The position numbers and the translations under genes are program-made. Positions 1-43,659 of a stretch of 43,659 nucleotides of DNA are shown here, piece by piece. The notes beneath the pieces were generated by a model that saw only the letters and a list, made by a program, of their open reading frames with translations, ran no database searches and was not told the DNA's origin. The stretch is from a virus: positions 1 through 43,659 of IMG/VR virus record IMGVR_UViG_3300009157_000027; one strand, given 5' to 3'. How positions within the stretch are numbered: the stretch's first letter is position 1; the number at the start of each line of letters is the position of its first letter.

Positions 1-80
1 ATGCACAGGGGGGGTGGATTTGGCGACCCCCTCCCCCCCTCCTTCGATTAGAATCCCCATATCAAAATATCCTTATGCAA
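1..80. other. Gene-free left end with G/C runs
   Basis: No gene seen. On the minus strand an AAGGAG-like purine run is followed by long G tracts and a matching C tract (plus-strand G run near 9-15, C runs near 27-40), which can form a GC-rich hairpin. It could be a strong terminator for the last genes or the end of the packaged genome. No direct repeat of the right end is visible here. Confidence 0.4.
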
Positions 81-323
81 TTAGTCTTCTTTCACAACTT
101 TTCGATAGACACCAGTAACATTTTCATAAACTATCTCATCTATTGCTTGTTCTACCGCCAGATCCTGATCAGCTTCAGAAAGTTGATCTGAATCCTTAAC
201 TATTCGAGCAAGGAAGTCGCATGTGTAGTAACCGGAGGCTACATCAAATGCATACCATGCACTGAAGTCATCGAAAGGAGAGTGTGGATTGTCAACAGTT
301 GTAAGCGCTACTTGCTTCATCAT
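81..323 (-). CDS. Conserved small phage protein next to the RNA polymerase gene
   Basis: Predicted 80 residues, acidic, soluble, with no membrane segment. It begins with a KQVALTTVDNP-type stretch and a D-F-SAWYAFD segment, then an acidic helical part and a closing G-V-Y-R-K-V. The pattern (TVDNP..PF..F..WY.FD..GY.TC..LARI) matches my memory of a small protein found in many Gram-positive phages; its function is unknown. The start is placed at the ATG behind AAAGGAG; an adjacent second ATG is equally possible. It follows the RNA polymerase gene by about 14 bases, so it is probably co-transcribed and might work with it, but nothing in the sequence proves this. Confidence 0.75.
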   Translation of the reverse strand: MMKQVALTTVDNPHSPFDDFSAWYAFDVASGYYTCDFLARIVKDSDQLSEADQDLAVEQAIDEIVYENVTGVYRKVVKED

Positions 324-337
324 GTTCTCCTTTCGTC

Positions 338-2983
338 TCACTCTTCCATTGCTTTGTCTAGTGTACTAACAGACACGCCCAACTGCTCTGCTACTTCAGC
401 TCTAGTGAACCCAGAGTTGAACATACTCTCTGCTCTGTTCATCATAGAGGTAGACATCATAGTCTGAGTCTTAGGTGTAGCTAACTTACGCACAGTATCC
501 ATGTTGGCATGTGTAAGGATCTCGTCTAACTTTGAATCACTAATAGCGCCAGCCTGAATAGCATCCCACTCAGGCTGTGTGATCTCTATCCTATCCTTAC
601 CTGCACCAGTCCGACGGCGGGCTTCAGTAATAGCCTGCTGTTCTACCTTCTTAAGTGTAGACTTATCATCCTTCAATGTAGGATCATAGTCTTTCTTGCT
701 TCTAATTACTGCATTAGCAATGAGCTGTGCCTGCCGTTCACGGGGCTTGTTGTTAATAGCCACCGTCAACTTAGAATCAAGGGAGGCCACTTCATTGGGG
801 TATGCCTTAGTAGCAGAGGGGTTCCATTTGGCACGGGGGGTATGAACAGCAGCAAGGCGGGCCTGGTTAGCCATTGCCTTAAGGTTATTAGAATAGTTAG
901 CATAGATAGCTTCAATGGGCTGCCCTGATGATAAGGTATGGGCATTCCTTGCTTCAGCAAGCTGGGTGGTTAGTGTGGTACGGGGGTTACCTTTGTAATT
1001 GGTACGCCCAGTAAGAGTAAAGACCTTCTCTCCAGTAGTCTTATCAATAGGCCCACCTTCAGAAGCTCTTCTCTCAACCCTTTCGGGTACCCTAACTTCA
1101 GACTTAGCCCGAGAGATAAGGGTTGCTGCACCACCCTTACCATCTGGTTGACGCTGATACTTGGCCTTCAGTTCCTTTATGTTGTTGTCGTTGCGTGACA
1201 GGACATGATCAAGACCGTGCTTCTCTGCATCAATTACTACCATCGAATGCTTAATGGCTCGAGCGATCTCTTCATGAGATGCACCCTTAATAGTCATGTC
1301 TGTTACTAGATTAGAAATCTTACCCATCTCTGTCTGGGTATTCTTCATTACCTTCATACCAGGATAACCCGGGTAAGAAGCTCGAGGATCAAAGTTCTTA
1401 AGCGCAGCGAGGTGAGGGGTAGCTAAAACCGTACCTCTATTAGGAATAACTAGAACGGTATCACCATCGAAGTCGGCACCAGACAACTGATTGGCAACCT
1501 TGTGGTTGATACCAATAGCTGTCTTAGCATCACCCAAAAGCTTCTTTGCTTCTGCATTACGGTTGTTCACAATTAGTTCTGGAATTTCAAACGTTCCACC
1601 ATGAGGATGACGAATCAGTACAACTCGATCACCATTCTTGTAGCCAGGAGCATACACGTGTGTTTCTCTCAGGCTATTAACTGGCATAATAACCTTGACA
1701 CTTTGACCAGGAAGAGCAGCTGCCTTCAGGTGGACAGACGCTGCATCAGTACTATCCGCGAATTGCAGAAGCAATCGCTTACGCACAGTAGGATTAGTAA
1801 GTGCTTGAATCTCTTCTAGTTCACGCTTCCTACGCTCATAGGTCATGTCCAATTGTGACTTAGCGAGCGTCGGCTTCTGCTTCGACAAAAACTGAGATGA
1901 CAAAGTTCGAGACCACTTGGTCCAGTCTTCATCATCATTAACAATATGAACTGCTGAAACAACCTTTGCGTTGGTAGCGCCAGGCTTATCCCACAACGGT
2001 CTTACGATTGATCCGAAAGGAAGATCTGGATCTTTGGTAATATCTTTTAGAGCATCAAGCTTGTTTCCAGTATCTTTCTTGCTCGTGTTGAAAACAAGAT
2101 CCACACCCTCAGGAAGGTCATCCTTGTAAACAGCCATTCCCTTTAGATACTTGTTCTTAGCAACAAGAATTCGAACCTGCGCATAGTTTACTCCGCCAAG
2201 GCTCAGATCTTTTGCGCCAGGACGAATATAGATAACGCCATCTGCTGCTGCTCCACCTTCATCTCCATACAGAACCTTCAGCCGCTTTTGGTCGACACTT
2301 CTGGGAGGTGGGGGCTTTGGTGTGTAAGTACGCCCGCCATCTGCCGAGAACTTATCGAACGGTTGAATCTCCGCTTGATTCCGCCAAATATCATTCTGTG
2401 TGGTTCCAGGAGTAGCAAGAACCTTGAGTTGGTTGTTCTTCCCTATACCAACTAGAGGAACTGGGATGGTGTGTACTTCATAACCTTCATTTTTCAGGAT
2501 AGAAAGAGATGTGTTAAGCTTCTCACTGCTAACACCGAGCTTATTCTCCACACCTTTTCCAACATCAACCATCTTTGCTTCATCAACTCTATCACGAAGC
2601 ATATTGGTAGTTGCTGTTAGAACATCCTGCTTGTCCGCAGCGCCCGGCTTCAGCCAGTTTCGAACAGTCGGCTCGGCTTCTCCCATTCTTGTGGCTATGG
2701 CATTTGTGGACATCCCCTTGTCCTTCAGACGCTGAGCCATAGCAATATTAGCTTGTCTTTGCTGATTACGAGCAGCAGACTTCTGCGCTCTCATTTCAGT
2801 AGTGCTCATGCCCATACCTTCGGCGATTTGTTTCTCAGTTAGACCTTGCTTTGTAAGCATCTTGATATGGTCTAAGAGAAGCTTATTATGGGTGTTTTCA
2901 GGTTCGCCAGATCCCCAAGGATACCGGCCAGACCTGCGAATAACGCCGATATGCGACAGATAATCCTGTTCATCTACTTTCAC
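338..2983 (-). CDS. Single-chain YonO-like DNA-dependent RNA polymerase with helix-turn-helix segments
   Basis: 881 residues from a GTG start behind a GGGGGTG ribosome site. Near residues 281-299 lies a KG..VYKDDLPEGVDLVFN stretch, which resembles the conserved double-psi barrel of bacterial RNA polymerase beta (KG...EDMP..G..VDI..N). At 503-508 lies ADFDGD, the metal-binding signature of beta-prime (NADFDGD), preceded by an R-H-P-H-G-G segment near 458. A conserved MGKISNLVTDMT..GA block (about 553-568) and AEKHGLD follow. This beta-like then beta-prime-like order in one chain is that of the YonO (SPbeta phage) class of polymerases. Residues about 36-112 contain two helix-turn-helix-like segments, and the last 40 residues contain a third, perhaps for promoter recognition. 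The N-terminal SGRYPWGSGE motif is shared with other phage proteins. It probably transcribes phage genes; the activity is inferred from motifs. Confidence 0.85.
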   Translation of the reverse strand: MKVDEQDYLSHIGVIRRSGRYPWGSGEPENTHNKLLLDHIKMLTKQGLTEKQIAEGMGMSTTEMRAQKSAARNQQRQANIAMAQRLKDKGMSTNAIATRMGEAEPTVRNWLKPGAADKQDVLTATTNMLRDRVDEAKMVDVGKGVENKLGVSSEKLNTSLSILKNEGYEVHTIPVPLVGIGKNNQLKVLATPGTTQNDIWRNQAEIQPFDKFSADGGRTYTPKPPPPRSVDQKRLKVLYGDEGGAAADGVIYIRPGAKDLSLGGVNYAQVRILVAKNKYLKGMAVYKDDLPEGVDLVFNTSKKDTGNKLDALKDITKDPDLPFGSIVRPLWDKPGATNAKVVSAVHIVNDDEDWTKWSRTLSSQFLSKQKPTLAKSQLDMTYERRKRELEEIQALTNPTVRKRLLLQFADSTDAASVHLKAAALPGQSVKVIMPVNSLRETHVYAPGYKNGDRVVLIRHPHGGTFEIPELIVNNRNAEAKKLLGDAKTAIGINHKVANQLSGADFDGDTVLVIPNRGTVLATPHLAALKNFDPRASYPGYPGMKVMKNTQTEMGKISNLVTDMTIKGASHEEIARAIKHSMVVIDAEKHGLDHVLSRNDNNIKELKAKYQRQPDGKGGAATLISRAKSEVRVPERVERRASEGGPIDKTTGEKVFTLTGRTNYKGNPRTTLTTQLAEARNAHTLSSGQPIEAIYANYSNNLKAMANQARLAAVHTPRAKWNPSATKAYPNEVASLDSKLTVAINNKPRERQAQLIANAVIRSKKDYDPTLKDDKSTLKKVEQQAITEARRRTGAGKDRIEITQPEWDAIQAGAISDSKLDEILTHANMDTVRKLATPKTQTMMSTSMMNRAESMFNSGFTRAEVAEQLGVSVSTLDKAMEE

Positions 2984-2992
2984 AACACCCCC

Positions 2993-3553
2993 TTAGATTC
3001 TGTCCGAAGCCTTCATCATTTCTATCTGTTGGTCGAAGTACACGATTCGATCCATGATTTCCATTATCGTTTCTGCAAATGGTTGGTAAACCTTGATCTC
3101 TTCTCTTTGGTAGATACGCAGCTCAATATCAATAGCTGACGGATCTGCGCTATACTCCAAACAAAATAAAGCGGCATAGACTTCGAGTTGATGCTCCGAG
3201 GTATTAATGATGCCGGTCTTCAGGTCGTGAATTCTCAACTTGCTGTTACGGAAACATATGGTATCCGCTTTTCCGAAACAATTTTCTGAATAAAATAAGG
3301 GTTGCTCGCAGTTCATCTTGTATCCAATAGCGTCGTTAACATATGTTGCTAGCGACAGATTGGACTTAGCGAGCTTCACACCAAGACGAATTGCTTCATG
3401 AGCTAAAGCGTGAAGATCGGTACCTCGACGCGCCGCCATCGCTGAAATGAATCGCGCCTCTAACTTCTGGTCATCATAGTTGATCCAGTGATAATTGCTA
3501 GGACTAAGAAATGCGTGTCGGTTCGCTAATTCCGAATGTGAGTTGAAGATCAT
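2993..3553 (-). CDS. PD-(D/E)XK exonuclease, Cas4/RecB-like
   Basis: 186 residues from an ATG with GAGGAGG nine bases upstream; two in-frame codons further upstream lack a ribosome site. Motifs in order: G-T-D-L-H-A with His48, GKAD with Asp97, HDLKTG with Asp110 and Lys112, and HQLEVYA with Gln122. This His, Asp, (D/E)xK, QxxxY set is that of the RecB/Cas4/lambda-exonuclease-like fold, which degrades DNA from ends with two metal ions. No cysteine cluster typical of Cas4 is obvious. It overlaps the upstream VRR-NUC gene by 50 bases and precedes the RNA polymerase gene. Likely roles are host DNA breakdown, recombination or DNA end processing. Confidence 0.75.
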   Translation of the reverse strand: MIFNSHSELANRHAFLSPSNYHWINYDDQKLEARFISAMAARRGTDLHALAHEAIRLGVKLAKSNLSLATYVNDAIGYKMNCEQPLFYSENCFGKADTICFRNSKLRIHDLKTGIINTSEHQLEVYAALFCLEYSADPSAIDIELRIYQREEIKVYQPFAETIMEIMDRIVYFDQQIEMMKASDRI

Positions 3554-3815
3554 GCAACACATCCTCCTCATTTTCCGGATATATGAATGAGGCGAACGAC
3601 ATCGAATCTAGTAGTTCGACGTAGTAGTCTTGATTGGGTCGGCGGCTAGATTTGGTATGGCGCTTGAACTCCAACGCTGCCCACGTGTTCTCGTACAAAA
3701 TAATAATGTCTGGGATCCCCTGGAGATATCCAGCATCATTCTTAAGAACGATGCAACCAGGAAAAAGTTCTCGAATTATTGAGATAATCCTACGTTGATA
3801 GAGGCTCTCGATCAT
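3504..3815 (-). CDS. VRR-NUC family endonuclease
   Basis: 103 residues. The compact PD-(D/E)XK core reads GIPDIIILYENTWAALEFK (residues 33-51), giving Asp36, Glu49 and Lys51, followed by P-N-Q (Gln62). This matches stand-alone phage VRR-NUC proteins of about 100 residues, which are thought to cut branched or specific DNA structures. The start is the ATG behind GCGAGG; an upstream ATG sits directly on a GGAGG and is too close to use it. A copy of the repeated promoter lies about 40 bases upstream. The 3' end overlaps the next nuclease by 50 bases, so the two are made together. Confidence 0.75.
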   Translation of the reverse strand: MIESLYQRRIISIIRELFPGCIVLKNDAGYLQGIPDIIILYENTWAALEFKRHTKSSRRPNQDYYVELLDSMSFASFIYPENEEDVLHDLQLTFGISEPTRIS

Positions 3816-3855
3816 GTAGACCTCGCAGAAGAAATGACAACTCATCCTCCTATTC

Positions 3856-3881
3856 GTTATATGCGATGCGTTTTTGAAAGG
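3856..3881 (-). promoter_or_regulatory. Repeated phage promoter, weak copy
   Basis: The -10 is TATAAC and the block GCATCGCA precedes it as in other copies, but the upstream element (CCTTTC) departs from TTCGTM. It would drive the VRR-NUC, exonuclease and RNA polymerase genes. Confidence 0.45.
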
Positions 3882-3891
3882 ATTGTATATT

Positions 3892-4383
3892 CTACCAATA
3901 TGCGAACAATTGTTGTGTTGGGAAAGTCCTTTTCTGATTGTAAATAGACTCTCGAATGTCCTCACAGAGAAGACCGTGTCTTGTCGCGGCATCAATATAG
4001 TTGTCATACTCGGATAATGTTTCGACATCCATCAGTGGACCAAAGACATGCCAGCTTCGAGGTTCTGCAAACTGACGCGTGTACTGCCAAGCAAACCATC
4101 GAGGTCTCCAGACGATGTTCTCAATGCGTAGGTTGGTCTTGTCGTTGTCTAGAAGGATGGGGGTATTGAATATCTCATCCTCCCCTGGGACAAACGCTCG
4201 AGCTACGAGACCCTTGACTGAATATCGATACTGGTGCCTGTCTCGAACAAGACCAACAGTTAGATCTCCGTTCATTGTGGGAGATAGGACCATATTCCTA
4301 CCTGTGTCTAGGTTGAATACTTCACCGCGATGTGTTACGCCATAGTTTGGGAAACCTTCAATGGGTTTAGCCATAGTAGCCAT
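3892..4383 (-). CDS. NUMOD4/HNH-related DNA-binding protein, probably without nuclease activity
   Basis: 163 residues from an ATG with AAGGAG six bases upstream. The N-terminus (I-E-G-F-P-N-Y-G-V-T then G-E-V-F) resembles the NUMOD4 DNA-binding module of phage HNH homing endonucleases. A middle LLDNDKTNLRIENIVWRP segment resembles the N-x-x-N-L-R-I-x-N end of AP2/HNH modules. I do not see the paired histidines of an active HNH centre. It may be a relic of a homing endonuclease turned into a DNA-binding protein. It is the first gene after an AT-rich gap and reads towards the nuclease genes. Confidence 0.55.
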   Translation of the reverse strand: MATMAKPIEGFPNYGVTHRGEVFNLDTGRNMVLSPTMNGDLTVGLVRDRHQYRYSVKGLVARAFVPGEDEIFNTPILLDNDKTNLRIENIVWRPRWFAWQYTRQFAEPRSWHVFGPLMDVETLSEYDNYIDAATRHGLLCEDIRESIYNQKRTFPTQQLFAYW

Positions 4384-4597
4384 TTTTGCTCCTTCCCGGC
4401 ACTTTCCGGCATTTAGGCGCTTTTTAGGGGGTTTAAAAACTCCTTAGAAAAACGTGGTTTGTATATGCATTTATGTACTATTCTATATACATACCTATTT
4501 TAATACTCTATGATAAGAGAAGAAAATGCCAAGTGTACATATAGGTACATAATCCCTGCTCAAAGTACCTGCAAATCACCGGCAACTGCCCGGCGGC
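4384..4597. other. AT-rich intergenic region with inverted repeats
   Basis: No gene is seen in these 214 bases, which are clearly more AT-rich than their surroundings. TTATGTAC at 4471-4478 is the inverse of GTACATAA at 4545-4552, and TGTAC...GTACA at 4534-4549 forms a short palindrome. On the minus strand TTGGCA followed 16 bases later by TAGAGT could be a weak host-type promoter. CCGG repeats near 4582-4600 could end the helicase transcript. Operator, promoter or replication origin are all possible. Confidence 0.4.
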
Positions 4598-5773
4598 TCA
4601 AAAATAAGTGCCGGATTTTATCAGTTCACGCTCGTTAAAAGACCTTTTCTCGGCCAAAGCACCCGTCACTGCTCTATCAATTGCCGACGAACTGACGAGG
4701 ATATAGTAGTACAAATTCTTGAAGCTAGTGTTGATGCGGTCAATCCTCCCTTGGCTTTGAATGAAATTCTTATAAGAGTAAGTCAAGGAATATAGAATCA
4801 TCGTGTCAGTTTCTATACAGTTCCATCCTTCTGCACCCGCGTTGTATTGCACAAGGTATACCCATTTGTCAGAATCTGGGATCGGATCCTTCCTATGGCC
4901 GTTCCATTCCGCTACGTCCGCATCCACGCATAAGGTCTGCAATATGGCCAACTCGTAGTTGAAATTGTAGAAGATAATCAATTTGGCGTGCGTCCGCATA
5001 AGCTCCAGAACAGTGGCCAGACGACTAGGATCCGTATTGCAAATCCTCCTCATGACGCGGAACAGCTCCCCAGCATCATGTATCGGACGGTTCTCAAACG
5101 GGTGCCAACGCTTCTTTACAGCCAACTCCCATTTCTCGATATCGTATGCTACAGGTATGTAATTGAGGTTGCGTGTGGTGTTTTTTGGGTATGGCATTTC
5201 CACAAGGATCTCATTACGCAAAGCTTCAAGTTTCCGCACTCCGACATACCGCAGAACCTTTGGAAATTTCACGTACGGAGCATAGATGACGTGCTCGCGC
5301 TTGAAATCGGTTATCGATTTGTACCACCCGTTCGCGACGAAGACGGGGGCGTAATCGAGCCAGGTGTCCCCAGGTGTAGCAGATAGCATGATCCAGCGGT
5401 TACGTCTCGATATCTTGAGAAAGTGTTTAACCCATGCACCGGTACCGACAAGACGTTGCTCATCAAAGATAAAGAATGCTCCTTGCACCTCGAGGTACTT
5501 GCCGATATTGTTCCAAGAGTCGACAGTGATAGTACCAAAAGGAGGCACACTGACACCGTCACCAATACCAAACTTAGCTGCTTCACCCAACCAGTCAAGG
5601 GAGTCTCTCTTCTTCGCCGTAGTGATCACATATATATCCCTAGGCGTTTCTTCATTAACGTAATAAGCCAAAGCCGTAGCTGATTTACCAACACCTACTT
5701 CTCCGTACAGGATCTTCCCGCTACCCAAGAACTCGATAGCATCGATCTGATGTCGCATCAATTCGAAATCCAT
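4598..5773 (-). CDS. SF2 (SNF2-like) DNA helicase
   Basis: 391 residues. Walker A is GEVGVGKS (24-31), the Walker B box is FIFDEQR (102-107), motif III is LSATP (130-134), and the second RecA-like domain has a VQYNAGAEGWNC motif V and a QSQGRIDRINT motif VI with its arginine finger. The first 20 residues (RHQIDAIEF) are a Q-motif-like start typical of SNF2/DEAH-type phage helicases. It probably remodels or unwinds DNA during replication or recombination. The ATG has AAGGAGGTGAC upstream. It lies just after the terminator of the 57-residue gene and has no obvious promoter of its own, so it probably depends on read-through. Confidence 0.9.
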   Translation of the reverse strand: MDFELMRHQIDAIEFLGSGKILYGEVGVGKSATALAYYVNEETPRDIYVITTAKKRDSLDWLGEAAKFGIGDGVSVPPFGTITVDSWNNIGKYLEVQGAFFIFDEQRLVGTGAWVKHFLKISRRNRWIMLSATPGDTWLDYAPVFVANGWYKSITDFKREHVIYAPYVKFPKVLRYVGVRKLEALRNEILVEMPYPKNTTRNLNYIPVAYDIEKWELAVKKRWHPFENRPIHDAGELFRVMRRICNTDPSRLATVLELMRTHAKLIIFYNFNYELAILQTLCVDADVAEWNGHRKDPIPDSDKWVYLVQYNAGAEGWNCIETDTMILYSLTYSYKNFIQSQGRIDRINTSFKNLYYYILVSSSAIDRAVTGALAEKRSFNERELIKSGTYF

Positions 5774-5785
5774 GTCACCTCCTTA

Positions 5786-5816
5786 GAAAAGGAAAGAGCC
5801 TTGTAGGCTCTCCCTT
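5786..5816 (-). terminator. Intrinsic terminator after the 57-residue gene
   Basis: Minus-strand stem AGAGCC/GGCTCT with a short loop, then TTTCCTTTTC. It shares the GGGAG...TTTCC frame of the other cassette terminators. Confidence 0.75.
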
Positions 5817-5818
5817 TG

Positions 5819-5992
5819 TCAGTTCTCGGTGTCCGATTCCAGTCTGTAGTGCGCTTCGATTGCGTCTTCGAACGGCTTGCGGGCGACTCTGTAGTCTTCG
5901 TAGGTATTGGCATCATAGTTCCATTTATCTTCGAAGATGTCAAAATCTTCCTGCAGGCGGTTCAGTTCACGTCGCCATTCTCTGCGGTTCAT
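5819..5992 (-). CDS. Small charged protein (57 residues)
   Basis: Read directly from the bases: it begins M-N-R-R-E-W-R-R-E-L and ends L-E-S-D-T-E-N. It is rich in Arg, Asp and Glu, probably one or two amphipathic helices, with no membrane segment. It sits alone between a copy of the repeated promoter and an intrinsic terminator, and an AGAGGAAC ribosome site precedes the ATG. These flanks support a real gene even though it is short. Function unknown. Confidence 0.7.
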   Translation of the reverse strand: MNRREWRRELNRLQEDFDIFEDKWNYDANTYEDYRVARKPFEDAIEAHYRLESDTEN

Positions 5993-6018
5993 CTGGGTTC
6001 CTCTCTCGATTATCTTCC

Positions 6019-6044
6019 ATTATATGCGATGCATAATATACGAA
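6019..6044 (-). promoter_or_regulatory. Repeated phage promoter
   Basis: TTCGTA, 14 bases, TATAATG. It drives the 57-residue gene. Confidence 0.75.
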
Positions 6045-6046
6045 GA

Positions 6047-6077
6047 CAAAAAGGAAATGCCTTGCGGCACCTCCCTC
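6047..6077 (-). terminator. Intrinsic terminator with GCAA loop
   Basis: Minus-strand GGTGCC-GCAA-GGCATT followed by TCCTTTTTG. Its T tract runs into the next promoter's upstream element. Confidence 0.8.
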
Positions 6078-6081
6078 GGCG

Positions 6082-6321
6082 TCACTGCTTGGTCACAGTC
6101 GTGAATCCGCCGTCCTCGTTCTTGAAGACGAGCTGGCTCCCAGGCTGCGCCTTGTTCAGTACGTTCTTGGCCGCCTGCCCCTCTGTGATCTGCTGTTGTA
6201 CCAGTGCGCTTGCATACGCAACGGCTACAGTAGCCACGGTGGTGCCGACTCCAATCCCGACTAAAACCAGCGCATCCTTGTGATCCTTGGCCCATGTCTT
6301 CATGTTCTCGAACTTCTTCAT
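6082..6321 (-). CDS. Small single-pass membrane protein (79 residues)
   Basis: Short charged N-terminus (residues 1-16, KKFENMKTWAKDHKD), one hydrophobic segment about 17-41 rich in Val, Ala and Gly, then a soluble tail of about 38 residues ending in a predicted beta-type F-K-N-E-D-G-G-F-T-T stretch. The ATG follows GGAGACAACG. An in-frame open stretch reaches much further upstream, but that part crosses two promoters and is not coding. It is a one-gene cassette with its own promoter and terminator. Function unknown. Confidence 0.75.
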   Translation of the reverse strand: MKKFENMKTWAKDHKDALVLVGIGVGTTVATVAVAYASALVQQQITEGQAAKNVLNKAQPGSQLVFKNEDGGFTTVTKQ

Positions 6322-6348
6322 CGTTGTCTCCTTCTTTGTAGTTCTTCC

Positions 6349-6374
6349 ATTATATGGCATGTATATTCTGCGAA
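6349..6374 (-). promoter_or_regulatory. Repeated phage promoter
   Basis: TTCGCA, 14 bases, TATAATG, about 28 bases before the start of the 79-residue membrane protein gene. Confidence 0.75.
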
Positions 6375-6375
6375 C

Positions 6376-6407
6376 TAAAAAGGAAATACCTTGCGGTATC
6401 TCCCTTT
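6376..6407 (-). terminator. Intrinsic terminator with GCAA loop
   Basis: Minus-strand AGATACC-GCAA-GGTATTT then CCTTTTTAG. It follows the 77-residue membrane protein gene. Confidence 0.8.
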
Positions 6408-6410
6408 GAA

Positions 6411-6644
6411 TCACTCGGCAGATTCTTCTCCTTGGCGGTACTTGTACTCGTCCCAGATCTTGTTGTACTCCTCCTGCATCTTCCTGCTCCTCCAGAGTCG
6501 CCCAAGTTTGTCCGCGACGAACAGCGCCCCAATCGACCCAGCTGCGATTCCCGCACAGCTTAGCCAGATTACGACATTGCTCGGCTTGTAACGTCCTTCG
6601 GCTCCGTCTGCAAGAACGTAGGTGTCCTCTTCGTCGTAGTCCAT
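6411..6644 (-). CDS. Small single-pass membrane protein (77 residues)
   Basis: An acidic N-terminus (MDYDEEDTYV) is followed by one hydrophobic segment at about 25-45 (VVIWLSCAGIAAGSIGALFV) and a charged, probably helical tail rich in Arg, Lys and Glu. Two neighbouring ATGs follow GAAGGAG; the second has the better spacing. Its own promoter and terminator flank it. The tail would lie in the cytoplasm if the positive-inside rule holds. Function unknown. Confidence 0.75.
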   Translation of the reverse strand: MDYDEEDTYVLADGAEGRYKPSNVVIWLSCAGIAAGSIGALFVADKLGRLWRSRKMQEEYNKIWDEYKYRQGEESAE

Positions 6645-6675
6645 CATTACTCCTTCTCGTAGTACTCGTCCTTCC

Positions 6676-6701
6676 ATTATAATACCTGCGAAACATACGA
6701 A
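6676..6701 (-). promoter_or_regulatory. Repeated phage promoter
   Basis: TTCGTA, 14 bases ending GCAGGTAT, TATAATG. It drives the 77-residue membrane protein gene. Confidence 0.75.
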
Positions 6702-6709
6702 TATACAAA

Positions 6710-6748
6710 CAAAAAAAGGGTAAGGGGCTTGCGCCCCCGCTCCCTTTG
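6710..6748 (-). terminator. Strong intrinsic terminator with GCAA loop
   Basis: Minus-strand GGGGGC-GCAA-GCCCC hairpin inside GGGAG...TACCC, followed by seven T. It ends the 65-residue gene. Confidence 0.9.
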
Positions 6749-6946
6749 TCAGTCCTCATCCTTTCGCAGATGCTTCTTGATCTGACGTGCGATCCGCTTG
6801 TCCACGCCCCGGCGAACGGCCCAGTACGTGCCCGCCAGCGCCGCGACACCAATCACCATCAGCCCTGCGGCTGCGGCATTGGAATCCAGCGAAGACGAAC
6901 CGTTTCCAGTCGTCGTCGGAACCTGACCCATCGTCTCGTTGTCCAT
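6749..6946 (-). CDS. Small single-pass membrane protein (65 residues)
   Basis: A polar N-terminus rich in Thr, Gly and Ser, one hydrophobic segment near residues 24-46 (AAAAGLMVIGVAALAGTYWAV), then a strongly basic tail rich in Arg and Lys (KRIARQIKKHLRK). The start is the ATG behind GGAGTGTGTCGAG; an ATG 15 bases upstream would leave almost no leader after the promoter. A promoter and a strong terminator make it a one-gene cassette. The basic tail could contact nucleic acid or lipid head groups; this is only a possibility. Confidence 0.75.
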   Translation of the reverse strand: MDNETMGQVPTTTGNGSSSLDSNAAAAGLMVIGVAALAGTYWAVRRGVDKRIARQIKKHLRKDED

Positions 6947-6978
6947 CTCGACACACTCCATTAGGTAGTAGTTCTTCC

Positions 6979-7004
6979 ATTATATGGCTTGCAGATTATA
7001 CGAA
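6979..7004 (-). promoter_or_regulatory. Repeated phage promoter
   Basis: TTCGTA, 14 bases ending GCAAGCCA, TATAATG, just upstream of the 65-residue membrane protein gene. Confidence 0.75.
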
Positions 7005-7011
7005 CTACCTA

Positions 7012-7314
7012 TCAAAGGGTGGGGAGTTTGTAGCCTTCTTCCCCCGCCAGTACCCCTTGCGCGTGGAAATAATCAGCGATTATCTGTAATTCCTTGGCCA
7101 CAGCAGGGTCTGGGTGGTTCTTTGCCACAATGCTTATCATCGCAGAGTAGGCAAACAAACACGGACTTGCAAAGGTATCCTGACGACGGATTACGACTGC
7201 GTCCTCAACCTCGTCGTCGATCCTGAACGTCGCGAAGCCATCCGTTACGAGAATCATACGATCTCGAGGGAAGGTTATATACTTGAAATCGTCTGCAGTC
7301 TTGTACTCACCCAT
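7012..7314 (-). CDS. Uncharacterised soluble phage protein (100 residues)
   Basis: No membrane segment and no recognised domain. The first half is predicted beta-rich (YITFPRDRMILVTDGFATFRI), the second half helical (PAVAKELQIIADYFHAQG). The start codon overlaps the stop of the upstream gene by eight bases, and the local ribosome site is poor, so translation is probably coupled. It is the last gene of the run that begins with the endolysin. No terminator is obvious behind it before the next promoter. Confidence 0.7.
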   Translation of the reverse strand: MGEYKTADDFKYITFPRDRMILVTDGFATFRIDDEVEDAVVIRRQDTFASPCLFAYSAMISIVAKNHPDPAVAKELQIIADYFHAQGVLAGEEGYKLPTL

Positions 7315-7549
7315 AAAAGAAAGTCACCCTTTCCCCTTCACGGTTCGTTGCATGACACAACCTCGACAAAGGACCGAAGGAGTCCTGTTCCAACATCTCC
7401 CACACGAAATCCGTATAACCAAGGTCGATTAGCTGAGGCTCGAGAATCTCCTTCTCCTGCCTCAGAATTGCTGAAGTCGAAACATTGAAACGGAACCTTG
7501 CAAAACTGATTATGTCGCCGAGTTGGCGAGCGCCTGGTATGGCCTTCAC
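7307..7549 (-). CDS. Uncharacterised small phage protein (80 residues)
   Basis: GTG start with GGGAGGATGTC upstream. Mixed helix and strand; it contains an FRFNVSTSAI segment and ends NREGERVTFFYG. No membrane segment and no family recognised. It lies between a 27-residue membrane peptide and the 100-residue gene, all tightly packed, so it belongs to the endolysin transcript. Confidence 0.65.
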   Translation of the reverse strand: MKAIPGARQLGDIISFARFRFNVSTSAILRQEKEILEPQLIDLGYTDFVWEMLEQDSFGPLSRLCHATNREGERVTFFYG

Positions 7550-7561
7550 GACATCCTCCCA

Positions 7562-7645
7562 TTAGTAGATCTTGAAGACGATCAGAACTGCCATGATCGC
7601 TGTGATGATGTTCGCAATCGTGTTGATGGAAATTTGTTCTCTCAT
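7562..7645 (-). CDS. 27-residue membrane peptide
   Basis: Read directly from the bases: M-R-E-Q-I-S-I-N-T then a hydrophobic run (I-A-N-I-I-T-A-I-M-A-V-L-I-V-F) and K-I-Y. The ATG shares one base with the stop of the upstream 92-residue gene (TGATG), and GAGGAGG lies four bases before it. The overlap plus a good ribosome site support a real, translationally coupled gene. It is likely a single membrane helix; it sits in the lysis region, so a lysis modulator is possible. Confidence 0.65.
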   Translation of the reverse strand: MREQISINTIANIITAIMAVLIVFKIY

Positions 7646-7923
7646 CAATCCTCCTCGTTGATTGCCTGAAGCGCTTCCATTAGCTCATCACCCCATAAAC
7701 GTTCTGGGTTTCTCGCTATCATGGATGCCAGAATCCTTCGAACAACAACCACCGTTTCAAACGTTAGGTCGTCAGCACTCAAAAGCTCGTCCGCAGCATC
7801 CTCTAGACGATCTGTTGTGGCCTTTGGGAACTGATTGGGGATGTTCCTTTCGACATGAGCCGCCATAGCAATGGCAAGCCCCAACATCTTCCTGTTCCGA
7901 TCTTCTCTGTGGAGCAGCGCCAC
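7645..7923 (-). CDS. Helical protein of unknown function (92 residues)
   Basis: Starts at a GTG that overlaps the endolysin stop (TAGTG). Predicted mostly helical and amphipathic (LGLAIAMAAHVERN, LEDAADELL, VVVVRRILASMIARN). No clear membrane helix and no known domain. Packed between the endolysin and a 27-residue membrane peptide, so it is probably translated by coupling. It may belong to the lysis cassette; the function is not known. Confidence 0.65.
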   Translation of the reverse strand: MALLHREDRNRKMLGLAIAMAAHVERNIPNQFPKATTDRLEDAADELLSADDLTFETVVVVRRILASMIARNPERLWGDELMEALQAINEED

Positions 7924-8738
7924 TAGAACGGCCTATCTGGGTTAACGCTTTGATCTTCTGACGCACCGTGTACGATGAAGACATCATTCATATACTGTCG
8001 AGAATATCGACACGGCCAACCCTTGGCATCCATCTCTTCTAGAGAGTACATCATGCCGGCTTGATGCAGCGTGCCATAGATGGCTGGGTTACCCAACGCG
8101 TAAGCGTGTAGCCCATCCACGGCGTACATTGTCTTGGTGTCGTCTTCAAAGCATCGAAGCTTCATCTCGTCGTCCTCATCATCTTCCACTACGGGGGGCT
8201 TTGTAGAACCGCCCTGATTCAATGCCTCATGTCTTGCATAGCAACAAATCTGGCTTGGATAACGGTCTGTACGCTCCATCACGGCCCCACCGTTATCCCA
8301 GGAGGACTGTGATGTGTTACCTTCTATTGTCTGCATATAGCCACCAGGGAGCCACTGAACGAACAGGCCAATGTGGTCCCCAGCAGGAGCTCCAGCGTAC
8401 ACTCCATAGCTACAAACTGCGTAGCCGTTCTCCATATGCCAGGCTTCCCAGGAGAAGATTAGGCTATCTCCAGGCTCTACTCCTCCTTCTCCGACGCTGT
8501 GGCCGGTTGTGTACGCGTAGTACTGCCCATCAGGGCAATAGCTCAAGCCTGCTGGTCCGTTGATCGCGGGATATGGATACCCTGCCCCTGCGTTGCAGTA
8601 GGACGTGAACATTGCGCACCACGCGCCTGCACCCCACGCGTCTGTGAACGGTGAACAGAGATTGCTATTCGGCGGACTCTCGGTCATCCCAACAAATTGT
8701 CTGGAATATGCCAAGACCGCGTCACCTGCGGCGGTCAT
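7923..8738 (-). CDS. CHAP-domain endolysin
   Basis: 271 residues. The CHAP (cysteine/histidine amidohydrolase-peptidase) domain covers about 1-165: AWCAMF with catalytic Cys41, GDHIGLF with His122, and T-I-E-G-N-T with Glu139/Asn141 as third catalytic residue. It should cleave cell-wall peptide cross-links or the glycan-peptide amide. A short acidic, Pro-containing linker (about 175-190, EDDEDDE) joins it to a C-terminal domain of about 80 residues that probably binds the wall. There is no signal peptide, so export needs a holin. The ATG overlaps the stop of the upstream membrane gene (ATGA) and has GGAG in front. Two small membrane proteins directly upstream complete a likely lysis cassette. 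Confidence 0.9.
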   Translation of the reverse strand: MTAAGDAVLAYSRQFVGMTESPPNSNLCSPFTDAWGAGAWCAMFTSYCNAGAGYPYPAINGPAGLSYCPDGQYYAYTTGHSVGEGGVEPGDSLIFSWEAWHMENGYAVCSYGVYAGAPAGDHIGLFVQWLPGGYMQTIEGNTSQSSWDNGGAVMERTDRYPSQICCYARHEALNQGGSTKPPVVEDDEDDEMKLRCFEDDTKTMYAVDGLHAYALGNPAIYGTLHQAGMMYSLEEMDAKGWPCRYSRQYMNDVFIVHGASEDQSVNPDRPF

Positions 8739-8965
8739 TCAGTCTCCTTTCTCTTATGAAGTTTGCCTAATCCATCACCGAGAAGCATTAACGGCCAAAG
8801 CACAACTCCCACGAGCATGGTGATCGCGAAGCCAAAGTTTCGACCAGGGTGGTTTGGACCCCAAGCAGCATCGACAGCCCCGGTGATGGTCTTTTCATGA
8901 AAGAGCACGTAGCCAACGCCAAGACACAGATAAGCGATGATGAGTAGGAGTATGACCCTAGTCAC
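8735..8965 (-). CDS. Two-helix membrane protein, holin candidate
   Basis: 76 residues from a GTG behind AAGAGGTG. Helix 1 is about 3-20 (RVILLLIIAYLCLGVGYVL), a short polar loop holds WGPNHPGR, helix 2 is about 44-63 (FAITMLVGVVLWPLMLLG), and the tail is basic. Size, two helices, charged tail and the position directly before the endolysin fit a class II holin. The next gene upstream is a diverged relative (shared ..WPL.L.G... end). A separate r1t-type candidate at 24.3-24.6 kb competes for this role, so the holin call is tentative. Confidence 0.65.
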   Translation of the reverse strand: MTRVILLLIIAYLCLGVGYVLFHEKTITGAVDAAWGPNHPGRNFGFAITMLVGVVLWPLMLLGDGLGKLHKRKETE

Positions 8966-9179
8966 GTAGCCACCTCTTGAGCTTGCGCGCCACACGTTCC
9001 CCAAGGGCCAATGGCCAGGTCAAACCAAGTACGGAGGACAGCGTAACAACGAACGCCTTATCCAGCCATTCATGATTTCGAGCAGGATATTTTCTTCCTT
9101 CATCAACCACCCACTCGCTTTCCCAAAGCGCAAATACAACAGCACCAGTCCAGTAAATCTTCATTAAGCGCTTAGCCAC
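8958..9179 (-). CDS. Small membrane protein of the lysis region
   Basis: 73 residues with a hydrophobic segment at about 8-20 (IYWTGAVVFALW), a charged middle (DEGRKYPARNHEWLDK), a second hydrophobic part (about 43-60, FVVTLSSVLGLTWPLAL) and a basic tail (RKLKRWLRD). Its C-terminal half resembles that of the downstream membrane protein, which suggests an old duplication. It overlaps that gene by eight bases and its own start overlaps the upstream gene. Possible partner or antagonist of the holin. Confidence 0.65.
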   Translation of the reverse strand: MAKRLMKIYWTGAVVFALWESEWVVDEGRKYPARNHEWLDKAFVVTLSSVLGLTWPLALGERVARKLKRWLRD

Positions 9180-9441
9180 AGCCCTTCTCCTTCATTGCTT
9201 CTCGGGTCTCCACGACCTTCTCGTTCGAATACGTCTTCGCGTTGTATGGCGCGTCAATAACTGCCTGCACCCAGAACATGAGTGTTCCCTGCATGTTGTC
9301 GCAGAGATCACCAGGCATCAAAATTTGAACAGGATGGGGGAATGTAATCGAGGTTGTTGGCGGAGTCGGTTCTGCTTCCTCCTTGCGATGAGTTAGTAGT
9401 AATGGTATGAGTAGGAATGGTAGGATCAGAAGCTTACGCAT
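9172..9441 (-). CDS. Membrane-anchored or exported small protein
   Basis: 89 residues. The N-terminus MRKLLILPFLLIPLLLTHRK looks like a signal sequence or signal anchor; no lipobox cysteine follows. A Pro/Thr-rich stretch (EPTPPTTS) leads to a small domain with two cysteines (Cys48 and Cys88) that could form a disulphide outside the membrane. The start codon lies four bases after the end of a tRNA-like RNA fold, and the only purine run before it is the GGGG inside that fold, so the fold may control translation. It overlaps the next membrane gene by eight bases. Confidence 0.65.
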   Translation of the reverse strand: MRKLLILPFLLIPLLLTHRKEEAEPTPPTTSITFPHPVQILMPGDLCDNMQGTLMFWVQAVIDAPYNAKTYSNEKVVETREAMKEKGCG

Positions 9442-9909
9442 GAGTGGCCCCAGTCAGAATCGAACTGACTCACTAATCATGACGACGGAGAAGGGCTCCA
9501 GACATGATTAGGTCACCTAGAGGGACCCAGACCGAGGGGAAGGCTGAGAAGGTGGCTGAAGCATCAGCAACAGCTCTTGTTAACCTTCCTGACCAACCCC
9601 CCGGTGTCCGTCGCAATCCTGTCCTTGCTTGACAGAATTCTTGGCCGAATGCGCAGCAAGGCGGGCACCCATAGGCCTTCTTCATAGGCTTTGGCTCTAT
9701 GAAACGACGCGGTTTTTTGTTTACCCAAACCCTGGTTGATCATTCCCAAGGCGCTCTGTGTAACCTTCACAGTCTATACGAGGTGGTCTGACGCATCCCA
9801 GGGTGGAACTGGGGGGCAATAGCTGCAGACTGTAGTGACTGACTCTAGGATGGGAAGGGTGAGTCCTCTCCGAATCATCACTAGCACCTCGCCGCTCTGA
9901 GCCTAAAGC
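9442..9909 (-). other. Structured non-coding stretch upstream of the lysis genes
   Basis: 468 bases without a gene I can support; two overlapping short open frames show no ribosome site or coding character. On the minus strand several nested hairpins are visible: GTCTG/CAGAC enclosing CCCAG/CTGGG (about 9787-9834), and TAGTGA/TCACTA enclosing GACTC/GAGTC (about 9835-9893). The stretch ends in the tRNA-like fold described separately. It may be a long 5' leader for the lysis transcript or a separate RNA of 400-460 nt. Confidence 0.5.
9445..9527 (-). ncRNA. tRNA-like fold with T arm, acceptor stem and enlarged anticodon-type arm
   Basis: Reading the minus strand, GGTCCC (9522-9527) pairs with GGGGCC (9446-9451, one G-T), followed by an unpaired A at 9445. 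The T arm is GTCAG-TTCGATT-CTGAC (9453-9469), with the usual TTCGATT loop. Where an anticodon arm would be, a 9-bp stem CTAATCATG/CATGATTAG (9473-9481 with 9503-9511) closes a 21-nt loop with an inner GGAG/CTCC. The D region is only about 11 nt and has no stem. No CCA is encoded. This is not a normal tRNA; it recalls the tRNA-like part of tmRNA or a degenerate tRNA. Confidence 0.5.
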
Positions 9910-10281
9910 CTATTTATCGTCGCTCAGTCGACGCTCGTACAAGAGCTTGTCTCCTCGTCCTGGTACGATCTCGAACTCCCCCTCTTCGACGCGTTCCTCC
10001 CCCGTGTCATAGACGAGGATCCGCCACTTTTCTCCGGGGACGAACACGGGTACGGACTTTCTTACCACATGCGCTGTTGGACGATCCAGGTCCATCTCGA
10101 TCGGCCAGAAGTCCAGAGATCTCCCGTCCTCGAACTTGATGTACCCATGTTCAGTCCCGTGCCCGCAGCAGGCGAACAGAACACCAGGAAGGTCGGCAAG
10201 GCAAGGATCATGCCCTTTGTCAGTCCTTGGCTCCTTGCAAAGTCTGCACTTGCCCTTCTTGTTGTACCCGCTCTTCTTCAT
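9910..10281 (-). CDS. Small zinc-binding-type phage protein
   Basis: 123 residues. The N-terminal part holds CRLCKEPR, DPCLADLPG and ACCGHG: five cysteines and a histidine spaced like a zinc ribbon. The second half is beta-rich. The D-P-C-x-x-x-L-P-G-V-x-x-A-C-C-G-H-G block is, as I remember it, a conserved feature of small phage proteins of unknown role. The start is the ATG that overlaps the stop of the upstream 58-residue gene (ATGA); this coupling decides it over an ATG 33 bases further up. Confidence 0.7.
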   Translation of the reverse strand: MKKSGYNKKGKCRLCKEPRTDKGHDPCLADLPGVLFACCGHGTEHGYIKFEDGRSLDFWPIEMDLDRPTAHVVRKSVPVFVPGEKWRILVYDTGEERVEEGEFEIVPGRGDKLLYERRLSDDK

Positions 10282-10454
10282 CGAGGATTCAAGTTCGTCA
10301 GCGTATCCATGCACAGGATCTCTCTGGCAAACCGAAGAGCGCCCTCTTCCTTGTCATAACGCCGGACGAGAATCACATCTGGGATGATGGTACTGTCGTC
10401 GACGATACTGACCGTCCACGACTTACGATCCTCTTGGTCAACCTTTACGAACAT
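10278..10454 (-). CDS. 58-residue protein of unknown function
   Basis: Read directly from the bases: it begins MFVKVDQEDRKSWTV, continues with a VDDSTIIPDVILVRRYD stretch and ends MDTLTNLNPR. Predicted beta strands followed by a helix; soluble. Its ATG shares a base with the stop of the upstream gene (TAATG) and its own stop overlaps the next start (ATGA), so three genes form a coupled chain. This tight phasing is the main evidence that it is real. Confidence 0.65.
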   Translation of the reverse strand: MFVKVDQEDRKSWTVSIVDDSTIIPDVILVRRYDKEEGALRFAREILCMDTLTNLNPR

Positions 10455-10651
10455 TACTTCACACCTGCCTTCTTGAGGGCTTCTTCGAACGGGTCAGGGA
10501 AAACGGACAAGGTGATCCACTTCATCCTTGTGTCGGAAGTTGTCATGCGAAGGTTGAGGAATATTCCACGCTCAACCTCCAGCATGATCGGCTTCTTCCG
10601 TTCTTCCTCCGGAAGTTTCTGAAGGAAATCAATCAGCCAATTTGCATCCAT
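10454..10651 (-). CDS. Small soluble protein (65 residues)
   Basis: A good AAAAGGAGGAGG ribosome site precedes the ATG. It begins MDANWLIDFLQKLPEEERKK, then a strand-rich middle (PIMLEVERGIFLNLRM) and a helical end (DPFEEALKKAG). No family recognised. First of three genes joined by stop/start overlaps. A gap of about 80 bases with two short hairpins separates it from the HTH gene upstream. Confidence 0.65.
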   Translation of the reverse strand: MDANWLIDFLQKLPEEERKKPIMLEVERGIFLNLRMTTSDTRMKWITLSVFPDPFEEALKKAGVK

Positions 10652-10732
10652 TAGTTCCTCCTCCTTTTGCGGTAGGGGGGTTCCACTACGCAGTCACCCC
10701 AAACCAAGCGCTCCTTCGGCGGGAAAGGAGAC

Positions 10733-10939
10733 CTAGTTGACCAAGACCTTGGAATCGATCCCCAAAGCCTCAGCCAATGCGATACGGACTTTCTCGGACG
10801 GGCGGAGCTGGCCCTTCATGATCAGAATGATCACCGATGCAGGAACCTCAGAGATTTCCACCAGCTCTTCGAGGTTGATACCGCGCTTCATGATGTGCGA
10901 TATCAGTGTTGCTACTTCTGCGCGGGACAGTTCGGTCAC
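10733..10939 (-). CDS. Helix-turn-helix DNA-binding protein (XRE/Cro-like)
   Basis: 68 residues from a GTG with GGGAGAAGT upstream. A helix-turn-helix of the Cro/CI type fits residues about 23-50 (NLEELVEISEVPASVIILIMKGQ), followed by RPSEKVRIALAEALGI, the usual last helices of XRE domains. It may repress or switch phage promoters. A copy of the repeated promoter and a leader able to fold into three hairpins lie upstream, so it may regulate itself. Confidence 0.75.
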   Translation of the reverse strand: MTELSRAEVATLISHIMKRGINLEELVEISEVPASVIILIMKGQLRPSEKVRIALAEALGIDSKVLVN

Positions 10940-10962
10940 ACTTCTCCCTTCAGAGAAATAAA

Positions 10963-11031
10963 GAGAAAGTAGGTTGCCGCATTCTTACACGGTAGCTCCC
11001 CACTTGGGATCTAGACCTAAGGTCCTCTACT
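10963..11031 (-). ncRNA. Structured leader of the HTH gene
   Basis: From the promoter at 11037-11062 the transcript can form a closing helix (11027-11036 with 10963-10972, partly upstream of the expected start), then hairpins GACC/GGTC (11014-11024), TAG.TCCC/GGGGA.CTA (10993-11013) and CCG/CGG (10977-10992). The stems are short, so this is weak evidence for a regulatory leader. Confidence 0.3.
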
Positions 11032-11036
11032 CTCTC

Positions 11037-11062
11037 GTTATAGGGCCTGTAAAATCTACGAA
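11037..11062 (-). promoter_or_regulatory. Repeated phage promoter
   Basis: TTCGTA, 14 bases ending ACAGGCCC, TATAACG. It stands before the HTH gene and may also feed the lysis region. Confidence 0.7.
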
Positions 11063-11065
11063 CGG

Positions 11066-11512
11066 CTACGCGGCCGACCGATCCCCCATCATGTAGTCCA
11101 CCCACGGCTTGATCTGATCATCTTGAACCATGAACTGGTCCTTGAAGATCCTGCGCGAGTAGCACCGGATGTTCTCCCCCATCTTCGTCATGAAGAAGCC
11201 TGGGTATACGCGTTCGATGTTGGGAACGAGACGAGGATCCACCAGGATGTACGGGCTACCATCCTCCTTCTCTCGAAGATCCCCGACGAACTTTGCAATG
11301 GAACCGATGTTCGCAACCGTGATCTCGACTGCTTCTACAACAAACGGCTTACGAACATACGTTGTGAAATCCATACTCGGCTTCCCTTTATTGATTGGCG
11401 GGTCAATTTTGGGCGCTGGGAGATCGTAACATGCAGTGACACTGTGTTCTACTCTACCTATCACCCTTACGATGCCAGGTGGGAGTTCAATGTCGCCACA
11501 ATCGCATTCCAT
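11066..11512 (-). CDS. Phage protein with N-terminal CxCGDI module
   Basis: 148 residues from the ATG at the M-E-C-D-C start. The first 30 residues (CDCGDIELPPG ... C) match the start of the protein encoded at 11995-12300 (CVCGDIDIDPG ... C), so both carry the same small, possibly metal-binding module. The rest (about 46-148) begins MDFTTYVRKPFVVEAVEIT and contains YPGFFMTKMGENIRCYSRRIF, like small phage proteins of the type that end in a GDW..V..G region; function unknown. The stretch from M-D-F on could be a separate gene with an internal start. Confidence 0.65.
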   Translation of the reverse strand: MECDCGDIELPPGIVRVIGRVEHSVTACYDLPAPKIDPPINKGKPSMDFTTYVRKPFVVEAVEITVANIGSIAKFVGDLREKEDGSPYILVDPRLVPNIERVYPGFFMTKMGENIRCYSRRIFKDQFMVQDDQIKPWVDYMMGDRSAA

Positions 11513-11516
11513 TAGG

Positions 11517-11987
11517 TTAGTCTTCCGAAGATGTCTCATAACTTGCGTACTTTCTCTCTAACGCGTCTTCCTCGATAGTAACGAAGAGCGATTGCAAATA
11601 TGCTTTCGTTCCGGACTTACCATTTACTTCCCAGTCATACCCCCTTGCGATGAGATCGGCCGTTCGGATATCTGACCAATCTAAGACCTCGACCGACTTC
11701 TCATCCAGCTGCGTACGAGTCGTTGCAGTAAGTAGCACAACGCGAGGAGGACGGTTACTAAAATTAACCGCAACAGAAATGTAAGGAGTCGGCGCATCGC
11801 CCTCTTCTCTCGCTTCTAGATATCGAACATTCCATCCGTCGAGCAGCATCTGCTCAGCAACATCTTCTGGTAGAACTACTGCGAAGTTGCGATCACCCTC
11901 CCGATTATACTGACCCTCCTTACCTGAGAAGTTACGGAAGATGAGACGAGCATCTTCAATCATGAAGGTCTTCGCCAACTCGGGCAT
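11517..11987 (-). CDS. Probable single-stranded DNA-binding protein
   Basis: 156 residues. The order IEDARLIFRNFSGKEGQYN, NFAVVLPEDVAEQMLLDGWNVRYL, then YISVAVNF and a closing GTKAYLQSLFVTIEEDALERKY is that of a conserved phage family usually described as ssDNA-binding (OB-fold) proteins. The acidic C-terminus (ETSSED) fits the tail of SSB-type proteins. It would protect single strands made by the adjacent helicase/primase/polymerase. It lies two genes downstream of that gene on the same transcript. Confidence 0.7.
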   Translation of the reverse strand: MPELAKTFMIEDARLIFRNFSGKEGQYNREGDRNFAVVLPEDVAEQMLLDGWNVRYLEAREEGDAPTPYISVAVNFSNRPPRVVLLTATTRTQLDEKSVEVLDWSDIRTADLIARGYDWEVNGKSGTKAYLQSLFVTIEEDALERKYASYETSSED

Positions 11988-11994
11988 ATTACTC

Positions 11995-12300
11995 CTAGTG
12001 GTCTATGGTTCGGTATGCTTTCGTCTCTGTGTTCATCCCATACAGGATGTTCCACAGCGTCTGGGCCCTCAGGTAATTCACTGACTCGTCGAAATCATCT
12101 CTGACTTCTCCAGCTGCGCTCACCTCAAATCGAGTGATTAGCTCTCGCATCATCTCTTCGGTCGTGGCACACCCAAGTTGAGGTTCCTTGAGTTCGATAA
12201 GATGACAAGGACCGTCTGTTCGATGCAGAAGCAAGCCAACGATCTTGCATCCTCCTGGGTCTATGTCGATATCTCCACAAACACACGTTCCATCACTCAT
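11995..12300 (-). CDS. Small phage protein with CxCGDI module
   Basis: 101 residues. The N-terminal third holds CVCGDIDIDPGG, a histidine and a further cysteine (GPCHLIEL), the same layout as the protein at 11066-11512. The remainder is helical with no known domain. The start overlaps the stop of the polymerase gene (ATGA) and AGGAG lies eight bases before it, so it is coupled to polymerase synthesis. A replication accessory role is possible but unproven. Confidence 0.65.
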   Translation of the reverse strand: MSDGTCVCGDIDIDPGGCKIVGLLLHRTDGPCHLIELKEPQLGCATTEEMMRELITRFEVSAAGEVRDDFDESVNYLRAQTLWNILYGMNTETKAYRTIDH

Positions 12301-15300
12301 GCCACCAACTCCTCATATGGGACAAACTTCTCGATTGCCTTGAGCGCGTCGCTCTTCAACTTCTCGAAGTAGTCCATGTCTGCGAAGAGTTCCCCGATAG
12401 AATCACGATGTTTGGCAATTTCTCGCTCGACCCAGATGTATCCTTTGGTCCCGGCAACGTGGTATCTCTTACCATCCTTAACTCGCCAAAGTGACGCTCC
12501 CTCATGTCTAACAGGCATGAAACTTCCCGTTCTTCCCACGTGCCGCAGGTCGGACAGGTCCATAGCATCGTCAAGTCCACCCAGGTACATTGCCCCCTGA
12601 GTAACATTCTTAACTTCGCATAGGTCATCAAAGACGAGATCCGCATGGGAGAAGAGCTCTTTGTAGACATACGGGTGCTGGAATTGCGCGCCGACCGCCG
12701 TCCACGCCCCAGAAGGGGACCGAGCAATATATACCGCATCATTGATGAGGAGGAACTTTTCGTACGTCGTCTCATGTTCGAAGTCATAGCCATACCTCTT
12801 TCCGAAGTCTATTACGAAGTCGATTATTTCGGGAGTTGCCCCGGGGATTTTTATGGAGTCGGTTTTGATATGGGCTACCACAAAGCCCTTTGCCTGCACT
12901 GCCCGCTTAAGATCGATCATGAACAACGCGCCACGCTTCGCTACGATGTTGTCGCGATTTCGCACATCTCTGAACGAATTCTCAAAACGAGCACTTGTAA
13001 GTCCATATACGATATTGATGACGATCTTGAGAGCGTACGACAATGCTTCAGCGCCAGCTTCGTCGTCTTCAGCATCTCCAAGAAACTGAGTGAGCTTACC
13101 ACCAAGTAGGCCCCTGGCGCGTTCATAATTCTTATGTTTGATCGCCATCCGTGCTTCTTTGAGAGCGCTGAAGTTGACGGTGTATGGGCCGAATAGATTA
13201 AGCAACTCGATACTCGTCGGATGCATACTCGCCACGTCCAATAACGCGACGTTCGTGTAGTAACCCGGCTCGGAATATACGTAACCACCCTCACCTGTGA
13301 CTTCACCACAGTAACGACTCTCCTTACCATCAAACTCATAACCAGGAAACTGCTCGCTCAGGTCGGTGTACACGAATTTACTCTGGGGCTTCTTGTCATC
13401 CCCAAAGAGAATCTTCGCAGTATGGTTCTGCGTCGTGTGATTCACCGATAGCCCGGACAGCTCCGCTAATATCTGCCTAGCTACGAAATCTTGCTTCCTT
13501 GACTCAAAGACAGCCTCCGTTGCGATTACGTCGTTCACGCAGTAATCCTCGACCTTACCCCATTGACCCTCTGGAACTGGCTGATCCCAAGGAAGATCCA
13601 GCTCGAGATGGTGAATGCCGAGTTCGATCTGAAACTTCTTCAGCCCCTGCTTCTTTGAGCTGAAGTCGAAGATGTCTGCGTATGAGATGTGAAAAGCTTC
13701 TCCAAAAAGGCCCCAGGAGTTGTTGTATCCAGCATTAATAATTCGTTGACTAAGGTCGTGCAGTTCTTCGATCGAGTATCCCATATACCTGGCGTATAGA
13801 ATATGGTTGTCATATCGTCTGTTATTGAATCCGACCAGCTTCTTCTTGAACAGGGGAGCTATTTCGTCAGCTGTTGGGTTGACCATCCGTACGACAGTAT
13901 CCGATTCTGCGTACTTCCAACACACGATGAAGAGATTAGGATATACCTCAACGTCGAAGAACGTCAGAGGTTCTTCCCCATCTTCTCTTGCCTCGGGCAT
14001 GTTGCTCTTGCCTATGAACTTCATCGTTTGGACTACGCGAATACACTCAGTCGAATGATGCGTGCTTCGTGCAGCGAACGTCAAGACGACGGGCTTCATA
14101 TCCTGGAGATCGTAAGCCAGACCATTGTCGAACGCCGTTTCAAGAATATGGGCGATGAAATCGATGGAAGGCTTTGTGCCGGGATGGATCTCCTTTCGGA
14201 GGTTCCTGTCAATGAGATCTCGAAGACCCTTTTCGCTTTGAATACTTTTCGTCTCGAGCATCCGCTTCTCCTTGGTGGGAAGACCGCCATTGAGAGTAGC
14301 AATATCAAGATTGTTGCACTTAGTAAGCATACGCCGAAGCGAACTATCACCCAAGAGAGTCTTTATTTCAATACCCACATCAAACACAGAATCAAGATCA
14401 TGCACATCTCCAGTATACACATAATGAAGATGAAGCCCTTTCCCGCTACGGCTGAGTTCCGTGTAGGTTGGGGGCAATCTTGAGGCTCGTTCAATATTCA
14501 GCTCCAGGTCTTTCTCTCCATCCTCATCTACTAAATCGAAATCGATAACAATGTGTTGCTCAGGAACCTTTACGAAGTGTAATCTGGTGGTGTCGACGTC
14601 TGCCAAGGTGGTAGCGTTGTTTCCCCACTTAAGAGGCGGGACGCCATTTGACGTTGCTTCCTGCGCCGGCTGATCCGGATAAGCAGTGTTAAAAGCAGAT
14701 GGATGGAGATCCTCATCAAAATCGGATAGTTCAATAACGTACGAAGTATCCGGTACGAACGGCGTTGGTCCTTGCTCTGGGAGTCCTCTGAATCCGACAT
14801 ACACACTCCTATACTCCTTGTCTCCGATGAAATGACGCTCGTGGAATTCGTCGAAGTAATTGCTAAGTTCATTCCGAACCTCATGGTGCTGAAGGCGTTT
14901 CATGATGTTCGACTCTTCGCAATGTAGCTTGTACAAATCCCAGGCGTACTTTAACTGTATAGCGTCTTGAGACTTGAATATATCAAAGTGGGCCTCTACG
15001 AAGTTGTAGAAGGTGTCGGTCAGCATCATCATCTTTGTGGGAATATAGTTCTCGTAATAGAACTTCCCCATCTCTCGATACCGACGAAGGCACTTATGCG
15101 CTATCGCGCCAAGCTCATAATTGACGTTTTCGACCAAAATATGGTACCGATTTGGTTCGATTTTCACACCAGTTGGGTGTACGTCAATCAATCTCCGTGT
15201 ATTCCCAGCCTTGGCATCAGCAATCTTCACGGGCTTGTTCGTGCCAATTATCAGAAACGCGTTGGGACGGATGCTGTACGCGGACCTGTACTTGACATTC

Positions 15301-16067
15301 ATATTCATCAAGTCATGCCCGACAATGGAGTTCAGACGCGTGTTGTCTTCGATTCTTGAGAGATCCCCGTCGTGCTGAAGAGCCACGAGAGGGTTCTTCT
15401 CGAACGTCTCCATCGCAAACGTACCCGAGTGGCTCGTCAGGGCGCGGGCCTCGAACGTCGTTACGTACCCCTCAAATAACTTCTCAAATATATCGATGAC
15501 AGTGGACTTGCCCGTACCCGGTGCTCCATAAAATACCAGGAACTTCTGTAGCCACTTAGAGTCTCCGGAGACAATCGCCCCGATAGACCACTCGATTTTA
15601 TCTCGTTCATCAGGAGCGTATAGCACACTAAGCAGTTCATCCCATGCGTCGGTTCTTCCTGGTTCGAGTGCATATGGGAGCCTTTTGCTGGCGTAGTCCT
15701 TCTTACCAACCTTCGAGTTAGCGAACGTCAGACATTCATCCAACTGATGGAAGTTTCCATTATGTGGTAGGTTTCGGATATACTTGTTAAACTTCTCCCA
15801 CGTACCTGAGTTGAAGTCCCTGCTATAAAGCGGGTCAAAGACGTCGCCATTTTTCTTAGCGTCCTCGACGAACTCACGTAGACCTTGATCTACAAGTCGC
15901 CGAACATCAAATTCGTTCTGAGACCACATGCCTTGCTCTTGGTCCCAAACAGCATAAAATGCACCACCTCTAACCATTAAGTCATCAAAGGTATCAACAA
16001 TCCAGTCGGGATATACTTGTGGGGTGCCTTTGCTGGCATCCTTAATTCTGATTTTACAGAAATCCAC
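12297..16067 (-). CDS. Fused SF3-type helicase, AEP primase-polymerase and family B DNA polymerase
   Basis: 1256 residues in one open frame from a GTG behind GGGAGGGGG (a frame extension upstream overlaps the previous gene). Part 1, about 1-420: helicase of the D5/SF3 type, Walker A GAPGTGKS (181-188), acidic box near 232-235 (HDGD), GTNKP (275-279). Part 2, about 490-620: archaeo-eukaryotic primase-like, I-D-F-D (508-511) and SGKGLHLHY (541-549). Part 3, about 700-1256: family B polymerase with 3'-5' exonuclease, DVEV (705-708), FNNRRYD (747-753), YCVND (842-846), motif A DVASMHPTSI (944-953), motif B K...N..YG (1014-1022), motif C KTDS (1068-1071). The first Asp of the usual DTDS is Lys here, as I remember in some phage polymerases. 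One protein could unwind, prime and copy phage DNA. Confidence 0.85.
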   Translation of the reverse strand: MDFCKIRIKDASKGTPQVYPDWIVDTFDDLMVRGGAFYAVWDQEQGMWSQNEFDVRRLVDQGLREFVEDAKKNGDVFDPLYSRDFNSGTWEKFNKYIRNLPHNGNFHQLDECLTFANSKVGKKDYASKRLPYALEPGRTDAWDELLSVLYAPDERDKIEWSIGAIVSGDSKWLQKFLVFYGAPGTGKSTVIDIFEKLFEGYVTTFEARALTSHSGTFAMETFEKNPLVALQHDGDLSRIEDNTRLNSIVGHDLMNMNVKYRSAYSIRPNAFLIIGTNKPVKIADAKAGNTRRLIDVHPTGVKIEPNRYHILVENVNYELGAIAHKCLRRYREMGKFYYENYIPTKMMMLTDTFYNFVEAHFDIFKSQDAIQLKYAWDLYKLHCEESNIMKRLQHHEVRNELSNYFDEFHERHFIGDKEYRSVYVGFRGLPEQGPTPFVPDTSYVIELSDFDEDLHPSAFNTAYPDQPAQEATSNGVPPLKWGNNATTLADVDTTRLHFVKVPEQHIVIDFDLVDEDGEKDLELNIERASRLPPTYTELSRSGKGLHLHYVYTGDVHDLDSVFDVGIEIKTLLGDSSLRRMLTKCNNLDIATLNGGLPTKEKRMLETKSIQSEKGLRDLIDRNLRKEIHPGTKPSIDFIAHILETAFDNGLAYDLQDMKPVVLTFAARSTHHSTECIRVVQTMKFIGKSNMPEAREDGEEPLTFFDVEVYPNLFIVCWKYAESDTVVRMVNPTADEIAPLFKKKLVGFNNRRYDNHILYARYMGYSIEELHDLSQRIINAGYNNSWGLFGEAFHISYADIFDFSSKKQGLKKFQIELGIHHLELDLPWDQPVPEGQWGKVEDYCVNDVIATEAVFESRKQDFVARQILAELSGLSVNHTTQNHTAKILFGDDKKPQSKFVYTDLSEQFPGYEFDGKESRYCGEVTGEGGYVYSEPGYYTNVALLDVASMHPTSIELLNLFGPYTVNFSALKEARMAIKHKNYERARGLLGGKLTQFLGDAEDDEAGAEALSYALKIVINIVYGLTSARFENSFRDVRNRDNIVAKRGALFMIDLKRAVQAKGFVVAHIKTDSIKIPGATPEIIDFVIDFGKRYGYDFEHETTYEKFLLINDAVYIARSPSGAWTAVGAQFQHPYVYKELFSHADLVFDDLCEVKNVTQGAMYLGGLDDAMDLSDLRHVGRTGSFMPVRHEGASLWRVKDGKRYHVAGTKGYIWVEREIAKHRDSIGELFADMDYFEKLKSDALKAIEKFVPYEELVA

Positions 16068-16080
16068 AAAACCCCCTCCC

Positions 16081-16611
16081 TTATTGCCCTCTAAGATACT
16101 CCGCAAACTGATACCAGACTTCGACGTCTCTTTGATCAGTATGGGGTCTAGTTAACGGAAATAACCCTCCCTTCCCGTTATGCTCGTAAGTCCGCCAAAT
16201 AAATCGGTCTAGAATTTCCTCGACGTCCGCGGGATCTATATCTGCAGCATCGTTCAGTTCACAAAGCCCAAGGTTCTCTAGGAATCTCCAGAACCAAGTC
16301 CTGAACCCTATGTCTGTCATGAACTCGGTCCGATACGAAAAGGCGATCAACATTTCGAGAACCGAACACCCAGCTATCGATTTTACACTATGCCTTGGGT
16401 ACATCGTTCTGGACTCGAATATGAAGTCGTCTCTAAGCTCCAAACCATCCGCCACTCTGTTATCGTCACCAGATATAAGCCACACAAACTCGATCCGGTG
16501 AAGAATCTGCAGCAGCTTCCAATGCGTCAAAGATGGTGTCGGGTTTGGAACCGGATGCATCACCTTAGCGCAGAGCCATCGAAAATACTCCTCCTCGAGA
16601 GCCCATAACAC
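16081..16611 (-). CDS. Conserved phage protein of unknown function
   Basis: 176 residues, GTG start with GGAGTAACC upstream. Recognisable segments are LHRIEFVWLISGDDNRVADGL, CSVLEMLIAFSYR, RTWFWRFLENLGL and a closing HNGKGGLFPL ... EVWYQFAEYL. I remember this pattern (E-F-x-W......D-x-N-R-x-x-D-G-x-x-L-R, CSVLEM.IA) from a family widespread in phages of Gram-positive bacteria; its function is not known to me. Helical, soluble. It lies 13 bases before the polymerase gene, so a replication or late role is possible. Confidence 0.75.
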   Translation of the reverse strand: MLWALEEEYFRWLCAKVMHPVPNPTPSLTHWKLLQILHRIEFVWLISGDDNRVADGLELRDDFIFESRTMYPRHSVKSIAGCSVLEMLIAFSYRTEFMTDIGFRTWFWRFLENLGLCELNDAADIDPADVEEILDRFIWRTYEHNGKGGLFPLTRPHTDQRDVEVWYQFAEYLRGQ

Positions 16612-16613
16612 GG

Positions 16614-17375
16614 TTACTCCAATCTGAACTTCGGATGTTGCTTACCCTTCTTGGGCTTCCTACTGTGCTGGATCTCTTCGTCTAGCCCTAAGACTTCCAT
16701 ACCGAAGTGTCCTGGATCACGAAGGATCTCGTACTCGCACTCAATCTTCTCATTACGGACATATACGATGTTCTCATCCTCTGATCCATGCCCAAAGAGC
16801 AAGATCCCGAATATGTCTCGGTTGTAAACAGGAGCGCCCTTCGAATCACAAAGAACGTCGTCACCCACATAATATGTGAGAGTTTCGTGCGGATAATCCA
16901 TCTCGTCGCTGTTAAATTCGTCGACGTGGATCACATAAGGACGGTTAGGCCCTCTGTTCTGGGCTTCTTCCTTGTAGTCCCAGTAATCGTCTCGATAGTT
17001 GTCTCCCTTCTCCGGTGATGTGCGCATGAGCGTTTGAATCTCTGTTTCCTCTTCTACGACGATGATGGTCTCTCGTACCGTAACTGCGTCGGTAAACGGG
17101 AGTTCTGGTTGAGCTTCTTCAATCTCAATGCTCGAATCTCCAAGATCTCCCTTTCTAGAATGTTCACCTCCAGCATCAACTCGATTATCTCCAGCTCGAT
17201 CTGACGGCCCCTCAAAGTAAGGGCGTTTATTTCTGATCTTTCCAAGGACATACCCGACACCTACTCCTACGCCTAACGCGATAACGCCGATAACTACAGG
17301 AACGGCTATGTTTCTAGGAACCTTCACCTCTGGGATCGTTACTTCAGGAATCGTTACTTCATCAGGAAGCTCCAC
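16614..17375 (-). CDS. Membrane-anchored phage protein with conserved soluble domain
   Basis: 253 residues, GTG start with AGGAGTAGAC upstream. Residues 1-20 carry a repeated V-T-I-P-E-V pattern, one membrane helix spans about 23-46 (IAVPVVIGVIALGVGVGVGYVL), a charged, disordered linker follows, and about 140-240 is a conserved domain (RPYVIHVDEF, ETLTYYVGDDVL, NIVYVRNEKIECEYEI). As I remember, this domain occurs in many Gram-positive phages next to the families found here. It faces the cytoplasm or outside; orientation is not clear. Function unknown. Confidence 0.75.
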   Translation of the reverse strand: MELPDEVTIPEVTIPEVKVPRNIAVPVVIGVIALGVGVGVGYVLGKIRNKRPYFEGPSDRAGDNRVDAGGEHSRKGDLGDSSIEIEEAQPELPFTDAVTVRETIIVVEEETEIQTLMRTSPEKGDNYRDDYWDYKEEAQNRGPNRPYVIHVDEFNSDEMDYPHETLTYYVGDDVLCDSKGAPVYNRDIFGILLFGHGSEDENIVYVRNEKIECEYEILRDPGHFGMEVLGLDEEIQHSRKPKKGKQHPKFRLE

Positions 17376-17383
17376 GTCTACTC

Positions 17384-18292
17384 CTAGATCTTGTCGTAGA
17401 TAACGCCGTCAACATTGAAATCGAGCAAAATGCTTGGCTCAGACCCGTTGACAAACCGGGAGTTCCATGCATCAAACATGCCAAAGCTTATGTAATCGTC
17501 TCCGTCGCCACCCTTGAGCCACCCGACAACAGCTCCTGCCTTCGATCTCGGAACGCCGATCATATCGTACACCTCATTGAGGAATACATGACCCATTGAG
17601 ACGAGACGGTGATTCGCATATGCCTGCTGAACCTCTAGGAATACGCGATTGTATTCTGCATTCCGAACCCAGTTCGAAGAGTACTCGTCAAAGAACCGTG
17701 CATACGGAGAAACATGAAGCGGGTTGACAACCCTCGCCTCTATGATCTCTCCATCACGCGTTTGGACCAATTCCTTGGAGGAGCCATGATACAGCTCAAG
17801 CTCCTTCTCTTCACCAACCTCTTCCCGCACTCTATTCCGGTACTTCTCCAGGAACTCTTGGACCCCGGCGTACGCGGCCATGAGGGCAGACTGACGACGC
17901 GCCATCTGGATGTGAGAGCTGGTTAGCATCGCGATCGAAGCCGTACCGAGAATTGCTGCCGGTGCGTACAAGAGCACGATCTTAACAGCCGATCGTCCGT
18001 AGACGTGCAACGTGTCGATGTGGTGGTGCAGCTCCTCAAGATGAGCCTCCGGGCTTTCACGATCTGCCGGAAGTTCACGAAGGAGCTTGTTCTCCTCAAT
18101 TTCCTTGTTGATCTCCTCGAGCTTCTGCGGGAGCTTCATCGTTGCGCGGCAAGCCAGGACCGTGCTCGCAAGCGTCCCAACCACGCCGAGCCCAAAGAAG
18201 ATATGAGGAGAGTTTTTCTTAGCTACAAGAGCCTGTCTGGCAACAGTACCGAGGATGGCTTTCGGAACTGCCTTCATGAGAAGATTGTTCAT
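17384..18292 (-). CDS. DUF6353-like phage membrane protein
   Basis: 302 residues. Three hydrophobic segments: about 30-50 (HIFFGLGVVGTLASTVLA), 100-120 (VKIVLLYAPAAILGTASIAML) and the start of a third region, with a coiled, charged stretch between (PQKLEEINKEIEENK). The C-terminal 90 residues form a soluble domain (VFLNEVYDMIGVPRS ... LLDFNVDGVIYD). Layout and motifs match the family I know as DUF6353, and a shorter relative is encoded at 19742-20488. Function unknown; the two may form a membrane complex next to the replication genes. Confidence 0.75.
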   Translation of the reverse strand: MNNLLMKAVPKAILGTVARQALVAKKNSPHIFFGLGVVGTLASTVLACRATMKLPQKLEEINKEIEENKLLRELPADRESPEAHLEELHHHIDTLHVYGRSAVKIVLLYAPAAILGTASIAMLTSSHIQMARRQSALMAAYAGVQEFLEKYRNRVREEVGEEKELELYHGSSKELVQTRDGEIIEARVVNPLHVSPYARFFDEYSSNWVRNAEYNRVFLEVQQAYANHRLVSMGHVFLNEVYDMIGVPRSKAGAVVGWLKGGDGDDYISFGMFDAWNSRFVNGSEPSILLDFNVDGVIYDKI

Positions 18293-18304
18293 CTATCGGC
18301 CCTT

Positions 18305-18949
18305 TCAGATAGGTTCTACTGGTGGAAGATCGATAAAGTACCCGTCTCGGATTTGACGGATCTCTACATTGTTCAACGATGTCCAGCCCCACTTATTATC
18401 TACTGCAGTAGATCTAAGGCCAACCAGATCATAAAGATCTGCCAACGAAGCAACTTCAAATTTGTCGATGATGTCGATCAGGCGTTCGACAACGACTTCG
18501 GCGTCCTGTCTTCTCGACAAGATAAGATCCTGATGCTCGGACCTTTCTCTCTGCCGAAACGCGGGCTGATCCGGCAATAACCCACGACGAGTGTTGGTTA
18601 GTCCGCTAACTATCGTCTCACGGGGCTCTCTGAACGCCCTTCTATCCGGATTATCGTATCGAATGATCGAACGATTCTCTGCTGTGCGCCTACGAAACGT
18701 CGAGTCACCATATATAACGCCCTTCGCACCATTGACGATTGCGTCCACAAGCAAGTCTCGTACGGCTGGTAAAATAACATCAGCTGCGACAAACCGACCG
18801 GCAGTCTTAACGTCACCGCCGAAGAATACGTTCCTGAACTTCCGCCCAAAGGATTCAGGCTTTCGAATTACTTCTCCAGTTACTACCTTGGAGATCTGCT
18901 TGTCGCCCTTCTCTTCCTTGCTCTTGTCCGAATTACTCTGATAATCCAT
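18305..18949 (-). CDS. Conserved phage protein of the membrane block
   Basis: 214 residues, ATG behind GGGAAGGGT. Recognisable: GEVIRKPESFGRKFRNVFFGG, then VILPAVRDLLVDAIVNGAKGVIYG (amphipathic helix that may touch the membrane), a basic disordered middle, and a C-terminal WGWTSLNNVEIRQIRDGYFIDLPP. I recall the same two end motifs in a family common to phages of Gram-positive bacteria; no function is known to me. It is packed with the DUF6353-like genes and probably acts with them. Confidence 0.75.
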   Translation of the reverse strand: MDYQSNSDKSKEEKGDKQISKVVTGEVIRKPESFGRKFRNVFFGGDVKTAGRFVAADVILPAVRDLLVDAIVNGAKGVIYGDSTFRRRTAENRSIIRYDNPDRRAFREPRETIVSGLTNTRRGLLPDQPAFRQRERSEHQDLILSRRQDAEVVVERLIDIIDKFEVASLADLYDLVGLRSTAVDNKWGWTSLNNVEIRQIRDGYFIDLPPVEPI

Positions 18950-18958
18950 ACCCTTCCC

Positions 18959-19372
18959 TTACAGTTGTGGGGTAGTTAGGACGGCAACCTCTTGCTTCTC
19001 TACTTCCTTTGCAAAGTCCTTCGGGATTATCCCCTTGATGAATTCCGCAGCAGCCGTATCATCTGTAGCAAGCTCAATGAACAGAGAATCGTATGCAGCC
19101 GTCTGTGAAAACGCCTCTCTGAGTTCGTCATTCTTGATGAACCTCTTCCCGTCCTCAGATCTCTCACCATAAGACAAAAGAATAATGCGCTTGAACTCTT
19201 CAACAAGCTGCTTCTTATCTTCTGTCCGCACAATTCGAGCAAGAGCAGCTTCCAAGCCTTCCTTGTAGGAAACCTGAAGCTCTATAATCTCGCTCTTGCT
19301 AAGATTGAAGTGGAAATTTTCTGTTACGGTCTCACCATCGAAGTTCTCGTAGGTGATGGGTCGAATAAGCAT
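18959..19372 (-). CDS. Conserved phage protein, tail-chaperone-like family
   Basis: 137 residues, ATG behind GAGGATAG. Motifs FHFNLSKSEIIELQ, IILLSYGERSEDGKRFIKNDELR and FSQTAAYDSLFIELATDD are familiar from a family found beside membrane proteins in many phages; I have seen resemblance to tail-assembly chaperones but cannot confirm it. The position, far from the tail genes and inside the membrane/replication block, argues for another role. Soluble, helical. Confidence 0.65.
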   Translation of the reverse strand: MLIRPITYENFDGETVTENFHFNLSKSEIIELQVSYKEGLEAALARIVRTEDKKQLVEEFKRIILLSYGERSEDGKRFIKNDELREAFSQTAAYDSLFIELATDDTAAAEFIKGIIPKDFAKEVEKQEVAVLTTPQL

Positions 19373-19534
19373 CTATCCTCGCTTCCGCTTAGAAAAGAAT
19401 TTGAATGCCTTGATATAGGCCTTCTTTGTCAGGATGCTAGCAGCCAACTCAACCACAGCCACTATGACCACAGAAATAAATTGGTGTATGACCGGTAGCG
19501 GGTTTTCCTCGCTCCGTCCAAACATTCCAATCAT
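19373..19534 (-). CDS. 53-residue single-pass membrane protein
   Basis: The start is the ATG with AAGGAGG six bases upstream. A short polar N-terminus, one hydrophobic segment at about 17-36 (HQFISVVIVAVVELAASIL) and a strongly basic tail (KKAYIKAFKFFSKRKRG). First gene behind the promoter at 19554-19579, which probably also drives the downstream run through to the DNA polymerase. Its stop overlaps the ribosome site of the next gene. Confidence 0.7.
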   Translation of the reverse strand: MIGMFGRSEENPLPVIHQFISVVIVAVVELAASILTKKAYIKAFKFFSKRKRG

Positions 19535-19553
19535 TTGTTCCCTCCTTCTTCTC

Positions 19554-19579
19554 ATTATAGCGGCTGCGATTTGTACGAA
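19554..19579 (-). promoter_or_regulatory. Repeated phage promoter ahead of the membrane/replication run
   Basis: TTCGTA, 14 bases ending GCAGCCGC, TATAATG. With no terminator downstream until far beyond, this copy may drive the polymerase operon. Confidence 0.75.
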
Positions 19580-19582
19580 GTA

Positions 19583-19732
19583 CTACTCAGACGTCCACCT
19601 TGGCGTGAACATCAACTTGAGAGTCCACTTATCGCCATCTTGGTACCAACTTGGCTTGATCTTGTACACCGCGTTCGTGACCAAGACTCCGAACCCAACG
19701 GAGTATGCAACGCGCTTCAGGATTCGTAGCAT
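19583..19732 (-). CDS. 49-residue basic protein with one hydrophobic segment
   Basis: Read directly from the bases: MLRILKRVAYSVGFGVLVTN, then A-V-Y-K-I-K-P-S-W-Y-Q-D-G-D-K-W and a T-L-K-L-M-F-T-P-R-W-T-S-E end. One hydrophobic segment (about 9-24) and a Trp-rich basic tail. The ATG follows GGAGATAGAT, which overlaps the stop of the upstream membrane gene. The tight phasing and ribosome site support it. Function unknown; probably a partner of the DUF6353-like proteins on both sides. Confidence 0.7.
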   Translation of the reverse strand: MLRILKRVAYSVGFGVLVTNAVYKIKPSWYQDGDKWTLKLMFTPRWTSE

Positions 19733-19741
19733 ATCTATCTC

Positions 19742-20488
19742 CTATATCGGCTGAATGTAGTTGTAATCGAACGCCATACACGGACGGCCATCTTCAGTCA
19801 AAGCCGCTGAGAATATCAACTCCATCAACTTGTCTGAGGTCCACCCAATGTGCGGTGCTTGTGTCGTGTTCTGAAGACCAATACGCCAATACCACTCATC
19901 CAACGTTGCATAGTCTTGCCTGAGCAATAGCGCGTTCAAATCATTCATCGCCTTGCGCAATGTCTCCACATCACTCACAAAATATCGCATTGTGAGCAAT
20001 TCACAGCACAAGACCGCGCCCGGACCAGATATCAGTGTCGCAGGAGGTGGATCTTTCGCTATCTTGTCAGCGACCACCTTATCGACAATGGACTGATCCT
20101 TACGTGAACTGAACTCTTGAACAATCTTGTCTCGATACTCAGCGAGTGATCGTTGAGAGACCGCGACGAGAGATTGAGCAGCGAGAATCTTCCTAGCTGC
20201 GAGCCGGTTTGCTCCAGCGATGGCGAAGATCGTTGAAGTTCCGAGGAGTACGGGGGGAATGTAAAACGTCCAGACGAGCTTGAATCGTCCCCAGAGTTGG
20301 GCTCTTGGGGAGTCGTAGGTAGTTCCATTATACTGTTCATCCCTCTTGATTACGTGAGCGGCTCTGTAGGAAGCTCGACCTGTCATAAATGCCGTAGCTA
20401 CAACTCCAACACCAGCAGCAACGGAAGAAATAAGCGAAGAATTATGCTTCGTAAAATTAGTGATCGTCCCTAGCAGTTCGCTCAGCAT
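19742..20488 (-). CDS. DUF6353-like phage membrane protein, second copy
   Basis: 248 residues. Hydrophobic segments at about 19-40 (ISSVAAGVGVVATAFMTG) and 72-95 (VWTFYIPPVLLGTSTIFAIAG), then a long helix and a C-terminal soluble domain with DEWYWRIGLQ, IGWTSDKLMEL and ending CMAFDYNYIQPI. Domain order is the same as in the 302-residue protein at 17384-18292, so the two are probably paralogues. Its start overlaps the 61-residue membrane gene upstream. Function unknown. Confidence 0.75.
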   Translation of the reverse strand: MLSELLGTITNFTKHNSSLISSVAAGVGVVATAFMTGRASYRAAHVIKRDEQYNGTTYDSPRAQLWGRFKLVWTFYIPPVLLGTSTIFAIAGANRLAARKILAAQSLVAVSQRSLAEYRDKIVQEFSSRKDQSIVDKVVADKIAKDPPPATLISGPGAVLCCELLTMRYFVSDVETLRKAMNDLNALLLRQDYATLDEWYWRIGLQNTTQAPHIGWTSDKLMELIFSAALTEDGRPCMAFDYNYIQPI

Positions 20489-20642
20489 TATCGTCCTTCA
20501 GATCGTCGAATCTTATCTCGTGGTTGAACTGGTCTATCTGTCCAATACGCTTATTGTAATGCAGCAGCCAGATAAAAGCGAGGAACATGCCTACAGCAAG
20601 TCCAATCATTGTACCGATTAATGCGCCAATCACGACGTCCAT
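20457..20642 (-). CDS. 61-residue membrane protein
   Basis: The N-terminal helix at about 3-27 (VVIGALIGTMIGLAVGMFLAF) has glycine spacing that favours helix packing; the rest is a charged, soluble tail (FNHEIRFDDLKDDNAER). The ATG shares a base with the stop of the 26-residue gene upstream (TGATG), which decides the start over a GTG one codon earlier. The 3' end overlaps the next gene by 32 bases. Confidence 0.7.
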   Translation of the reverse strand: MDVVIGALIGTMIGLAVGMFLAFIWLLHYNKRIGQIDQFNHEIRFDDLKDDNAERTARDDH

Positions 20643-20722
20643 CACCTCTTAGGTCCGCGTGTGCAAGCGAGCACAAGTGCTATGTACAACGCAAATGCGA
20701 TCAATAGCATCCCGCCAATCAT
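20642..20722 (-). CDS. 26-residue membrane peptide
   Basis: Read directly from the bases: M-I-G-G-M-L-L-I-A-F-A-L-Y-I-A-L-V-L-A-C then T-R-G-P-K-R. Almost all hydrophobic with a basic end. The start overlaps the stop of the upstream gene (ATGA), GGAGG lies seven bases before it, and its stop overlaps the next start (TGATG). It is coupled on both sides, which is strong evidence for so short a gene. Likely a single-helix membrane peptide. Confidence 0.65.
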   Translation of the reverse strand: MIGGMLLIAFALYIALVLACTRGPKR

Positions 20723-21135
20723 GCAACATCCTCCAGCCGAATTCGTTCTGCTTGATGCCCGCCAGCATTTGGGAGCTTTCCGTTAAAATACTTGGAGATC
20801 ACTGGTTCAGATACACCAATCTTTCTTGCGTAAGCCCGTTGTGATGCGTAGTACTTGTTCGTGTCAATGTCTCGCACGAGATATCCATCAAAACCTCGTC
20901 CAACGTTGTTTGTCACGCTCACAACGTTTGTCTGAGCAGATAAAATTGAATGAGGGCGCATGGTAATCGAAGTCTCTGCAGTCTCCGATCCATAGACTCC
21001 GCCATTGGCTAGTGTCTCATAACGCCCTCTCACTATAACAACTGCAATTCCTACGAACGCAGCTCCAGCACCAAATGCCGCATAGCGATCTGCGTTATCT
21101 CGGAAGTGCTTCTTCACTCGGTCGATGAATTCCAT
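20719..21135 (-). CDS. Membrane-anchored protein with NUMOD1-like DNA-binding domain (A)
   Basis: 138 residues, ATG with AGGAGTAATC upstream. One hydrophobic segment at about 16-35 (RYAAFGAGAAFVGIAVVIV), a linker, then a C-terminal domain (about 88-138): NKYYASQRAYARKIGVSEPVISKYFNGK. This is the helix-turn-helix type seen in NUMOD1 modules (S..A.A..IGVS...ISK.. NGK). A paralogue lies at 21331-21690. Fusion of a DNA-binding-type module to a membrane anchor is unusual. A long folded leader precedes it. Confidence 0.7.
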   Translation of the reverse strand: MEFIDRVKKHFRDNADRYAAFGAGAAFVGIAVVIVRGRYETLANGGVYGSETAETSITMRPHSILSAQTNVVSVTNNVGRGFDGYLVRDIDTNKYYASQRAYARKIGVSEPVISKYFNGKLPNAGGHQAERIRLEDVA

Positions 21136-21262
21136 GATTACTCCTGTCAGTAAAAGAAAATGAGAGGCTAGGGCCCGCTGCCTAACGAAAACAGCGATTA
21201 GCGACCTTTCTTCGTCGCGCCAGGTGGGTGGGGTTTGCTCCCACTCATTCGTATCTCACCTT
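21136..21262 (-). ncRNA. Structured leader of the NUMOD1-like gene A
   Basis: The transcript from the promoter at 21269-21294 can form GAATGAG/CTCATTT (21244-21250 with 21158-21164) around three hairpins: GTGGG/CCCAC (21228-21244), GCGAC/GTCGC (21201-21218) and CGCTG/CAGCG (21176-21196). A TTTTCTTTT run follows, then the AGGAG ribosome site. It may act as an attenuator or a protein-binding leader. Confidence 0.45.
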
Positions 21263-21268
21263 CCTCTC

Positions 21269-21294
21269 ATTATAGGACCTGCGAAAATGACGAA
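21269..21294 (-). promoter_or_regulatory. Repeated phage promoter, near-consensus
   Basis: TTCGTC, 14 bases ending GCAGGTCC, TATAATG. It heads the leader of gene 20719-21135. Confidence 0.8.
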
Positions 21295-21325
21295 CAAAAA
21301 GGGAAAGCCCATGTGGGCCCTCCCT
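21295..21325 (-). terminator. Intrinsic terminator
   Basis: Minus-strand GGGAGGGCCC-ACAT-GGGCTTTCCC followed by TTTTTG, directly abutting the next promoter. Confidence 0.85.
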
Positions 21326-21330
21326 CTCGA

Positions 21331-21690
21331 TCATGTCGCTACGGCAACGATCTCATAGATCACTCCGTTGACGTGATCCGTATGCCCGTTCAAATGCTTG
21401 GACATTACGGGCACCGAAACGTTGGCATTCTTCGCAGCTTCGGTCACTGACCCGAAATATCGGTCAAGTTCTCGGCAGTACACAATCTTTCGAAGATGTC
21501 CTCCGAGAGAAGACGTCGCCAAGTTGTTGAACACTGGGGACACGTTGTTCACGATGATCGATGGTTGCTTCTTGAGCACAGCCGCGCCAAGCACAGCAAC
21601 GATCACGCCACACGCGGTGTAACCGTACGCGTGCTTATGCTTCGAGAAATGTGCCTTGATCTTCTCGAATCGGGTTTCGTCTTCCATCAT
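21331..21690 (-). CDS. Membrane-anchored protein with NUMOD1-like DNA-binding domain (B)
   Basis: 119 residues; two adjacent ATGs follow GAGGAGG. A basic, charged N-terminus (KIKAHFSKHKHA), one hydrophobic segment at about 20-38 (YTACGVIVAVLGAAVL), then a C-terminal domain: CRELDRYFGSVTEAAKNANV followed by S-V-P-V-M-S-K-H-L-N-G. It matches the paralogue at 20719-21135 in order and spacing. The frame extends 17 codons upstream through a folded leader, but the ribosome site supports the later start. It has its own promoter and terminator. It could bind DNA or RNA at the membrane. Confidence 0.7.
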   Translation of the reverse strand: MMEDETRFEKIKAHFSKHKHAYGYTACGVIVAVLGAAVLKKQPSIIVNNVSPVFNNLATSSLGGHLRKIVYCRELDRYFGSVTEAAKNANVSVPVMSKHLNGHTDHVNGVIYEIVAVAT

Positions 21691-21710
21691 GGCCTCCTCA
21701 GATAAGTGAA

Positions 21711-21787
21711 AGAAGATGTTCTCTTGGTGTCGTACAGTCACGTCTCCAAGAGAGGAATCCGTACAGTCACGAGTTCCTCATCTTCTC
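21711..21787 (-). ncRNA. Twin-loop leader of the NUMOD1-like gene B
   Basis: Two hairpins show the same 12-base loop sequence CGTGACTGTACG: GAGGAA/TTCCTC (21752-21779) and CTCTTGG/CCAAGAG (21721-21752). The stems differ, the loops are identical. An outer pairing (21779-21787 with 21710-21718) closes both. The AGGAGG ribosome site follows. The layout suggests binding sites for an RNA-binding protein. Confidence 0.6.
21731..21771. repeat. 12-bp direct repeat in hairpin loops
   Basis: CGTACAGTCACG occurs at 21731-21742 and 21760-21771, 29 bases apart, each in the loop of a different hairpin. Confidence 0.9.
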
Positions 21788-21789
21788 TC

Positions 21790-21815
21790 ACTATAAGACT
21801 TGTAAATATGACGAA
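21790..21815 (-). promoter_or_regulatory. Repeated phage promoter
   Basis: TTCGTC, 14 bases ending ACAAGTCT, TATAGTG. It drives gene 21331-21690. Confidence 0.75.
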
Positions 21816-21821
21816 GATATA

Positions 21822-21929
21822 AAAAGAAGAATTCACACATTGCCTGGTGCTTGCCAGGTTCGGTGTCCCGCTGAACGGGTTTTGCACCTTAGTGTCCCGC
21901 TGAACGGGTTTTGCACTAACTGTGAATTC
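21822..21929 (-). ncRNA. Self-contained phage small RNA with paired twin hairpins
   Basis: Between promoter 21935-21960 and the next promoter there is no open frame, only this fold. The closing stem AGAAGAATTCACA/TGTGAATTCTTCT (21825-21837 with 21921-21933, 13 bp, about eight of them downstream of the expected start site) ends in CTTCTTTTTAT, an intrinsic terminator. Inside are two hairpins (21891-21917 and 21862-21888). On the RNA each reads RGTG, CAAAA, CCCG, loop TTCAG, CGGG, A, CACY; the only differences are A-T versus G-C at the outer pair, a compensatory change. A third hairpin is CCTGG/CCAGG (21843-21858). Length about 105 nt. Function unknown: decoy, antisense or protein-binding RNA. 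Confidence 0.75.
21862..21917. repeat. Tandem 27-nt hairpin repeat
   Basis: Two copies (21862-21888, 21891-21917) identical except at the first and last base, which change together and keep the pair. Confidence 0.9.
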
Positions 21930-21934
21930 TTCTC

Positions 21935-21960
21935 ATTATAGGACCTGCAGAAATGACGAA
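21935..21960 (-). promoter_or_regulatory. Repeated phage promoter of the small RNA
   Basis: TTCGTC, 14 bases ending GCAGGTCC, TATAATG. No protein gene lies between it and the next promoter. Confidence 0.8.
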
Positions 21961-21991
21961 CGAAAAGGAAAGTGCATTGCTGCACCCTCCT
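21961..21991 (-). terminator. Intrinsic terminator with GCAA loop
   Basis: Minus-strand GGTGCA-GCAA-TGCACTTTCC then TTTTCG. It ends the 60-residue membrane gene. Confidence 0.8.
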
Positions 21992-21997
21992 TCAAGT

Positions 21998-22180
21998 TCA
22001 TCGGTCGTAAGGTCGGTTCCTCACTCGGTAGTCGACCTGCTTGGCGTAGGCATGACGACTCTGTGCTTGGCTCACCGCGTTCACGACTGCGACAGCTGCA
22101 ATAACAGCTCCCGAGCCGACCGCGATTACCCGCATAGGGTCCTCATCCCAATACTCCTTCAGCTTGGTCTTCCAGCTCAT
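21998..22180 (-). CDS. 60-residue membrane protein
   Basis: N-terminal acidic and basic stretch (SWKTKLKEYWDEDP), one hydrophobic segment at about 17-37 (RVIAVGSGAVIAAVAVVNAV), then a basic, polar tail (SRHAYAKQVDYRVRNRP). GGAGTAATC precedes the ATG. Its own promoter and GCAA-loop terminator flank it. Function unknown; same design as the cassettes at 6.0-7.0 kb. Confidence 0.75.
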   Translation of the reverse strand: MSWKTKLKEYWDEDPMRVIAVGSGAVIAAVAVVNAVSQAQSRHAYAKQVDYRVRNRPYDR

Positions 22181-22206
22181 GATTACTCCTTTGCTCGATC
22201 TCTCTC

Positions 22207-22232
22207 ATTATACGGATTGTGAATTTTGCGAA
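22207..22232 (-). promoter_or_regulatory. Repeated phage promoter inside the end of the upstream gene
   Basis: TTCGCA, 14 bases ending ACAATCCG, TATAATG. The TAA stop of the secreted-protein gene lies inside the -10 element. Confidence 0.75.
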
Positions 22233-23164
22233 CTATGATCCTTTCGACGAGCTGCCGACAAGAAGATGAGCCCGATAACAATCAACGACACTCCTCCCAC
22301 AATAACAATAAGAAATGGAAAGCCGGTTTGAGCTATTGGAGTTTTAGGCACAATCACGATCGTTGCCGGAGGACTCGTTACGTTCGTATACGTCGCAGGC
22401 GGTGCCGTAGTTCCTGACGCGTGCGTACTCGGAACCGTAGTTGGCACACTTGTGGGCGGGATGGTTGTAGGAGGAACTGTTGTAGTCGGTATTGTTGTTG
22501 AAGGAGGAACGACACAAGAAAGATATGTCCCGTTCTTAGCCGATATAACCGTCGTGCGAGTGTCTGCTGTAGCCTTCCCCTGCTGAACACGAAGATCATG
22601 GGAGAAGAACGAGCCAGATGGACCAACGTCTTGGAGTGGGATTCCGACAATAGCATCCAGCTGATAGTCACACCCAAGGCCAAACCTAGCAAGATCAGGC
22701 ATCGGGAAAGTAATTTCGCCTGGGCCGGCGACAAGAAATTCGACACTGTAGCCTCCATTAGGTCCAGTTAGCTGATCCACGTTTGGATCGAACGAAGGTC
22801 CAAGCGCAACCTTCACTACGAAGGACACCGCGGACCCAATACACTCGGGCGCGACGTCCGTCCATGCCATGCGAACTAGATCGCCTTGACCAAGAACAGG
22901 TAGATCTGCAAGATCAGGAACTGGTCCGAATTCTTGCGAGCCACCGGTGGCAACAAGCCGCGCACCGAATGTCGGGTTAAGTACGCCACTGAAATCACAT
23001 CCCGGTGTGAGAAATGCTTGTGGAGTTCCCGGATATGTTGCGTAGTCCGTGACAAGCGGAGGACGTTGATCGTCAGGGATCTGCGCGCTTGCGGTCTGTG
23101 CGAACACAAACATGGATATGATCATGAAACCTAGTAGGACTGGTACCTTGCTGTGTCGAACCAT
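22208..23164 (-). CDS. Secreted surface protein with sortase-type C-terminal signal
   Basis: 318 residues; the ATG follows GGGGAGAAGAT, and the earlier in-frame ATG has no site. Signal peptide 1-27 (VRHSKVPVLLGFMIISMF, cleavage near A-S-A/Q). Residues about 30-210 form a predicted beta-rich extracellular domain with several cysteines. A Pro/Thr-rich linker follows (TTIPTTTVPPTT-type). The end has IAQTG, a hydrophobic helix and a basic tail (SAARRKDH), the layout of a cell-wall sorting signal; actinobacterial class E sortases recognise LAXTG. A phage-made protein on the host surface could block superinfection or change adhesion. Membrane anchoring without sortase is the alternative. Not a virion protein by position. 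Confidence 0.75.
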   Translation of the reverse strand: MVRHSKVPVLLGFMIISMFVFAQTASAQIPDDQRPPLVTDYATYPGTPQAFLTPGCDFSGVLNPTFGARLVATGGSQEFGPVPDLADLPVLGQGDLVRMAWTDVAPECIGSAVSFVVKVALGPSFDPNVDQLTGPNGGYSVEFLVAGPGEITFPMPDLARFGLGCDYQLDAIVGIPLQDVGPSGSFFSHDLRVQQGKATADTRTTVISAKNGTYLSCVVPPSTTIPTTTVPPTTIPPTSVPTTVPSTHASGTTAPPATYTNVTSPPATIVIVPKTPIAQTGFPFLIVIVGGVSLIVIGLIFLSAARRKDHSSQNSQSV

Positions 23165-23243
23165 ATCTTCTCCCCGTGGGTTGTAGAAAAATAAAAGGTC
23201 AGTGGCTGCCATCTAGTGACAGGCTCCGTTTCAACTCCCTTTC

Positions 23244-23269
23244 ATTATAGGATCTGTAAATATGACGAA
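23244..23269 (-). promoter_or_regulatory. Repeated phage promoter
   Basis: TTCGTC, 14 bases ending ACAGATCC, TATAATG. It drives the secreted-protein gene. Confidence 0.8.
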
Positions 23270-23271
23270 CG

Positions 23272-23375
23272 AAAAAAGAAAGCAGTAGCTCGTGGTCCTT
23301 ATCTACTCATCAGCCAACATTGACGTCTTTGGCGTGAGCGTATCAGCTCTTAGCTATCAGCCAGATAGACTGCTC
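23272..23375 (-). ncRNA. Second candidate small RNA
   Basis: No open frame between promoter 23380-23405 and the promoter at 23244-23269. GAGAGCAGT/ACTGCTTTC (23369-23377 with 23278-23286, one G-T) closes the fold and is followed by CTTTTTTC. Inside are CTATC/GATAG (23354-23368), GAGC/GCTC (23336-23349) and GCCAA/TTGGC (23313-23333). No repeat supports it, so it is weaker than the RNA at 21.9 kb. Confidence 0.5.
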
Positions 23376-23379
23376 TCTC

Positions 23380-23405
23380 ATTATAGGACCTGTAAAAAAT
23401 ACGAA
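23380..23405 (-). promoter_or_regulatory. Repeated phage promoter of the second RNA
   Basis: TTCGTA, 14 bases ending ACAGGTCC, TATAATG. Confidence 0.8.
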
Positions 23406-23436
23406 CGAAAAAGGAAAGTCATTGCTGACTCTCCCT
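23406..23436 (-). terminator. Intrinsic terminator with GCAA loop
   Basis: Minus-strand GAGAGTCA-GCAA-TGACTTTCC then TTTTTCG. It ends the 74-residue membrane gene. Confidence 0.8.
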
Positions 23437-23441
23437 CGGGT

Positions 23442-23666
23442 TCACTCCTCTGGTGATTGCGATGCTTGCTCCACTGCGACCTTGCGGATCGTGTCAGCGA
23501 GCACGACAACCACGACGGCGATCGTGAGCTTCTTGATACTCCGCTCCAGCATTCGGCCAATGATAATGGCTTTTTGCTCGAACGTAGCACCAGTCGGCTC
23601 CTCGATTCCCGGCTTGGTCTTCGGCTCCTTGACAAGATTCACTTGGATCTTGCGCTTCCTCAGCAT
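23442..23666 (-). CDS. 74-residue membrane protein
   Basis: A basic, Pro-containing N-terminus (LRKRKIQVNLVKEPKTKPG), a helical part, one hydrophobic segment at about 45-60 (KKLTIAVVVVVLADTI) and a short polar tail. ATG behind AAAGGATTAGGT. A one-gene cassette with its own promoter and terminator. Function unknown. Confidence 0.75.
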   Translation of the reverse strand: MLRKRKIQVNLVKEPKTKPGIEEPTGATFEQKAIIIGRMLERSIKKLTIAVVVVVLADTIRKVAVEQASQSPEE

Positions 23667-23692
23667 ACCTAATCCTTTCGATTATGTCTCCC

Positions 23693-23718
23693 ATTATAGG
23701 ACTTGTTTATTTGACGAA
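23693..23718 (-). promoter_or_regulatory. Repeated phage promoter
   Basis: TTCGTC, 14 bases ending ACAAGTCC, TATAATG. It drives the 74-residue membrane gene. Confidence 0.8.
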
Positions 23719-23875
23719 AGGTTTTCAGACACTTCCCCCCGGGAATTTTTTGGCTTTGAAAAGGGGCATTTTGTCTGAGAGGCCTCTATTTGCCGTTCTA
23801 AGCCGTTTGACCCCATTACGGGTATAATCGTACCGAATATAAGCCAGAAACGCAGCAGAGGGCTCTATACGCGGA

Positions 23876-23911
23876 GAAAAAAAGCTCAGGAGCCATGTTT
23901 CCACAGCTCCC
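23876..23911 (-). terminator. Intrinsic terminator ending the late transcript
   Basis: Minus-strand GGAGC/GCTCC with inner TGT/ACA pairs, then GAGCTTTTTTTC. It follows the 100-residue membrane gene. Confidence 0.75.
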
Positions 23912-23929
23912 TAGCTTTCCGAGACCCTT

Positions 23930-24232
23930 TCAGGTTATACGCGGCTCCGTCTTGTTCACAAACGTCAACGCTCTCGAAGCCATCACATGCTTCTGCTCGT
24001 ACGCGACAATGGCCAGGATCCCGAGGATGTTACCAGCCACGATCAGTACTGTGTTCGGGTCAATCCGACGCAGGCGTTTCTCTTCTTCCGCCTTGATCTT
24101 CATCAACCCGTCCAGGTACCGAACGAAGTTGTCAAACTCCTCGTTCTCCGGACCAAACTCGTTCATCCGAGTCAGAACCAATGCAATTGGCTCGTCGAGC
24201 ACCGACTGCTTGCGCTTCCAACGTGCAAACAT
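23930..24232 (-). CDS. Conserved phage membrane protein (100 residues)
   Basis: Soluble helical N-terminus (FARWKRKQSVLDEPIALVL, then FGPENEEFDNFVRYLDGLM), one hydrophobic segment at about 60-77 (NTVLIVAGNILGILAIVAY) and a short tail with EQKHVMASRAL. I remember the D-P-N-T-x-L-x-x-x-G-N-x-x-G-I-L-x-I-x-x-Y-E-Q-x-H-V block from many phages of Gram-positive hosts. ATG with AGGAGAATA upstream. Function unknown. Confidence 0.75.
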   Translation of the reverse strand: MFARWKRKQSVLDEPIALVLTRMNEFGPENEEFDNFVRYLDGLMKIKAEEEKRLRRIDPNTVLIVAGNILGILAIVAYEQKHVMASRALTFVNKTEPRIT

Positions 24233-24252
24233 TATTCTCCTCTCGTAGTCTC

Positions 24253-24278
24253 ATTATAGGAGTTGCTTATTCTGCGAC
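24253..24278 (-). promoter_or_regulatory. Repeated phage promoter, partial match
   Basis: GTCGCA, 14 bases ending GCAACTCC, TATAATG. It overlaps the end of the holin-like gene and drives the 100-residue gene. Confidence 0.65.
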
Positions 24279-24596
24279 ATCAACGACTTTGAAAGTAATG
24301 GCCTCCATGTGCTCTATTTCCTCTGGAGTTTTACTCAATTCCAAAGAAAATACCTTCTTTCCTTCCATTGTCTCAGATATGACCAACGATCCTTGGAACA
24401 ACACGTTCGGATCGTATTTCTTATAGGCAAATTGGACAATTAGGCCGGATATGGCTGCTAGCACAACTAATATGCCAATAACTTGGCTTTCGTTGGGCAT
24501 AGCATAGATTTGACTCAATCCAAAGTAAATAGCCCCACTTGCGGGGAATATGATCCTATTCAATGTCTTAATTAGATTATATATTCTATGGTTCAT
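24267..24596 (-). CDS. r1t-type holin candidate
   Basis: 109 residues. The N-terminal half has two hydrophobic segments (about 15-30, IIFPASGAIYFGLSQIY; 38-58, VIGILVVLAAISGLIVQFAY) with the P-A-x-x-x-x-Y-F-x-L-x-x-I-x-x-x-P pattern of r1t-type phage holins. The C-terminal half is a soluble tail (GSLVISETMEGKKVFSLEL) also seen behind such holins. It lies directly after the tail genes, whereas the endolysin is 15 kb away. ATG behind GGGGTGTAGAC. The lysis gene pair near 8.7-9.2 kb is a competing holin. Confidence 0.65.
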   Translation of the reverse strand: MNHRIYNLIKTLNRIIFPASGAIYFGLSQIYAMPNESQVIGILVVLAAISGLIVQFAYKKYDPNVLFQGSLVISETMEGKKVFSLELSKTPEEIEHMEAITFKVVDVAE

Positions 24597-24598
24597 GT

Positions 24599-25723
24599 CT
24601 ACACCCCCGGAAGAGATAGCGTAGGATGCCCCGTTTCGCCGTTTTCGTCCATTATCTCCACATACTCAATAATTCGCATTTTCGCAATTTGCCCAAAGTT
24701 GGCGTCAACGGTGATAAAGTCGCCAACTTCGAAATCCTTGCGATATTGGTATTTTGAAACTTGGGCCAAATCCGCTCTAGTGATGGTAACAAGGTTTTGA
24801 TTGGCTATTGCTGCTCTGCCACGCACTTGCATCGCTGTAATGACGTCTGTCAACGCTTGCCCAGTTGGTGGCGCGTTGTAAACTCCGTCAATATCGCTTC
24901 CGTCGACCACCATGGACCTACGGGCGAATTTATCGACACCGACAGTATCCACAGCTACGTTTACATATCTACCGACGACCACTGCCGAGTTCTTATCCCT
25001 CTTATCACTCCACAAATAGTCTGCTTGCTCAAGATCTCCGGATTTCCAAGAGAAAATAACAGATGAAGACCGGTCAGTTCCTTTGTGAATCAAGATAAAG
25101 GTATAATTTGCGGAATGAGTAGGTACGCCGACACCAAACGTGTTTCGACGAATGGTCTTAACGCCTAAATCCTCAATCGCCAATAGTTCCAAAAGCGCAG
25201 TATGTACGCCAACTCGTTTTATGCTTCTAGATTCATACACACCAGTAGATCCGACAGGCATTCCTGAACTTGCCCAAATATTGTCAATGATGTCATTTGC
25301 TTGAGGAGCAGAAATTCCGTGAGCATTAATCAGCACAATTGCTTGTTCCCATATATAGTTTGGCACTAGCACATATTCCTGAAGTGTCGAGCTGGTTCTT
25401 ACTTGATTCATGCCGACAATTCGATTATCAAGATATGTTTCGAACGATCTTCCTGTAATAGTTAAAGTTGGATCGGCCGCTGCCTCTTCGGTAATTTCAT
25501 GATTCTCCACAATCATGATTTCCATAGTATCAACGTGAGAGATAATCGTCCCTAAGGGAAGGAACTCCCTTAATCCACTGCTTAGCGGCGCCACAATCTG
25601 GAACTCACCAGGATCGCGATATCGCTCCGTCCACATGACTGAAGTTGCGCCATTGATCATTCGACCTTCGGTAAGAATCGTTGGTTGAACGCCGGGAGCC
25701 GTGATGTATTTGAACAGTTCCAA
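24599..25723 (-). CDS. ReqiPepy6 Gp37-like tail protein
   Basis: 374 residues if it starts at the TTG behind GGGGGGTG; the longer frame upstream lies entirely inside the previous gene. Recognisable: SVMWTERYRDPGEFQIVAP near the start, GTIISHVDTMEIMIVENHEI, GRSFETYLDNRIVG, and a C-terminal VITAMQVRGRAAI ... FEVGDFITVDANFG. These fit the phage family named after Rhodococcus phage ReqiPepy6 gp37, a baseplate or tail-tip protein at the distal end of the tail. It comes right after the distal tail protein gene, as expected. Confidence 0.8.
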   Translation of the reverse strand: MELFKYITAPGVQPTILTEGRMINGATSVMWTERYRDPGEFQIVAPLSSGLREFLPLGTIISHVDTMEIMIVENHEITEEAAADPTLTITGRSFETYLDNRIVGMNQVRTSSTLQEYVLVPNYIWEQAIVLINAHGISAPQANDIIDNIWASSGMPVGSTGVYESRSIKRVGVHTALLELLAIEDLGVKTIRRNTFGVGVPTHSANYTFILIHKGTDRSSSVIFSWKSGDLEQADYLWSDKRDKNSAVVVGRYVNVAVDTVGVDKFARRSMVVDGSDIDGVYNAPPTGQALTDVITAMQVRGRAAIANQNLVTITRADLAQVSKYQYRKDFEVGDFITVDANFGQIAKMRIIEYVEIMDENGETGHPTLSLPGV

Positions 25724-25725
25724 AA

Positions 25726-26583
25726 TTACACCCCCCAGTAGGCAGCCGAGTATTCCAAGTGGTTCCAGTCGAACGTTGCGATGTCCAGGAAGTAAAGTGT
25801 CGTAGCTCCAGGAAACATCAATGGCCAAATTGATTCTGGTTGGATCTTATCGACCAAGTAGATACGAGTTACGCCTCGGTCTATATATAGATACTTGTTG
25901 GCGTAATCACTGGAGAAATATAGCACATCTCCTGTCAAGAACCCGCCGCTTGGAATAACGCGGAAATTCCATTCCGGATTGATCTGTGCGTCCTGAATAG
26001 TGAAGGAGGTTGCGGGAGCCTTGAACGTAACCTGAAATTGAAACCCGTGCGGAGCTGTTGACAGATTGTCCGCAAGGATTATCGGATTAACTGTCTTCAA
26101 CTCTGCTGGTTCATAGGCAACAGGATTTATCGCCCGGAACATTGGATCATCACATCGAATAGAAATTTGAACCTCAGGAAGAGGCGTGAAATATGGGACT
26201 TCGAACTTTGTAATGAATCCAAAGAGTCTAGCAACTGTCGTGCCACTCGAGTTGAAGTGCATAACAACGACGCCAGTTCGAACAGAAGAAATAGAACGAT
26301 ACAGATTATCTCGTACGTCCGAATATGTCTCGTCAAGCTTGAAACGAGGGTTAAGGACGATTCTAGTAACAACCAAGCGTGGCTTCATTACGAAGTCGTA
26401 GAATTTATTCTTACTCTTCAAGCTAAAGCCATAGAACTTTGGAACTAGGTCATCGACATCCATTCCGGTCATCTCACGGACCATATATTGAGCCGTGGGA
26501 TCGGATTTGCTGAGGCTGAAGCTAAAAAGCTCCTCCGCGCCTTCTGGTCTTCCTGCGTATACAGCTACGTCTGTGATTCTCAC
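25726..26583 (-). CDS. Distal tail (Dit-like) protein
   Basis: 285 residues, GTG start overlapping the end of the tape measure gene. Order and content fit siphovirus Dit proteins: a beta-rich N-terminal domain (about 1-150) with KPRLVVTRIVLNPRF, RTGVVVMHFNSSGTTVARLFG and EVQISIRCDDPMF, then a C-terminal galectin-like domain (about 160-285) with HGFQFQVTFKAPATSF. It would form the ring that joins tail tube and baseplate. Confidence 0.75.
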   Translation of the reverse strand: MRITDVAVYAGRPEGAEELFSFSLSKSDPTAQYMVREMTGMDVDDLVPKFYGFSLKSKNKFYDFVMKPRLVVTRIVLNPRFKLDETYSDVRDNLYRSISSVRTGVVVMHFNSSGTTVARLFGFITKFEVPYFTPLPEVQISIRCDDPMFRAINPVAYEPAELKTVNPIILADNLSTAPHGFQFQVTFKAPATSFTIQDAQINPEWNFRVIPSGGFLTGDVLYFSSDYANKYLYIDRGVTRIYLVDKIQPESIWPLMFPGATTLYFLDIATFDWNHLEYSAAYWGV

Positions 26584-29500
26584 GGAATGCTCAACTCCTG
26601 CTTAGCCATTGTGATCTGATTACGAGTATTCTTGTAAATATCACTTGTGGACAGCTGTGTTGGTGAGTTGATTACTTGATTGAACACTACTTCGCCAGAT
26701 CCGGCTGCTGCGTTGACAGAATCATCCTGCTGCGCGTTGGCAGTAGAGGCAATGGTTCTAGCTTGAGAATATGAATATCCTGGAGCTATCGACGATGCAG
26801 CGATGTAATCGCCAATCTGAGCTGCTCCAGCCGCGACTCTAGTCAAGTCTAGAACTGGCGTAACCGTCGGATTGAACTCTGATACAGTCTCAAGTTCCGT
26901 GCTCATTCTAGTCAAAGAAGCCTCAATGGCTCTAACGGCTTTATCAGCTAGACGTTCGGCACTTTCTTCTACAACAGGAACACTATCTCTAATACCAATA
27001 CTTAAACCTTGTCCCATCATTTGACCGACATAGAATGTCAGCTTGGATGGAGATTTTACGCCAGCACCACTCGCGACTGCATCAGCCGCTTTCTTTCCAA
27101 GGTCCCAGGCATCTTGAGCAACTCCCCTTGCCTTTGAAGCGAGGCCAAATGTCATTCCATCAGCGATCGCGAAGGCAATATCCATACCGGCGCCACGAAT
27201 TTCTTCGCCATAGGTTGTGATAGCAGCGGCTATACCATCCAAGACGTCGACGATGAACTGGCCAACGGCGTTAGCGATTCGAACGATGTTCCCTGAAAGT
27301 CCCTTGAGGAACTGTTCAACTAGCTCTACACCCTTATCGATAACCTTAGTGATTTCCTTGCTAAGGGCCTCCATTATTTGCGTAATGAGTGTTCCAGCAG
27401 CTTCGGTAACCTTGCTCACGTTGTTACCGATTTCGTCCATGAACTTCACAACAAGATCCGTCGCTGTAGCAGCAAGGCGGAACAAGTTGTTGGCAATGCC
27501 TTCCATGAACTTTATGACGATATCGAACGCGGCGTCGATTACCTTGTTAAGGTTATCGGCAATGCCCTTCAAGAACGACAGAAGAAGATCGAGCCCGGCA
27601 GATATGATCTTGTTCTGTTGATCTGCCAAAGCCTGAATGATCGTAAGAACTAGGGTTACGGCCGCGTCTATGATTCTGGGAAGTCCCTGAGTAAGTCCTT
27701 CCAGAAATGCTACGATAAGATTTACGCCAGCTTCGATGATCGGACCGAGTAGCCCCGCTAGCGCGTTCAGGAAATTCACAATAAGTTCGCCAACTATAAC
27801 TACGATCTTAGGAATGGCGCTAGCTATTCCTCCAAGAAGTGCTAGGATGATTTCGATACCCGCTTCAATGAGCATTGGGTACCATGTCTTGAGAATCGCA
27901 ATAACACCCTTTAGAAGGGAAATAATTAGACTAACAACCTTCGGAACAAGCCCCGTCAAAGCGTCTAGAAGCGCACCAATGATCTTGACGAAGACGCCAA
28001 TAATTTCCGGAGCGAACTCTCCGACTGTCCTGATGAACTCGACAAACCCGAGCGCCAGCCCCTTGGCAAACGCGGGTATGGCTTTACCCATCATTTCAAG
28101 ATTGTGAACGAACGCGTCAGCGCCCTCACTACTTACACTCGCTAGCTTCTCAAATGCCTGCGCAACCAAATATGCACCAGCACCGAACATGGCGAAGCCA
28201 GCACCAATGACCACCAACGCGGCACCGAGCATGAGCAGCGCAGGAATGGCTGGTTGAATGAGCAACGCCGCAATAGCTAGAACACCGAGGGTAAGCGCGA
28301 TTCCAGCTAAACCCTTGAGTAGATCGCCCCAACTAATGTCAGCGAACTGCTTGACAACTTGTACCAGAAGCAACAAAGCCGCTGCAGCAATTGTAATAGC
28401 AAGCGAACCCAGAATCGTATTCTGCATTATATAAGTTGCCGCTGCGAGTAGACCCAAGGTTACGGCAATTCCCGTAAGCCCTCGAATCATGTCATCCCAG
28501 CTCATGTTTGCCATAACTTGTACGGCTTGAGCCAGCACCATTATTGCGCCAGCAACAACTAGCAATCCAAGACCGATTGCTGGCATATCTGCAGGCATAA
28601 GATGCATTGTCGCAATAAGAAGACCAAGCGTTACGGCCAGTCCAGTAAGCCCTTGGGCCATTTCACCCCAAGTCATCTTGGAGTACTTATCAATTGCGAA
28701 GGCCAGAATCGTCAAACTAGTTGCAATTGATATAAGGGCTCGACCCTGCTTGGACGCGTCCTCTGGCATGAGCTGCAGTGCGGCAGCAATAATGACTAGA
28801 CCAACGGCGACCGCGCCGAAACCTTGTGCTAGTTCCGAGAGAGACATTTGCGCGAATAGCTGAACAACTCCGGCTATGATAGCCAGTGCAGTAGCCATAA
28901 GCGTCATACCAGCACCAATTTTGATCATTCCATCGGTGTGGTCTTCCAAGAGAAGAACCGCCCCGACCATGATCCCCATCATTGCAGTGACACCGGATAG
29001 GCCTACTGCAAGTTCTTCCCAACTTAGACGAGACAATATAGCGACAGCGGTGGCCAGGATAACCATAGCCCCTGCCATAGCGGTCATACCGACGGACATC
29101 AGCGTCATGTTGGCCGTAGCCTTGACACTTGCGTCCATCTTGTTGAGGATGGCAAACGCGCCCATTAGCTGACCGAAACCAACCGCCATTGCGGTGAGAG
29201 CCTTTGCGAGCGCGTCAGCATCAATCAAAGACAGGACGAGAACGGACGCGGTAAGCATCGCGATCGCGCCAGCAATCTTCATCAGGGTGTCGGCCTTGAT
29301 GTTCTGCTGCATTGCAGAAAGAACGCCAGTTAGCTCACCGAACGTAGCCTTGATGGAGTCAATCAGACCAAATTGACCGAAATCGAGCTTGAGACCGTCC
29401 TTCATGAACTTGTAAAGAATTGCGGTGATCCCACCGAAGAGACCAACCTTGATTCCGTCAAGCCCGGCATCCCAGTTGTTGCTGCTGAGAACGTCACCGA

Positions 29501-31319
29501 TCTTTGAACCTAGCGTTCCAAAGAATTCGCTAAGCGCACCCCAAATATCCGCAATTACGTCCTTAACCTTCTTGGTTCCCTCAATAAAGCCATTCCAAAC
29601 ATCCTTTAGCTTATCGCCAAGGGTTGCCAGACCCTCCATACGATCGCCAAGAGCTTCAACTGCTGTCCCAGTTCCCTCAACAGAGTCTCCGCCAAGACTA
29701 CCGAAGAAATCAACGATCTTATCCTTAACCTTGCCGATTATACCTATGACTCTTTCAGCTACAACAAATAGATCTTCGAAGAATGACTTGATTGCACCCC
29801 CGGAGACTAATTTCTCATTTAGATTCGTAAAGAAATCGCCAATCTTGCCGGCGGCTGCGAGGAAACTTCCTCCACCGAGGCCACTCAATGCCGAAATAAG
29901 ATCCTTGATAAATCCTACGCCAGACTTGAGGATCGTCCAGCCAATTTCAAGAATTGAGAAGAATCCATGCGCGATCTTGGTAATACTCTGGATCGTCTGT
30001 TCGCTAGGCTGGAGCGCCTTGGTGAACTTAACGAAGGTTTCAGTTAGATTGAATAATTGCTGCGCTGTCGTCGGCGGGAAAATATCGCGAAACGCCTTGG
30101 AAACCGTACCGAGAATCGTGCCTATATTACTGATTGCCGAGTGGAATCCCTCGATTAGCTGAGCCCTACCACCAAGATCTTTCCATCCTTGAAGGAGTTC
30201 ATTACGAGCATCTGCATTCCTCTTTACGAAATTACTAATTCCGGTATTTAGTGCCGTCCAGGTATGCTTGGCCTCGCCGAAATCACCGATAATGATCTTC
30301 ATGGAATCTGCCCAGCCAGTGCCGACAGCTTCCTTGACCGTTCCCATAAGTTGGGTGAAGGTCTTTACTTCAGTAGCAGCACTTTGAGCAGTTTTAGCAG
30401 TTGCCTGAATACTAGCAATCTGTGCCTCGGTAAATCCCTTGGCTGCCAGCTCTGCGTCACTAAGATCTCCGGTGAAACCTTGGAGAGTGGTGCTAAGAAC
30501 CTCAGACGTAAAGACACCCTCTGACATTGCCTCCTTGAAATTACCCCCAGCGTCCTTCCACTCAGTGAATGTCTGGTCAACTGGGACACCAGTAAGCGTT
30601 CCGAGAGCCTTGGCAGACTCATATAAAGAACTCTGAAAAGCCTCTCCACCCATGCCTGCATTGACAACTGAAATCCAGTCCTGCGCCTTGACGGATCCCG
30701 AAGCCATGGCTTGAGAAAGCTGATACATAGCGCTAGAAGCTTGATCAGAAGTAGACCCTGACATTGCTGCCAGGTTGGCAATACCCTTAATCGCATTAAC
30801 TGAACTATCTAGATCTACACCAGCAGCCGTGAATGTACCGATGTTCTTGGCCATCTGACCAAAGTTATAAATGGTCTTGTCTGAGTATTCATTAAGTTTA
30901 TCCAATGAATCAGTGACCTGACCCATCGTCGTCCCTTTGGACGCCGTGTTTGCCATAATAGTCTGAATGGAGTTCAGGTTAGTTTCGTACTCGCCGAAGC
31001 CATCTTTAATTGGTCCAAAAAGATGCTTTGCAATCTGCACGCCAGCATTCATGGCCGCAGACGTAATGTTGGCTAGAGCCGTAATACCAACGGTAGCCAT
31101 GGCCAGAAAGCCACCGCTAATGCCTTCAAGTGCATTGTGCATTCCGCCAAAGTGGACCTTATCCGCTGAAGCAGAAACATCCTGAAGACCTTTGGAGGCG
31201 CCTTCTAGCTTTAAAGCCTTTTCCAGCTTTGCTAGGCTGGTGAGGGTAGTGTCAATCTTACGCTCGAACGCGGCATTGTCAAACTCCATCCTAACAATGC
31301 GATCGTCTACGCTAGCCAT
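26580..31319 (-). CDS. Tape measure protein
   Basis: 1579 residues. Residues 1-420: helical N-terminus with the tape measure family pattern (TNLNSIQTIMANTASKGTTM). About 700-1100: seven or so repeats of about 60 residues, each with S-W-x-x-x-x-x-G-L-x-G-x-A-x-x-L-G and a hydrophobic helix. About 1100-1400: repeats of 24-25 residues (LL.FL.GIADN...VIDAA.D type). The last 150 residues hold GVKSPSKLTFYVGQMMGQGL, usual near the end of these proteins. It sets tail length and may help DNA cross the envelope. No lytic domain was recognised. Confidence 0.95.
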   Translation of the reverse strand: MASVDDRIVRMEFDNAAFERKIDTTLTSLAKLEKALKLEGASKGLQDVSASADKVHFGGMHNALEGISGGFLAMATVGITALANITSAAMNAGVQIAKHLFGPIKDGFGEYETNLNSIQTIMANTASKGTTMGQVTDSLDKLNEYSDKTIYNFGQMAKNIGTFTAAGVDLDSSVNAIKGIANLAAMSGSTSDQASSAMYQLSQAMASGSVKAQDWISVVNAGMGGEAFQSSLYESAKALGTLTGVPVDQTFTEWKDAGGNFKEAMSEGVFTSEVLSTTLQGFTGDLSDAELAAKGFTEAQIASIQATAKTAQSAATEVKTFTQLMGTVKEAVGTGWADSMKIIIGDFGEAKHTWTALNTGISNFVKRNADARNELLQGWKDLGGRAQLIEGFHSAISNIGTILGTVSKAFRDIFPPTTAQQLFNLTETFVKFTKALQPSEQTIQSITKIAHGFFSILEIGWTILKSGVGFIKDLISALSGLGGGSFLAAAGKIGDFFTNLNEKLVSGGAIKSFFEDLFVVAERVIGIIGKVKDKIVDFFGSLGGDSVEGTGTAVEALGDRMEGLATLGDKLKDVWNGFIEGTKKVKDVIADIWGALSEFFGTLGSKIGDVLSSNNWDAGLDGIKVGLFGGITAILYKFMKDGLKLDFGQFGLIDSIKATFGELTGVLSAMQQNIKADTLMKIAGAIAMLTASVLVLSLIDADALAKALTAMAVGFGQLMGAFAILNKMDASVKATANMTLMSVGMTAMAGAMVILATAVAILSRLSWEELAVGLSGVTAMMGIMVGAVLLLEDHTDGMIKIGAGMTLMATALAIIAGVVQLFAQMSLSELAQGFGAVAVGLVIIAAALQLMPEDASKQGRALISIATSLTILAFAIDKYSKMTWGEMAQGLTGLAVTLGLLIATMHLMPADMPAIGLGLLVVAGAIMVLAQAVQVMANMSWDDMIRGLTGIAVTLGLLAAATYIMQNTILGSLAITIAAAALLLLVQVVKQFADISWGDLLKGLAGIALTLGVLAIAALLIQPAIPALLMLGAALVVIGAGFAMFGAGAYLVAQAFEKLASVSSEGADAFVHNLEMMGKAIPAFAKGLALGFVEFIRTVGEFAPEIIGVFVKIIGALLDALTGLVPKVVSLIISLLKGVIAILKTWYPMLIEAGIEIILALLGGIASAIPKIVVIVGELIVNFLNALAGLLGPIIEAGVNLIVAFLEGLTQGLPRIIDAAVTLVLTIIQALADQQNKIISAGLDLLLSFLKGIADNLNKVIDAAFDIVIKFMEGIANNLFRLAATATDLVVKFMDEIGNNVSKVTEAAGTLITQIMEALSKEITKVIDKGVELVEQFLKGLSGNIVRIANAVGQFIVDVLDGIAAAITTYGEEIRGAGMDIAFAIADGMTFGLASKARGVAQDAWDLGKKAADAVASGAGVKSPSKLTFYVGQMMGQGLSIGIRDSVPVVEESAERLADKAVRAIEASLTRMSTELETVSEFNPTVTPVLDLTRVAAGAAQIGDYIAASSIAPGYSYSQARTIASTANAQQDDSVNAAAGSGEVVFNQVINSPTQLSTSDIYKNTRNQITMAKQELSIP

Positions 31320-31689
31320 TTCTCACCTGCCCCCAAATGTCGTTAAGGATCCGATCAAAGACCGGACGGATTGCTGGATTGATGTAATCGCGCCCTTCGA
31401 CCCATCCACCGGTTCCAGTGGCGTGGCCATACTGAACTATAACGGCAATGTTAACGCCGCCTTCAACGTCCGTGTTGAACCAGCTTATAGAATACCTACC
31501 ATTTTGACGGCCGACCTGGTAACCCCAAGACTGGGATGCTCTACCAGTATCGACCGGCGTCGCACTAGCTAACGCGTCAACTCCTTGCCGACCATACTTA
31601 TCTAGGTTCCTCCACAGATTGCCGCTCTTCATGAAAGTTAAGAACTTAGTAGTCTTTGTGAAATCACCAGAAGAGGTGACTTTGATCAT
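31312..31689 (-). CDS. HK97 gp10-like head-tail or tail completion protein
   Basis: 125 residues. Central DKYGRQGVDALASATPVDTG and C-terminal IAVIVQYGHATGTGGWVEG plus RDYINPAIRPVFD fit the HK97 gp10/minor capsid family that completes the tail or joins head and tail. Unusually it lies after the tail tube genes, right before the tape measure gene, not with the connectors. It overlaps the tape measure start by eight bases. Confidence 0.7.
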   Translation of the reverse strand: MIKVTSSGDFTKTTKFLTFMKSGNLWRNLDKYGRQGVDALASATPVDTGRASQSWGYQVGRQNGRYSISWFNTDVEGGVNIAVIVQYGHATGTGGWVEGRDYINPAIRPVFDRILNDIWGQVRNG

Positions 31690-31691
31690 GG

Positions 31692-31979
31692 CTACTCCGG
31701 AGGAGGAGGATCAGGAATGAAGACGACTGGAAGAAGTGGCTGGACGTGGGAGAGGATCATCTGGTCCGTGATTACTGACTCGTCTCCACCCGGATTTGGA
31801 TTCTGCGCAGCGAGGGCAGAGGCATAGGCAGCCTCGACGTCAGAGGCAACTGACACAGGATAGATGACCTTGTACATTGACGCGTTTGGATTTGTTTCAC
31901 CTTCCTGGGCACACGCCGATTCCACTCTTGCCATGAAGGCCTGGTCATGGGCACACGCAAAGATGGTGTTGTATGACAT
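31692..31979 (-). CDS. Small tail-region protein
   Basis: 95 residues, soluble, Ala-rich (SYNTIFACAHDQAFMARVES), ending in a Pro-rich tail (VVFIPDPPPPE). ATG behind AAGGAG. No family recognised with confidence; similar small proteins occur behind tail fibre genes in phages. Its position between a fibre-like gene and a gp10-like gene makes a tail role likely. Confidence 0.6.
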   Translation of the reverse strand: MSYNTIFACAHDQAFMARVESACAQEGETNPNASMYKVIYPVSVASDVEAAYASALAAQNPNPGGDESVITDQMILSHVQPLLPVVFIPDPPPPE

Positions 31980-31987
31980 CTGACTCC

Positions 31988-32995
31988 TTAGATTCTCGAG
32001 AAGGCCTGAATTGTGACTTCGCCGCCAGTGTGAACGTTGGTAGAGTTACCACCCATTCCCCCGGCAACGAACCAGTGATTGAACCCCATGTTGCCACCGG
32101 CGGGAACGTTCCACCCATGTATAAGACTGCTACTGGACCATACGGCCTGCCCAGCAGCGTCATTAACAGCTGGAGAATCAGCTCCTCCAACGCGTGGAAT
32201 CAGTTGCGAATACCAAGAAATCCAGTCGGCGCCATACCCCGCGCTAAAACTAACCAATGCCTGAATTCTAACAGGAAACGGAAACGGAGTAGCCGGAAGC
32301 CATTGATAGATGTCAGCAGCCCAACCGGGCCAAATTGCTCCTGTGGCTATATCTGGAATTGCAAAGCTTGTGGTATAAACCATCGTTCCAGGAGGAGGCT
32401 GCCAAACGTTTCCAATTCTCTGCCACACAGCGTTCAGATCGAGCGTGACGCAATACGAGCCATTTGGCGGAGAAGGCCAACGCGCATCTCTCTCGGTTGG
32501 ATTTGCAAAGACACGAACGCCGTTATCAATATTCCAGCCGGCAGGGGCCTTGTACCAAGATACGTCGCCATCTATGGTAACGGCTCTCGCACCCTCAGGA
32601 GGGCCGGGCCAACGTGCAGCAAGATCGGCAGAAGACACATATATACGAGCAATATTAAACACAAACCAGCCACTAGAGTTCTTTTGCCAAAGGGTCTCTG
32701 TATCTGTGGTGACAGCATAGGCCCCGATTGGGGCGGTTGGCCATCCTGCATCCAGTGCAGCCTTTGTGGCGAAGATACGGGGGGCGTAAACAGCCGATGT
32801 CGCTTGATCGTTGACTGACCCGATGGTTCCAGAAGGGCCTGGAGGACCTGTCAACCCTCGAACATTGCCGGCATCGATCGGAGTGCCTTCTCGAGTGAGA
32901 AGAATTAGGTTGTCGCCTTGTACTTCGCCATCGACGACAGTTTCATTCTCGATTACAAGCATCCGTTCGGCGGTAAAACTGGTTACGGTAGCCAT
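31988..32995 (-). CDS. Fibre-like tail protein with collagen-type segment and internal repeats
   Basis: 335 residues. Beta-rich start, a collagen-like GLTGPPGPSG (about 48-57), then three repeats of about 40 residues (A.L.AGWP.AP.GAYAVT.D...W.K..SGW type) and a C-terminal beta domain (FPVRIQALVSFSAGYG ... GEVTIQAFSRI). This fits a receptor-binding or fibre protein. Its place between tail tube and tape measure genes is unusual; fibres normally follow the tape measure. ATG behind GGAGGATAT. Confidence 0.7.
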   Translation of the reverse strand: MATVTSFTAERMLVIENETVVDGEVQGDNLILLTREGTPIDAGNVRGLTGPPGPSGTIGSVNDQATSAVYAPRIFATKAALDAGWPTAPIGAYAVTTDTETLWQKNSSGWFVFNIARIYVSSADLAARWPGPPEGARAVTIDGDVSWYKAPAGWNIDNGVRVFANPTERDARWPSPPNGSYCVTLDLNAVWQRIGNVWQPPPGTMVYTTSFAIPDIATGAIWPGWAADIYQWLPATPFPFPVRIQALVSFSAGYGADWISWYSQLIPRVGGADSPAVNDAAGQAVWSSSSLIHGWNVPAGGNMGFNHWFVAGGMGGNSTNVHTGGEVTIQAFSRI

Positions 32996-33804
32996 ATATC
33001 CTCCTCGTTCTTGTCGCTACTGCTGATTTCATACGTGTCTGGATCCAAATATACGGCAGTATCGGCTGTAATTTCGAAGGTTGTGTCGTCAAGCATGACG
33101 ATCTGACCCTCACGAGGAGATTCTGCGCTCCACGTACCGTCGCCATGATCTGTAATAATAAGGCGATCCCACTTTCGAATGAAAGTAGCAAGGCCCTTCA
33201 ATGATGGAAGACGGGCGTCGCTATCTTCATCTCCATAAATAATTCCTTCAAGATCTTCCAACAGCCAAGGATCCATCCTACGACTGTCGAAAATGATGTG
33301 CGCGGTCGGACGCCAATTTTCAATATACTCAGGAATTGCGGTAACGGTCCACTCGAATTCCAATGGCTCGGTATCGAGAGACATCGTTTGATAACTTTTT
33401 TGGGATGGGAGCGCAGTTAGGTTGTAAACAATGTGAATCTTGTAACCTAGCGTTAACCCTTTGACATCATTACCCACTTCGGTTCTGTAGCACAAGCTAA
33501 ACTTGCTTCTTGGCTGATGTGCTACGAAGAATCCTTGCTGCTCTTCGTAAATTCCCTCATAAGGTAGAAATTCATCAGGGTAAGTCCAGGCTCGAAGAAC
33601 AGCAGAGAAATCTCCGATTGTCAAAAGATCGTTGAATTTCAACCCATCGAAATGAACTGGTTGGGTTGTGTCGTTGATGCTTTCTTCTACCGAAGTAAGA
33701 CCGTTCCAGGCAAAGCCATGACCTTCGTCATCATAAAACACGCCTTTGCTAATACCAGTTTCGTAAAAACGTTGCCCGATCTGATCCCAGACAAGTGTGG
33801 CCAT
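32983..33804 (-). CDS. Second tail tube-like protein (paralogue)
   Basis: 273 residues. The first 45 residues (LVWDQIGQRFYETGISKGV ... FAWNGLTSVEES) match those of the protein at 34378-35247, and later parts align too (FVAHQPRSKFSLCYRTEVGND, GYKIHIVYN, EFEWTVTAIPEY). It lacks the extra C-terminal domain of that protein and has its own C-terminus (LIITDHGDGTWSAESP, ...DTAVYLDPDTYEISSSD). It may be a second tube subunit or a tail-end ring. Confidence 0.75.
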   Translation of the reverse strand: MATLVWDQIGQRFYETGISKGVFYDDEGHGFAWNGLTSVEESINDTTQPVHFDGLKFNDLLTIGDFSAVLRAWTYPDEFLPYEGIYEEQQGFFVAHQPRSKFSLCYRTEVGNDVKGLTLGYKIHIVYNLTALPSQKSYQTMSLDTEPLEFEWTVTAIPEYIENWRPTAHIIFDSRRMDPWLLEDLEGIIYGDEDSDARLPSLKGLATFIRKWDRLIITDHGDGTWSAESPREGQIVMLDDTTFEITADTAVYLDPDTYEISSSDKNEEDIWLP

Positions 33805-33815
33805 TCAACCTCCAA

Positions 33816-34358
33816 TCATCCACTGGTGTTTAGCTCTGCTCTTCGTTTGGCATTCAACTCACGGTTTCTAGCCGCCATCTCATGACGAGACGTCTTCTGC
33901 GGCTTGGAATTCTTGATGTTGCAAATGCGAATCAAAGCAAATAGTCTATTGAGATGCCATCGCTCACATTCGAAAGGAATGTTGAAAGCTACCATCCAAT
34001 AGTAGATTAGCTCTGCTGTGATGGTTTCGCCTCGGCCTCTACGTTCTGGCATGGAACCAAAAGTAGTGGCTGACTCTTTTGACTCGATGTAAGTATTAAT
34101 CTTGTCCAAAACTTTTTGATCAAACCTACTAATAATATCATCAGGGTAATCTGGGGTTGTTATCATCGCTTCTACATAATCTAGAATTTCTTGGGTCGTC
34201 TTACTGGTAGCCGATAGAAACGGCTTTTGGTGTTTTGACTCCCATTTTGACACCGAGAGAAGAGAGTGCTCAAGCTCCAATTCGAAATCCCCAACGCTAC
34301 CAAACGTTTGAGTCTCATCATCAAAGTATTCAGTCCCAACAATTAGAAGTTTGAGCAT
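33816..34358 (-). CDS. Tail assembly chaperone
   Basis: 180 residues. Motifs ELELEHSLLSVSKWESKHQK, ITAELIYYWMVAFNIPFECE and WHLNRLFALIRICNIKN are familiar from chaperones in this position in phages of Gram-positive bacteria, followed by a basic tail (RRAELNTSG). It keeps the tape measure protein in an assembly-ready state. I see no need for a ribosomal frameshift; a paralogue of the tube protein and a fibre gene lie between it and the tape measure gene. Confidence 0.75.
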   Translation of the reverse strand: MLKLLIVGTEYFDDETQTFGSVGDFELELEHSLLSVSKWESKHQKPFLSATSKTTQEILDYVEAMITTPDYPDDIISRFDQKVLDKINTYIESKESATTFGSMPERRGRGETITAELIYYWMVAFNIPFECERWHLNRLFALIRICNIKNSKPQKTSRHEMAARNRELNAKRRAELNTSG

Positions 34359-34377
34359 CCTCCCACCCTCTCATCAA

Positions 34378-35247
34378 CTAAGTCGCAGCTCCAGCGACCC
34401 AAGCCGAACCATCCCAGTGCGCTTGACCTGGCGCACCGATCGTGATCGTTTGGACGTACTGACCAGTCGTCCAAGCCGTGTTCGGCGACGCGACGATCCC
34501 AGAAGCCTGAAGGGTCGCGACAGATCCGGGAGGATTGGACCCACTTGGAGTCCACAGACCTGGAGTCCCTGCGGTTGCCCCAGTAGCCTCGAGAGCACCG
34601 CCACTGACAAGCGCGAGAACCTCGTCCGGAAGAGGTAGACGAGCTGCGGCAGTTCCACCATACAGTTCGTCTTCCAAAGCGGTCAATTGCGTTGGATCAA
34701 CCGCCAATGAGTCGACGACGATGAGAGATGTTGGCTTGAATCCGGTTACAGGAACCGGAGTCGTTGAGATCTCCCAGCTGAAAGTGATCGCCTCGGGGGA
34801 GTCGTTGATGGTGTTGTAAGCCTTCTCTGACGGACTGGCGATGCAGCCGTAGACAAGATGAAGCTTGTAGCCGAGTGCATCGCCCTCGAGATCGTTGCCA
34901 ACTCGGCTGCGATACGACAGACCGAATGTCTTGCGAGGCTGTTGGCCAACGAACACGCCCGGCGCTGGAACTCCGAGTCCATCGAACTGAGCGAACTCAT
35001 CCGGGTAGGTGAACGCCTCAAGCGTCGCTCCAAACTCCTCAACCGAGATGAGGTTCAGGTACTTGATATTGTCCGCGTACTGAGCGTTCGACTCCGCACC
35101 AGTAGGCGATTCGGTGACGGTTGTAAGACCGTTCCAGGCCACACCTTCCGAGTACACTCCCATCTCGTCGGGAATGTACAGAACCCCGTGATCGATGCCG
35201 GTTTCGTAGAAGCGCTCCCCGACAAGATCCCAAACAAGAGCTGGCAT
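34378..35247 (-). CDS. Major tail (tube) protein with added C-terminal domain
   Basis: 289 residues, ATG behind AAGGAGAAACGC. N-terminal LVWDLVGERFYETGIDHGV, AWNGLTTVTES and the beta-rich core (FVGQQPRKTFGLSYRSRVGND) fit phage tail tube proteins of Gram-positive siphoviruses. After a helical link comes a C-terminal Gly/Thr-rich part (about 215-289) that may decorate the tail outside. It follows the tail terminator gene, the usual order. Confidence 0.8.
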   Translation of the reverse strand: MPALVWDLVGERFYETGIDHGVLYIPDEMGVYSEGVAWNGLTTVTESPTGAESNAQYADNIKYLNLISVEEFGATLEAFTYPDEFAQFDGLGVPAPGVFVGQQPRKTFGLSYRSRVGNDLEGDALGYKLHLVYGCIASPSEKAYNTINDSPEAITFSWEISTTPVPVTGFKPTSLIVVDSLAVDPTQLTALEDELYGGTAAARLPLPDEVLALVSGGALEATGATAGTPGLWTPSGSNPPGSVATLQASGIVASPNTAWTTGQYVQTITIGAPGQAHWDGSAWVAGAAT

Positions 35248-35258
35248 TGCGTTTCTCC

Positions 35259-35579
35259 TTAGAAGAACAACTTGTAGACGTCGTGGTTTAAGTTGTCGGC
35301 TGTGTAAAATCGATCATATGTACACATAGGTAGCTCCGCAACTTTGTCTGGAATATCGCTATCTGGGTTTCGATCAATAACCGTTACCAAATATCGCTTT
35401 CGACGCCTATAGGGAATGTCATCGGCATGGTTTGCCAACTCATAATCGCGTCGATAAACGATACAGGGATATTCCATCTTTATTGTGGGTGGAGGCTGGA
35501 AATATACATTAGGCGACCCCAGAATTCCTACGAAAACCGTCTGAAGCTCAAGGCGTTGGGCCATTGTAAATGCTCCCAA
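35259..35579 (-). CDS. Tail terminator protein
   Basis: 106 residues. MEYPCIVYRRDYELANHADD, RYLVTVIDRNPDSDIP and the end FYTADNLNHDVYKLFF match a conserved family placed between head closure and tube genes, thought to cap the tail. It overlaps the previous gene by 32 bases. Confidence 0.7.
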   Translation of the reverse strand: MGAFTMAQRLELQTVFVGILGSPNVYFQPPPTIKMEYPCIVYRRDYELANHADDIPYRRRKRYLVTVIDRNPDSDIPDKVAELPMCTYDRFYTADNLNHDVYKLFF

Positions 35580-35877
35580 GGCTAAGAATGAGACGGGGGG
35601 TCTTTACTTCAACATTTGTCACGGTCCAGAGAACCTGCATCCATCGAACATACTTGATCTTGAAGAAGTGATCAATGGCGAATTGATCAGCGACTATGGT
35701 GATTGAATTATTGACAACAAGATCATCGTTTAGGCTTTCTCCCGACTCTGCTTTCCTTGTGTTACGGATCACATCGCCGAAATATGCCTTTTCTTCAATA
35801 GTATCCACCCAGACGCCAGAATTAGGAGGAGTTTCTACAGAATTACCGTAACCAACTTCTCCTTTGAATCTGGCCAT
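35548..35877 (-). CDS. Head closure / head-tail adaptor protein
   Basis: 109 residues, beta-rich. GDVIRNTRKAESGESLNDDL, SITIVADQFAIDHFF and TPRLILSLGSIYNGP match a conserved small connector family found right after the capsid gene. It probably closes the head or joins head and tail. It overlaps the following gene by 32 bases. Confidence 0.7.
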   Translation of the reverse strand: MARFKGEVGYGNSVETPPNSGVWVDTIEEKAYFGDVIRNTRKAESGESLNDDLVVNNSITIVADQFAIDHFFKIKYVRWMQVLWTVTNVEVKTPRLILSLGSIYNGPTP

Positions 35878-35897
35878 CAGACTCCTTTTATCAGATG

Positions 35898-37748
35898 CTA
35901 CTCAGCAGACCTTCTAGTTGTCCTTCCCTCGGGCGCGGGCGCGGAAGCCGTTCCGACAACGGCATCATCGGGGAGCGATCCATGGACCGGCGGGGCACTC
36001 TGACGAGCGTTCGGGGGCTCGGGGACGATGATGTGAGTGGTTCCACCAGGAGGCGCGACGAACGTACCCTGCTTGAAGACCATCGCCGACTTGAGCTTCA
36101 CGAGCGCGCCCGAGAGGCGGGTTTCGATCAGGTACTTGTACTGGTTGTAGTCGATGTCGAAGTCATCGAACAGCGCGACCGAACCGCCCTTGTCGGAGCC
36201 GATGACGTAGTCGTTCATGTTCACGATGATCGCCTGAGGCTGACCAGCGGCAGGGTCGAAGACATCGACCGGAACGACCGCGGCGACTCGGATCTCTGAA
36301 GCGAACTGATCGAGACCGCTGTAGATCCTTCGACCAAGCGTGTCCTTCAGCATCATGACCTGAGCGAGAAGACGCTCACTGGTGTACAACGTGGGTGTGC
36401 CAGTTCCGCGGTACTGCGAGCGCCACTGGATGACCGCGTCGACGAAGTCCGAGATGTCACCCGCGGCGAAGTCCACAAGGATCTGCATGACGAACAGCGG
36501 GTCATCCTTGGCGATCGGACGGATGCGATCCTCCAAGATCTTGTCCGGATCCGGAACGGTACGACCATCGCCGAGGAGTACGGCGCGGGCGATCTCTTCG
36601 TCGAGCATCAGCCGCATCTCGCCCTTCATCCAGGCGACGACGTCGAAGTCGGTGATGTCGAGGATGTCATCCCGATCGAGCTTCTGCTTCTTGTAGATGG
36701 TCTGCGGGTTGGTCTCCCGGCGAGCAGTTCCGTAGAACTCCTCCTGCTTCTCTTCGCCGGTGATGTAACCCTTCGCACGCGCATCGTCGTACGTGAGATC
36801 AGCCCAGTGGGTCTTCACCCGGCTGAAAGGGCTCTTCCGCGCTCCGTTGAGAACCGAGTTGACCCACTCGGTACGACGCGTGAAGAACTCCGGAGCCGAG
36901 GTGAGCGCCTGGGCCTCAGGGAAGAGGGTGTCGATCTGGTTGATGCCGTGAGAAAGGGCATAACCCTCAACCGCAGCCTTCAGGGATCCCAGCTTGGACG
37001 CGTCGGCAACGATCGCCTGCATGTCGCTGTGAGAGAGAACTGGCTTTGATTCGTCCTTCGGAGCACCAGTCTCAAAGACGTTGCGGGTCATTCCGGTCCC
37101 TTCCTTATCGTTCTCTTCGGTCTGATCATCGAGATTACCTTGTTGCATTTCTTCGCCGTCAGCTTCATTCAACGCCTGGCCCAGCATGTAATGAAGGACT
37201 TGCTTCTGCTTCTCATTCATTGAATCATAAACATCTTGAATGGTCTCGCCATCGCCCTCATCAGCTGGCGGATCAGCCTCACCGTCGGCATGGTGAAGCT
37301 CGAGACCGGTATAGATAATGGCCTCGTCTTCCAACGTCTCGTCTTCGCCGTCGCTGTGACGAATCCGAACACTCTCGATGAGCGCGCCAGGATTGGCTCC
37401 GGAGAGAACAAGGCTCACCTCTCGAATTGCTCCGTGGATGACCCGGCCCGAACGCTCGATCAACTCGTTCGCCCAGATGGACAACATGGTGATGTCGCCA
37501 TGCTCGAGAAGTCCCTTGGCGTGAGCAGCCTTCCCCGTTCCGTTGAAGTAACCGTAGGCGAAGACGCCGTCCTCACGGTTCTCCAGGATCGTGTGCCCAA
37601 GAACGTTCTCCGGGTCAGTGTGACCGTGCTGCCAGACGAGCGGAACCCGTGCCTTGTCTTGGTGCTTGAATGCACCAGGCATGATGGTTCGACCGTCAGA
37701 GCACTGGAGTCCTGCCTTGGTGGCGTAACCACTGAAATCAGGTTCCAT
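35898..37748 (-). CDS. Fused prohead protease and HK97-type major capsid protein
   Basis: 616 residues. Protease part about 1-150: LVWQHGHTDP with the catalytic-type His, GVFAYGYF, IHGAIREVSLVLSGANPGAL with the Ser. An acidic, Glu/Asp-rich stretch (about 150-225) takes the place of a scaffold. Capsid part about 230-590: helical delta-like start (LGSLKAAVEGYALSHGI), FFTRRTEWVNSVLNGARKSP, KLDRDDILDITDFDVVAWM and beta-rich end. The last residues are Pro/Ala/Arg-rich. Such fusions occur in phages of Gram-positive bacteria; the protease would free the capsid domain during maturation. It overlaps the portal gene by 11 bases. Confidence 0.9.
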   Translation of the reverse strand: MEPDFSGYATKAGLQCSDGRTIMPGAFKHQDKARVPLVWQHGHTDPENVLGHTILENREDGVFAYGYFNGTGKAAHAKGLLEHGDITMLSIWANELIERSGRVIHGAIREVSLVLSGANPGALIESVRIRHSDGEDETLEDEAIIYTGLELHHADGEADPPADEGDGETIQDVYDSMNEKQKQVLHYMLGQALNEADGEEMQQGNLDDQTEENDKEGTGMTRNVFETGAPKDESKPVLSHSDMQAIVADASKLGSLKAAVEGYALSHGINQIDTLFPEAQALTSAPEFFTRRTEWVNSVLNGARKSPFSRVKTHWADLTYDDARAKGYITGEEKQEEFYGTARRETNPQTIYKKQKLDRDDILDITDFDVVAWMKGEMRLMLDEEIARAVLLGDGRTVPDPDKILEDRIRPIAKDDPLFVMQILVDFAAGDISDFVDAVIQWRSQYRGTGTPTLYTSERLLAQVMMLKDTLGRRIYSGLDQFASEIRVAAVVPVDVFDPAAGQPQAIIVNMNDYVIGSDKGGSVALFDDFDIDYNQYKYLIETRLSGALVKLKSAMVFKQGTFVAPPGGTTHIIVPEPPNARQSAPPVHGSLPDDAVVGTASAPAPEGRTTRRSAE

Positions 37749-38994
37749 TTTGACTTGCCCTTTCTAAAGCTAGAGGCCCCGGAGCTGATGCTAATGCAGG
37801 CTGAGGTTCTGGTTGCGGCATGTTGCTGTTAACTAGCTGATCTGCCTTTGGATCAGACGATGGCTTGATACCCAAACTCGTTCTGATCTCATTGGCCGAC
37901 AGAATCTCATTACGAGTGAACTTATCAGCAATCTCAGCAATGTCTTTAACCGGAACCAACTTGAACGGATCCCGGAAGTACTTAATTCGTTGATCACCAA
38001 GCGAACCCATGGGCCCAAGGAACGCTCTTTGCATGGCTTGAACAATGGCATCGAGGATTGGCTCGATCGTCCTGCTGTAGTAGAGCACCATGGCATCCTC
38101 GTCCGCGGTGCCGTCCATAACTTCTGGGGTTAGACCCAGCTGGCTGTACAACAGATTGGTTAGATACTCAACTTGCTTTAAGAGATTGTTCTCAGCAGGT
38201 CGATTAAGCTGTGTGATCTTCTCGGTTCCATCCGTATAGGCAATTCCGTACTGACTACCCTTAAGCTGGAACTCGATGTCCTCTCGTCTTTGCTCAGCTT
38301 GTTGACGTCTGGCTTCAGACTTGATGACGTAGGGCAACTGAATGATTAGATCCAGCTTCCCCGAACCCGATTGCTCATCAACAGCGTCCAGAAGACCAAG
38401 CTTCCTGATCAACCGTTGCAAAGTTGAATTCGGCTCGTTCATAACCGAATACAACGGGTTCTCGATGATGGCCACACTGCGCTTTTCGAGCGTTACCTCC
38501 TCTCGACGGCCTTCATTCTCATTGTAAACATTAACTCTTACATGCTTTGGATACCAAGTGACGATGTCCCCAACACGAAGGCTATAAATGTCATAAAGTA
38601 GGTTGGTCTGTGGATCTCTTGACGTATCGACAGGGACAATGGCAGCAACACCCTTGTCGAACAACGTCATGGCAATATCTTGAAGAAATGCCCTTGGAGA
38701 TTGGTCTAAATTGGGCTCCCAGACAAGACATTCGTTCAAATGAGTAGCCATATCCTCAAGATATCGACCATCTTTGTCAACTCTGATGTGCTTCAGAGGA
38801 AGCCCAGAGACATCGACACTTAAGGTAGTATAAACCGAGGATATGATTGATCGTTCGTTATACAGCTGATATCGGGGTCTAGAAGGTGATACTCCACCAT
38901 AATATGGGGTAGTATAATCCAAAGAATCGTTGATATCGGTCGGATTATTGCGAAATGCATTCCAAGCTTTCTTCAACTGATCAATAAGTGGCAC
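37738..38994 (-). CDS. Portal protein
   Basis: 418 residues, GTG behind GGAGGTGATTC. Order and motifs of HK97-type portals: RPRYQLYNERSIISSVYTTL, NECLVWEPNLDQSPRAFLQD, LRKLGLLDA-like helix, VEYLTNLLYSQLGLTPEVMD, and a C-terminal KFTRNEILSANEIRTSLGI. It forms the twelve-fold ring at one head vertex through which DNA is pumped. The Pro/Ala-rich end (PQPEPQPALASAPGPLAL) is not part of the core. Confidence 0.9.
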   Translation of the reverse strand: MPLIDQLKKAWNAFRNNPTDINDSLDYTTPYYGGVSPSRPRYQLYNERSIISSVYTTLSVDVSGLPLKHIRVDKDGRYLEDMATHLNECLVWEPNLDQSPRAFLQDIAMTLFDKGVAAIVPVDTSRDPQTNLLYDIYSLRVGDIVTWYPKHVRVNVYNENEGRREEVTLEKRSVAIIENPLYSVMNEPNSTLQRLIRKLGLLDAVDEQSGSGKLDLIIQLPYVIKSEARRQQAEQRREDIEFQLKGSQYGIAYTDGTEKITQLNRPAENNLLKQVEYLTNLLYSQLGLTPEVMDGTADEDAMVLYYSRTIEPILDAIVQAMQRAFLGPMGSLGDQRIKYFRDPFKLVPVKDIAEIADKFTRNEILSANEIRTSLGIKPSSDPKADQLVNSNMPQPEPQPALASAPGPLALERASQNGT

Positions 38995-38997
38995 GAA

Positions 38998-39420
38998 TCA
39001 CCTCCCTGGCCGAGCGCTGATCCTTCTTAGGATTGGCGCAGCTGATCCTGCTGTATCAACCGCGAAACCAGTCCTCACAACTTGTGTCATGGGGGTCTTT
39101 TTATATGCCCCAAATAGCTGGCTTGCTTTTGACGCATTGTTCAAACTTTGCCGCGTTGCCTGCCTGCTTATTTCCTTCAGTTGCTTCTTTCGATTAGATG
39201 AAAGGATTTGATTAGCGACCAATAAGCCGATTGCGCCAACAGCTAGGCCAGTTGCGATACGATCGTTACGCTTTCGCCTAGCTATTTCAGCTTCAATTGG
39301 GCTTTTCCCGGCCGGCTTACGTCCTGTAGGGCCCGGAGCAGCCTTTCTGGTACCCCATCGCATCCCCTTAACCCCATGATGTTCTAAATATGCATAAACA
39401 TCCTCATCTGTGATGGTCAT
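38998..39420 (-). CDS. Small protein with HxGxKGMxWG motif
   Basis: 140 residues, ATG overlapping the terminase stop. N-terminal LEHHGVKGMRWGTRKAAP, then a basic stretch, one hydrophobic segment at about 56-72 (IATGLAVGAIGLLVANQIL) and a basic tail. The H-x-G-x-K-G-M-x-W-G motif is shared with the protein at 41177-41566 and is common in proteins encoded near capsid genes; its role is unknown. Perhaps a head-associated or membrane protein. Confidence 0.7.
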   Translation of the reverse strand: MTITDEDVYAYLEHHGVKGMRWGTRKAAPGPTGRKPAGKSPIEAEIARRKRNDRIATGLAVGAIGLLVANQILSSNRKKQLKEISRQATRQSLNNASKASQLFGAYKKTPMTQVVRTGFAVDTAGSAAPILRRISARPGR

Positions 39421-41162
39421 TCGAACGCCTCCTTGTTAGCCTTGTATGCAACGTATGCGTCCATCATGGCCGAGACGTTGTCAATCTTTTCGTCAGCTCG
39501 TTTCTTTAGAAGTTTACGGTTTCCATTAGTATCTTCAAGTGTAACGGCGTTTCCCATCGCAAATGACATTAGTTCTTGATCGAAGATTAGCTTTCTTTCT
39601 TCGGATAGAATCTTTAGTTCGCCAAGTGGAACCGATTCTGTCCTTGCGCCTTGAATAACCTTTTCGATTCCGTATGGGCCGTTCTCTTGCTCCCATCTGG
39701 TGACGAATTCCTTGGCGTTGTATGGGTCGAAGCCAAAACATCGAACATCGTACTGGTTTTGACGAATGAATGCATCAAGATCTTCGTAAACTTCCATCAT
39801 GTCAAGGACAGTTCCCTCGAGCACGTGCAAACTTCCCTCTCCAATGAACTCTTCATACTTAGTTCTCATGGCACCTGGAAGTTTGTAGAGAGTCAAGGTA
39901 GTGATGTAACTTCTGGTCTTGACTCCGAACGAGTAATTTGCAAACGGAAAGAGCAACGTAAACGCACAGAAGTCGTCTCCTTGTGAGAGGTCCGCTCCAA
40001 GCGCGCACGGAAGACCCCAGAACTCTCTCGGTCGATGTGGAATGGTTTCTTCGTACGTGAAGAAGTACGTGAACCCTTCCATAGGAATACCAAATCGTTT
40101 TGCAAGAATGTCATTACGAGAAGCGGGGGCCTTTTCGGCCCTCTCCACATCGAGCTGGTAAACATCATAGGTAACCGTCTTGCCTAAGTTTGGATTGGCC
40201 TTCAGCCAAACCTCTGGATGGCTTACTTCTTCGATCTCATCCAGCTTGTAATGCCAGATCGAAATGTGAGGCGCTTGGTAATCTCCTCGAAGGATGCTCG
40301 CAAGTTCCATTTTGACGGTGTCACCGGAACCGTTTCGGATCGTACCTTCTGAACTCGTCGCAACGATCAGATAGTCCTCGAGCTTCGACGCGCCTTGCTC
40401 AATTGCGCCGACCACATCCTCTCTGATGTCGCCGGACAACCATTCGTCGATCGTCGAGACCTTTGGCCTTAGACCCTGAAGCTTGTTGATCGTCATAGGA
40501 CGAACTTCGAGAAGCGAGCCGGTGAGAAAGTTCTCCACCCCCTTCTTAGTGGAGGCCAGCTTCACTCTCTGGGCGCGTGATCCCGTGGTGTTCTGCAATG
40601 ATCCCTCAGTCAGGAACCTAAACAAAGGCCCCCTCGACCGGATGATTGCAGTCCTGAAGGGCGACATCACCTCGTCCGCTTGCTTCATGGTGGGCGCGGT
40701 TGTGATCTGATGCGTAGTCTCTGTGTCTACGTTTAAGAAGAAGGCCTGTATGCAGGATGCATACATCGACTTAGCCGCGCCTCTTGCAACGATGAGATAT
40801 TGCTTTGTGACGAGCCTCTTCTTGATGGACTTGGTGACGTAGTGTCCACCTCGCCCGTTAGTATTAGGCTCATAGACGCTTCTCTCGACAAAGAAGTACC
40901 ATCCGAAGATTTGTTCCGCCCAGAGTTTGAACGAGTCAAGTAGATGTAGATCACTGCCATCAGTAAGAGTGAGTTCGAACTCACAATACTGGATAAAACC
41001 AGTAATCGCTTGATCGTCATAGAAGATGTTTGGGTTTGCAATGAGTTCGTCAATCCTATTCATCTCCATGGAGATTTCCCTATTGACGGGAATCTCTCCG
41101 CGCAGAACTGATTGCCGGAATTGACCGTAGTACATAGGTGTTGCAGTGTTTGACAGAACCAC
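39417..41162 (-). CDS. terL: Terminase large subunit
   Basis: 581 residues, GTG behind AGGAGGAGACC. ATPase part about 110-300: RGAAKS (Walker A variant, near 136), hydrophobic STIDEW (Walker B, near 236), ATSSEG coupling motif. Nuclease part: ALGADLSQGDDF with its Asp near 391, CFGFDPYNAKEF near 465-475, and an EEKIDNVSAMMDA-like end (DEKIDNVSAMMDAYVAY). It pumps DNA into the head and cuts it. Typical length for the family. Confidence 0.95.
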   Translation of the reverse strand: MVLSNTATPMYYGQFRQSVLRGEIPVNREISMEMNRIDELIANPNIFYDDQAITGFIQYCEFELTLTDGSDLHLLDSFKLWAEQIFGWYFFVERSVYEPNTNGRGGHYVTKSIKKRLVTKQYLIVARGAAKSMYASCIQAFFLNVDTETTHQITTAPTMKQADEVMSPFRTAIIRSRGPLFRFLTEGSLQNTTGSRAQRVKLASTKKGVENFLTGSLLEVRPMTINKLQGLRPKVSTIDEWLSGDIREDVVGAIEQGASKLEDYLIVATSSEGTIRNGSGDTVKMELASILRGDYQAPHISIWHYKLDEIEEVSHPEVWLKANPNLGKTVTYDVYQLDVERAEKAPASRNDILAKRFGIPMEGFTYFFTYEETIPHRPREFWGLPCALGADLSQGDDFCAFTLLFPFANYSFGVKTRSYITTLTLYKLPGAMRTKYEEFIGEGSLHVLEGTVLDMMEVYEDLDAFIRQNQYDVRCFGFDPYNAKEFVTRWEQENGPYGIEKVIQGARTESVPLGELKILSEERKLIFDQELMSFAMGNAVTLEDTNGNRKLLKKRADEKIDNVSAMMDAYVAYKANKEAFE

Positions 41163-41176
41163 GGTCTCCTCCTAAC

Positions 41177-41566
41177 TCAGAAGAATAACTGTTGCTGTCC
41201 TCGTCTTGGTTGAGTCTTCAAAGCACGCTTGGCATTTGCCTTTGCTGCCTTTGCTGCGGGGCTGTTAAGCATGTTATACGCCGTGACGCCAATCTGCGCG
41301 GTGGCAAGAATTGACGCGGCGGCTACTGTTCCACGCTTTACCGTACTTGGATTCATCCGATTATAGTTTTGCTCAAGATTAATTCGTTCGTTAACAGCCT
41401 TGAGTTGCTTGTTCGTCAGCTCAGGCGTCTTCCGCTTGCGAAGAGGAGCAGTTTTCTTGTAATCGCTACTCGTCTTGAGTGGTGCCCGCTTCTTACGGAC
41501 GCCCCACTTCATCCCTTTGGTGCCGTAGTGCTCGATAAACGCGGCTACTTCTGGCGCGGTCTGCAT
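41177..41566 (-). CDS. Small protein with YGTKGMKWG motif
   Basis: 129 residues. EHYGTKGMKWGVRKK (about 12-26), a basic helical part, one hydrophobic segment (about 88-106, AAASILATAQIGVTAYNML) and a basic end rich in Arg, Lys, Gln. Same layout as the protein at 38998-39420, so the two are probably related copies on either side of the terminase gene. It overlaps the connector gene by about 70 bases. Confidence 0.7.
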   Translation of the reverse strand: MQTAPEVAAFIEHYGTKGMKWGVRKKRAPLKTSSDYKKTAPLRKRKTPELTNKQLKAVNERINLEQNYNRMNPSTVKRGTVAAASILATAQIGVTAYNMLNSPAAKAAKANAKRALKTQPRRGQQQLFF

Positions 41567-41933
41567 TTAGATAGATCACCTCCTCTGGCGGGTAGAGTTC
41601 GTACTCACGGAACACATTGAGCCGCCACTCGTATTCCTTGATCTGCTCAGTGACAGCATTGATCAAGTAAGACGTAGCGGGGGGATCAAATACAAGACGA
41701 ACCTTCAAGTAAACGTACGTCTTGACAAGGTGAAGCTGGTTTTCAGGAACACCGAAGTCCGACCACACGGCGGTATCGTCTTCGATGAAGAAACTTGCCT
41801 CAGGACCGACACCAAGCTGATTGAGGATGGAGAAAGTCGCATTAATATGCGTGATAATATCCAAATCAAACGGAGTGTAGTCCGCTTCGAGACCAAGAAT
41901 CTTTTTAGTGCTCTTTAAAATGCTTTCTTCCAT
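41493..41933 (-). CDS. Head-tail connector (gp6-like)
   Basis: 146 residues from the ATG behind GGAGAGGAT. ESILKSTKKILGLEADYTPF, FSILNQLGVGPEASFFI, AVWSDFGV and LVKTYVYLKVRLVFDPP match a family of helical head-tail connectors in phages of Gram-positive bacteria. It lies before the terminase rather than after the capsid gene, which is usual for this family as I remember it. Confidence 0.75.
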   Translation of the reverse strand: MEESILKSTKKILGLEADYTPFDLDIITHINATFSILNQLGVGPEASFFIEDDTAVWSDFGVPENQLHLVKTYVYLKVRLVFDPPATSYLINAVTEQIKEYEWRLNVFREYELYPPEEVIYLNADRARSSRVYRALRHQRDEVGRP

Positions 41934-41941
41934 ATCCTCTC

Positions 41942-42352
41942 CTACCAAAGCTTGGTATCGTCTCGTGAACGAGAGAGAACTACCTTTGGACCCTCCCTAT
42001 CGTCTCCGAAATGAATCTTATTGTGCGTTCTTTGTGTGGTTGTAATGAGATATTCAGGGTCAAAGATCCACTCTTCTCCGTGAAGAATGTCGTCTACATC
42101 TATCGGGTTGATATGATGAATAAGAAGATCAGAGTGAATTTCAAAACCACGCACGCCCAAGTCACACCCACTATCGCGTACAATAACCTCTTGTCGGGCC
42201 CTTTTCCACTCATATGAGGTATAAAAACGCTGATTAATATAGCGATCAAAGCCAAAAGTACTCCGTCCGACATCCGCAAATAATCGGAGATACTCAAGTC
42301 TCTCATCAAACGTCTCAAGTCGTTTTAGTTTCGAATAACACTTAGTCGTCAT
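41942..42352 (-). CDS. HNH endonuclease
   Basis: 136 residues from the ATG behind GGACGAAG; the frame upstream overlaps the previous gene. YTSYEWKRARQEVIVRDSGC, then LLIHHINPIDVDD with the paired His, and PEYLITTTQRTHNKIHFG with the Asn and last His. HNH proteins beside terminase genes are needed for DNA cutting at cos in HK97-like phages. It supports cos packaging here. Confidence 0.85.
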   Translation of the reverse strand: MTTKCYSKLKRLETFDERLEYLRLFADVGRSTFGFDRYINQRFYTSYEWKRARQEVIVRDSGCDLGVRGFEIHSDLLIHHINPIDVDDILHGEEWIFDPEYLITTTQRTHNKIHFGDDREGPKVVLSRSRDDTKLW

Positions 42353-42674
42353 AATCTTCGTCCATATCTTGGACTTCTCGCCCAGCATATGAACGCATTG
42401 CATCTAGAGCCGCGCCATATAGCTCTTCGATCTTCTTCGCGGACTCCATCGCACTGACTCGAGCGCCAAGAAGTTCATTTTCCCTCCCCAGACGCTCTTG
42501 CTCAAGCCGTTCCCTTGTGGAACCCAATTTCAGGTAATGCGTGATGACTTGCGCGGACGCAGTACCCTCTGTGAGTTGCCGTTCAGCCAGATCTATCGCC
42601 AAGGAGACTAATTGATTCTCACGATTCTCATCTGTGGTAGCTGGCCTACGGGCTGGCTTACGGCCACGAGGCAT
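42342..42674 (-). CDS. Probable terminase small subunit
   Basis: 110 residues, ATG behind AAAGGAG. Basic start PRGRKPARRPATTDENRENQ, LAERQLTEGTASAQVITHYL, KLGSTRERLEQERLGRENE and an acidic end (DMDEDYDD). I remember this family as a conserved gene directly before HNH and large terminase genes; it probably recognises the packaging site. It overlaps the HNH gene by eleven bases. Confidence 0.7.
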   Translation of the reverse strand: MPRGRKPARRPATTDENRENQLVSLAIDLAERQLTEGTASAQVITHYLKLGSTRERLEQERLGRENELLGARVSAMESAKKIEELYGAALDAMRSYAGREVQDMDEDYDD

Positions 42675-42692
42675 CTAGTCTCCTTTCAAGTA

Positions 42693-43274
42693 TCAGATCA
42701 ATTGAACTGTAGAGACACGCCAGACATCAAGCCTTGGGGAATACGGATCGATTGACGATTGAGTGACCGGGTCTATGGCTATGTTACCTGAGGTTGAATA
42801 ACCGAACATCGAAACCAGATCATCTCGGTTGAGATACAGTGGCCCGCCACAGTTGGAGGACGCGTACGCAACCGAAGGCCAAGTCGCTCTAAGGACTGCA
42901 TTTCCGTTGACTCGTATTCCCATCAAACATCCTGCAGCCGGAGCCACTCCACTAACGCGGATACATCCGGAGACGTGGTACAGACCTGTTTGTTTGACGC
43001 GCATTTGATAAGTGGCTGCACCAGCGTTCACGATCTCTACGTCGGTTCCAACCTTTTGAATTTGACCCGCGGTTGGATCGAGGAGGATGTTCGTCCCGCT
43101 GGCGCCTACAACAACGGTCGTTGTGGCAGTTCCTCTGTGGGATAGACCCGAAGCTACTGGAAGGCCACTCTCAGGGACTGCGCCTCGAGGAGCGCCGTTG
43201 ATGACTTGGACTGTGGTGGACGCGGGATCGATTATGATGTGTTGAGTTCGGGAAATTACATTGATCTCACTCAC
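42693..43274 (-). CDS. Beta-rich structural protein, fibre or head decoration
   Basis: 193 residues, GTG overlapping the previous stop (GTGA). Thr/Val/Gly-rich, beta structure: TTVVVGASGTNILLDPTAG, YQMRVKQTGLYHVSGCIRV, GCLMGIRVNGNAVLRATWP. The second half resembles C1q/TNF-like or fibre-tip domains (G-L-Y-x-V-x-G-x-x-x-V). It probably sits on the virion surface. Position upstream of the terminase means it is transcribed first of the late genes. Confidence 0.6.
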   Translation of the reverse strand: MSEINVISRTQHIIIDPASTTVQVINGAPRGAVPESGLPVASGLSHRGTATTTVVVGASGTNILLDPTAGQIQKVGTDVEIVNAGAATYQMRVKQTGLYHVSGCIRVSGVAPAAGCLMGIRVNGNAVLRATWPSVAYASSNCGGPLYLNRDDLVSMFGYSTSGNIAIDPVTQSSIDPYSPRLDVWRVSTVQLI

Positions 43275-43591
43275 GCGGTCACCGAGCCTCGGAAGCTGAC
43301 CTCGAGTGGGGTGTCAAAAACCGCTAGAGGTTCTCCATCAACTATTCGCTTGAGATCCATGTAGCCGCTGTTAGCTTTGATCTGTCCTGACTCCAGATCG
43401 TCGATAATGAGAATAAGTTCACCATCAGTACCGTCGGTCTTGAAGGAGACTTCCCATGTGGCAATTAGAGGAGCTTCTATGTCAGGCTCCGAACGAATTT
43501 CACTCGTGATCGTATCGCCAGAGACGTCCATTCCCATGCTCACACCGATTACATTGGTTCGACTTTTGTGGACGATGACTTTGCTACTCAT
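43271..43591 (-). CDS. Beta-sandwich tail protein (LtfC-like)
   Basis: 106 residues, ATG behind AAGGAGTCGA. ISGDTITSEIR-type start (MDVSGDTITSEIR), ATWEVSFKTDGTDGELILII and a GYMDLKRIVDGEPLAVFDTP end. These fit the LtfC/p132/Gp6 beta-sandwich type found in tail fibre or baseplate proteins; the match is from memory. First gene after the cos-like sequence. Confidence 0.6.
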   Translation of the reverse strand: MSSKVIVHKSRTNVIGVSMGMDVSGDTITSEIRSEPDIEAPLIATWEVSFKTDGTDGELILIIDDLESGQIKANSGYMDLKRIVDGEPLAVFDTPLEVSFRGSVTA

Positions 43592-43659
43592 TCGACTCCT
43601 TCCTTGGACACTGCCCCCGGAAACATCCCAGAATATGACCCCCCGGGGAAATTTTTAGG
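43592..43659. other. Right end with cos-like sequence
   Basis: Gene-free. The plus strand ends ACCCCCCGGGGAAATTTTT, a C/G run followed by A/T, directly upstream of the packaging genes. Such C/G-rich plus A/T-rich sequences lie near cos in other Gram-positive phages as I remember. A related copy is at 23736-23755. Confidence 0.5.

Follow-up and report, generated by a model that had tools for sequence, protein, structure and literature searches.

The window analysed here, a 43,659-base virus record, encodes on its minus strand a 1256-residue protein that is almost certainly a HelPrimPolB replicase, the enzyme on which a tailed phage mainly relies for replication; it is homologous to GP55 of lactococcal phage 1706. 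Judging from the closest named relatives, the host is probably an actinobacterium. Structural genes of tailed phages (terminase, portal, protease/major head, major tail and tape measure) are found in the same window. The HelPrimPolB group of family B DNA polymerases (PolB), a group of the EpsilonN-like clade in which an SF3 helicase and a PrimPol are fused N-terminal to PolB, was named by Kazlauskas et al. (2020; PMC7544198), who noted its divergent motif C and credited the fusion to earlier work of Kazlauskas and Venclovas (2016). The window protein displays the fusion, homology to GP55 over its whole length, a divergent motif C and the priming residues of the region termed aHD, and no difference from the group was found. 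It is therefore a further member of a known enzyme family, for which both the fusion and the one-protein replisome have been described. The replicase, its parts and two of its neighbours are as follows.

12300..16067, minus strand (stop codon 12297-12299): HelPrimPolB replicase, 1256 aa (PHROG 4210, GP55 alignment, conserved start)
14778..15710, minus strand: SF3 helicase region, residues ~120-430 (Pfam DUF5906; phrog_1829/1156/864; invariant residues)
14268..14690, minus strand: AEP (PriS/Prim-Pol-like) primase region, residues ~460-600 (profiles in 28 members, invariant residues)
13998..14240, minus strand: aHD-like helical region, residues ~610-690 (GP55 alignment, 40.7% identity)
13488..13970, minus strand: 3'-5' exonuclease region, residues ~700-860 (invariant motifs; phrog_1252)
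12300..13295, minus strand: PolB polymerase region, palm, residues ~925-1256 (Pol II match, motif counts)
16081..16611, minus strand: conserved 176-aa gene (phrog_4678), the replicase's immediate upstream neighbour
11517..11987, minus strand: phage ssDNA-binding protein (SSB), 156 aa, two genes downstream of the replicase (PF24083 Phage_ssDNA_bind, E=2.3e-61; phrog_4787)

Reading frame and domain order

The earlier note had assigned helicase, primase and polymerase to one uninterrupted frame at 12297-16067. The gene and its extent stand, as do the domains, their order and their fusion, but the strand, which that note left out, is the minus strand; the plus strand is rich in stop codons there. 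At its longest the frame can be read as an ORF of 1269 aa (12297-16106, minus strand) from the first TTG at 16106. The start is most likely the GTG at 16067, which lies a few bases past the end (16081) of the upstream 176-aa gene and has GGAGGGGG immediately upstream of it; the codon aligned with it in homologous viral contigs is GTG in 18 of 23 and ATG in the other five. PHROG 4210 ('DNA polymerase', 1304 positions) is matched over the entire length of the protein (E=0, 1794 bits). Relatives were recovered from 27 IMG/VR loci, of which 19 carry the entire protein in a single open frame, seven are partial because the contig ends and one is identical across the 209 residues that it covers. Because the frame is open in all 19 full-length environmental contigs, the hidden stop codon against which the earlier note had cautioned is excluded, as is a frameshift. 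No repeats were found around the ends of the gene.

Profile searches gave family matches for each of the SF3, AEP and PolB parts, those of the AEP segment alone being weak. In the helicase part, a match to Pfam DUF5906 spans residues 179-292 (E=1.6e-12), and a longer stretch (residues 140-432) matches the SF3 portion found at the C-terminus of phage DNA primases (phrog_1829/1156/864). Its motifs comprise a Walker A sequence GAPGTGKS at 181-188 (K187), D233/D235, the sensor-1 N277 and the arginines R291/R292; in the 28-member family alignment the Walker lysine is kept in 27/27 members where the position is present and the sensor-1 asparagine is invariant. In Streptomyces phage Thiqqums, gene 55 (L032 5971-6468) encodes a 165-aa protein resembling a partial, diverged copy of the replicase SF3 part; the intact replicase of that phage lies a few genes downstream.

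Assignment of residues ~460-600 to the AEP superfamily is suggested by motifs, profile matches and homology to GP55. Both catalytic motifs, hhhDhD and SxGxHxH, are present as IDFD 508-511 (D509/D511) and SGKGLHLH 541-548 (H546/H548), and E567 would be the third acidic motif, given its position and invariance. The full-length protein matches Pfam Prim-Pol weakly (E=0.15); when a 271-aa AEP segment was scanned in the 28 members, Prim-Pol was matched in 22 (best E 0.005; for the window protein under the curated cut-off), and the DNA-primase families phrog_3022 and phrog_1829 in 28 and 26, respectively. A family profile of the AEP and aHD parts gave no significant match to solved structures. Two separate stretches of the window protein match phrog_1829: residues 463-547 correspond to positions 33-123 of the family and residues 140-432 to positions 469-759; thus the AEP-SF3 order of that primase is swapped here to SF3-AEP, which bears out the unusual sequence of helicase, primase and polymerase that had been remarked upon.

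The three parts proposed at the outset hold, with the correction that the segment between the AEP and exonuclease regions corresponds to another functional part, the aHD, in which Y652 and F664 align with Y655 and F667 of GP55. The exonuclease region follows, its best stretch against phrog_1252 (phage DNA polymerase) being residues 690-898 (E=4.9e-41). It carries ExoI (D705/E707), ExoII (N748/Y752/D753) and ExoIII (Y842/D846), residues that are invariant in the 28 members save that Y752 is once replaced by Phe. In the polymerase region residues 925-1072 match Escherichia coli DNA polymerase II (3k57, E=8.5e-5), and motifs A (D944), B (K1014-N1018-Y1021-G1022) and C (KTDS 1068-1071) can be placed; D944, K1014, N1018, Y1021 and D1070 are invariant in the alignment.

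Comparison with GP55 and the polymerase active site

GP55 has been purified and shown to possess helicase, primase, polymerase and exonuclease activity, namely UTP/dTTP-dependent unwinding, RNA primer synthesis, strand-displacing DNA synthesis and 3'-5' exonuclease (Zhang et al., 2025; PMC12205980). It forms a dimer, its primase and polymerase work in trans, and its priming requires the aHD, including Y655 and F667 (PMC12205980). The window protein is 39.9% identical to GP55 across 1220 aligned residues (helicase 29.5%, AEP 44.0%, aHD 40.7%, exonuclease 48.5%, polymerase 46.4%) and shares its order SF3-AEP-aHD-exo-PolB. All seven functional residues that were mapped are kept (GP55 to window: K189 to K187, D509 to D511, Y655 to Y652, F667 to F664, D712/E714 to D705/E707 and D949 to D944). 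The two differ at the end of Walker A, which is GKS in the window protein and GKG in GP55, and in the host groups of their phages. With identity as low as 29.5% in the helicase part, dependence on UTP or dTTP of the GP55 type may not carry over. The activities of GP55 were demonstrated with purified protein; those of the window protein are inferred, and so are the nucleotide its helicase would use, its oligomeric state and what the SSB does.

The one-protein replisome that the earlier note had envisaged is supported by this comparison, as it matches the biochemistry of a homologue 40% identical (PMC12205980). Most probably, the SF3 part would unwind the fork; short RNA primers would be made on the single-stranded template by the AEP part together with the aHD; the PolB part would elongate these into DNA with proofreading, and the downstream SSB would cover exposed ssDNA. 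Unwinding, priming, synthesis and proofreading in one protein amount to a compact replication machine that could interest those working on isothermal DNA amplification, as was already pointed out for GP55. What the window protein contributes is an actinophage-side relative whose SSB neighbour is conserved.

Two positions of the polymerase active site are altered. Motif A reads D944-x-x-S-M-H949-P (13218-13238, minus strand), placing His949 at the position of the tyrosine that in family B polymerases acts as a steric gate and screens out ribonucleotides (PMC10639073); motif C reads H-I-K1068-T-D1070-S (12855-12872, minus strand), with Lys replacing the first Asp. Each substitution is present in 28/28 members, GP55 included, so that GP55 and the window protein have in common both the motif A His and KTDS at motif C. 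GP55 synthesizes DNA although it has both substitutions (PMC12205980). In two relatives encoded by separate genes, motif A keeps Tyr and motif C has Asn in place of Asp, so the absence of that Asp extends beyond the HelPrimPolB group, while the motif A His appears, as far as seen here, to be particular to it. An altered sugar check of the PolB part, brought about by His949 and Lys1068, is a speculative and rather unlikely reading; if true, it would perhaps be an adaptation that lets the enzyme extend the RNA primers it makes or tolerate ribonucleotides. Neither 'steric' nor 'ribonucleotide' occurs in the main text of the GP55 paper (PMC12205980), and no discussion of the motif A His together with the motif C Lys was found. 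Both odd substitutions hold family-wide and could be tested.

Distribution of the family and alternative readings

The suggestion that such a fusion is rare proved overstated, given that tblastn recovered 252 phage records in which 80% or more of the replicase is covered, mostly from phages of Gordonia, Arthrobacter and Streptomyces, and that the PolB group has been named since 2020. Proteins annotated as 'DNA primase/polymerase', a label that names just two of the activities, in Gordonia, Arthrobacter, Curtobacterium, Microbacterium and Streptomyces phages are ~47-56% identical to the window replicase over the whole length, and these actinophages, where checked, have the same upstream gene and a downstream SSB. 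The corresponding protein of Lactococcus phage P162 is 35% identical. No close nucleotide-level relative of the window was found in the phage collection, and the plasmid collection yielded a single distant polymerase match. Listeria phage LM 4-14-1 encodes an AEP-SF3 primase-helicase beside a PolB, related to the AEP/SF3 and PolB parts of the window protein, but differs in using two genes, in placing AEP before SF3, and in its motifs A (DVASMYP) and C (NTDG). Bifidobacterium phage BitterVaud1 (L029 4001-8631) encodes its replicase in two ORFs, with the break between the exonuclease and motif A and a 213-aa ORF without a Pfam family between the two pieces; Rfam detected no intron in the split gene.

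Two other readings of the window protein were weighed. Considered alone, the AEP segment has weak profile matches, as might be expected of a degenerate, non-catalytic remnant, with primers supplied instead by the host's DnaG primase or by some separate enzyme. This is very improbable and was rejected: across 28 members at 35-77% identity to the window protein there is no variation at D509/D511, H546/H548, E567 or R578/R579, and a dead domain would not keep them; moreover, the D509A mutant demonstrated that the PriS-like domain of GP55 is needed for priming (PMC12205980). Nor was a second primase matched among the window proteins scanned. That separate genes were artificially joined by a sequencing or assembly error has a negligible chance of being correct. 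The two pieces in BitterVaud1 indicate that splits exist, yet nothing in the window itself points to an artificial junction, and the BitterVaud1 break falls between the exonuclease and polymerase motif A rather than between helicase, primase and polymerase. The homologues, both the full-length environmental contigs and the phage records, refute such an artefact.

Genes surrounding the replicase

The ssDNA-binding protein that had been noticed downstream of the replicase is real, as its PF24083 match attests, and it follows the replicase in nearly every locus of sufficient length; in phage 1706 it is orf66. It is probably a partner of the replicase, and cooperation between the two is plausible. 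No SSB is mentioned in the main text of the GP55 paper (PMC12205980). The 176-aa gene occupies the same place in actinophage and environmental loci but was not detected beside GP55 in phage 1706 or in the P162 locus. It is the last of a block of five upstream genes (137, 214, 302, 253 and 176 aa; 16081-19372, minus strand) whose order is kept in most environmental relatives and among which one match to DUF6353 and one to Phage_TAC_17 were obtained. Two DUF6353 proteins are encoded near the replicase (17384-18292 and 19742-20488, both minus strand) and are probably paralogues.

Further genes near the start of the window account for the remaining nucleic-acid enzymes seen.

338-2983, minus strand: RNA polymerase-like protein, 881 aa (PHROG 4291, 'RNA-dependent RNA polymerase')
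2993-3571: exonuclease (phrog_3953)
4598-5773: helicase (Helicase_C, phrog_62)

The 881-aa PHROG 4291 protein contains DFDGD at residue 504, an HTH at 80-112 and a sigma-70 region-4-like HTH at 858-878, and could possibly be a single-chain RNA polymerase of the phage that carries its own DNA-binding parts.

Follow-up and report, generated by a model that had tools for sequence, protein, structure and literature searches.

A small structured phage RNA displaying one candidate protein-binding hairpin twice beside the gene for a predicted membrane-anchored NUMOD/HTH-like protein

The stretch analyzed in the present study (hereafter, the window) is the whole 43,659-nucleotide IMG/VR phage record IMGVR_UViG_3300009157_000027, from a large actinobacteriophage group sharing the primase/polymerase phrog_4210. 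Among cultured phages, its closest relatives infect Gordonia (Captrips, for example, at 56% protein identity), followed by Rhodococcus phage ReqiPoco6 and by Streptomyces and Arthrobacter phages. A megablast search of the central 15 kb against phages returned no match. The locus under study contains two genes of one protein family, gene B and, downstream of it, gene A, which has its own promoter and structured leader. A twin-hairpin RNA (family B) precedes gene B, and a second structured RNA (family C) lies immediately upstream of family B (Table 1). The names "family B", "family C", and "family D" were coined in this analysis. Elsewhere in the window, positions 2983-338 (minus strand) encode an 881-aa phrog_4291 protein annotated as an RNA-dependent RNA polymerase, which bears an HTH at each terminus and matches RdRP weakly; it is possibly a phage RNA polymerase.

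Table 1. Features of the window around the twin-hairpin RNA
Feature	Position	Strand	Characteristics and evidence
Family C RNA	21934-21821	minus	Own promoter and U-run; fold z -5.4; relatives L012, L018, L019, L025, Qui
Family C hairpins	21919-21889, 21888-21862; third 21858-21843	minus	GUG-CAAAA-CCCG..CGGG-A-CAC in the first two
Family B RNA promoter (predicted)	21790-21815	minus	TTCGTCATATTTACA upstream element, fixed spacing, -10 TATAGT at 21795-21790
Twin-hairpin RNA, family B	21789-21708	minus	Outer stem around two hairpins; fold z -4.9; relatives L012, L070
Hairpin 1, family B RNA	21779-21752	minus	First CGUGACUGUACG copy at 21760-21771
Hairpin 2, family B RNA	21752-21721	minus	Second CGUGACUGUACG copy at 21731-21742
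Gene B, 119 aa, predicted membrane-anchored NUMOD/HTH-like protein	21690-21331	minus	SD 21699-21691; AlphaFold2, fold matches, weak Pfam
Family X structured leader of gene A	21268-21152	minus	Terminator-like U-run at end; fold z -2.8
Gene A, 138 aa, second predicted membrane-anchored HTH-like protein	21135-20719	minus	Alignment, weak HTH_3, homologs in relatives

The preliminary description of this locus reported two hairpins with a shared 12-base loop. The hairpins are real, their coordinates and stems are as it claimed, and the two stems are mutually unrelated in sequence. The strand required correction because the RNA is on the minus strand, like all genes there. The 12-mer CGUGACUGUACG is identical in both hairpins; only its hexaloop, GACUGU, is a loop, and the three bases on either side form a 3-bp stem (CGU/ACG). 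Furthermore, both hairpins are enclosed by an 11-bp outer stem (21789-21779 paired with 21718-21708), an addition to what had been reported. This stem starts at the presumed transcript start, immediately 3' of the -10 element; the 5' end of the RNA is GAGAGAAGAUG, and the partner strand is CAUCUUCUUUC. The RNA is followed by the SD sequence and gene B, with no strong U-run in between. The minimum energy of the fold was -40.2 kcal/mol against a shuffled mean of -26.0 kcal/mol, and none of 200 shuffles reached it. The 12-mer occurs at just two sites in 43.7 kb, with one mismatch allowed (expected, 0.13; 0 of 100 shuffles). A simple chance repeat was ruled out by the fold z score, the rarity of the 12-mer, and the restriction of paired hairpins to one promoter in relatives (see below). 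The original observation is real, and larger than first described.

A scan with Rfam 15 revealed no match above the curated threshold to the RNAs described here; the sole match in the window was a Pistol ribozyme at 9933-9879 (minus strand, 44.2 bits). Further Pistol ribozymes were noted at L043 19262 and L018 14920, and the same scan of five relatives yielded tRNAs and Pistol alone.

The predicted family B promoter fits a group-wide motif, TTCGCAnAAATTACAnGnCcTATAATGAGA, that is common to the relatives (189 seed instances, all of identical spacing) and precedes small ORFs as well as small RNAs. In the small RNAs behind it, a GAGA start pairs with UCUC ahead of the terminator. Since a screen for this outer stem alone was weakly specific (106 of 521 promoters versus 74 of 521 shuffled), we relied on families B, C, and D instead. 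A phage-wide promoter with 12 matches in the window, from 24261 to 6354 (minus strand), has TCGCA...TTACA at a fixed distance from TATAATGAGA; it does not have the usual -35 spacing, and a phage factor may be needed. tRNAs or tRNA-like RNAs occur in the same frame of promoter and outer stem at L007 2809 and L067 561 and in L072, L076, and L090 (335), and these belong to Rhodococcus and Gordonia phages. In the window, a promoter-driven RNA with a terminator-like end and a repeated GCUGAUA was noted at 23379-23272 (minus strand), with similar RNAs at L014 4387 and L018 2993, and an intergenic gap at 11036-10963 (minus strand) contains a promoter match with a closed, structured RNA behind it. Many annotated intergenic gaps in these phages house predicted promoters and structured RNAs.

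Eighty relatives were collected through their DNA polymerase, and 84 loci obtained in this way entered the gene tally given below. Family B was found in two further lineages, L012 and L070, and the evidence for it comes from these two and the window; L004 (IMGVR_UViG_3300027722_000042) is, across this stretch, either the window virus itself or one nearly identical to it, and it was excluded as non-independent. The L012 RNA has GAGGAGACGUGAGUGUACGACACCUC and GUUCCUAAGACGUGAGUGUACGACAUUGGAAC within the same outer-stem frame, and L070 (with near-identical contigs) has two GAUUGU hairpins. The family B loop is GANUGU, in which N is the same in both copies of a phage and different between phages: C/C in the window, G/G in L012, and U/U in L070. 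When aligned by the loop, the six hairpins share one register of three regular pairs, three irregular pairs, and an outer helix. Six of the ten pairs were altered on both sides, and the covariation score was not reached by any of 500 shuffles. In the relatives, paired GANUGU hairpins closed by U-A occur only directly 3' of this promoter, and a control with permuted hexaloops gave 0.06 matches on average. The preliminary description had taken the repeated loop for a recognition site kept in duplicate, a view to be abandoned if relatives lacked the duplication. In both L012 and L070, the hairpin is present twice, on stems of new sequence and with the variable loop base matched within the phage, which favors that view. 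A scan of the genome collection for the family B motif revealed no cellular homolog. Other motif matches were rejected: those in L091, L093, and L095 are GT-rich repeats of unrelated phages, that in L092 is apparently coding, and those in L096 and the bacterial sequences L097-L103 are without the fold or without the promoter motif.

Two further families were recognized. The family C RNA of the window has a duplicated core, GUGCAAAACCCGUUCAGCGGGACAC, inside differing flanking pairs, and no ORF is apparent in its transcript. The family follows one design (GUG, a five-base A-rich strand, an inner stem, a loop, the inner stem, A, and CAC) in the window, L012, L018, L019, and L025, with three copies in Arthrobacter phage Qui; in L012, families B and C stand in tandem. 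Eight of the 11 family C pairs had changed at both positions, and none of 500 shuffles attained the covariation score. The family C scan missed L012 and L018 and may miss others. Mimicry of a CRISPR repeat (the repeat-like CCCGUUCAGCGGG) was considered for family C and dropped because the inner stem is not conserved in relatives. Family D, with three hairpins, occurs in L043, L050, and cultured phages of Gordonia and Rhodococcus. Its nine sequences yielded 33 pairs, 19 of which had compensatory change. As in family B, a mismatch, one pair, and a mismatch separate the outer from the inner stems. The family D model found copies outside its training set in L043 (5.9e-14) and, as a second copy, in Pepy6 (3.8e-15), beside the gene. 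The distance between the cores of the second and third hairpins was 0.085 within a phage versus 0.47 between phages (permutation p 5e-5).

At least three RNA families (B, C, and D) thus have one design: a dedicated phage promoter, an outer stem that begins with the first nucleotides of the transcript, two or three hairpins repeating one core on different stems, and usually a terminator. An RNA of the family X type (GAGACACGAAUGUGUAGGUGAAAGACCUACC...) follows the same promoter in L014, L016, L017, L018, L020, L053, L071, L075, and L088, and this widespread RNA looks like a further uncharacterized RNA family.

The proteins of genes A and B share a short basic N terminus, a predicted membrane helix, a linker, and a C-terminal domain with the motif TGxxFxSQxxAAxxxGxxxxxISxHLNG. 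AlphaFold2 modeled the C-terminal domain with a pLDDT of about 95 and the N-terminal half poorly. The fold matches of the C-terminal domain included sCTP-23166 (8b6e; Z 8.6 over 51 residues), I-HmuI (1u3e; Z 7.6), and I-TevI (1i3j; Z 6.3), and its close matches bind DNA, not RNA. Judging from the model, this domain qualifies as a NUMOD-type nucleic-acid-binding fold. Pfam PF22083 (I-HmuI_NUMOD-like) matched seven of 24 members (best E 1e-5), with the window protein below the gathering score (16.2 against a cut-off of 27). A sequence search of solved structures gave weak matches only. The predicted N-terminal helix and the NUMOD-type fold bear out the earlier assignment of the downstream protein as membrane-anchored and DNA-binding-like. 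Pepy6 gp065 is annotated as periplasmic, and the annotation of Gordonia phage orthologs of gene B (L006 gene 54 and others) varies among HNH endonuclease, membrane protein, and HTH. A promoter and a structured RNA also appear to be nested within the coding region of gene A (window 21029-20952, minus strand), with similar nested RNAs at L011 5130, L012 5281, L019 17664, L025 5102, L043 5774, L050 4533, and L083 3877. The DNA of the nested promoter also codes for the last part of the membrane helix (AGITxLIMRG), and L011 and L043 swap complementary stems in the nested RNA with the frame kept.

Since NUMOD and HTH domains bind DNA, and several family D cores are near-palindromes present in three copies beside the gene, the hairpins may be incidental to an operator or anchoring array of double-stranded sites for the HTH domain. 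However, the unrelated outer stems stay complementary through compensatory change, a G-U pair is retained in eight of the nine family D sequences, and the array is placed exactly between promoter and terminator. The core is, moreover, absent elsewhere in the Captrips genome and likewise elsewhere in the window record. We consider such a DNA-level array to be highly improbable.

Among 84 loci fetched by DNA polymerase, and not chosen for the gene, 14 hold the NUMOD/HTH gene. A family B, C, or D RNA was recognized in nine of these 14 (L006, L012, L018, L019, L025, L043, L050, L070, and L090) and, in a tally over scans of the 84 loci, in none of the 70 loci without the gene. The five gene-bearing loci without a recognized RNA of these families count against a partnership. 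In these loci, tandem-hairpin RNAs whose repeated core spans 11 nt or more lay within 400 nt of the HTH gene in five of seven cases versus 28 of 486 for other promoters (p 1.9e-5).

The preliminary description proposed that the protein could bind its own mRNA. In the window, the RNA does form the 5' leader of gene B; it is separate from the gene in L070, in L012, and in Gordonia phages. The leader position, together with a layout of structured RNA, U-run, SD, and ATG in L019, L025, L012, and gene A of the window, would also suit a cis-acting leader or attenuator, in which the RNA controls the downstream gene through a change in structure or termination, with or without bound protein. However, the family B RNA of L070 ends in its own U-run approximately 240 nt ahead of the gene; between that of L012 and the gene lie the family C RNA, a terminator, a further promoter, and one more RNA; and the family D RNAs of Gordonia phages are separate transcripts located after the gene. 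No alternative fold was identified. We regard control purely in cis as unlikely. Because the RNA is usually a separate transcript in these relatives, a trans-acting RNA ligand appears to fit better than a purely cis-acting leader. In Captrips, there is an overlap between the family D RNA and the start annotated for the following ORF.

The close pairs of cultured phages provide the best hint of direct recognition, as judged from sequence comparisons. In three of four such comparisons, divergence within a generally conserved stretch is highest in the segment coding for the HTH and in the RNA. Between Captrips and Artorias, DNA identity was 0.96 upstream, 0.97 in the N-terminal part of the gene, 0.68 in the HTH segment (108 nt), 0.87 in the RNA, where the differences include the cores, and 0.93 downstream. 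The corresponding values for Gravy and Odesza were 0.90, 0.90, 0.57, 0.37, and 0.94, and the promoter between their HTH segment and RNA was 93% identical. The HTH segment was 66% identical between Captrips and Perkunas versus 82-88% around it; it did not stand out between Artorias and Perkunas (0.80 versus 0.86). The low RNA identity in the Perkunas comparisons reflects an inserted second RNA. More distant phage pairs were uninformative, and a Mantel test of core against HTH distance across seven phages was not significant (r 0.50, p 0.085). The joint divergence was seen in phages of the D and E types, not in family B itself. It could also come from recombination tracts swapping neighboring segments; since the RNA and the HTH segment are adjacent on the DNA, one tract could swap both.

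Cores that differ between close phages also fit an arms race in which the copies soak up a host RNA-binding protein, nuclease, or defense protein, the adjoining gene being a mere neighbor. Small RNAs with several sites, made from strong phage promoters, would serve as such decoys, and a stand-alone transcript requires no cis target. However, a decoy predicts neither the association with one gene family nor the joint divergence with the HTH segment, and we judge this explanation quite unlikely. The concerted change of RNA and HTH domain in cultured relatives suggests an RNA-protein partnership that has not been described.

Several known systems resemble parts of this arrangement. MS2-type coat-protein operators and autoregulatory leaders likewise use a hairpin whose loop is constant and whose stem is irregular; in one of the present RNAs, it lies just 5' of the ribosome site of the candidate binder. 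In contrast, each of the present RNAs is a closed, multi-branched structure that repeats the hairpin two or three times and is usually a separate transcript, and the candidate partner is membrane-anchored; the site lies within the mRNA of that partner in the window but not in L070, L012, or the family D phages. CsrB and RsmZ are likewise small RNAs with repeated protein-binding hairpins, which are candidates here. However, the family B loops are GANUGU, families C and D also have no GGA theme, and the candidate binder is encoded adjacently and has a NUMOD/HTH fold rather than being CsrA. The HK022 put and lambda nut sites similarly place two hairpins at or near a phage transcript start, whereas the present RNAs are mostly own terminator-ended transcripts, for which antitermination in cis is not an evident role. 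The NUMOD domains of the homing endonucleases I-HmuI and I-TevI share their fold with the C-terminal domain of the protein encoded beside the RNA; this protein has a membrane helix instead of a nuclease domain.

Type III toxin-antitoxin RNAs (ToxI and AntiQ) are also a repeated unit beside a small gene, variable between relatives and sometimes in the order promoter, RNA, terminator, and gene, which is the order in L019. By analogy, the RNA may be the antitoxin of a membrane toxin, and the two resemble a cognate pair that changes fast. However, the repeat is limited to the hairpin core, the outer stems and flanks differ, and there are no whole or pseudoknotted direct repeats. The Pfam scans revealed no ToxN/AbiQ-type endoribonuclease family, and the listed fold matches no such fold, the N-terminal half being poorly modeled. 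We consider an RNA antitoxin very unlikely.

RNAs with several protein-binding sites are a known kind; families B, C, and D seem to be new, as do their common architecture and their association with the gene for a membrane-anchored NUMOD protein. Searches of the open-access literature, covering tandem-hairpin RNAs of phages, noncoding RNAs of Gordonia phages, and conserved elements between genes, gave no description of them, and an earlier one elsewhere is possible. The ncRNAs that Rhodococcus phage WC1 expresses at high levels come from a different phage cluster. The small RNAs of this phage group seem undescribed.

We give roughly even chances to the explanation that the family B RNA is a multi-site ligand of the neighboring membrane-anchored NUMOD/HTH protein. 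The small structured RNA would display the same candidate protein-binding hairpin twice, and its partner would most likely be the protein encoded next door, the C-terminal domain of which would bind each copy. As a multi-site ligand, the RNA may hold, titrate, or inhibit the protein. Because gene B shares the transcript in the window, its product could, in addition, target its own mRNA. We infer this binding and its consequences from the computed structures, the duplication in relatives, the agreement of copies within a phage, the gene association, and the joint divergence. More speculatively, and with doubt prevailing, the two may form a diversifying specificity pair: each phage would have its own membrane-anchored NUMOD reader and a matching multi-copy RNA, and the pair would serve to discriminate self and non-self among related phages (as in exclusion of a second phage) or to anchor phage RNA at the membrane.

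The design is shared by whole RNA families beside one protein family, including those of the cultured Gordonia phages Captrips and Artorias and Arthrobacter phage Qui. If the pairing holds, it would assign a role to a protein family whose annotations range from HNH endonuclease and membrane protein to hypothetical, and these phages would provide a set of natural RNA-protein pairs of differing specificity.

What the first reader, a model, noticed from the sequence alone, without database searches (positions are those of the whole stretch)
21822..21960. Phage small RNA with duplicated hairpins and a compensatory base change
A full transcription unit with no protein: promoter 21935-21960, a fold of about 105 nt, then an intrinsic terminator. 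Two 27-nt hairpins are identical except at the outermost pair (A-T in one, G-C in the other), so the pair was kept while the bases changed. Each has an asymmetric internal loop (CAAAA opposite A) and a TTCAG loop. A 13-bp stem closes the whole RNA. It occupies a gene slot in the cassette array. It may bind a protein in two copies, or act as an antisense or decoy RNA. I do not recognise it as a known class.
Basis: seen in the sequence. Interest (0 to 1): 0.88.

Follow-up and report, generated by a model that had tools for sequence, protein, structure and literature searches.

The report
Phage RNAs displaying repeated hairpin motifs
This virus of (probably) an actinobacterium makes a small RNA that displays copies of one hairpin on a branched scaffold, and related viruses carry whole rows of such RNAs with different hairpins beside genes for a small membrane protein; the RNA class appears undescribed, and it may work as bait that ties up a protein of the host.

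Summary
It is a conserved family: nine different viral records hold it, including the isolated Arthrobacter phage Qui. Over 20 hairpins the asymmetric loop (CAAAA opposite A) and the GUG/CAC clamp stay fixed, while flanking pairs covary and terminal loops change freely. Rfam has no match.

It is one of many. Related Gordonia, Rhodococcus and uncultured phages carry arrays of promoter-driven RNAs, each showing 2-3 copies of one motif; one contig has at least six within 1.7 kb. The RNAs cluster next to genes for a small membrane protein with a NUMOD-type helix-turn-helix. A check on five further phages found a structured RNA behind that gene in all five, with repeats in two.

Best guess: a multivalent decoy or ligand RNA acting in trans, probably counter-defence. 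The partner is unknown, no transcript was measured, and a role together with the membrane protein is the main rival.

The parts
21935..21968 (-). phage promoter: TATAAT (21940-21935) with the shared upstream block TTCGTTCGTC..TGCAGGTCC
   Evidence: 11 copies of the 12-mer in the window, 0 of 100 shuffles as many; aligned copies
21824..21934 (-). RNA of family C: four-way junction with three hairpins, closed by a 13-bp stem
   Evidence: fold z -5.4; homologues; 17 of 28 consensus pairs with compensatory change in four sequences
21921..21933 (-). 5' arm of the closing stem
   Evidence: different sequence, still paired, in relatives
21889..21919 (-). hairpin 1: UUAGUG-CAAAA-CCCGUUCAGCGGG-A-CACUAA
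21862..21888 (-). hairpin 2: GGUG-CAAAA-CCCGUUCAGCGGG-A-CACC
21843..21858 (-). hairpin 3: CCUGG-CAAGCA-CCAGG; same loop with swapped stem letters in contig G006 (CCCAG-CAAGCA-CUGGG)
21821..21837 (-). 3' arm of the closing stem (21837-21825) running into the U-tract; together an intrinsic terminator
21708..21789 (-). second RNA element (family B) with its own promoter (TTATAGTGAGA): two hairpins carrying CGUGACUGUACG; ends just before the ribosome site of the 119-aa gene, so also its 5' leader
   Evidence: related RNA in G004 (L061 7460)
21331..21690 (-). small membrane protein with C-terminal NUMOD-like helix-turn-helix (119 aa), candidate partner
21160..21274 (-). third structured RNA (family P5), no internal repeat; related RNAs in Gordonia phages Secretariat, Hydrus, Artorias and Odesza and Arthrobacter phage Qui
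20719..21135 (-). second membrane helix-turn-helix protein (138 aa)

Best explanation
An RNA gene whose product works in trans. Shown by sequence comparison: a promoter-driven RNA, closed by a long stem that doubles as terminator, presents two or three copies of a hairpin whose clamp (GUG/CAC) and asymmetric internal loop (C/A)AAA(A/C) opposite A are held fixed while stem and loop letters change. Shown: other RNAs of the same arrays use the same plan with other motifs, and in one scaffold type the displayed motif differs between RNAs while the scaffold stays. Inferred: the fixed internal loop is a binding site, the copies give avidity, and the RNA is a decoy (sponge) that occupies an RNA-binding protein, most likely a host nuclease or other defence factor, during infection. 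The variety of motifs per phage would then reflect a variety of targets.
For: Structure conserved through sequence change: 97.4% of cells paired, covariation score 0.620 against 0.137 in shuffles, and the score collapses when partners are slid. A descriptor with a strict clamp run over 1.33 Mb of fetched DNA gave only true members as tandem pairs. Terminal loops not conserved, internal loop conserved. Many RNAs with 2-3 copies of a motif. Motif changed on a shared three-arm scaffold (Rickmore, ReqiPepy6, Artorias, Pherobrine, Odesza). Placed in the accessory gene array between tail genes and DNA polymerase. No tandem match in 84,980 bacterial and archaeal genomes beyond the chance number, fitting a virus-side device. 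Precedents for phage RNAs acting as mimics: pseudo-ToxI (PMC3475682) and RNA anti-CRISPRs (PMC10651486).
Against: No transcript, no binding partner and no phenotype is known. The single-sequence folds of G003, G004 and G008 are no better than shuffles, so structure there rests on comparison only; G008's unit has no clear terminator. Adjacency to membrane helix-turn-helix genes suggests a phage partner instead of a host target. Copies inside one RNA are often identical, so they could also reflect recent duplication.
Confidence: 0.42

Rival explanations
1. The RNA is the partner of the neighbouring membrane helix-turn-helix protein: the hairpins bind its NUMOD-like domain (or compete with its DNA target), forming a membrane-bound ribonucleoprotein of the phage.
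For: 18 such genes in 14 of the first 18 stretches, nearly all followed by a promoter and structured RNA; the four stretches without the gene (Secretariat, Hydrus, Madamato, BluerMoon) showed no repeat-hairpin RNA. Family C lies closer to the gene than random placement, combined p about 3e-9. Behind five further genes found by tblastn, five structured RNAs, two with repeats. Proteins beside shared RNA families are more alike, 1 of 5000 permutations.
Against: NUMOD-type domains are known as DNA binders (I-HmuI, I-TevI). One or two such genes face up to about nine RNAs with unlike motifs. In contigs G003 and G008 family C is 0.5-1 kb away. Phage relatedness and array position confound the statistics.
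Confidence: 0.27
2. RNA antitoxin mimic: the repeats neutralise a type III toxin (ToxN-like) of the host, as pseudo-ToxI does.
For: Tandem copies in one transcript, own promoter, A-rich single-stranded segment; several different RNAs per phage would fit several toxins.
Against: Repeats fold as nested hairpins with covarying stems, not as the pseudoknots of ToxI; a closing stem surrounds them; no matching tandem repeats in bacterial genomes.
Confidence: 0.08
3. Aptamer sponge for a small signalling molecule used in defence (cyclic nucleotide or similar).
For: A conserved asymmetric internal loop with free stems is also how small-molecule aptamers look; protein sponges of this kind exist in phages (own knowledge).
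Against: The conserved core is small (about 12 nt plus one opposite A); no ligand evidence.
Confidence: 0.06
4. A cis element only: terminator or insulator between genes, or leader of the next gene.
For: The closing stem plus U-tract is a terminator; family B is also the leader of the 119-aa gene.
Against: Has its own promoter and terminator; flanking genes differ between phages; a terminator needs neither two or three conserved hairpins nor a conserved internal loop.
Confidence: 0.08
5. Antisense RNA pairing through the hairpin loops, or an RNA anti-CRISPR copying a host repeat.
For: Loop letters are nearly the same within an RNA but differ between phages, as a target-matching loop would.
Against: Loops of 3-7 nt with no shared sequence; duplicates share the whole apical stem too, so simple duplication explains the likeness. 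RNA anti-CRISPRs are solitary repeat units, here there are 2-3 in a junction.
Confidence: 0.09

Closest known systems
Pseudo-ToxI of phage PhiTE and type III RNA antitoxins (PMC3475682)
   Same: phage-encoded tandem repeats of a structured RNA unit thought to occupy a protein
   Different: units are nested hairpins, not pseudoknots; a closing stem surrounds them; no toxin gene; many motif families per phage
RNA anti-CRISPRs, solitary repeat units (PMC10651486)
   Same: short structured RNA directly behind a promoter in phages, acting as mimic
   Different: two or three copies on a junction; no CRISPR repeat likeness was shown or tested
Highly transcribed noncoding RNAs of cluster A/CA actinophages (D29, Kampy, WC1; PMC10986025)
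   Same: noncoding RNAs of actinobacterial phages, function unknown
   Different: other phage groups and genome positions; repeated hairpins not reported in the passages read
NUMOD-like domain of homing endonucleases (PF22083, I-HmuI)
   Same: fold of the neighbouring protein's C-terminal domain
   Different: no nuclease domain; an N-terminal membrane helix instead; next to an RNA gene
Phage tRNAs against anticodon nucleases (PMC10264068)
   Same: phage RNA as a defence against host RNases; tRNA-like RNAs do occur in these arrays
   Different: family C is not tRNA-like

Membership tests
any Rfam 15 family | score above the curated threshold of one of 4227 models | tested here: not met
   window: only a Pistol ribozyme elsewhere; permissive scan of 20600-24400 gave only one chance-level hit, not on this RNA; relatives: none except one weak tRNA hit on another RNA
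type III RNA antitoxin / pseudo-ToxI | tandem repeats of one RNA unit | tested here: met
   2-3 copies, spacing 29-35 nt
type III RNA antitoxin / pseudo-ToxI | each repeat folds as an H-type pseudoknot | tested here: not met
   nested clamp and apical stem covary; no pseudoknot search was run
type III RNA antitoxin / pseudo-ToxI | repeat matches an antitoxin beside a ToxN-like toxin | tested here: inconclusive
   no tandem match beyond chance in 84,980 genomes; toxin models not searched next to it
RNA anti-CRISPR | solitary copy of a CRISPR repeat behind a promoter | tested here: inconclusive
   behind a promoter but 2-3 copies; likeness to CRISPR repeats not tested
CsrA-type sponge RNA | GGA in the hairpin loops | tested here: not met
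   no GGA in any apical loop
kink-turn RNA | three-base bulge followed by tandem sheared G-A pairs | tested here: not met
   internal loop is CAAAA, AAAAA or CAAAC opposite A or C, with no G
tRNA | cloverleaf with anticodon loop | tested here: not met
   ARAGORN none in the window

The most novel reading that the evidence does not exclude
A general viral RNA display platform: promoter-driven branched RNA scaffolds with exchangeable two- or threefold hairpin motifs, deployed in arrays next to a membrane-anchored helix-turn-helix protein, with each motif aimed at a different host factor.
Probability: 0.35. Interest if true: 0.93.

Novelty: categorically new. Interest (0 to 1): 0.82.

Why it matters
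If right, a group of phages that includes easily grown Gordonia and Arthrobacter phages encodes a large, unannotated set of structured RNAs, at least one of which annotators have called as a protein. Motifs shared between phages of different hosts, repeated in copies and differing on a common scaffold, are what an RNA arms race would look like, and the binding targets could reveal unknown host defences or RNA-binding proteins. It also gives a cheap rule for finding more: look beside the membrane helix-turn-helix gene.

Tried and rejected
Rfam scans: nothing on these RNAs. Genome-wide tandem-hairpin scan: 21 scattered hits, none in an actinobacterium by title, fewer than the about 26 I estimated by chance; none passed the descriptor. 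Promoter-anchored viral scan and GTGAAAAA scan: no further true members. BLAST of G006, G004 and G005 RNAs against named phages found promoter and terminator blocks rather than family C; Qui came in through its promoter. L025 and other pattern hits are chance. An early idea that the G004 unit at L018 3680-3530 is family C was dropped: it is family P5. Anticodon-loop mimicry (contig G008 loops CUGUUAA/CUGUUAG like tRNA-Asn) was not general and is left as a lead. Host genomes could not be searched by model because the window is an unplaced virus record. Two attempts to find more membrane helix-turn-helix loci in viral contigs gave nothing new. The AlphaFold model of the 119-aa protein is good only in the C-terminal domain.

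Full report
Observation. The unit lies on the minus strand. The -10 box is 21940-21935; the RNA would begin near 21934-21928 and ends in the U-tract from 21825. The closing stem is 13 bp (21933-21921 with 21837-21825). Two 25-nt copies are identical, and the next pair is A-U in one and G-C in the other. The fold is -43.7 kcal/mol, z -5.4. A third hairpin (21858-21843) makes it a four-way junction. The promoter is one of 11 copies of a phage element in the window; the -35 region is weak, and whether the first bases GAGA are in the transcript is unknown.

Homologues. An exact search found one near-identical contig. A tail-protein search found a contig (G001) whose end runs into the same RNA with different stem letters. 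Patterns built on the internal loop then gave contigs G003, G004, G005, G006, G007 and G008, and promoter similarity led to Arthrobacter phage Qui. That makes nine different records and 20 hairpins. In Qui the annotated gene 76 lies on the RNA and is probably a false call.

Covariation. Over 20 hairpins: first pair outside the clamp A-U, G-C, C-G or U-A in 17 of 20; clamp GUG/CAC in 19 and GAG/CUC in one; first two apical pairs 20 of 20 with three and five pair types. The internal loop is CAAAA (16), AAAAA (3) or CAAAC (1), opposite A (19) or C (1). On the cut-down alignment the covariation score is 0.620 against 0.137 in shuffles, and sliding the partners destroys it. Loops were cut out and the alignment was set by the conserved core, so this leans on the structure; copies within one RNA are not independent. 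For four full-length RNAs, 17 of 28 consensus pairs show compensatory change and the junction strands (AGUYA, UAAC or GAAC, AAUGU) are conserved. A descriptor run over 1.33 Mb of both-strand sequence returned only these RNAs as tandem pairs. Single-sequence folds are significant for the window, G005, G006 and G007 and weaker for Qui, but not for G003, G004 or G008.

A larger class. Promoter-driven RNAs of the same plan, with other motifs in 2-3 copies, occur across the phage group: CGUGAC..UACG (window, G004); AUUGC-loop hairpins (G008, Pherobrine, Artorias, Conley); AUCUUAGAAAUUCGAU (G003); and a three-arm scaffold starting ACCGCUUGGAAC with motifs CCGUUUGG or CCAUUGG, CACCUUUAUGAGGAG, and GCUGAUAAAGCGGA types in Rickmore, ReqiPepy6, Artorias, Pherobrine and Odesza. 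In the third of these types arm 1 differs from arms 2 and 3. Contig G008 has at least six repeat RNAs between 6063 and 7840 of L065. With an outer-stem rule, 11 of 140 promoters carry such a stem against 1 of 420 shuffles, and 9 of those 11 RNAs hold an internal repeat of 9-29 nt.

Neighbour protein. A small protein with a membrane helix (hydropathy peak 1.3-2.4) and a C-terminal NUMOD-like domain (PF22083 in 9 of 18 members, best 4e-9; pLDDT about 95 in that domain; I-TevI and I-HmuI among the top structural matches, though at E 0.06-0.3) is encoded 18 times in 14 of 18 stretches, and almost every copy is followed by a promoter and a structured RNA. The four stretches without it showed only other RNA types or none. 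Five further genes, chosen by protein similarity alone, had a structured RNA behind them in five of five, with repeats in two. Family C lies nearer to such a gene than chance in seven of nine records. In the window itself, family C and family B precede the 119-aa gene and P5 follows it. Relatedness of the phages weakens these statistics, and the first set was looked at before the rule was made.

Mechanism. What is shown is a conserved, repeated internal-loop motif on an RNA with its own promoter and terminator. What is inferred is that the motif binds something and that copies raise avidity. Lack of loop conservation argues against a shared antisense target. The spread of motifs and the accessory location favour decoys for host factors; the gene adjacency favours a partnership with the membrane protein. 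I put the decoy first at 0.42 and the partnership at 0.27; they do not exclude each other.

Novelty. No Rfam match, no match to the known RNA kinds tested, and ten literature searches of an open-access library found no description; subscription papers and preprints were not covered. I therefore rate it categorically new, with the caution that the function is unknown.

Noticed in passing
window 9933-9879 (-): Pistol self-cleaving ribozyme by Rfam (44.2 bits, threshold 34.5).
   Followed up: no
window 23381-23278 (-) and 23250-23200 (-): Two more promoter-driven structured units without a gene; the first has an 11-bp closing stem.
   Followed up: partly
L051 4629, L052 7452, L089 1941, L092 3224, L093 3037: tRNA-like RNAs with a 4-nt cap where the anticodon loop should be, in five Gordonia phages; Rfam scores one as tRNA (33 bits), ARAGORN rejects all.
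   Followed up: partly
L094 6656-6790 (Arthrobacter phage Qui gene 76): Annotated protein gene lies on the three-hairpin RNA; probably a false gene call.
   Followed up: partly
L065 6063-6165: Repeat RNA whose loops CUGUUAA/CUGUUAG look like the anticodon loop of tRNA-Asn; may be chance.
   Followed up: no
window 22208-23212 (-): Predicted secreted protein with a C-terminal IAQTG-like cell-wall sorting motif and membrane tail; no Pfam or PHROG match.
   Followed up: no
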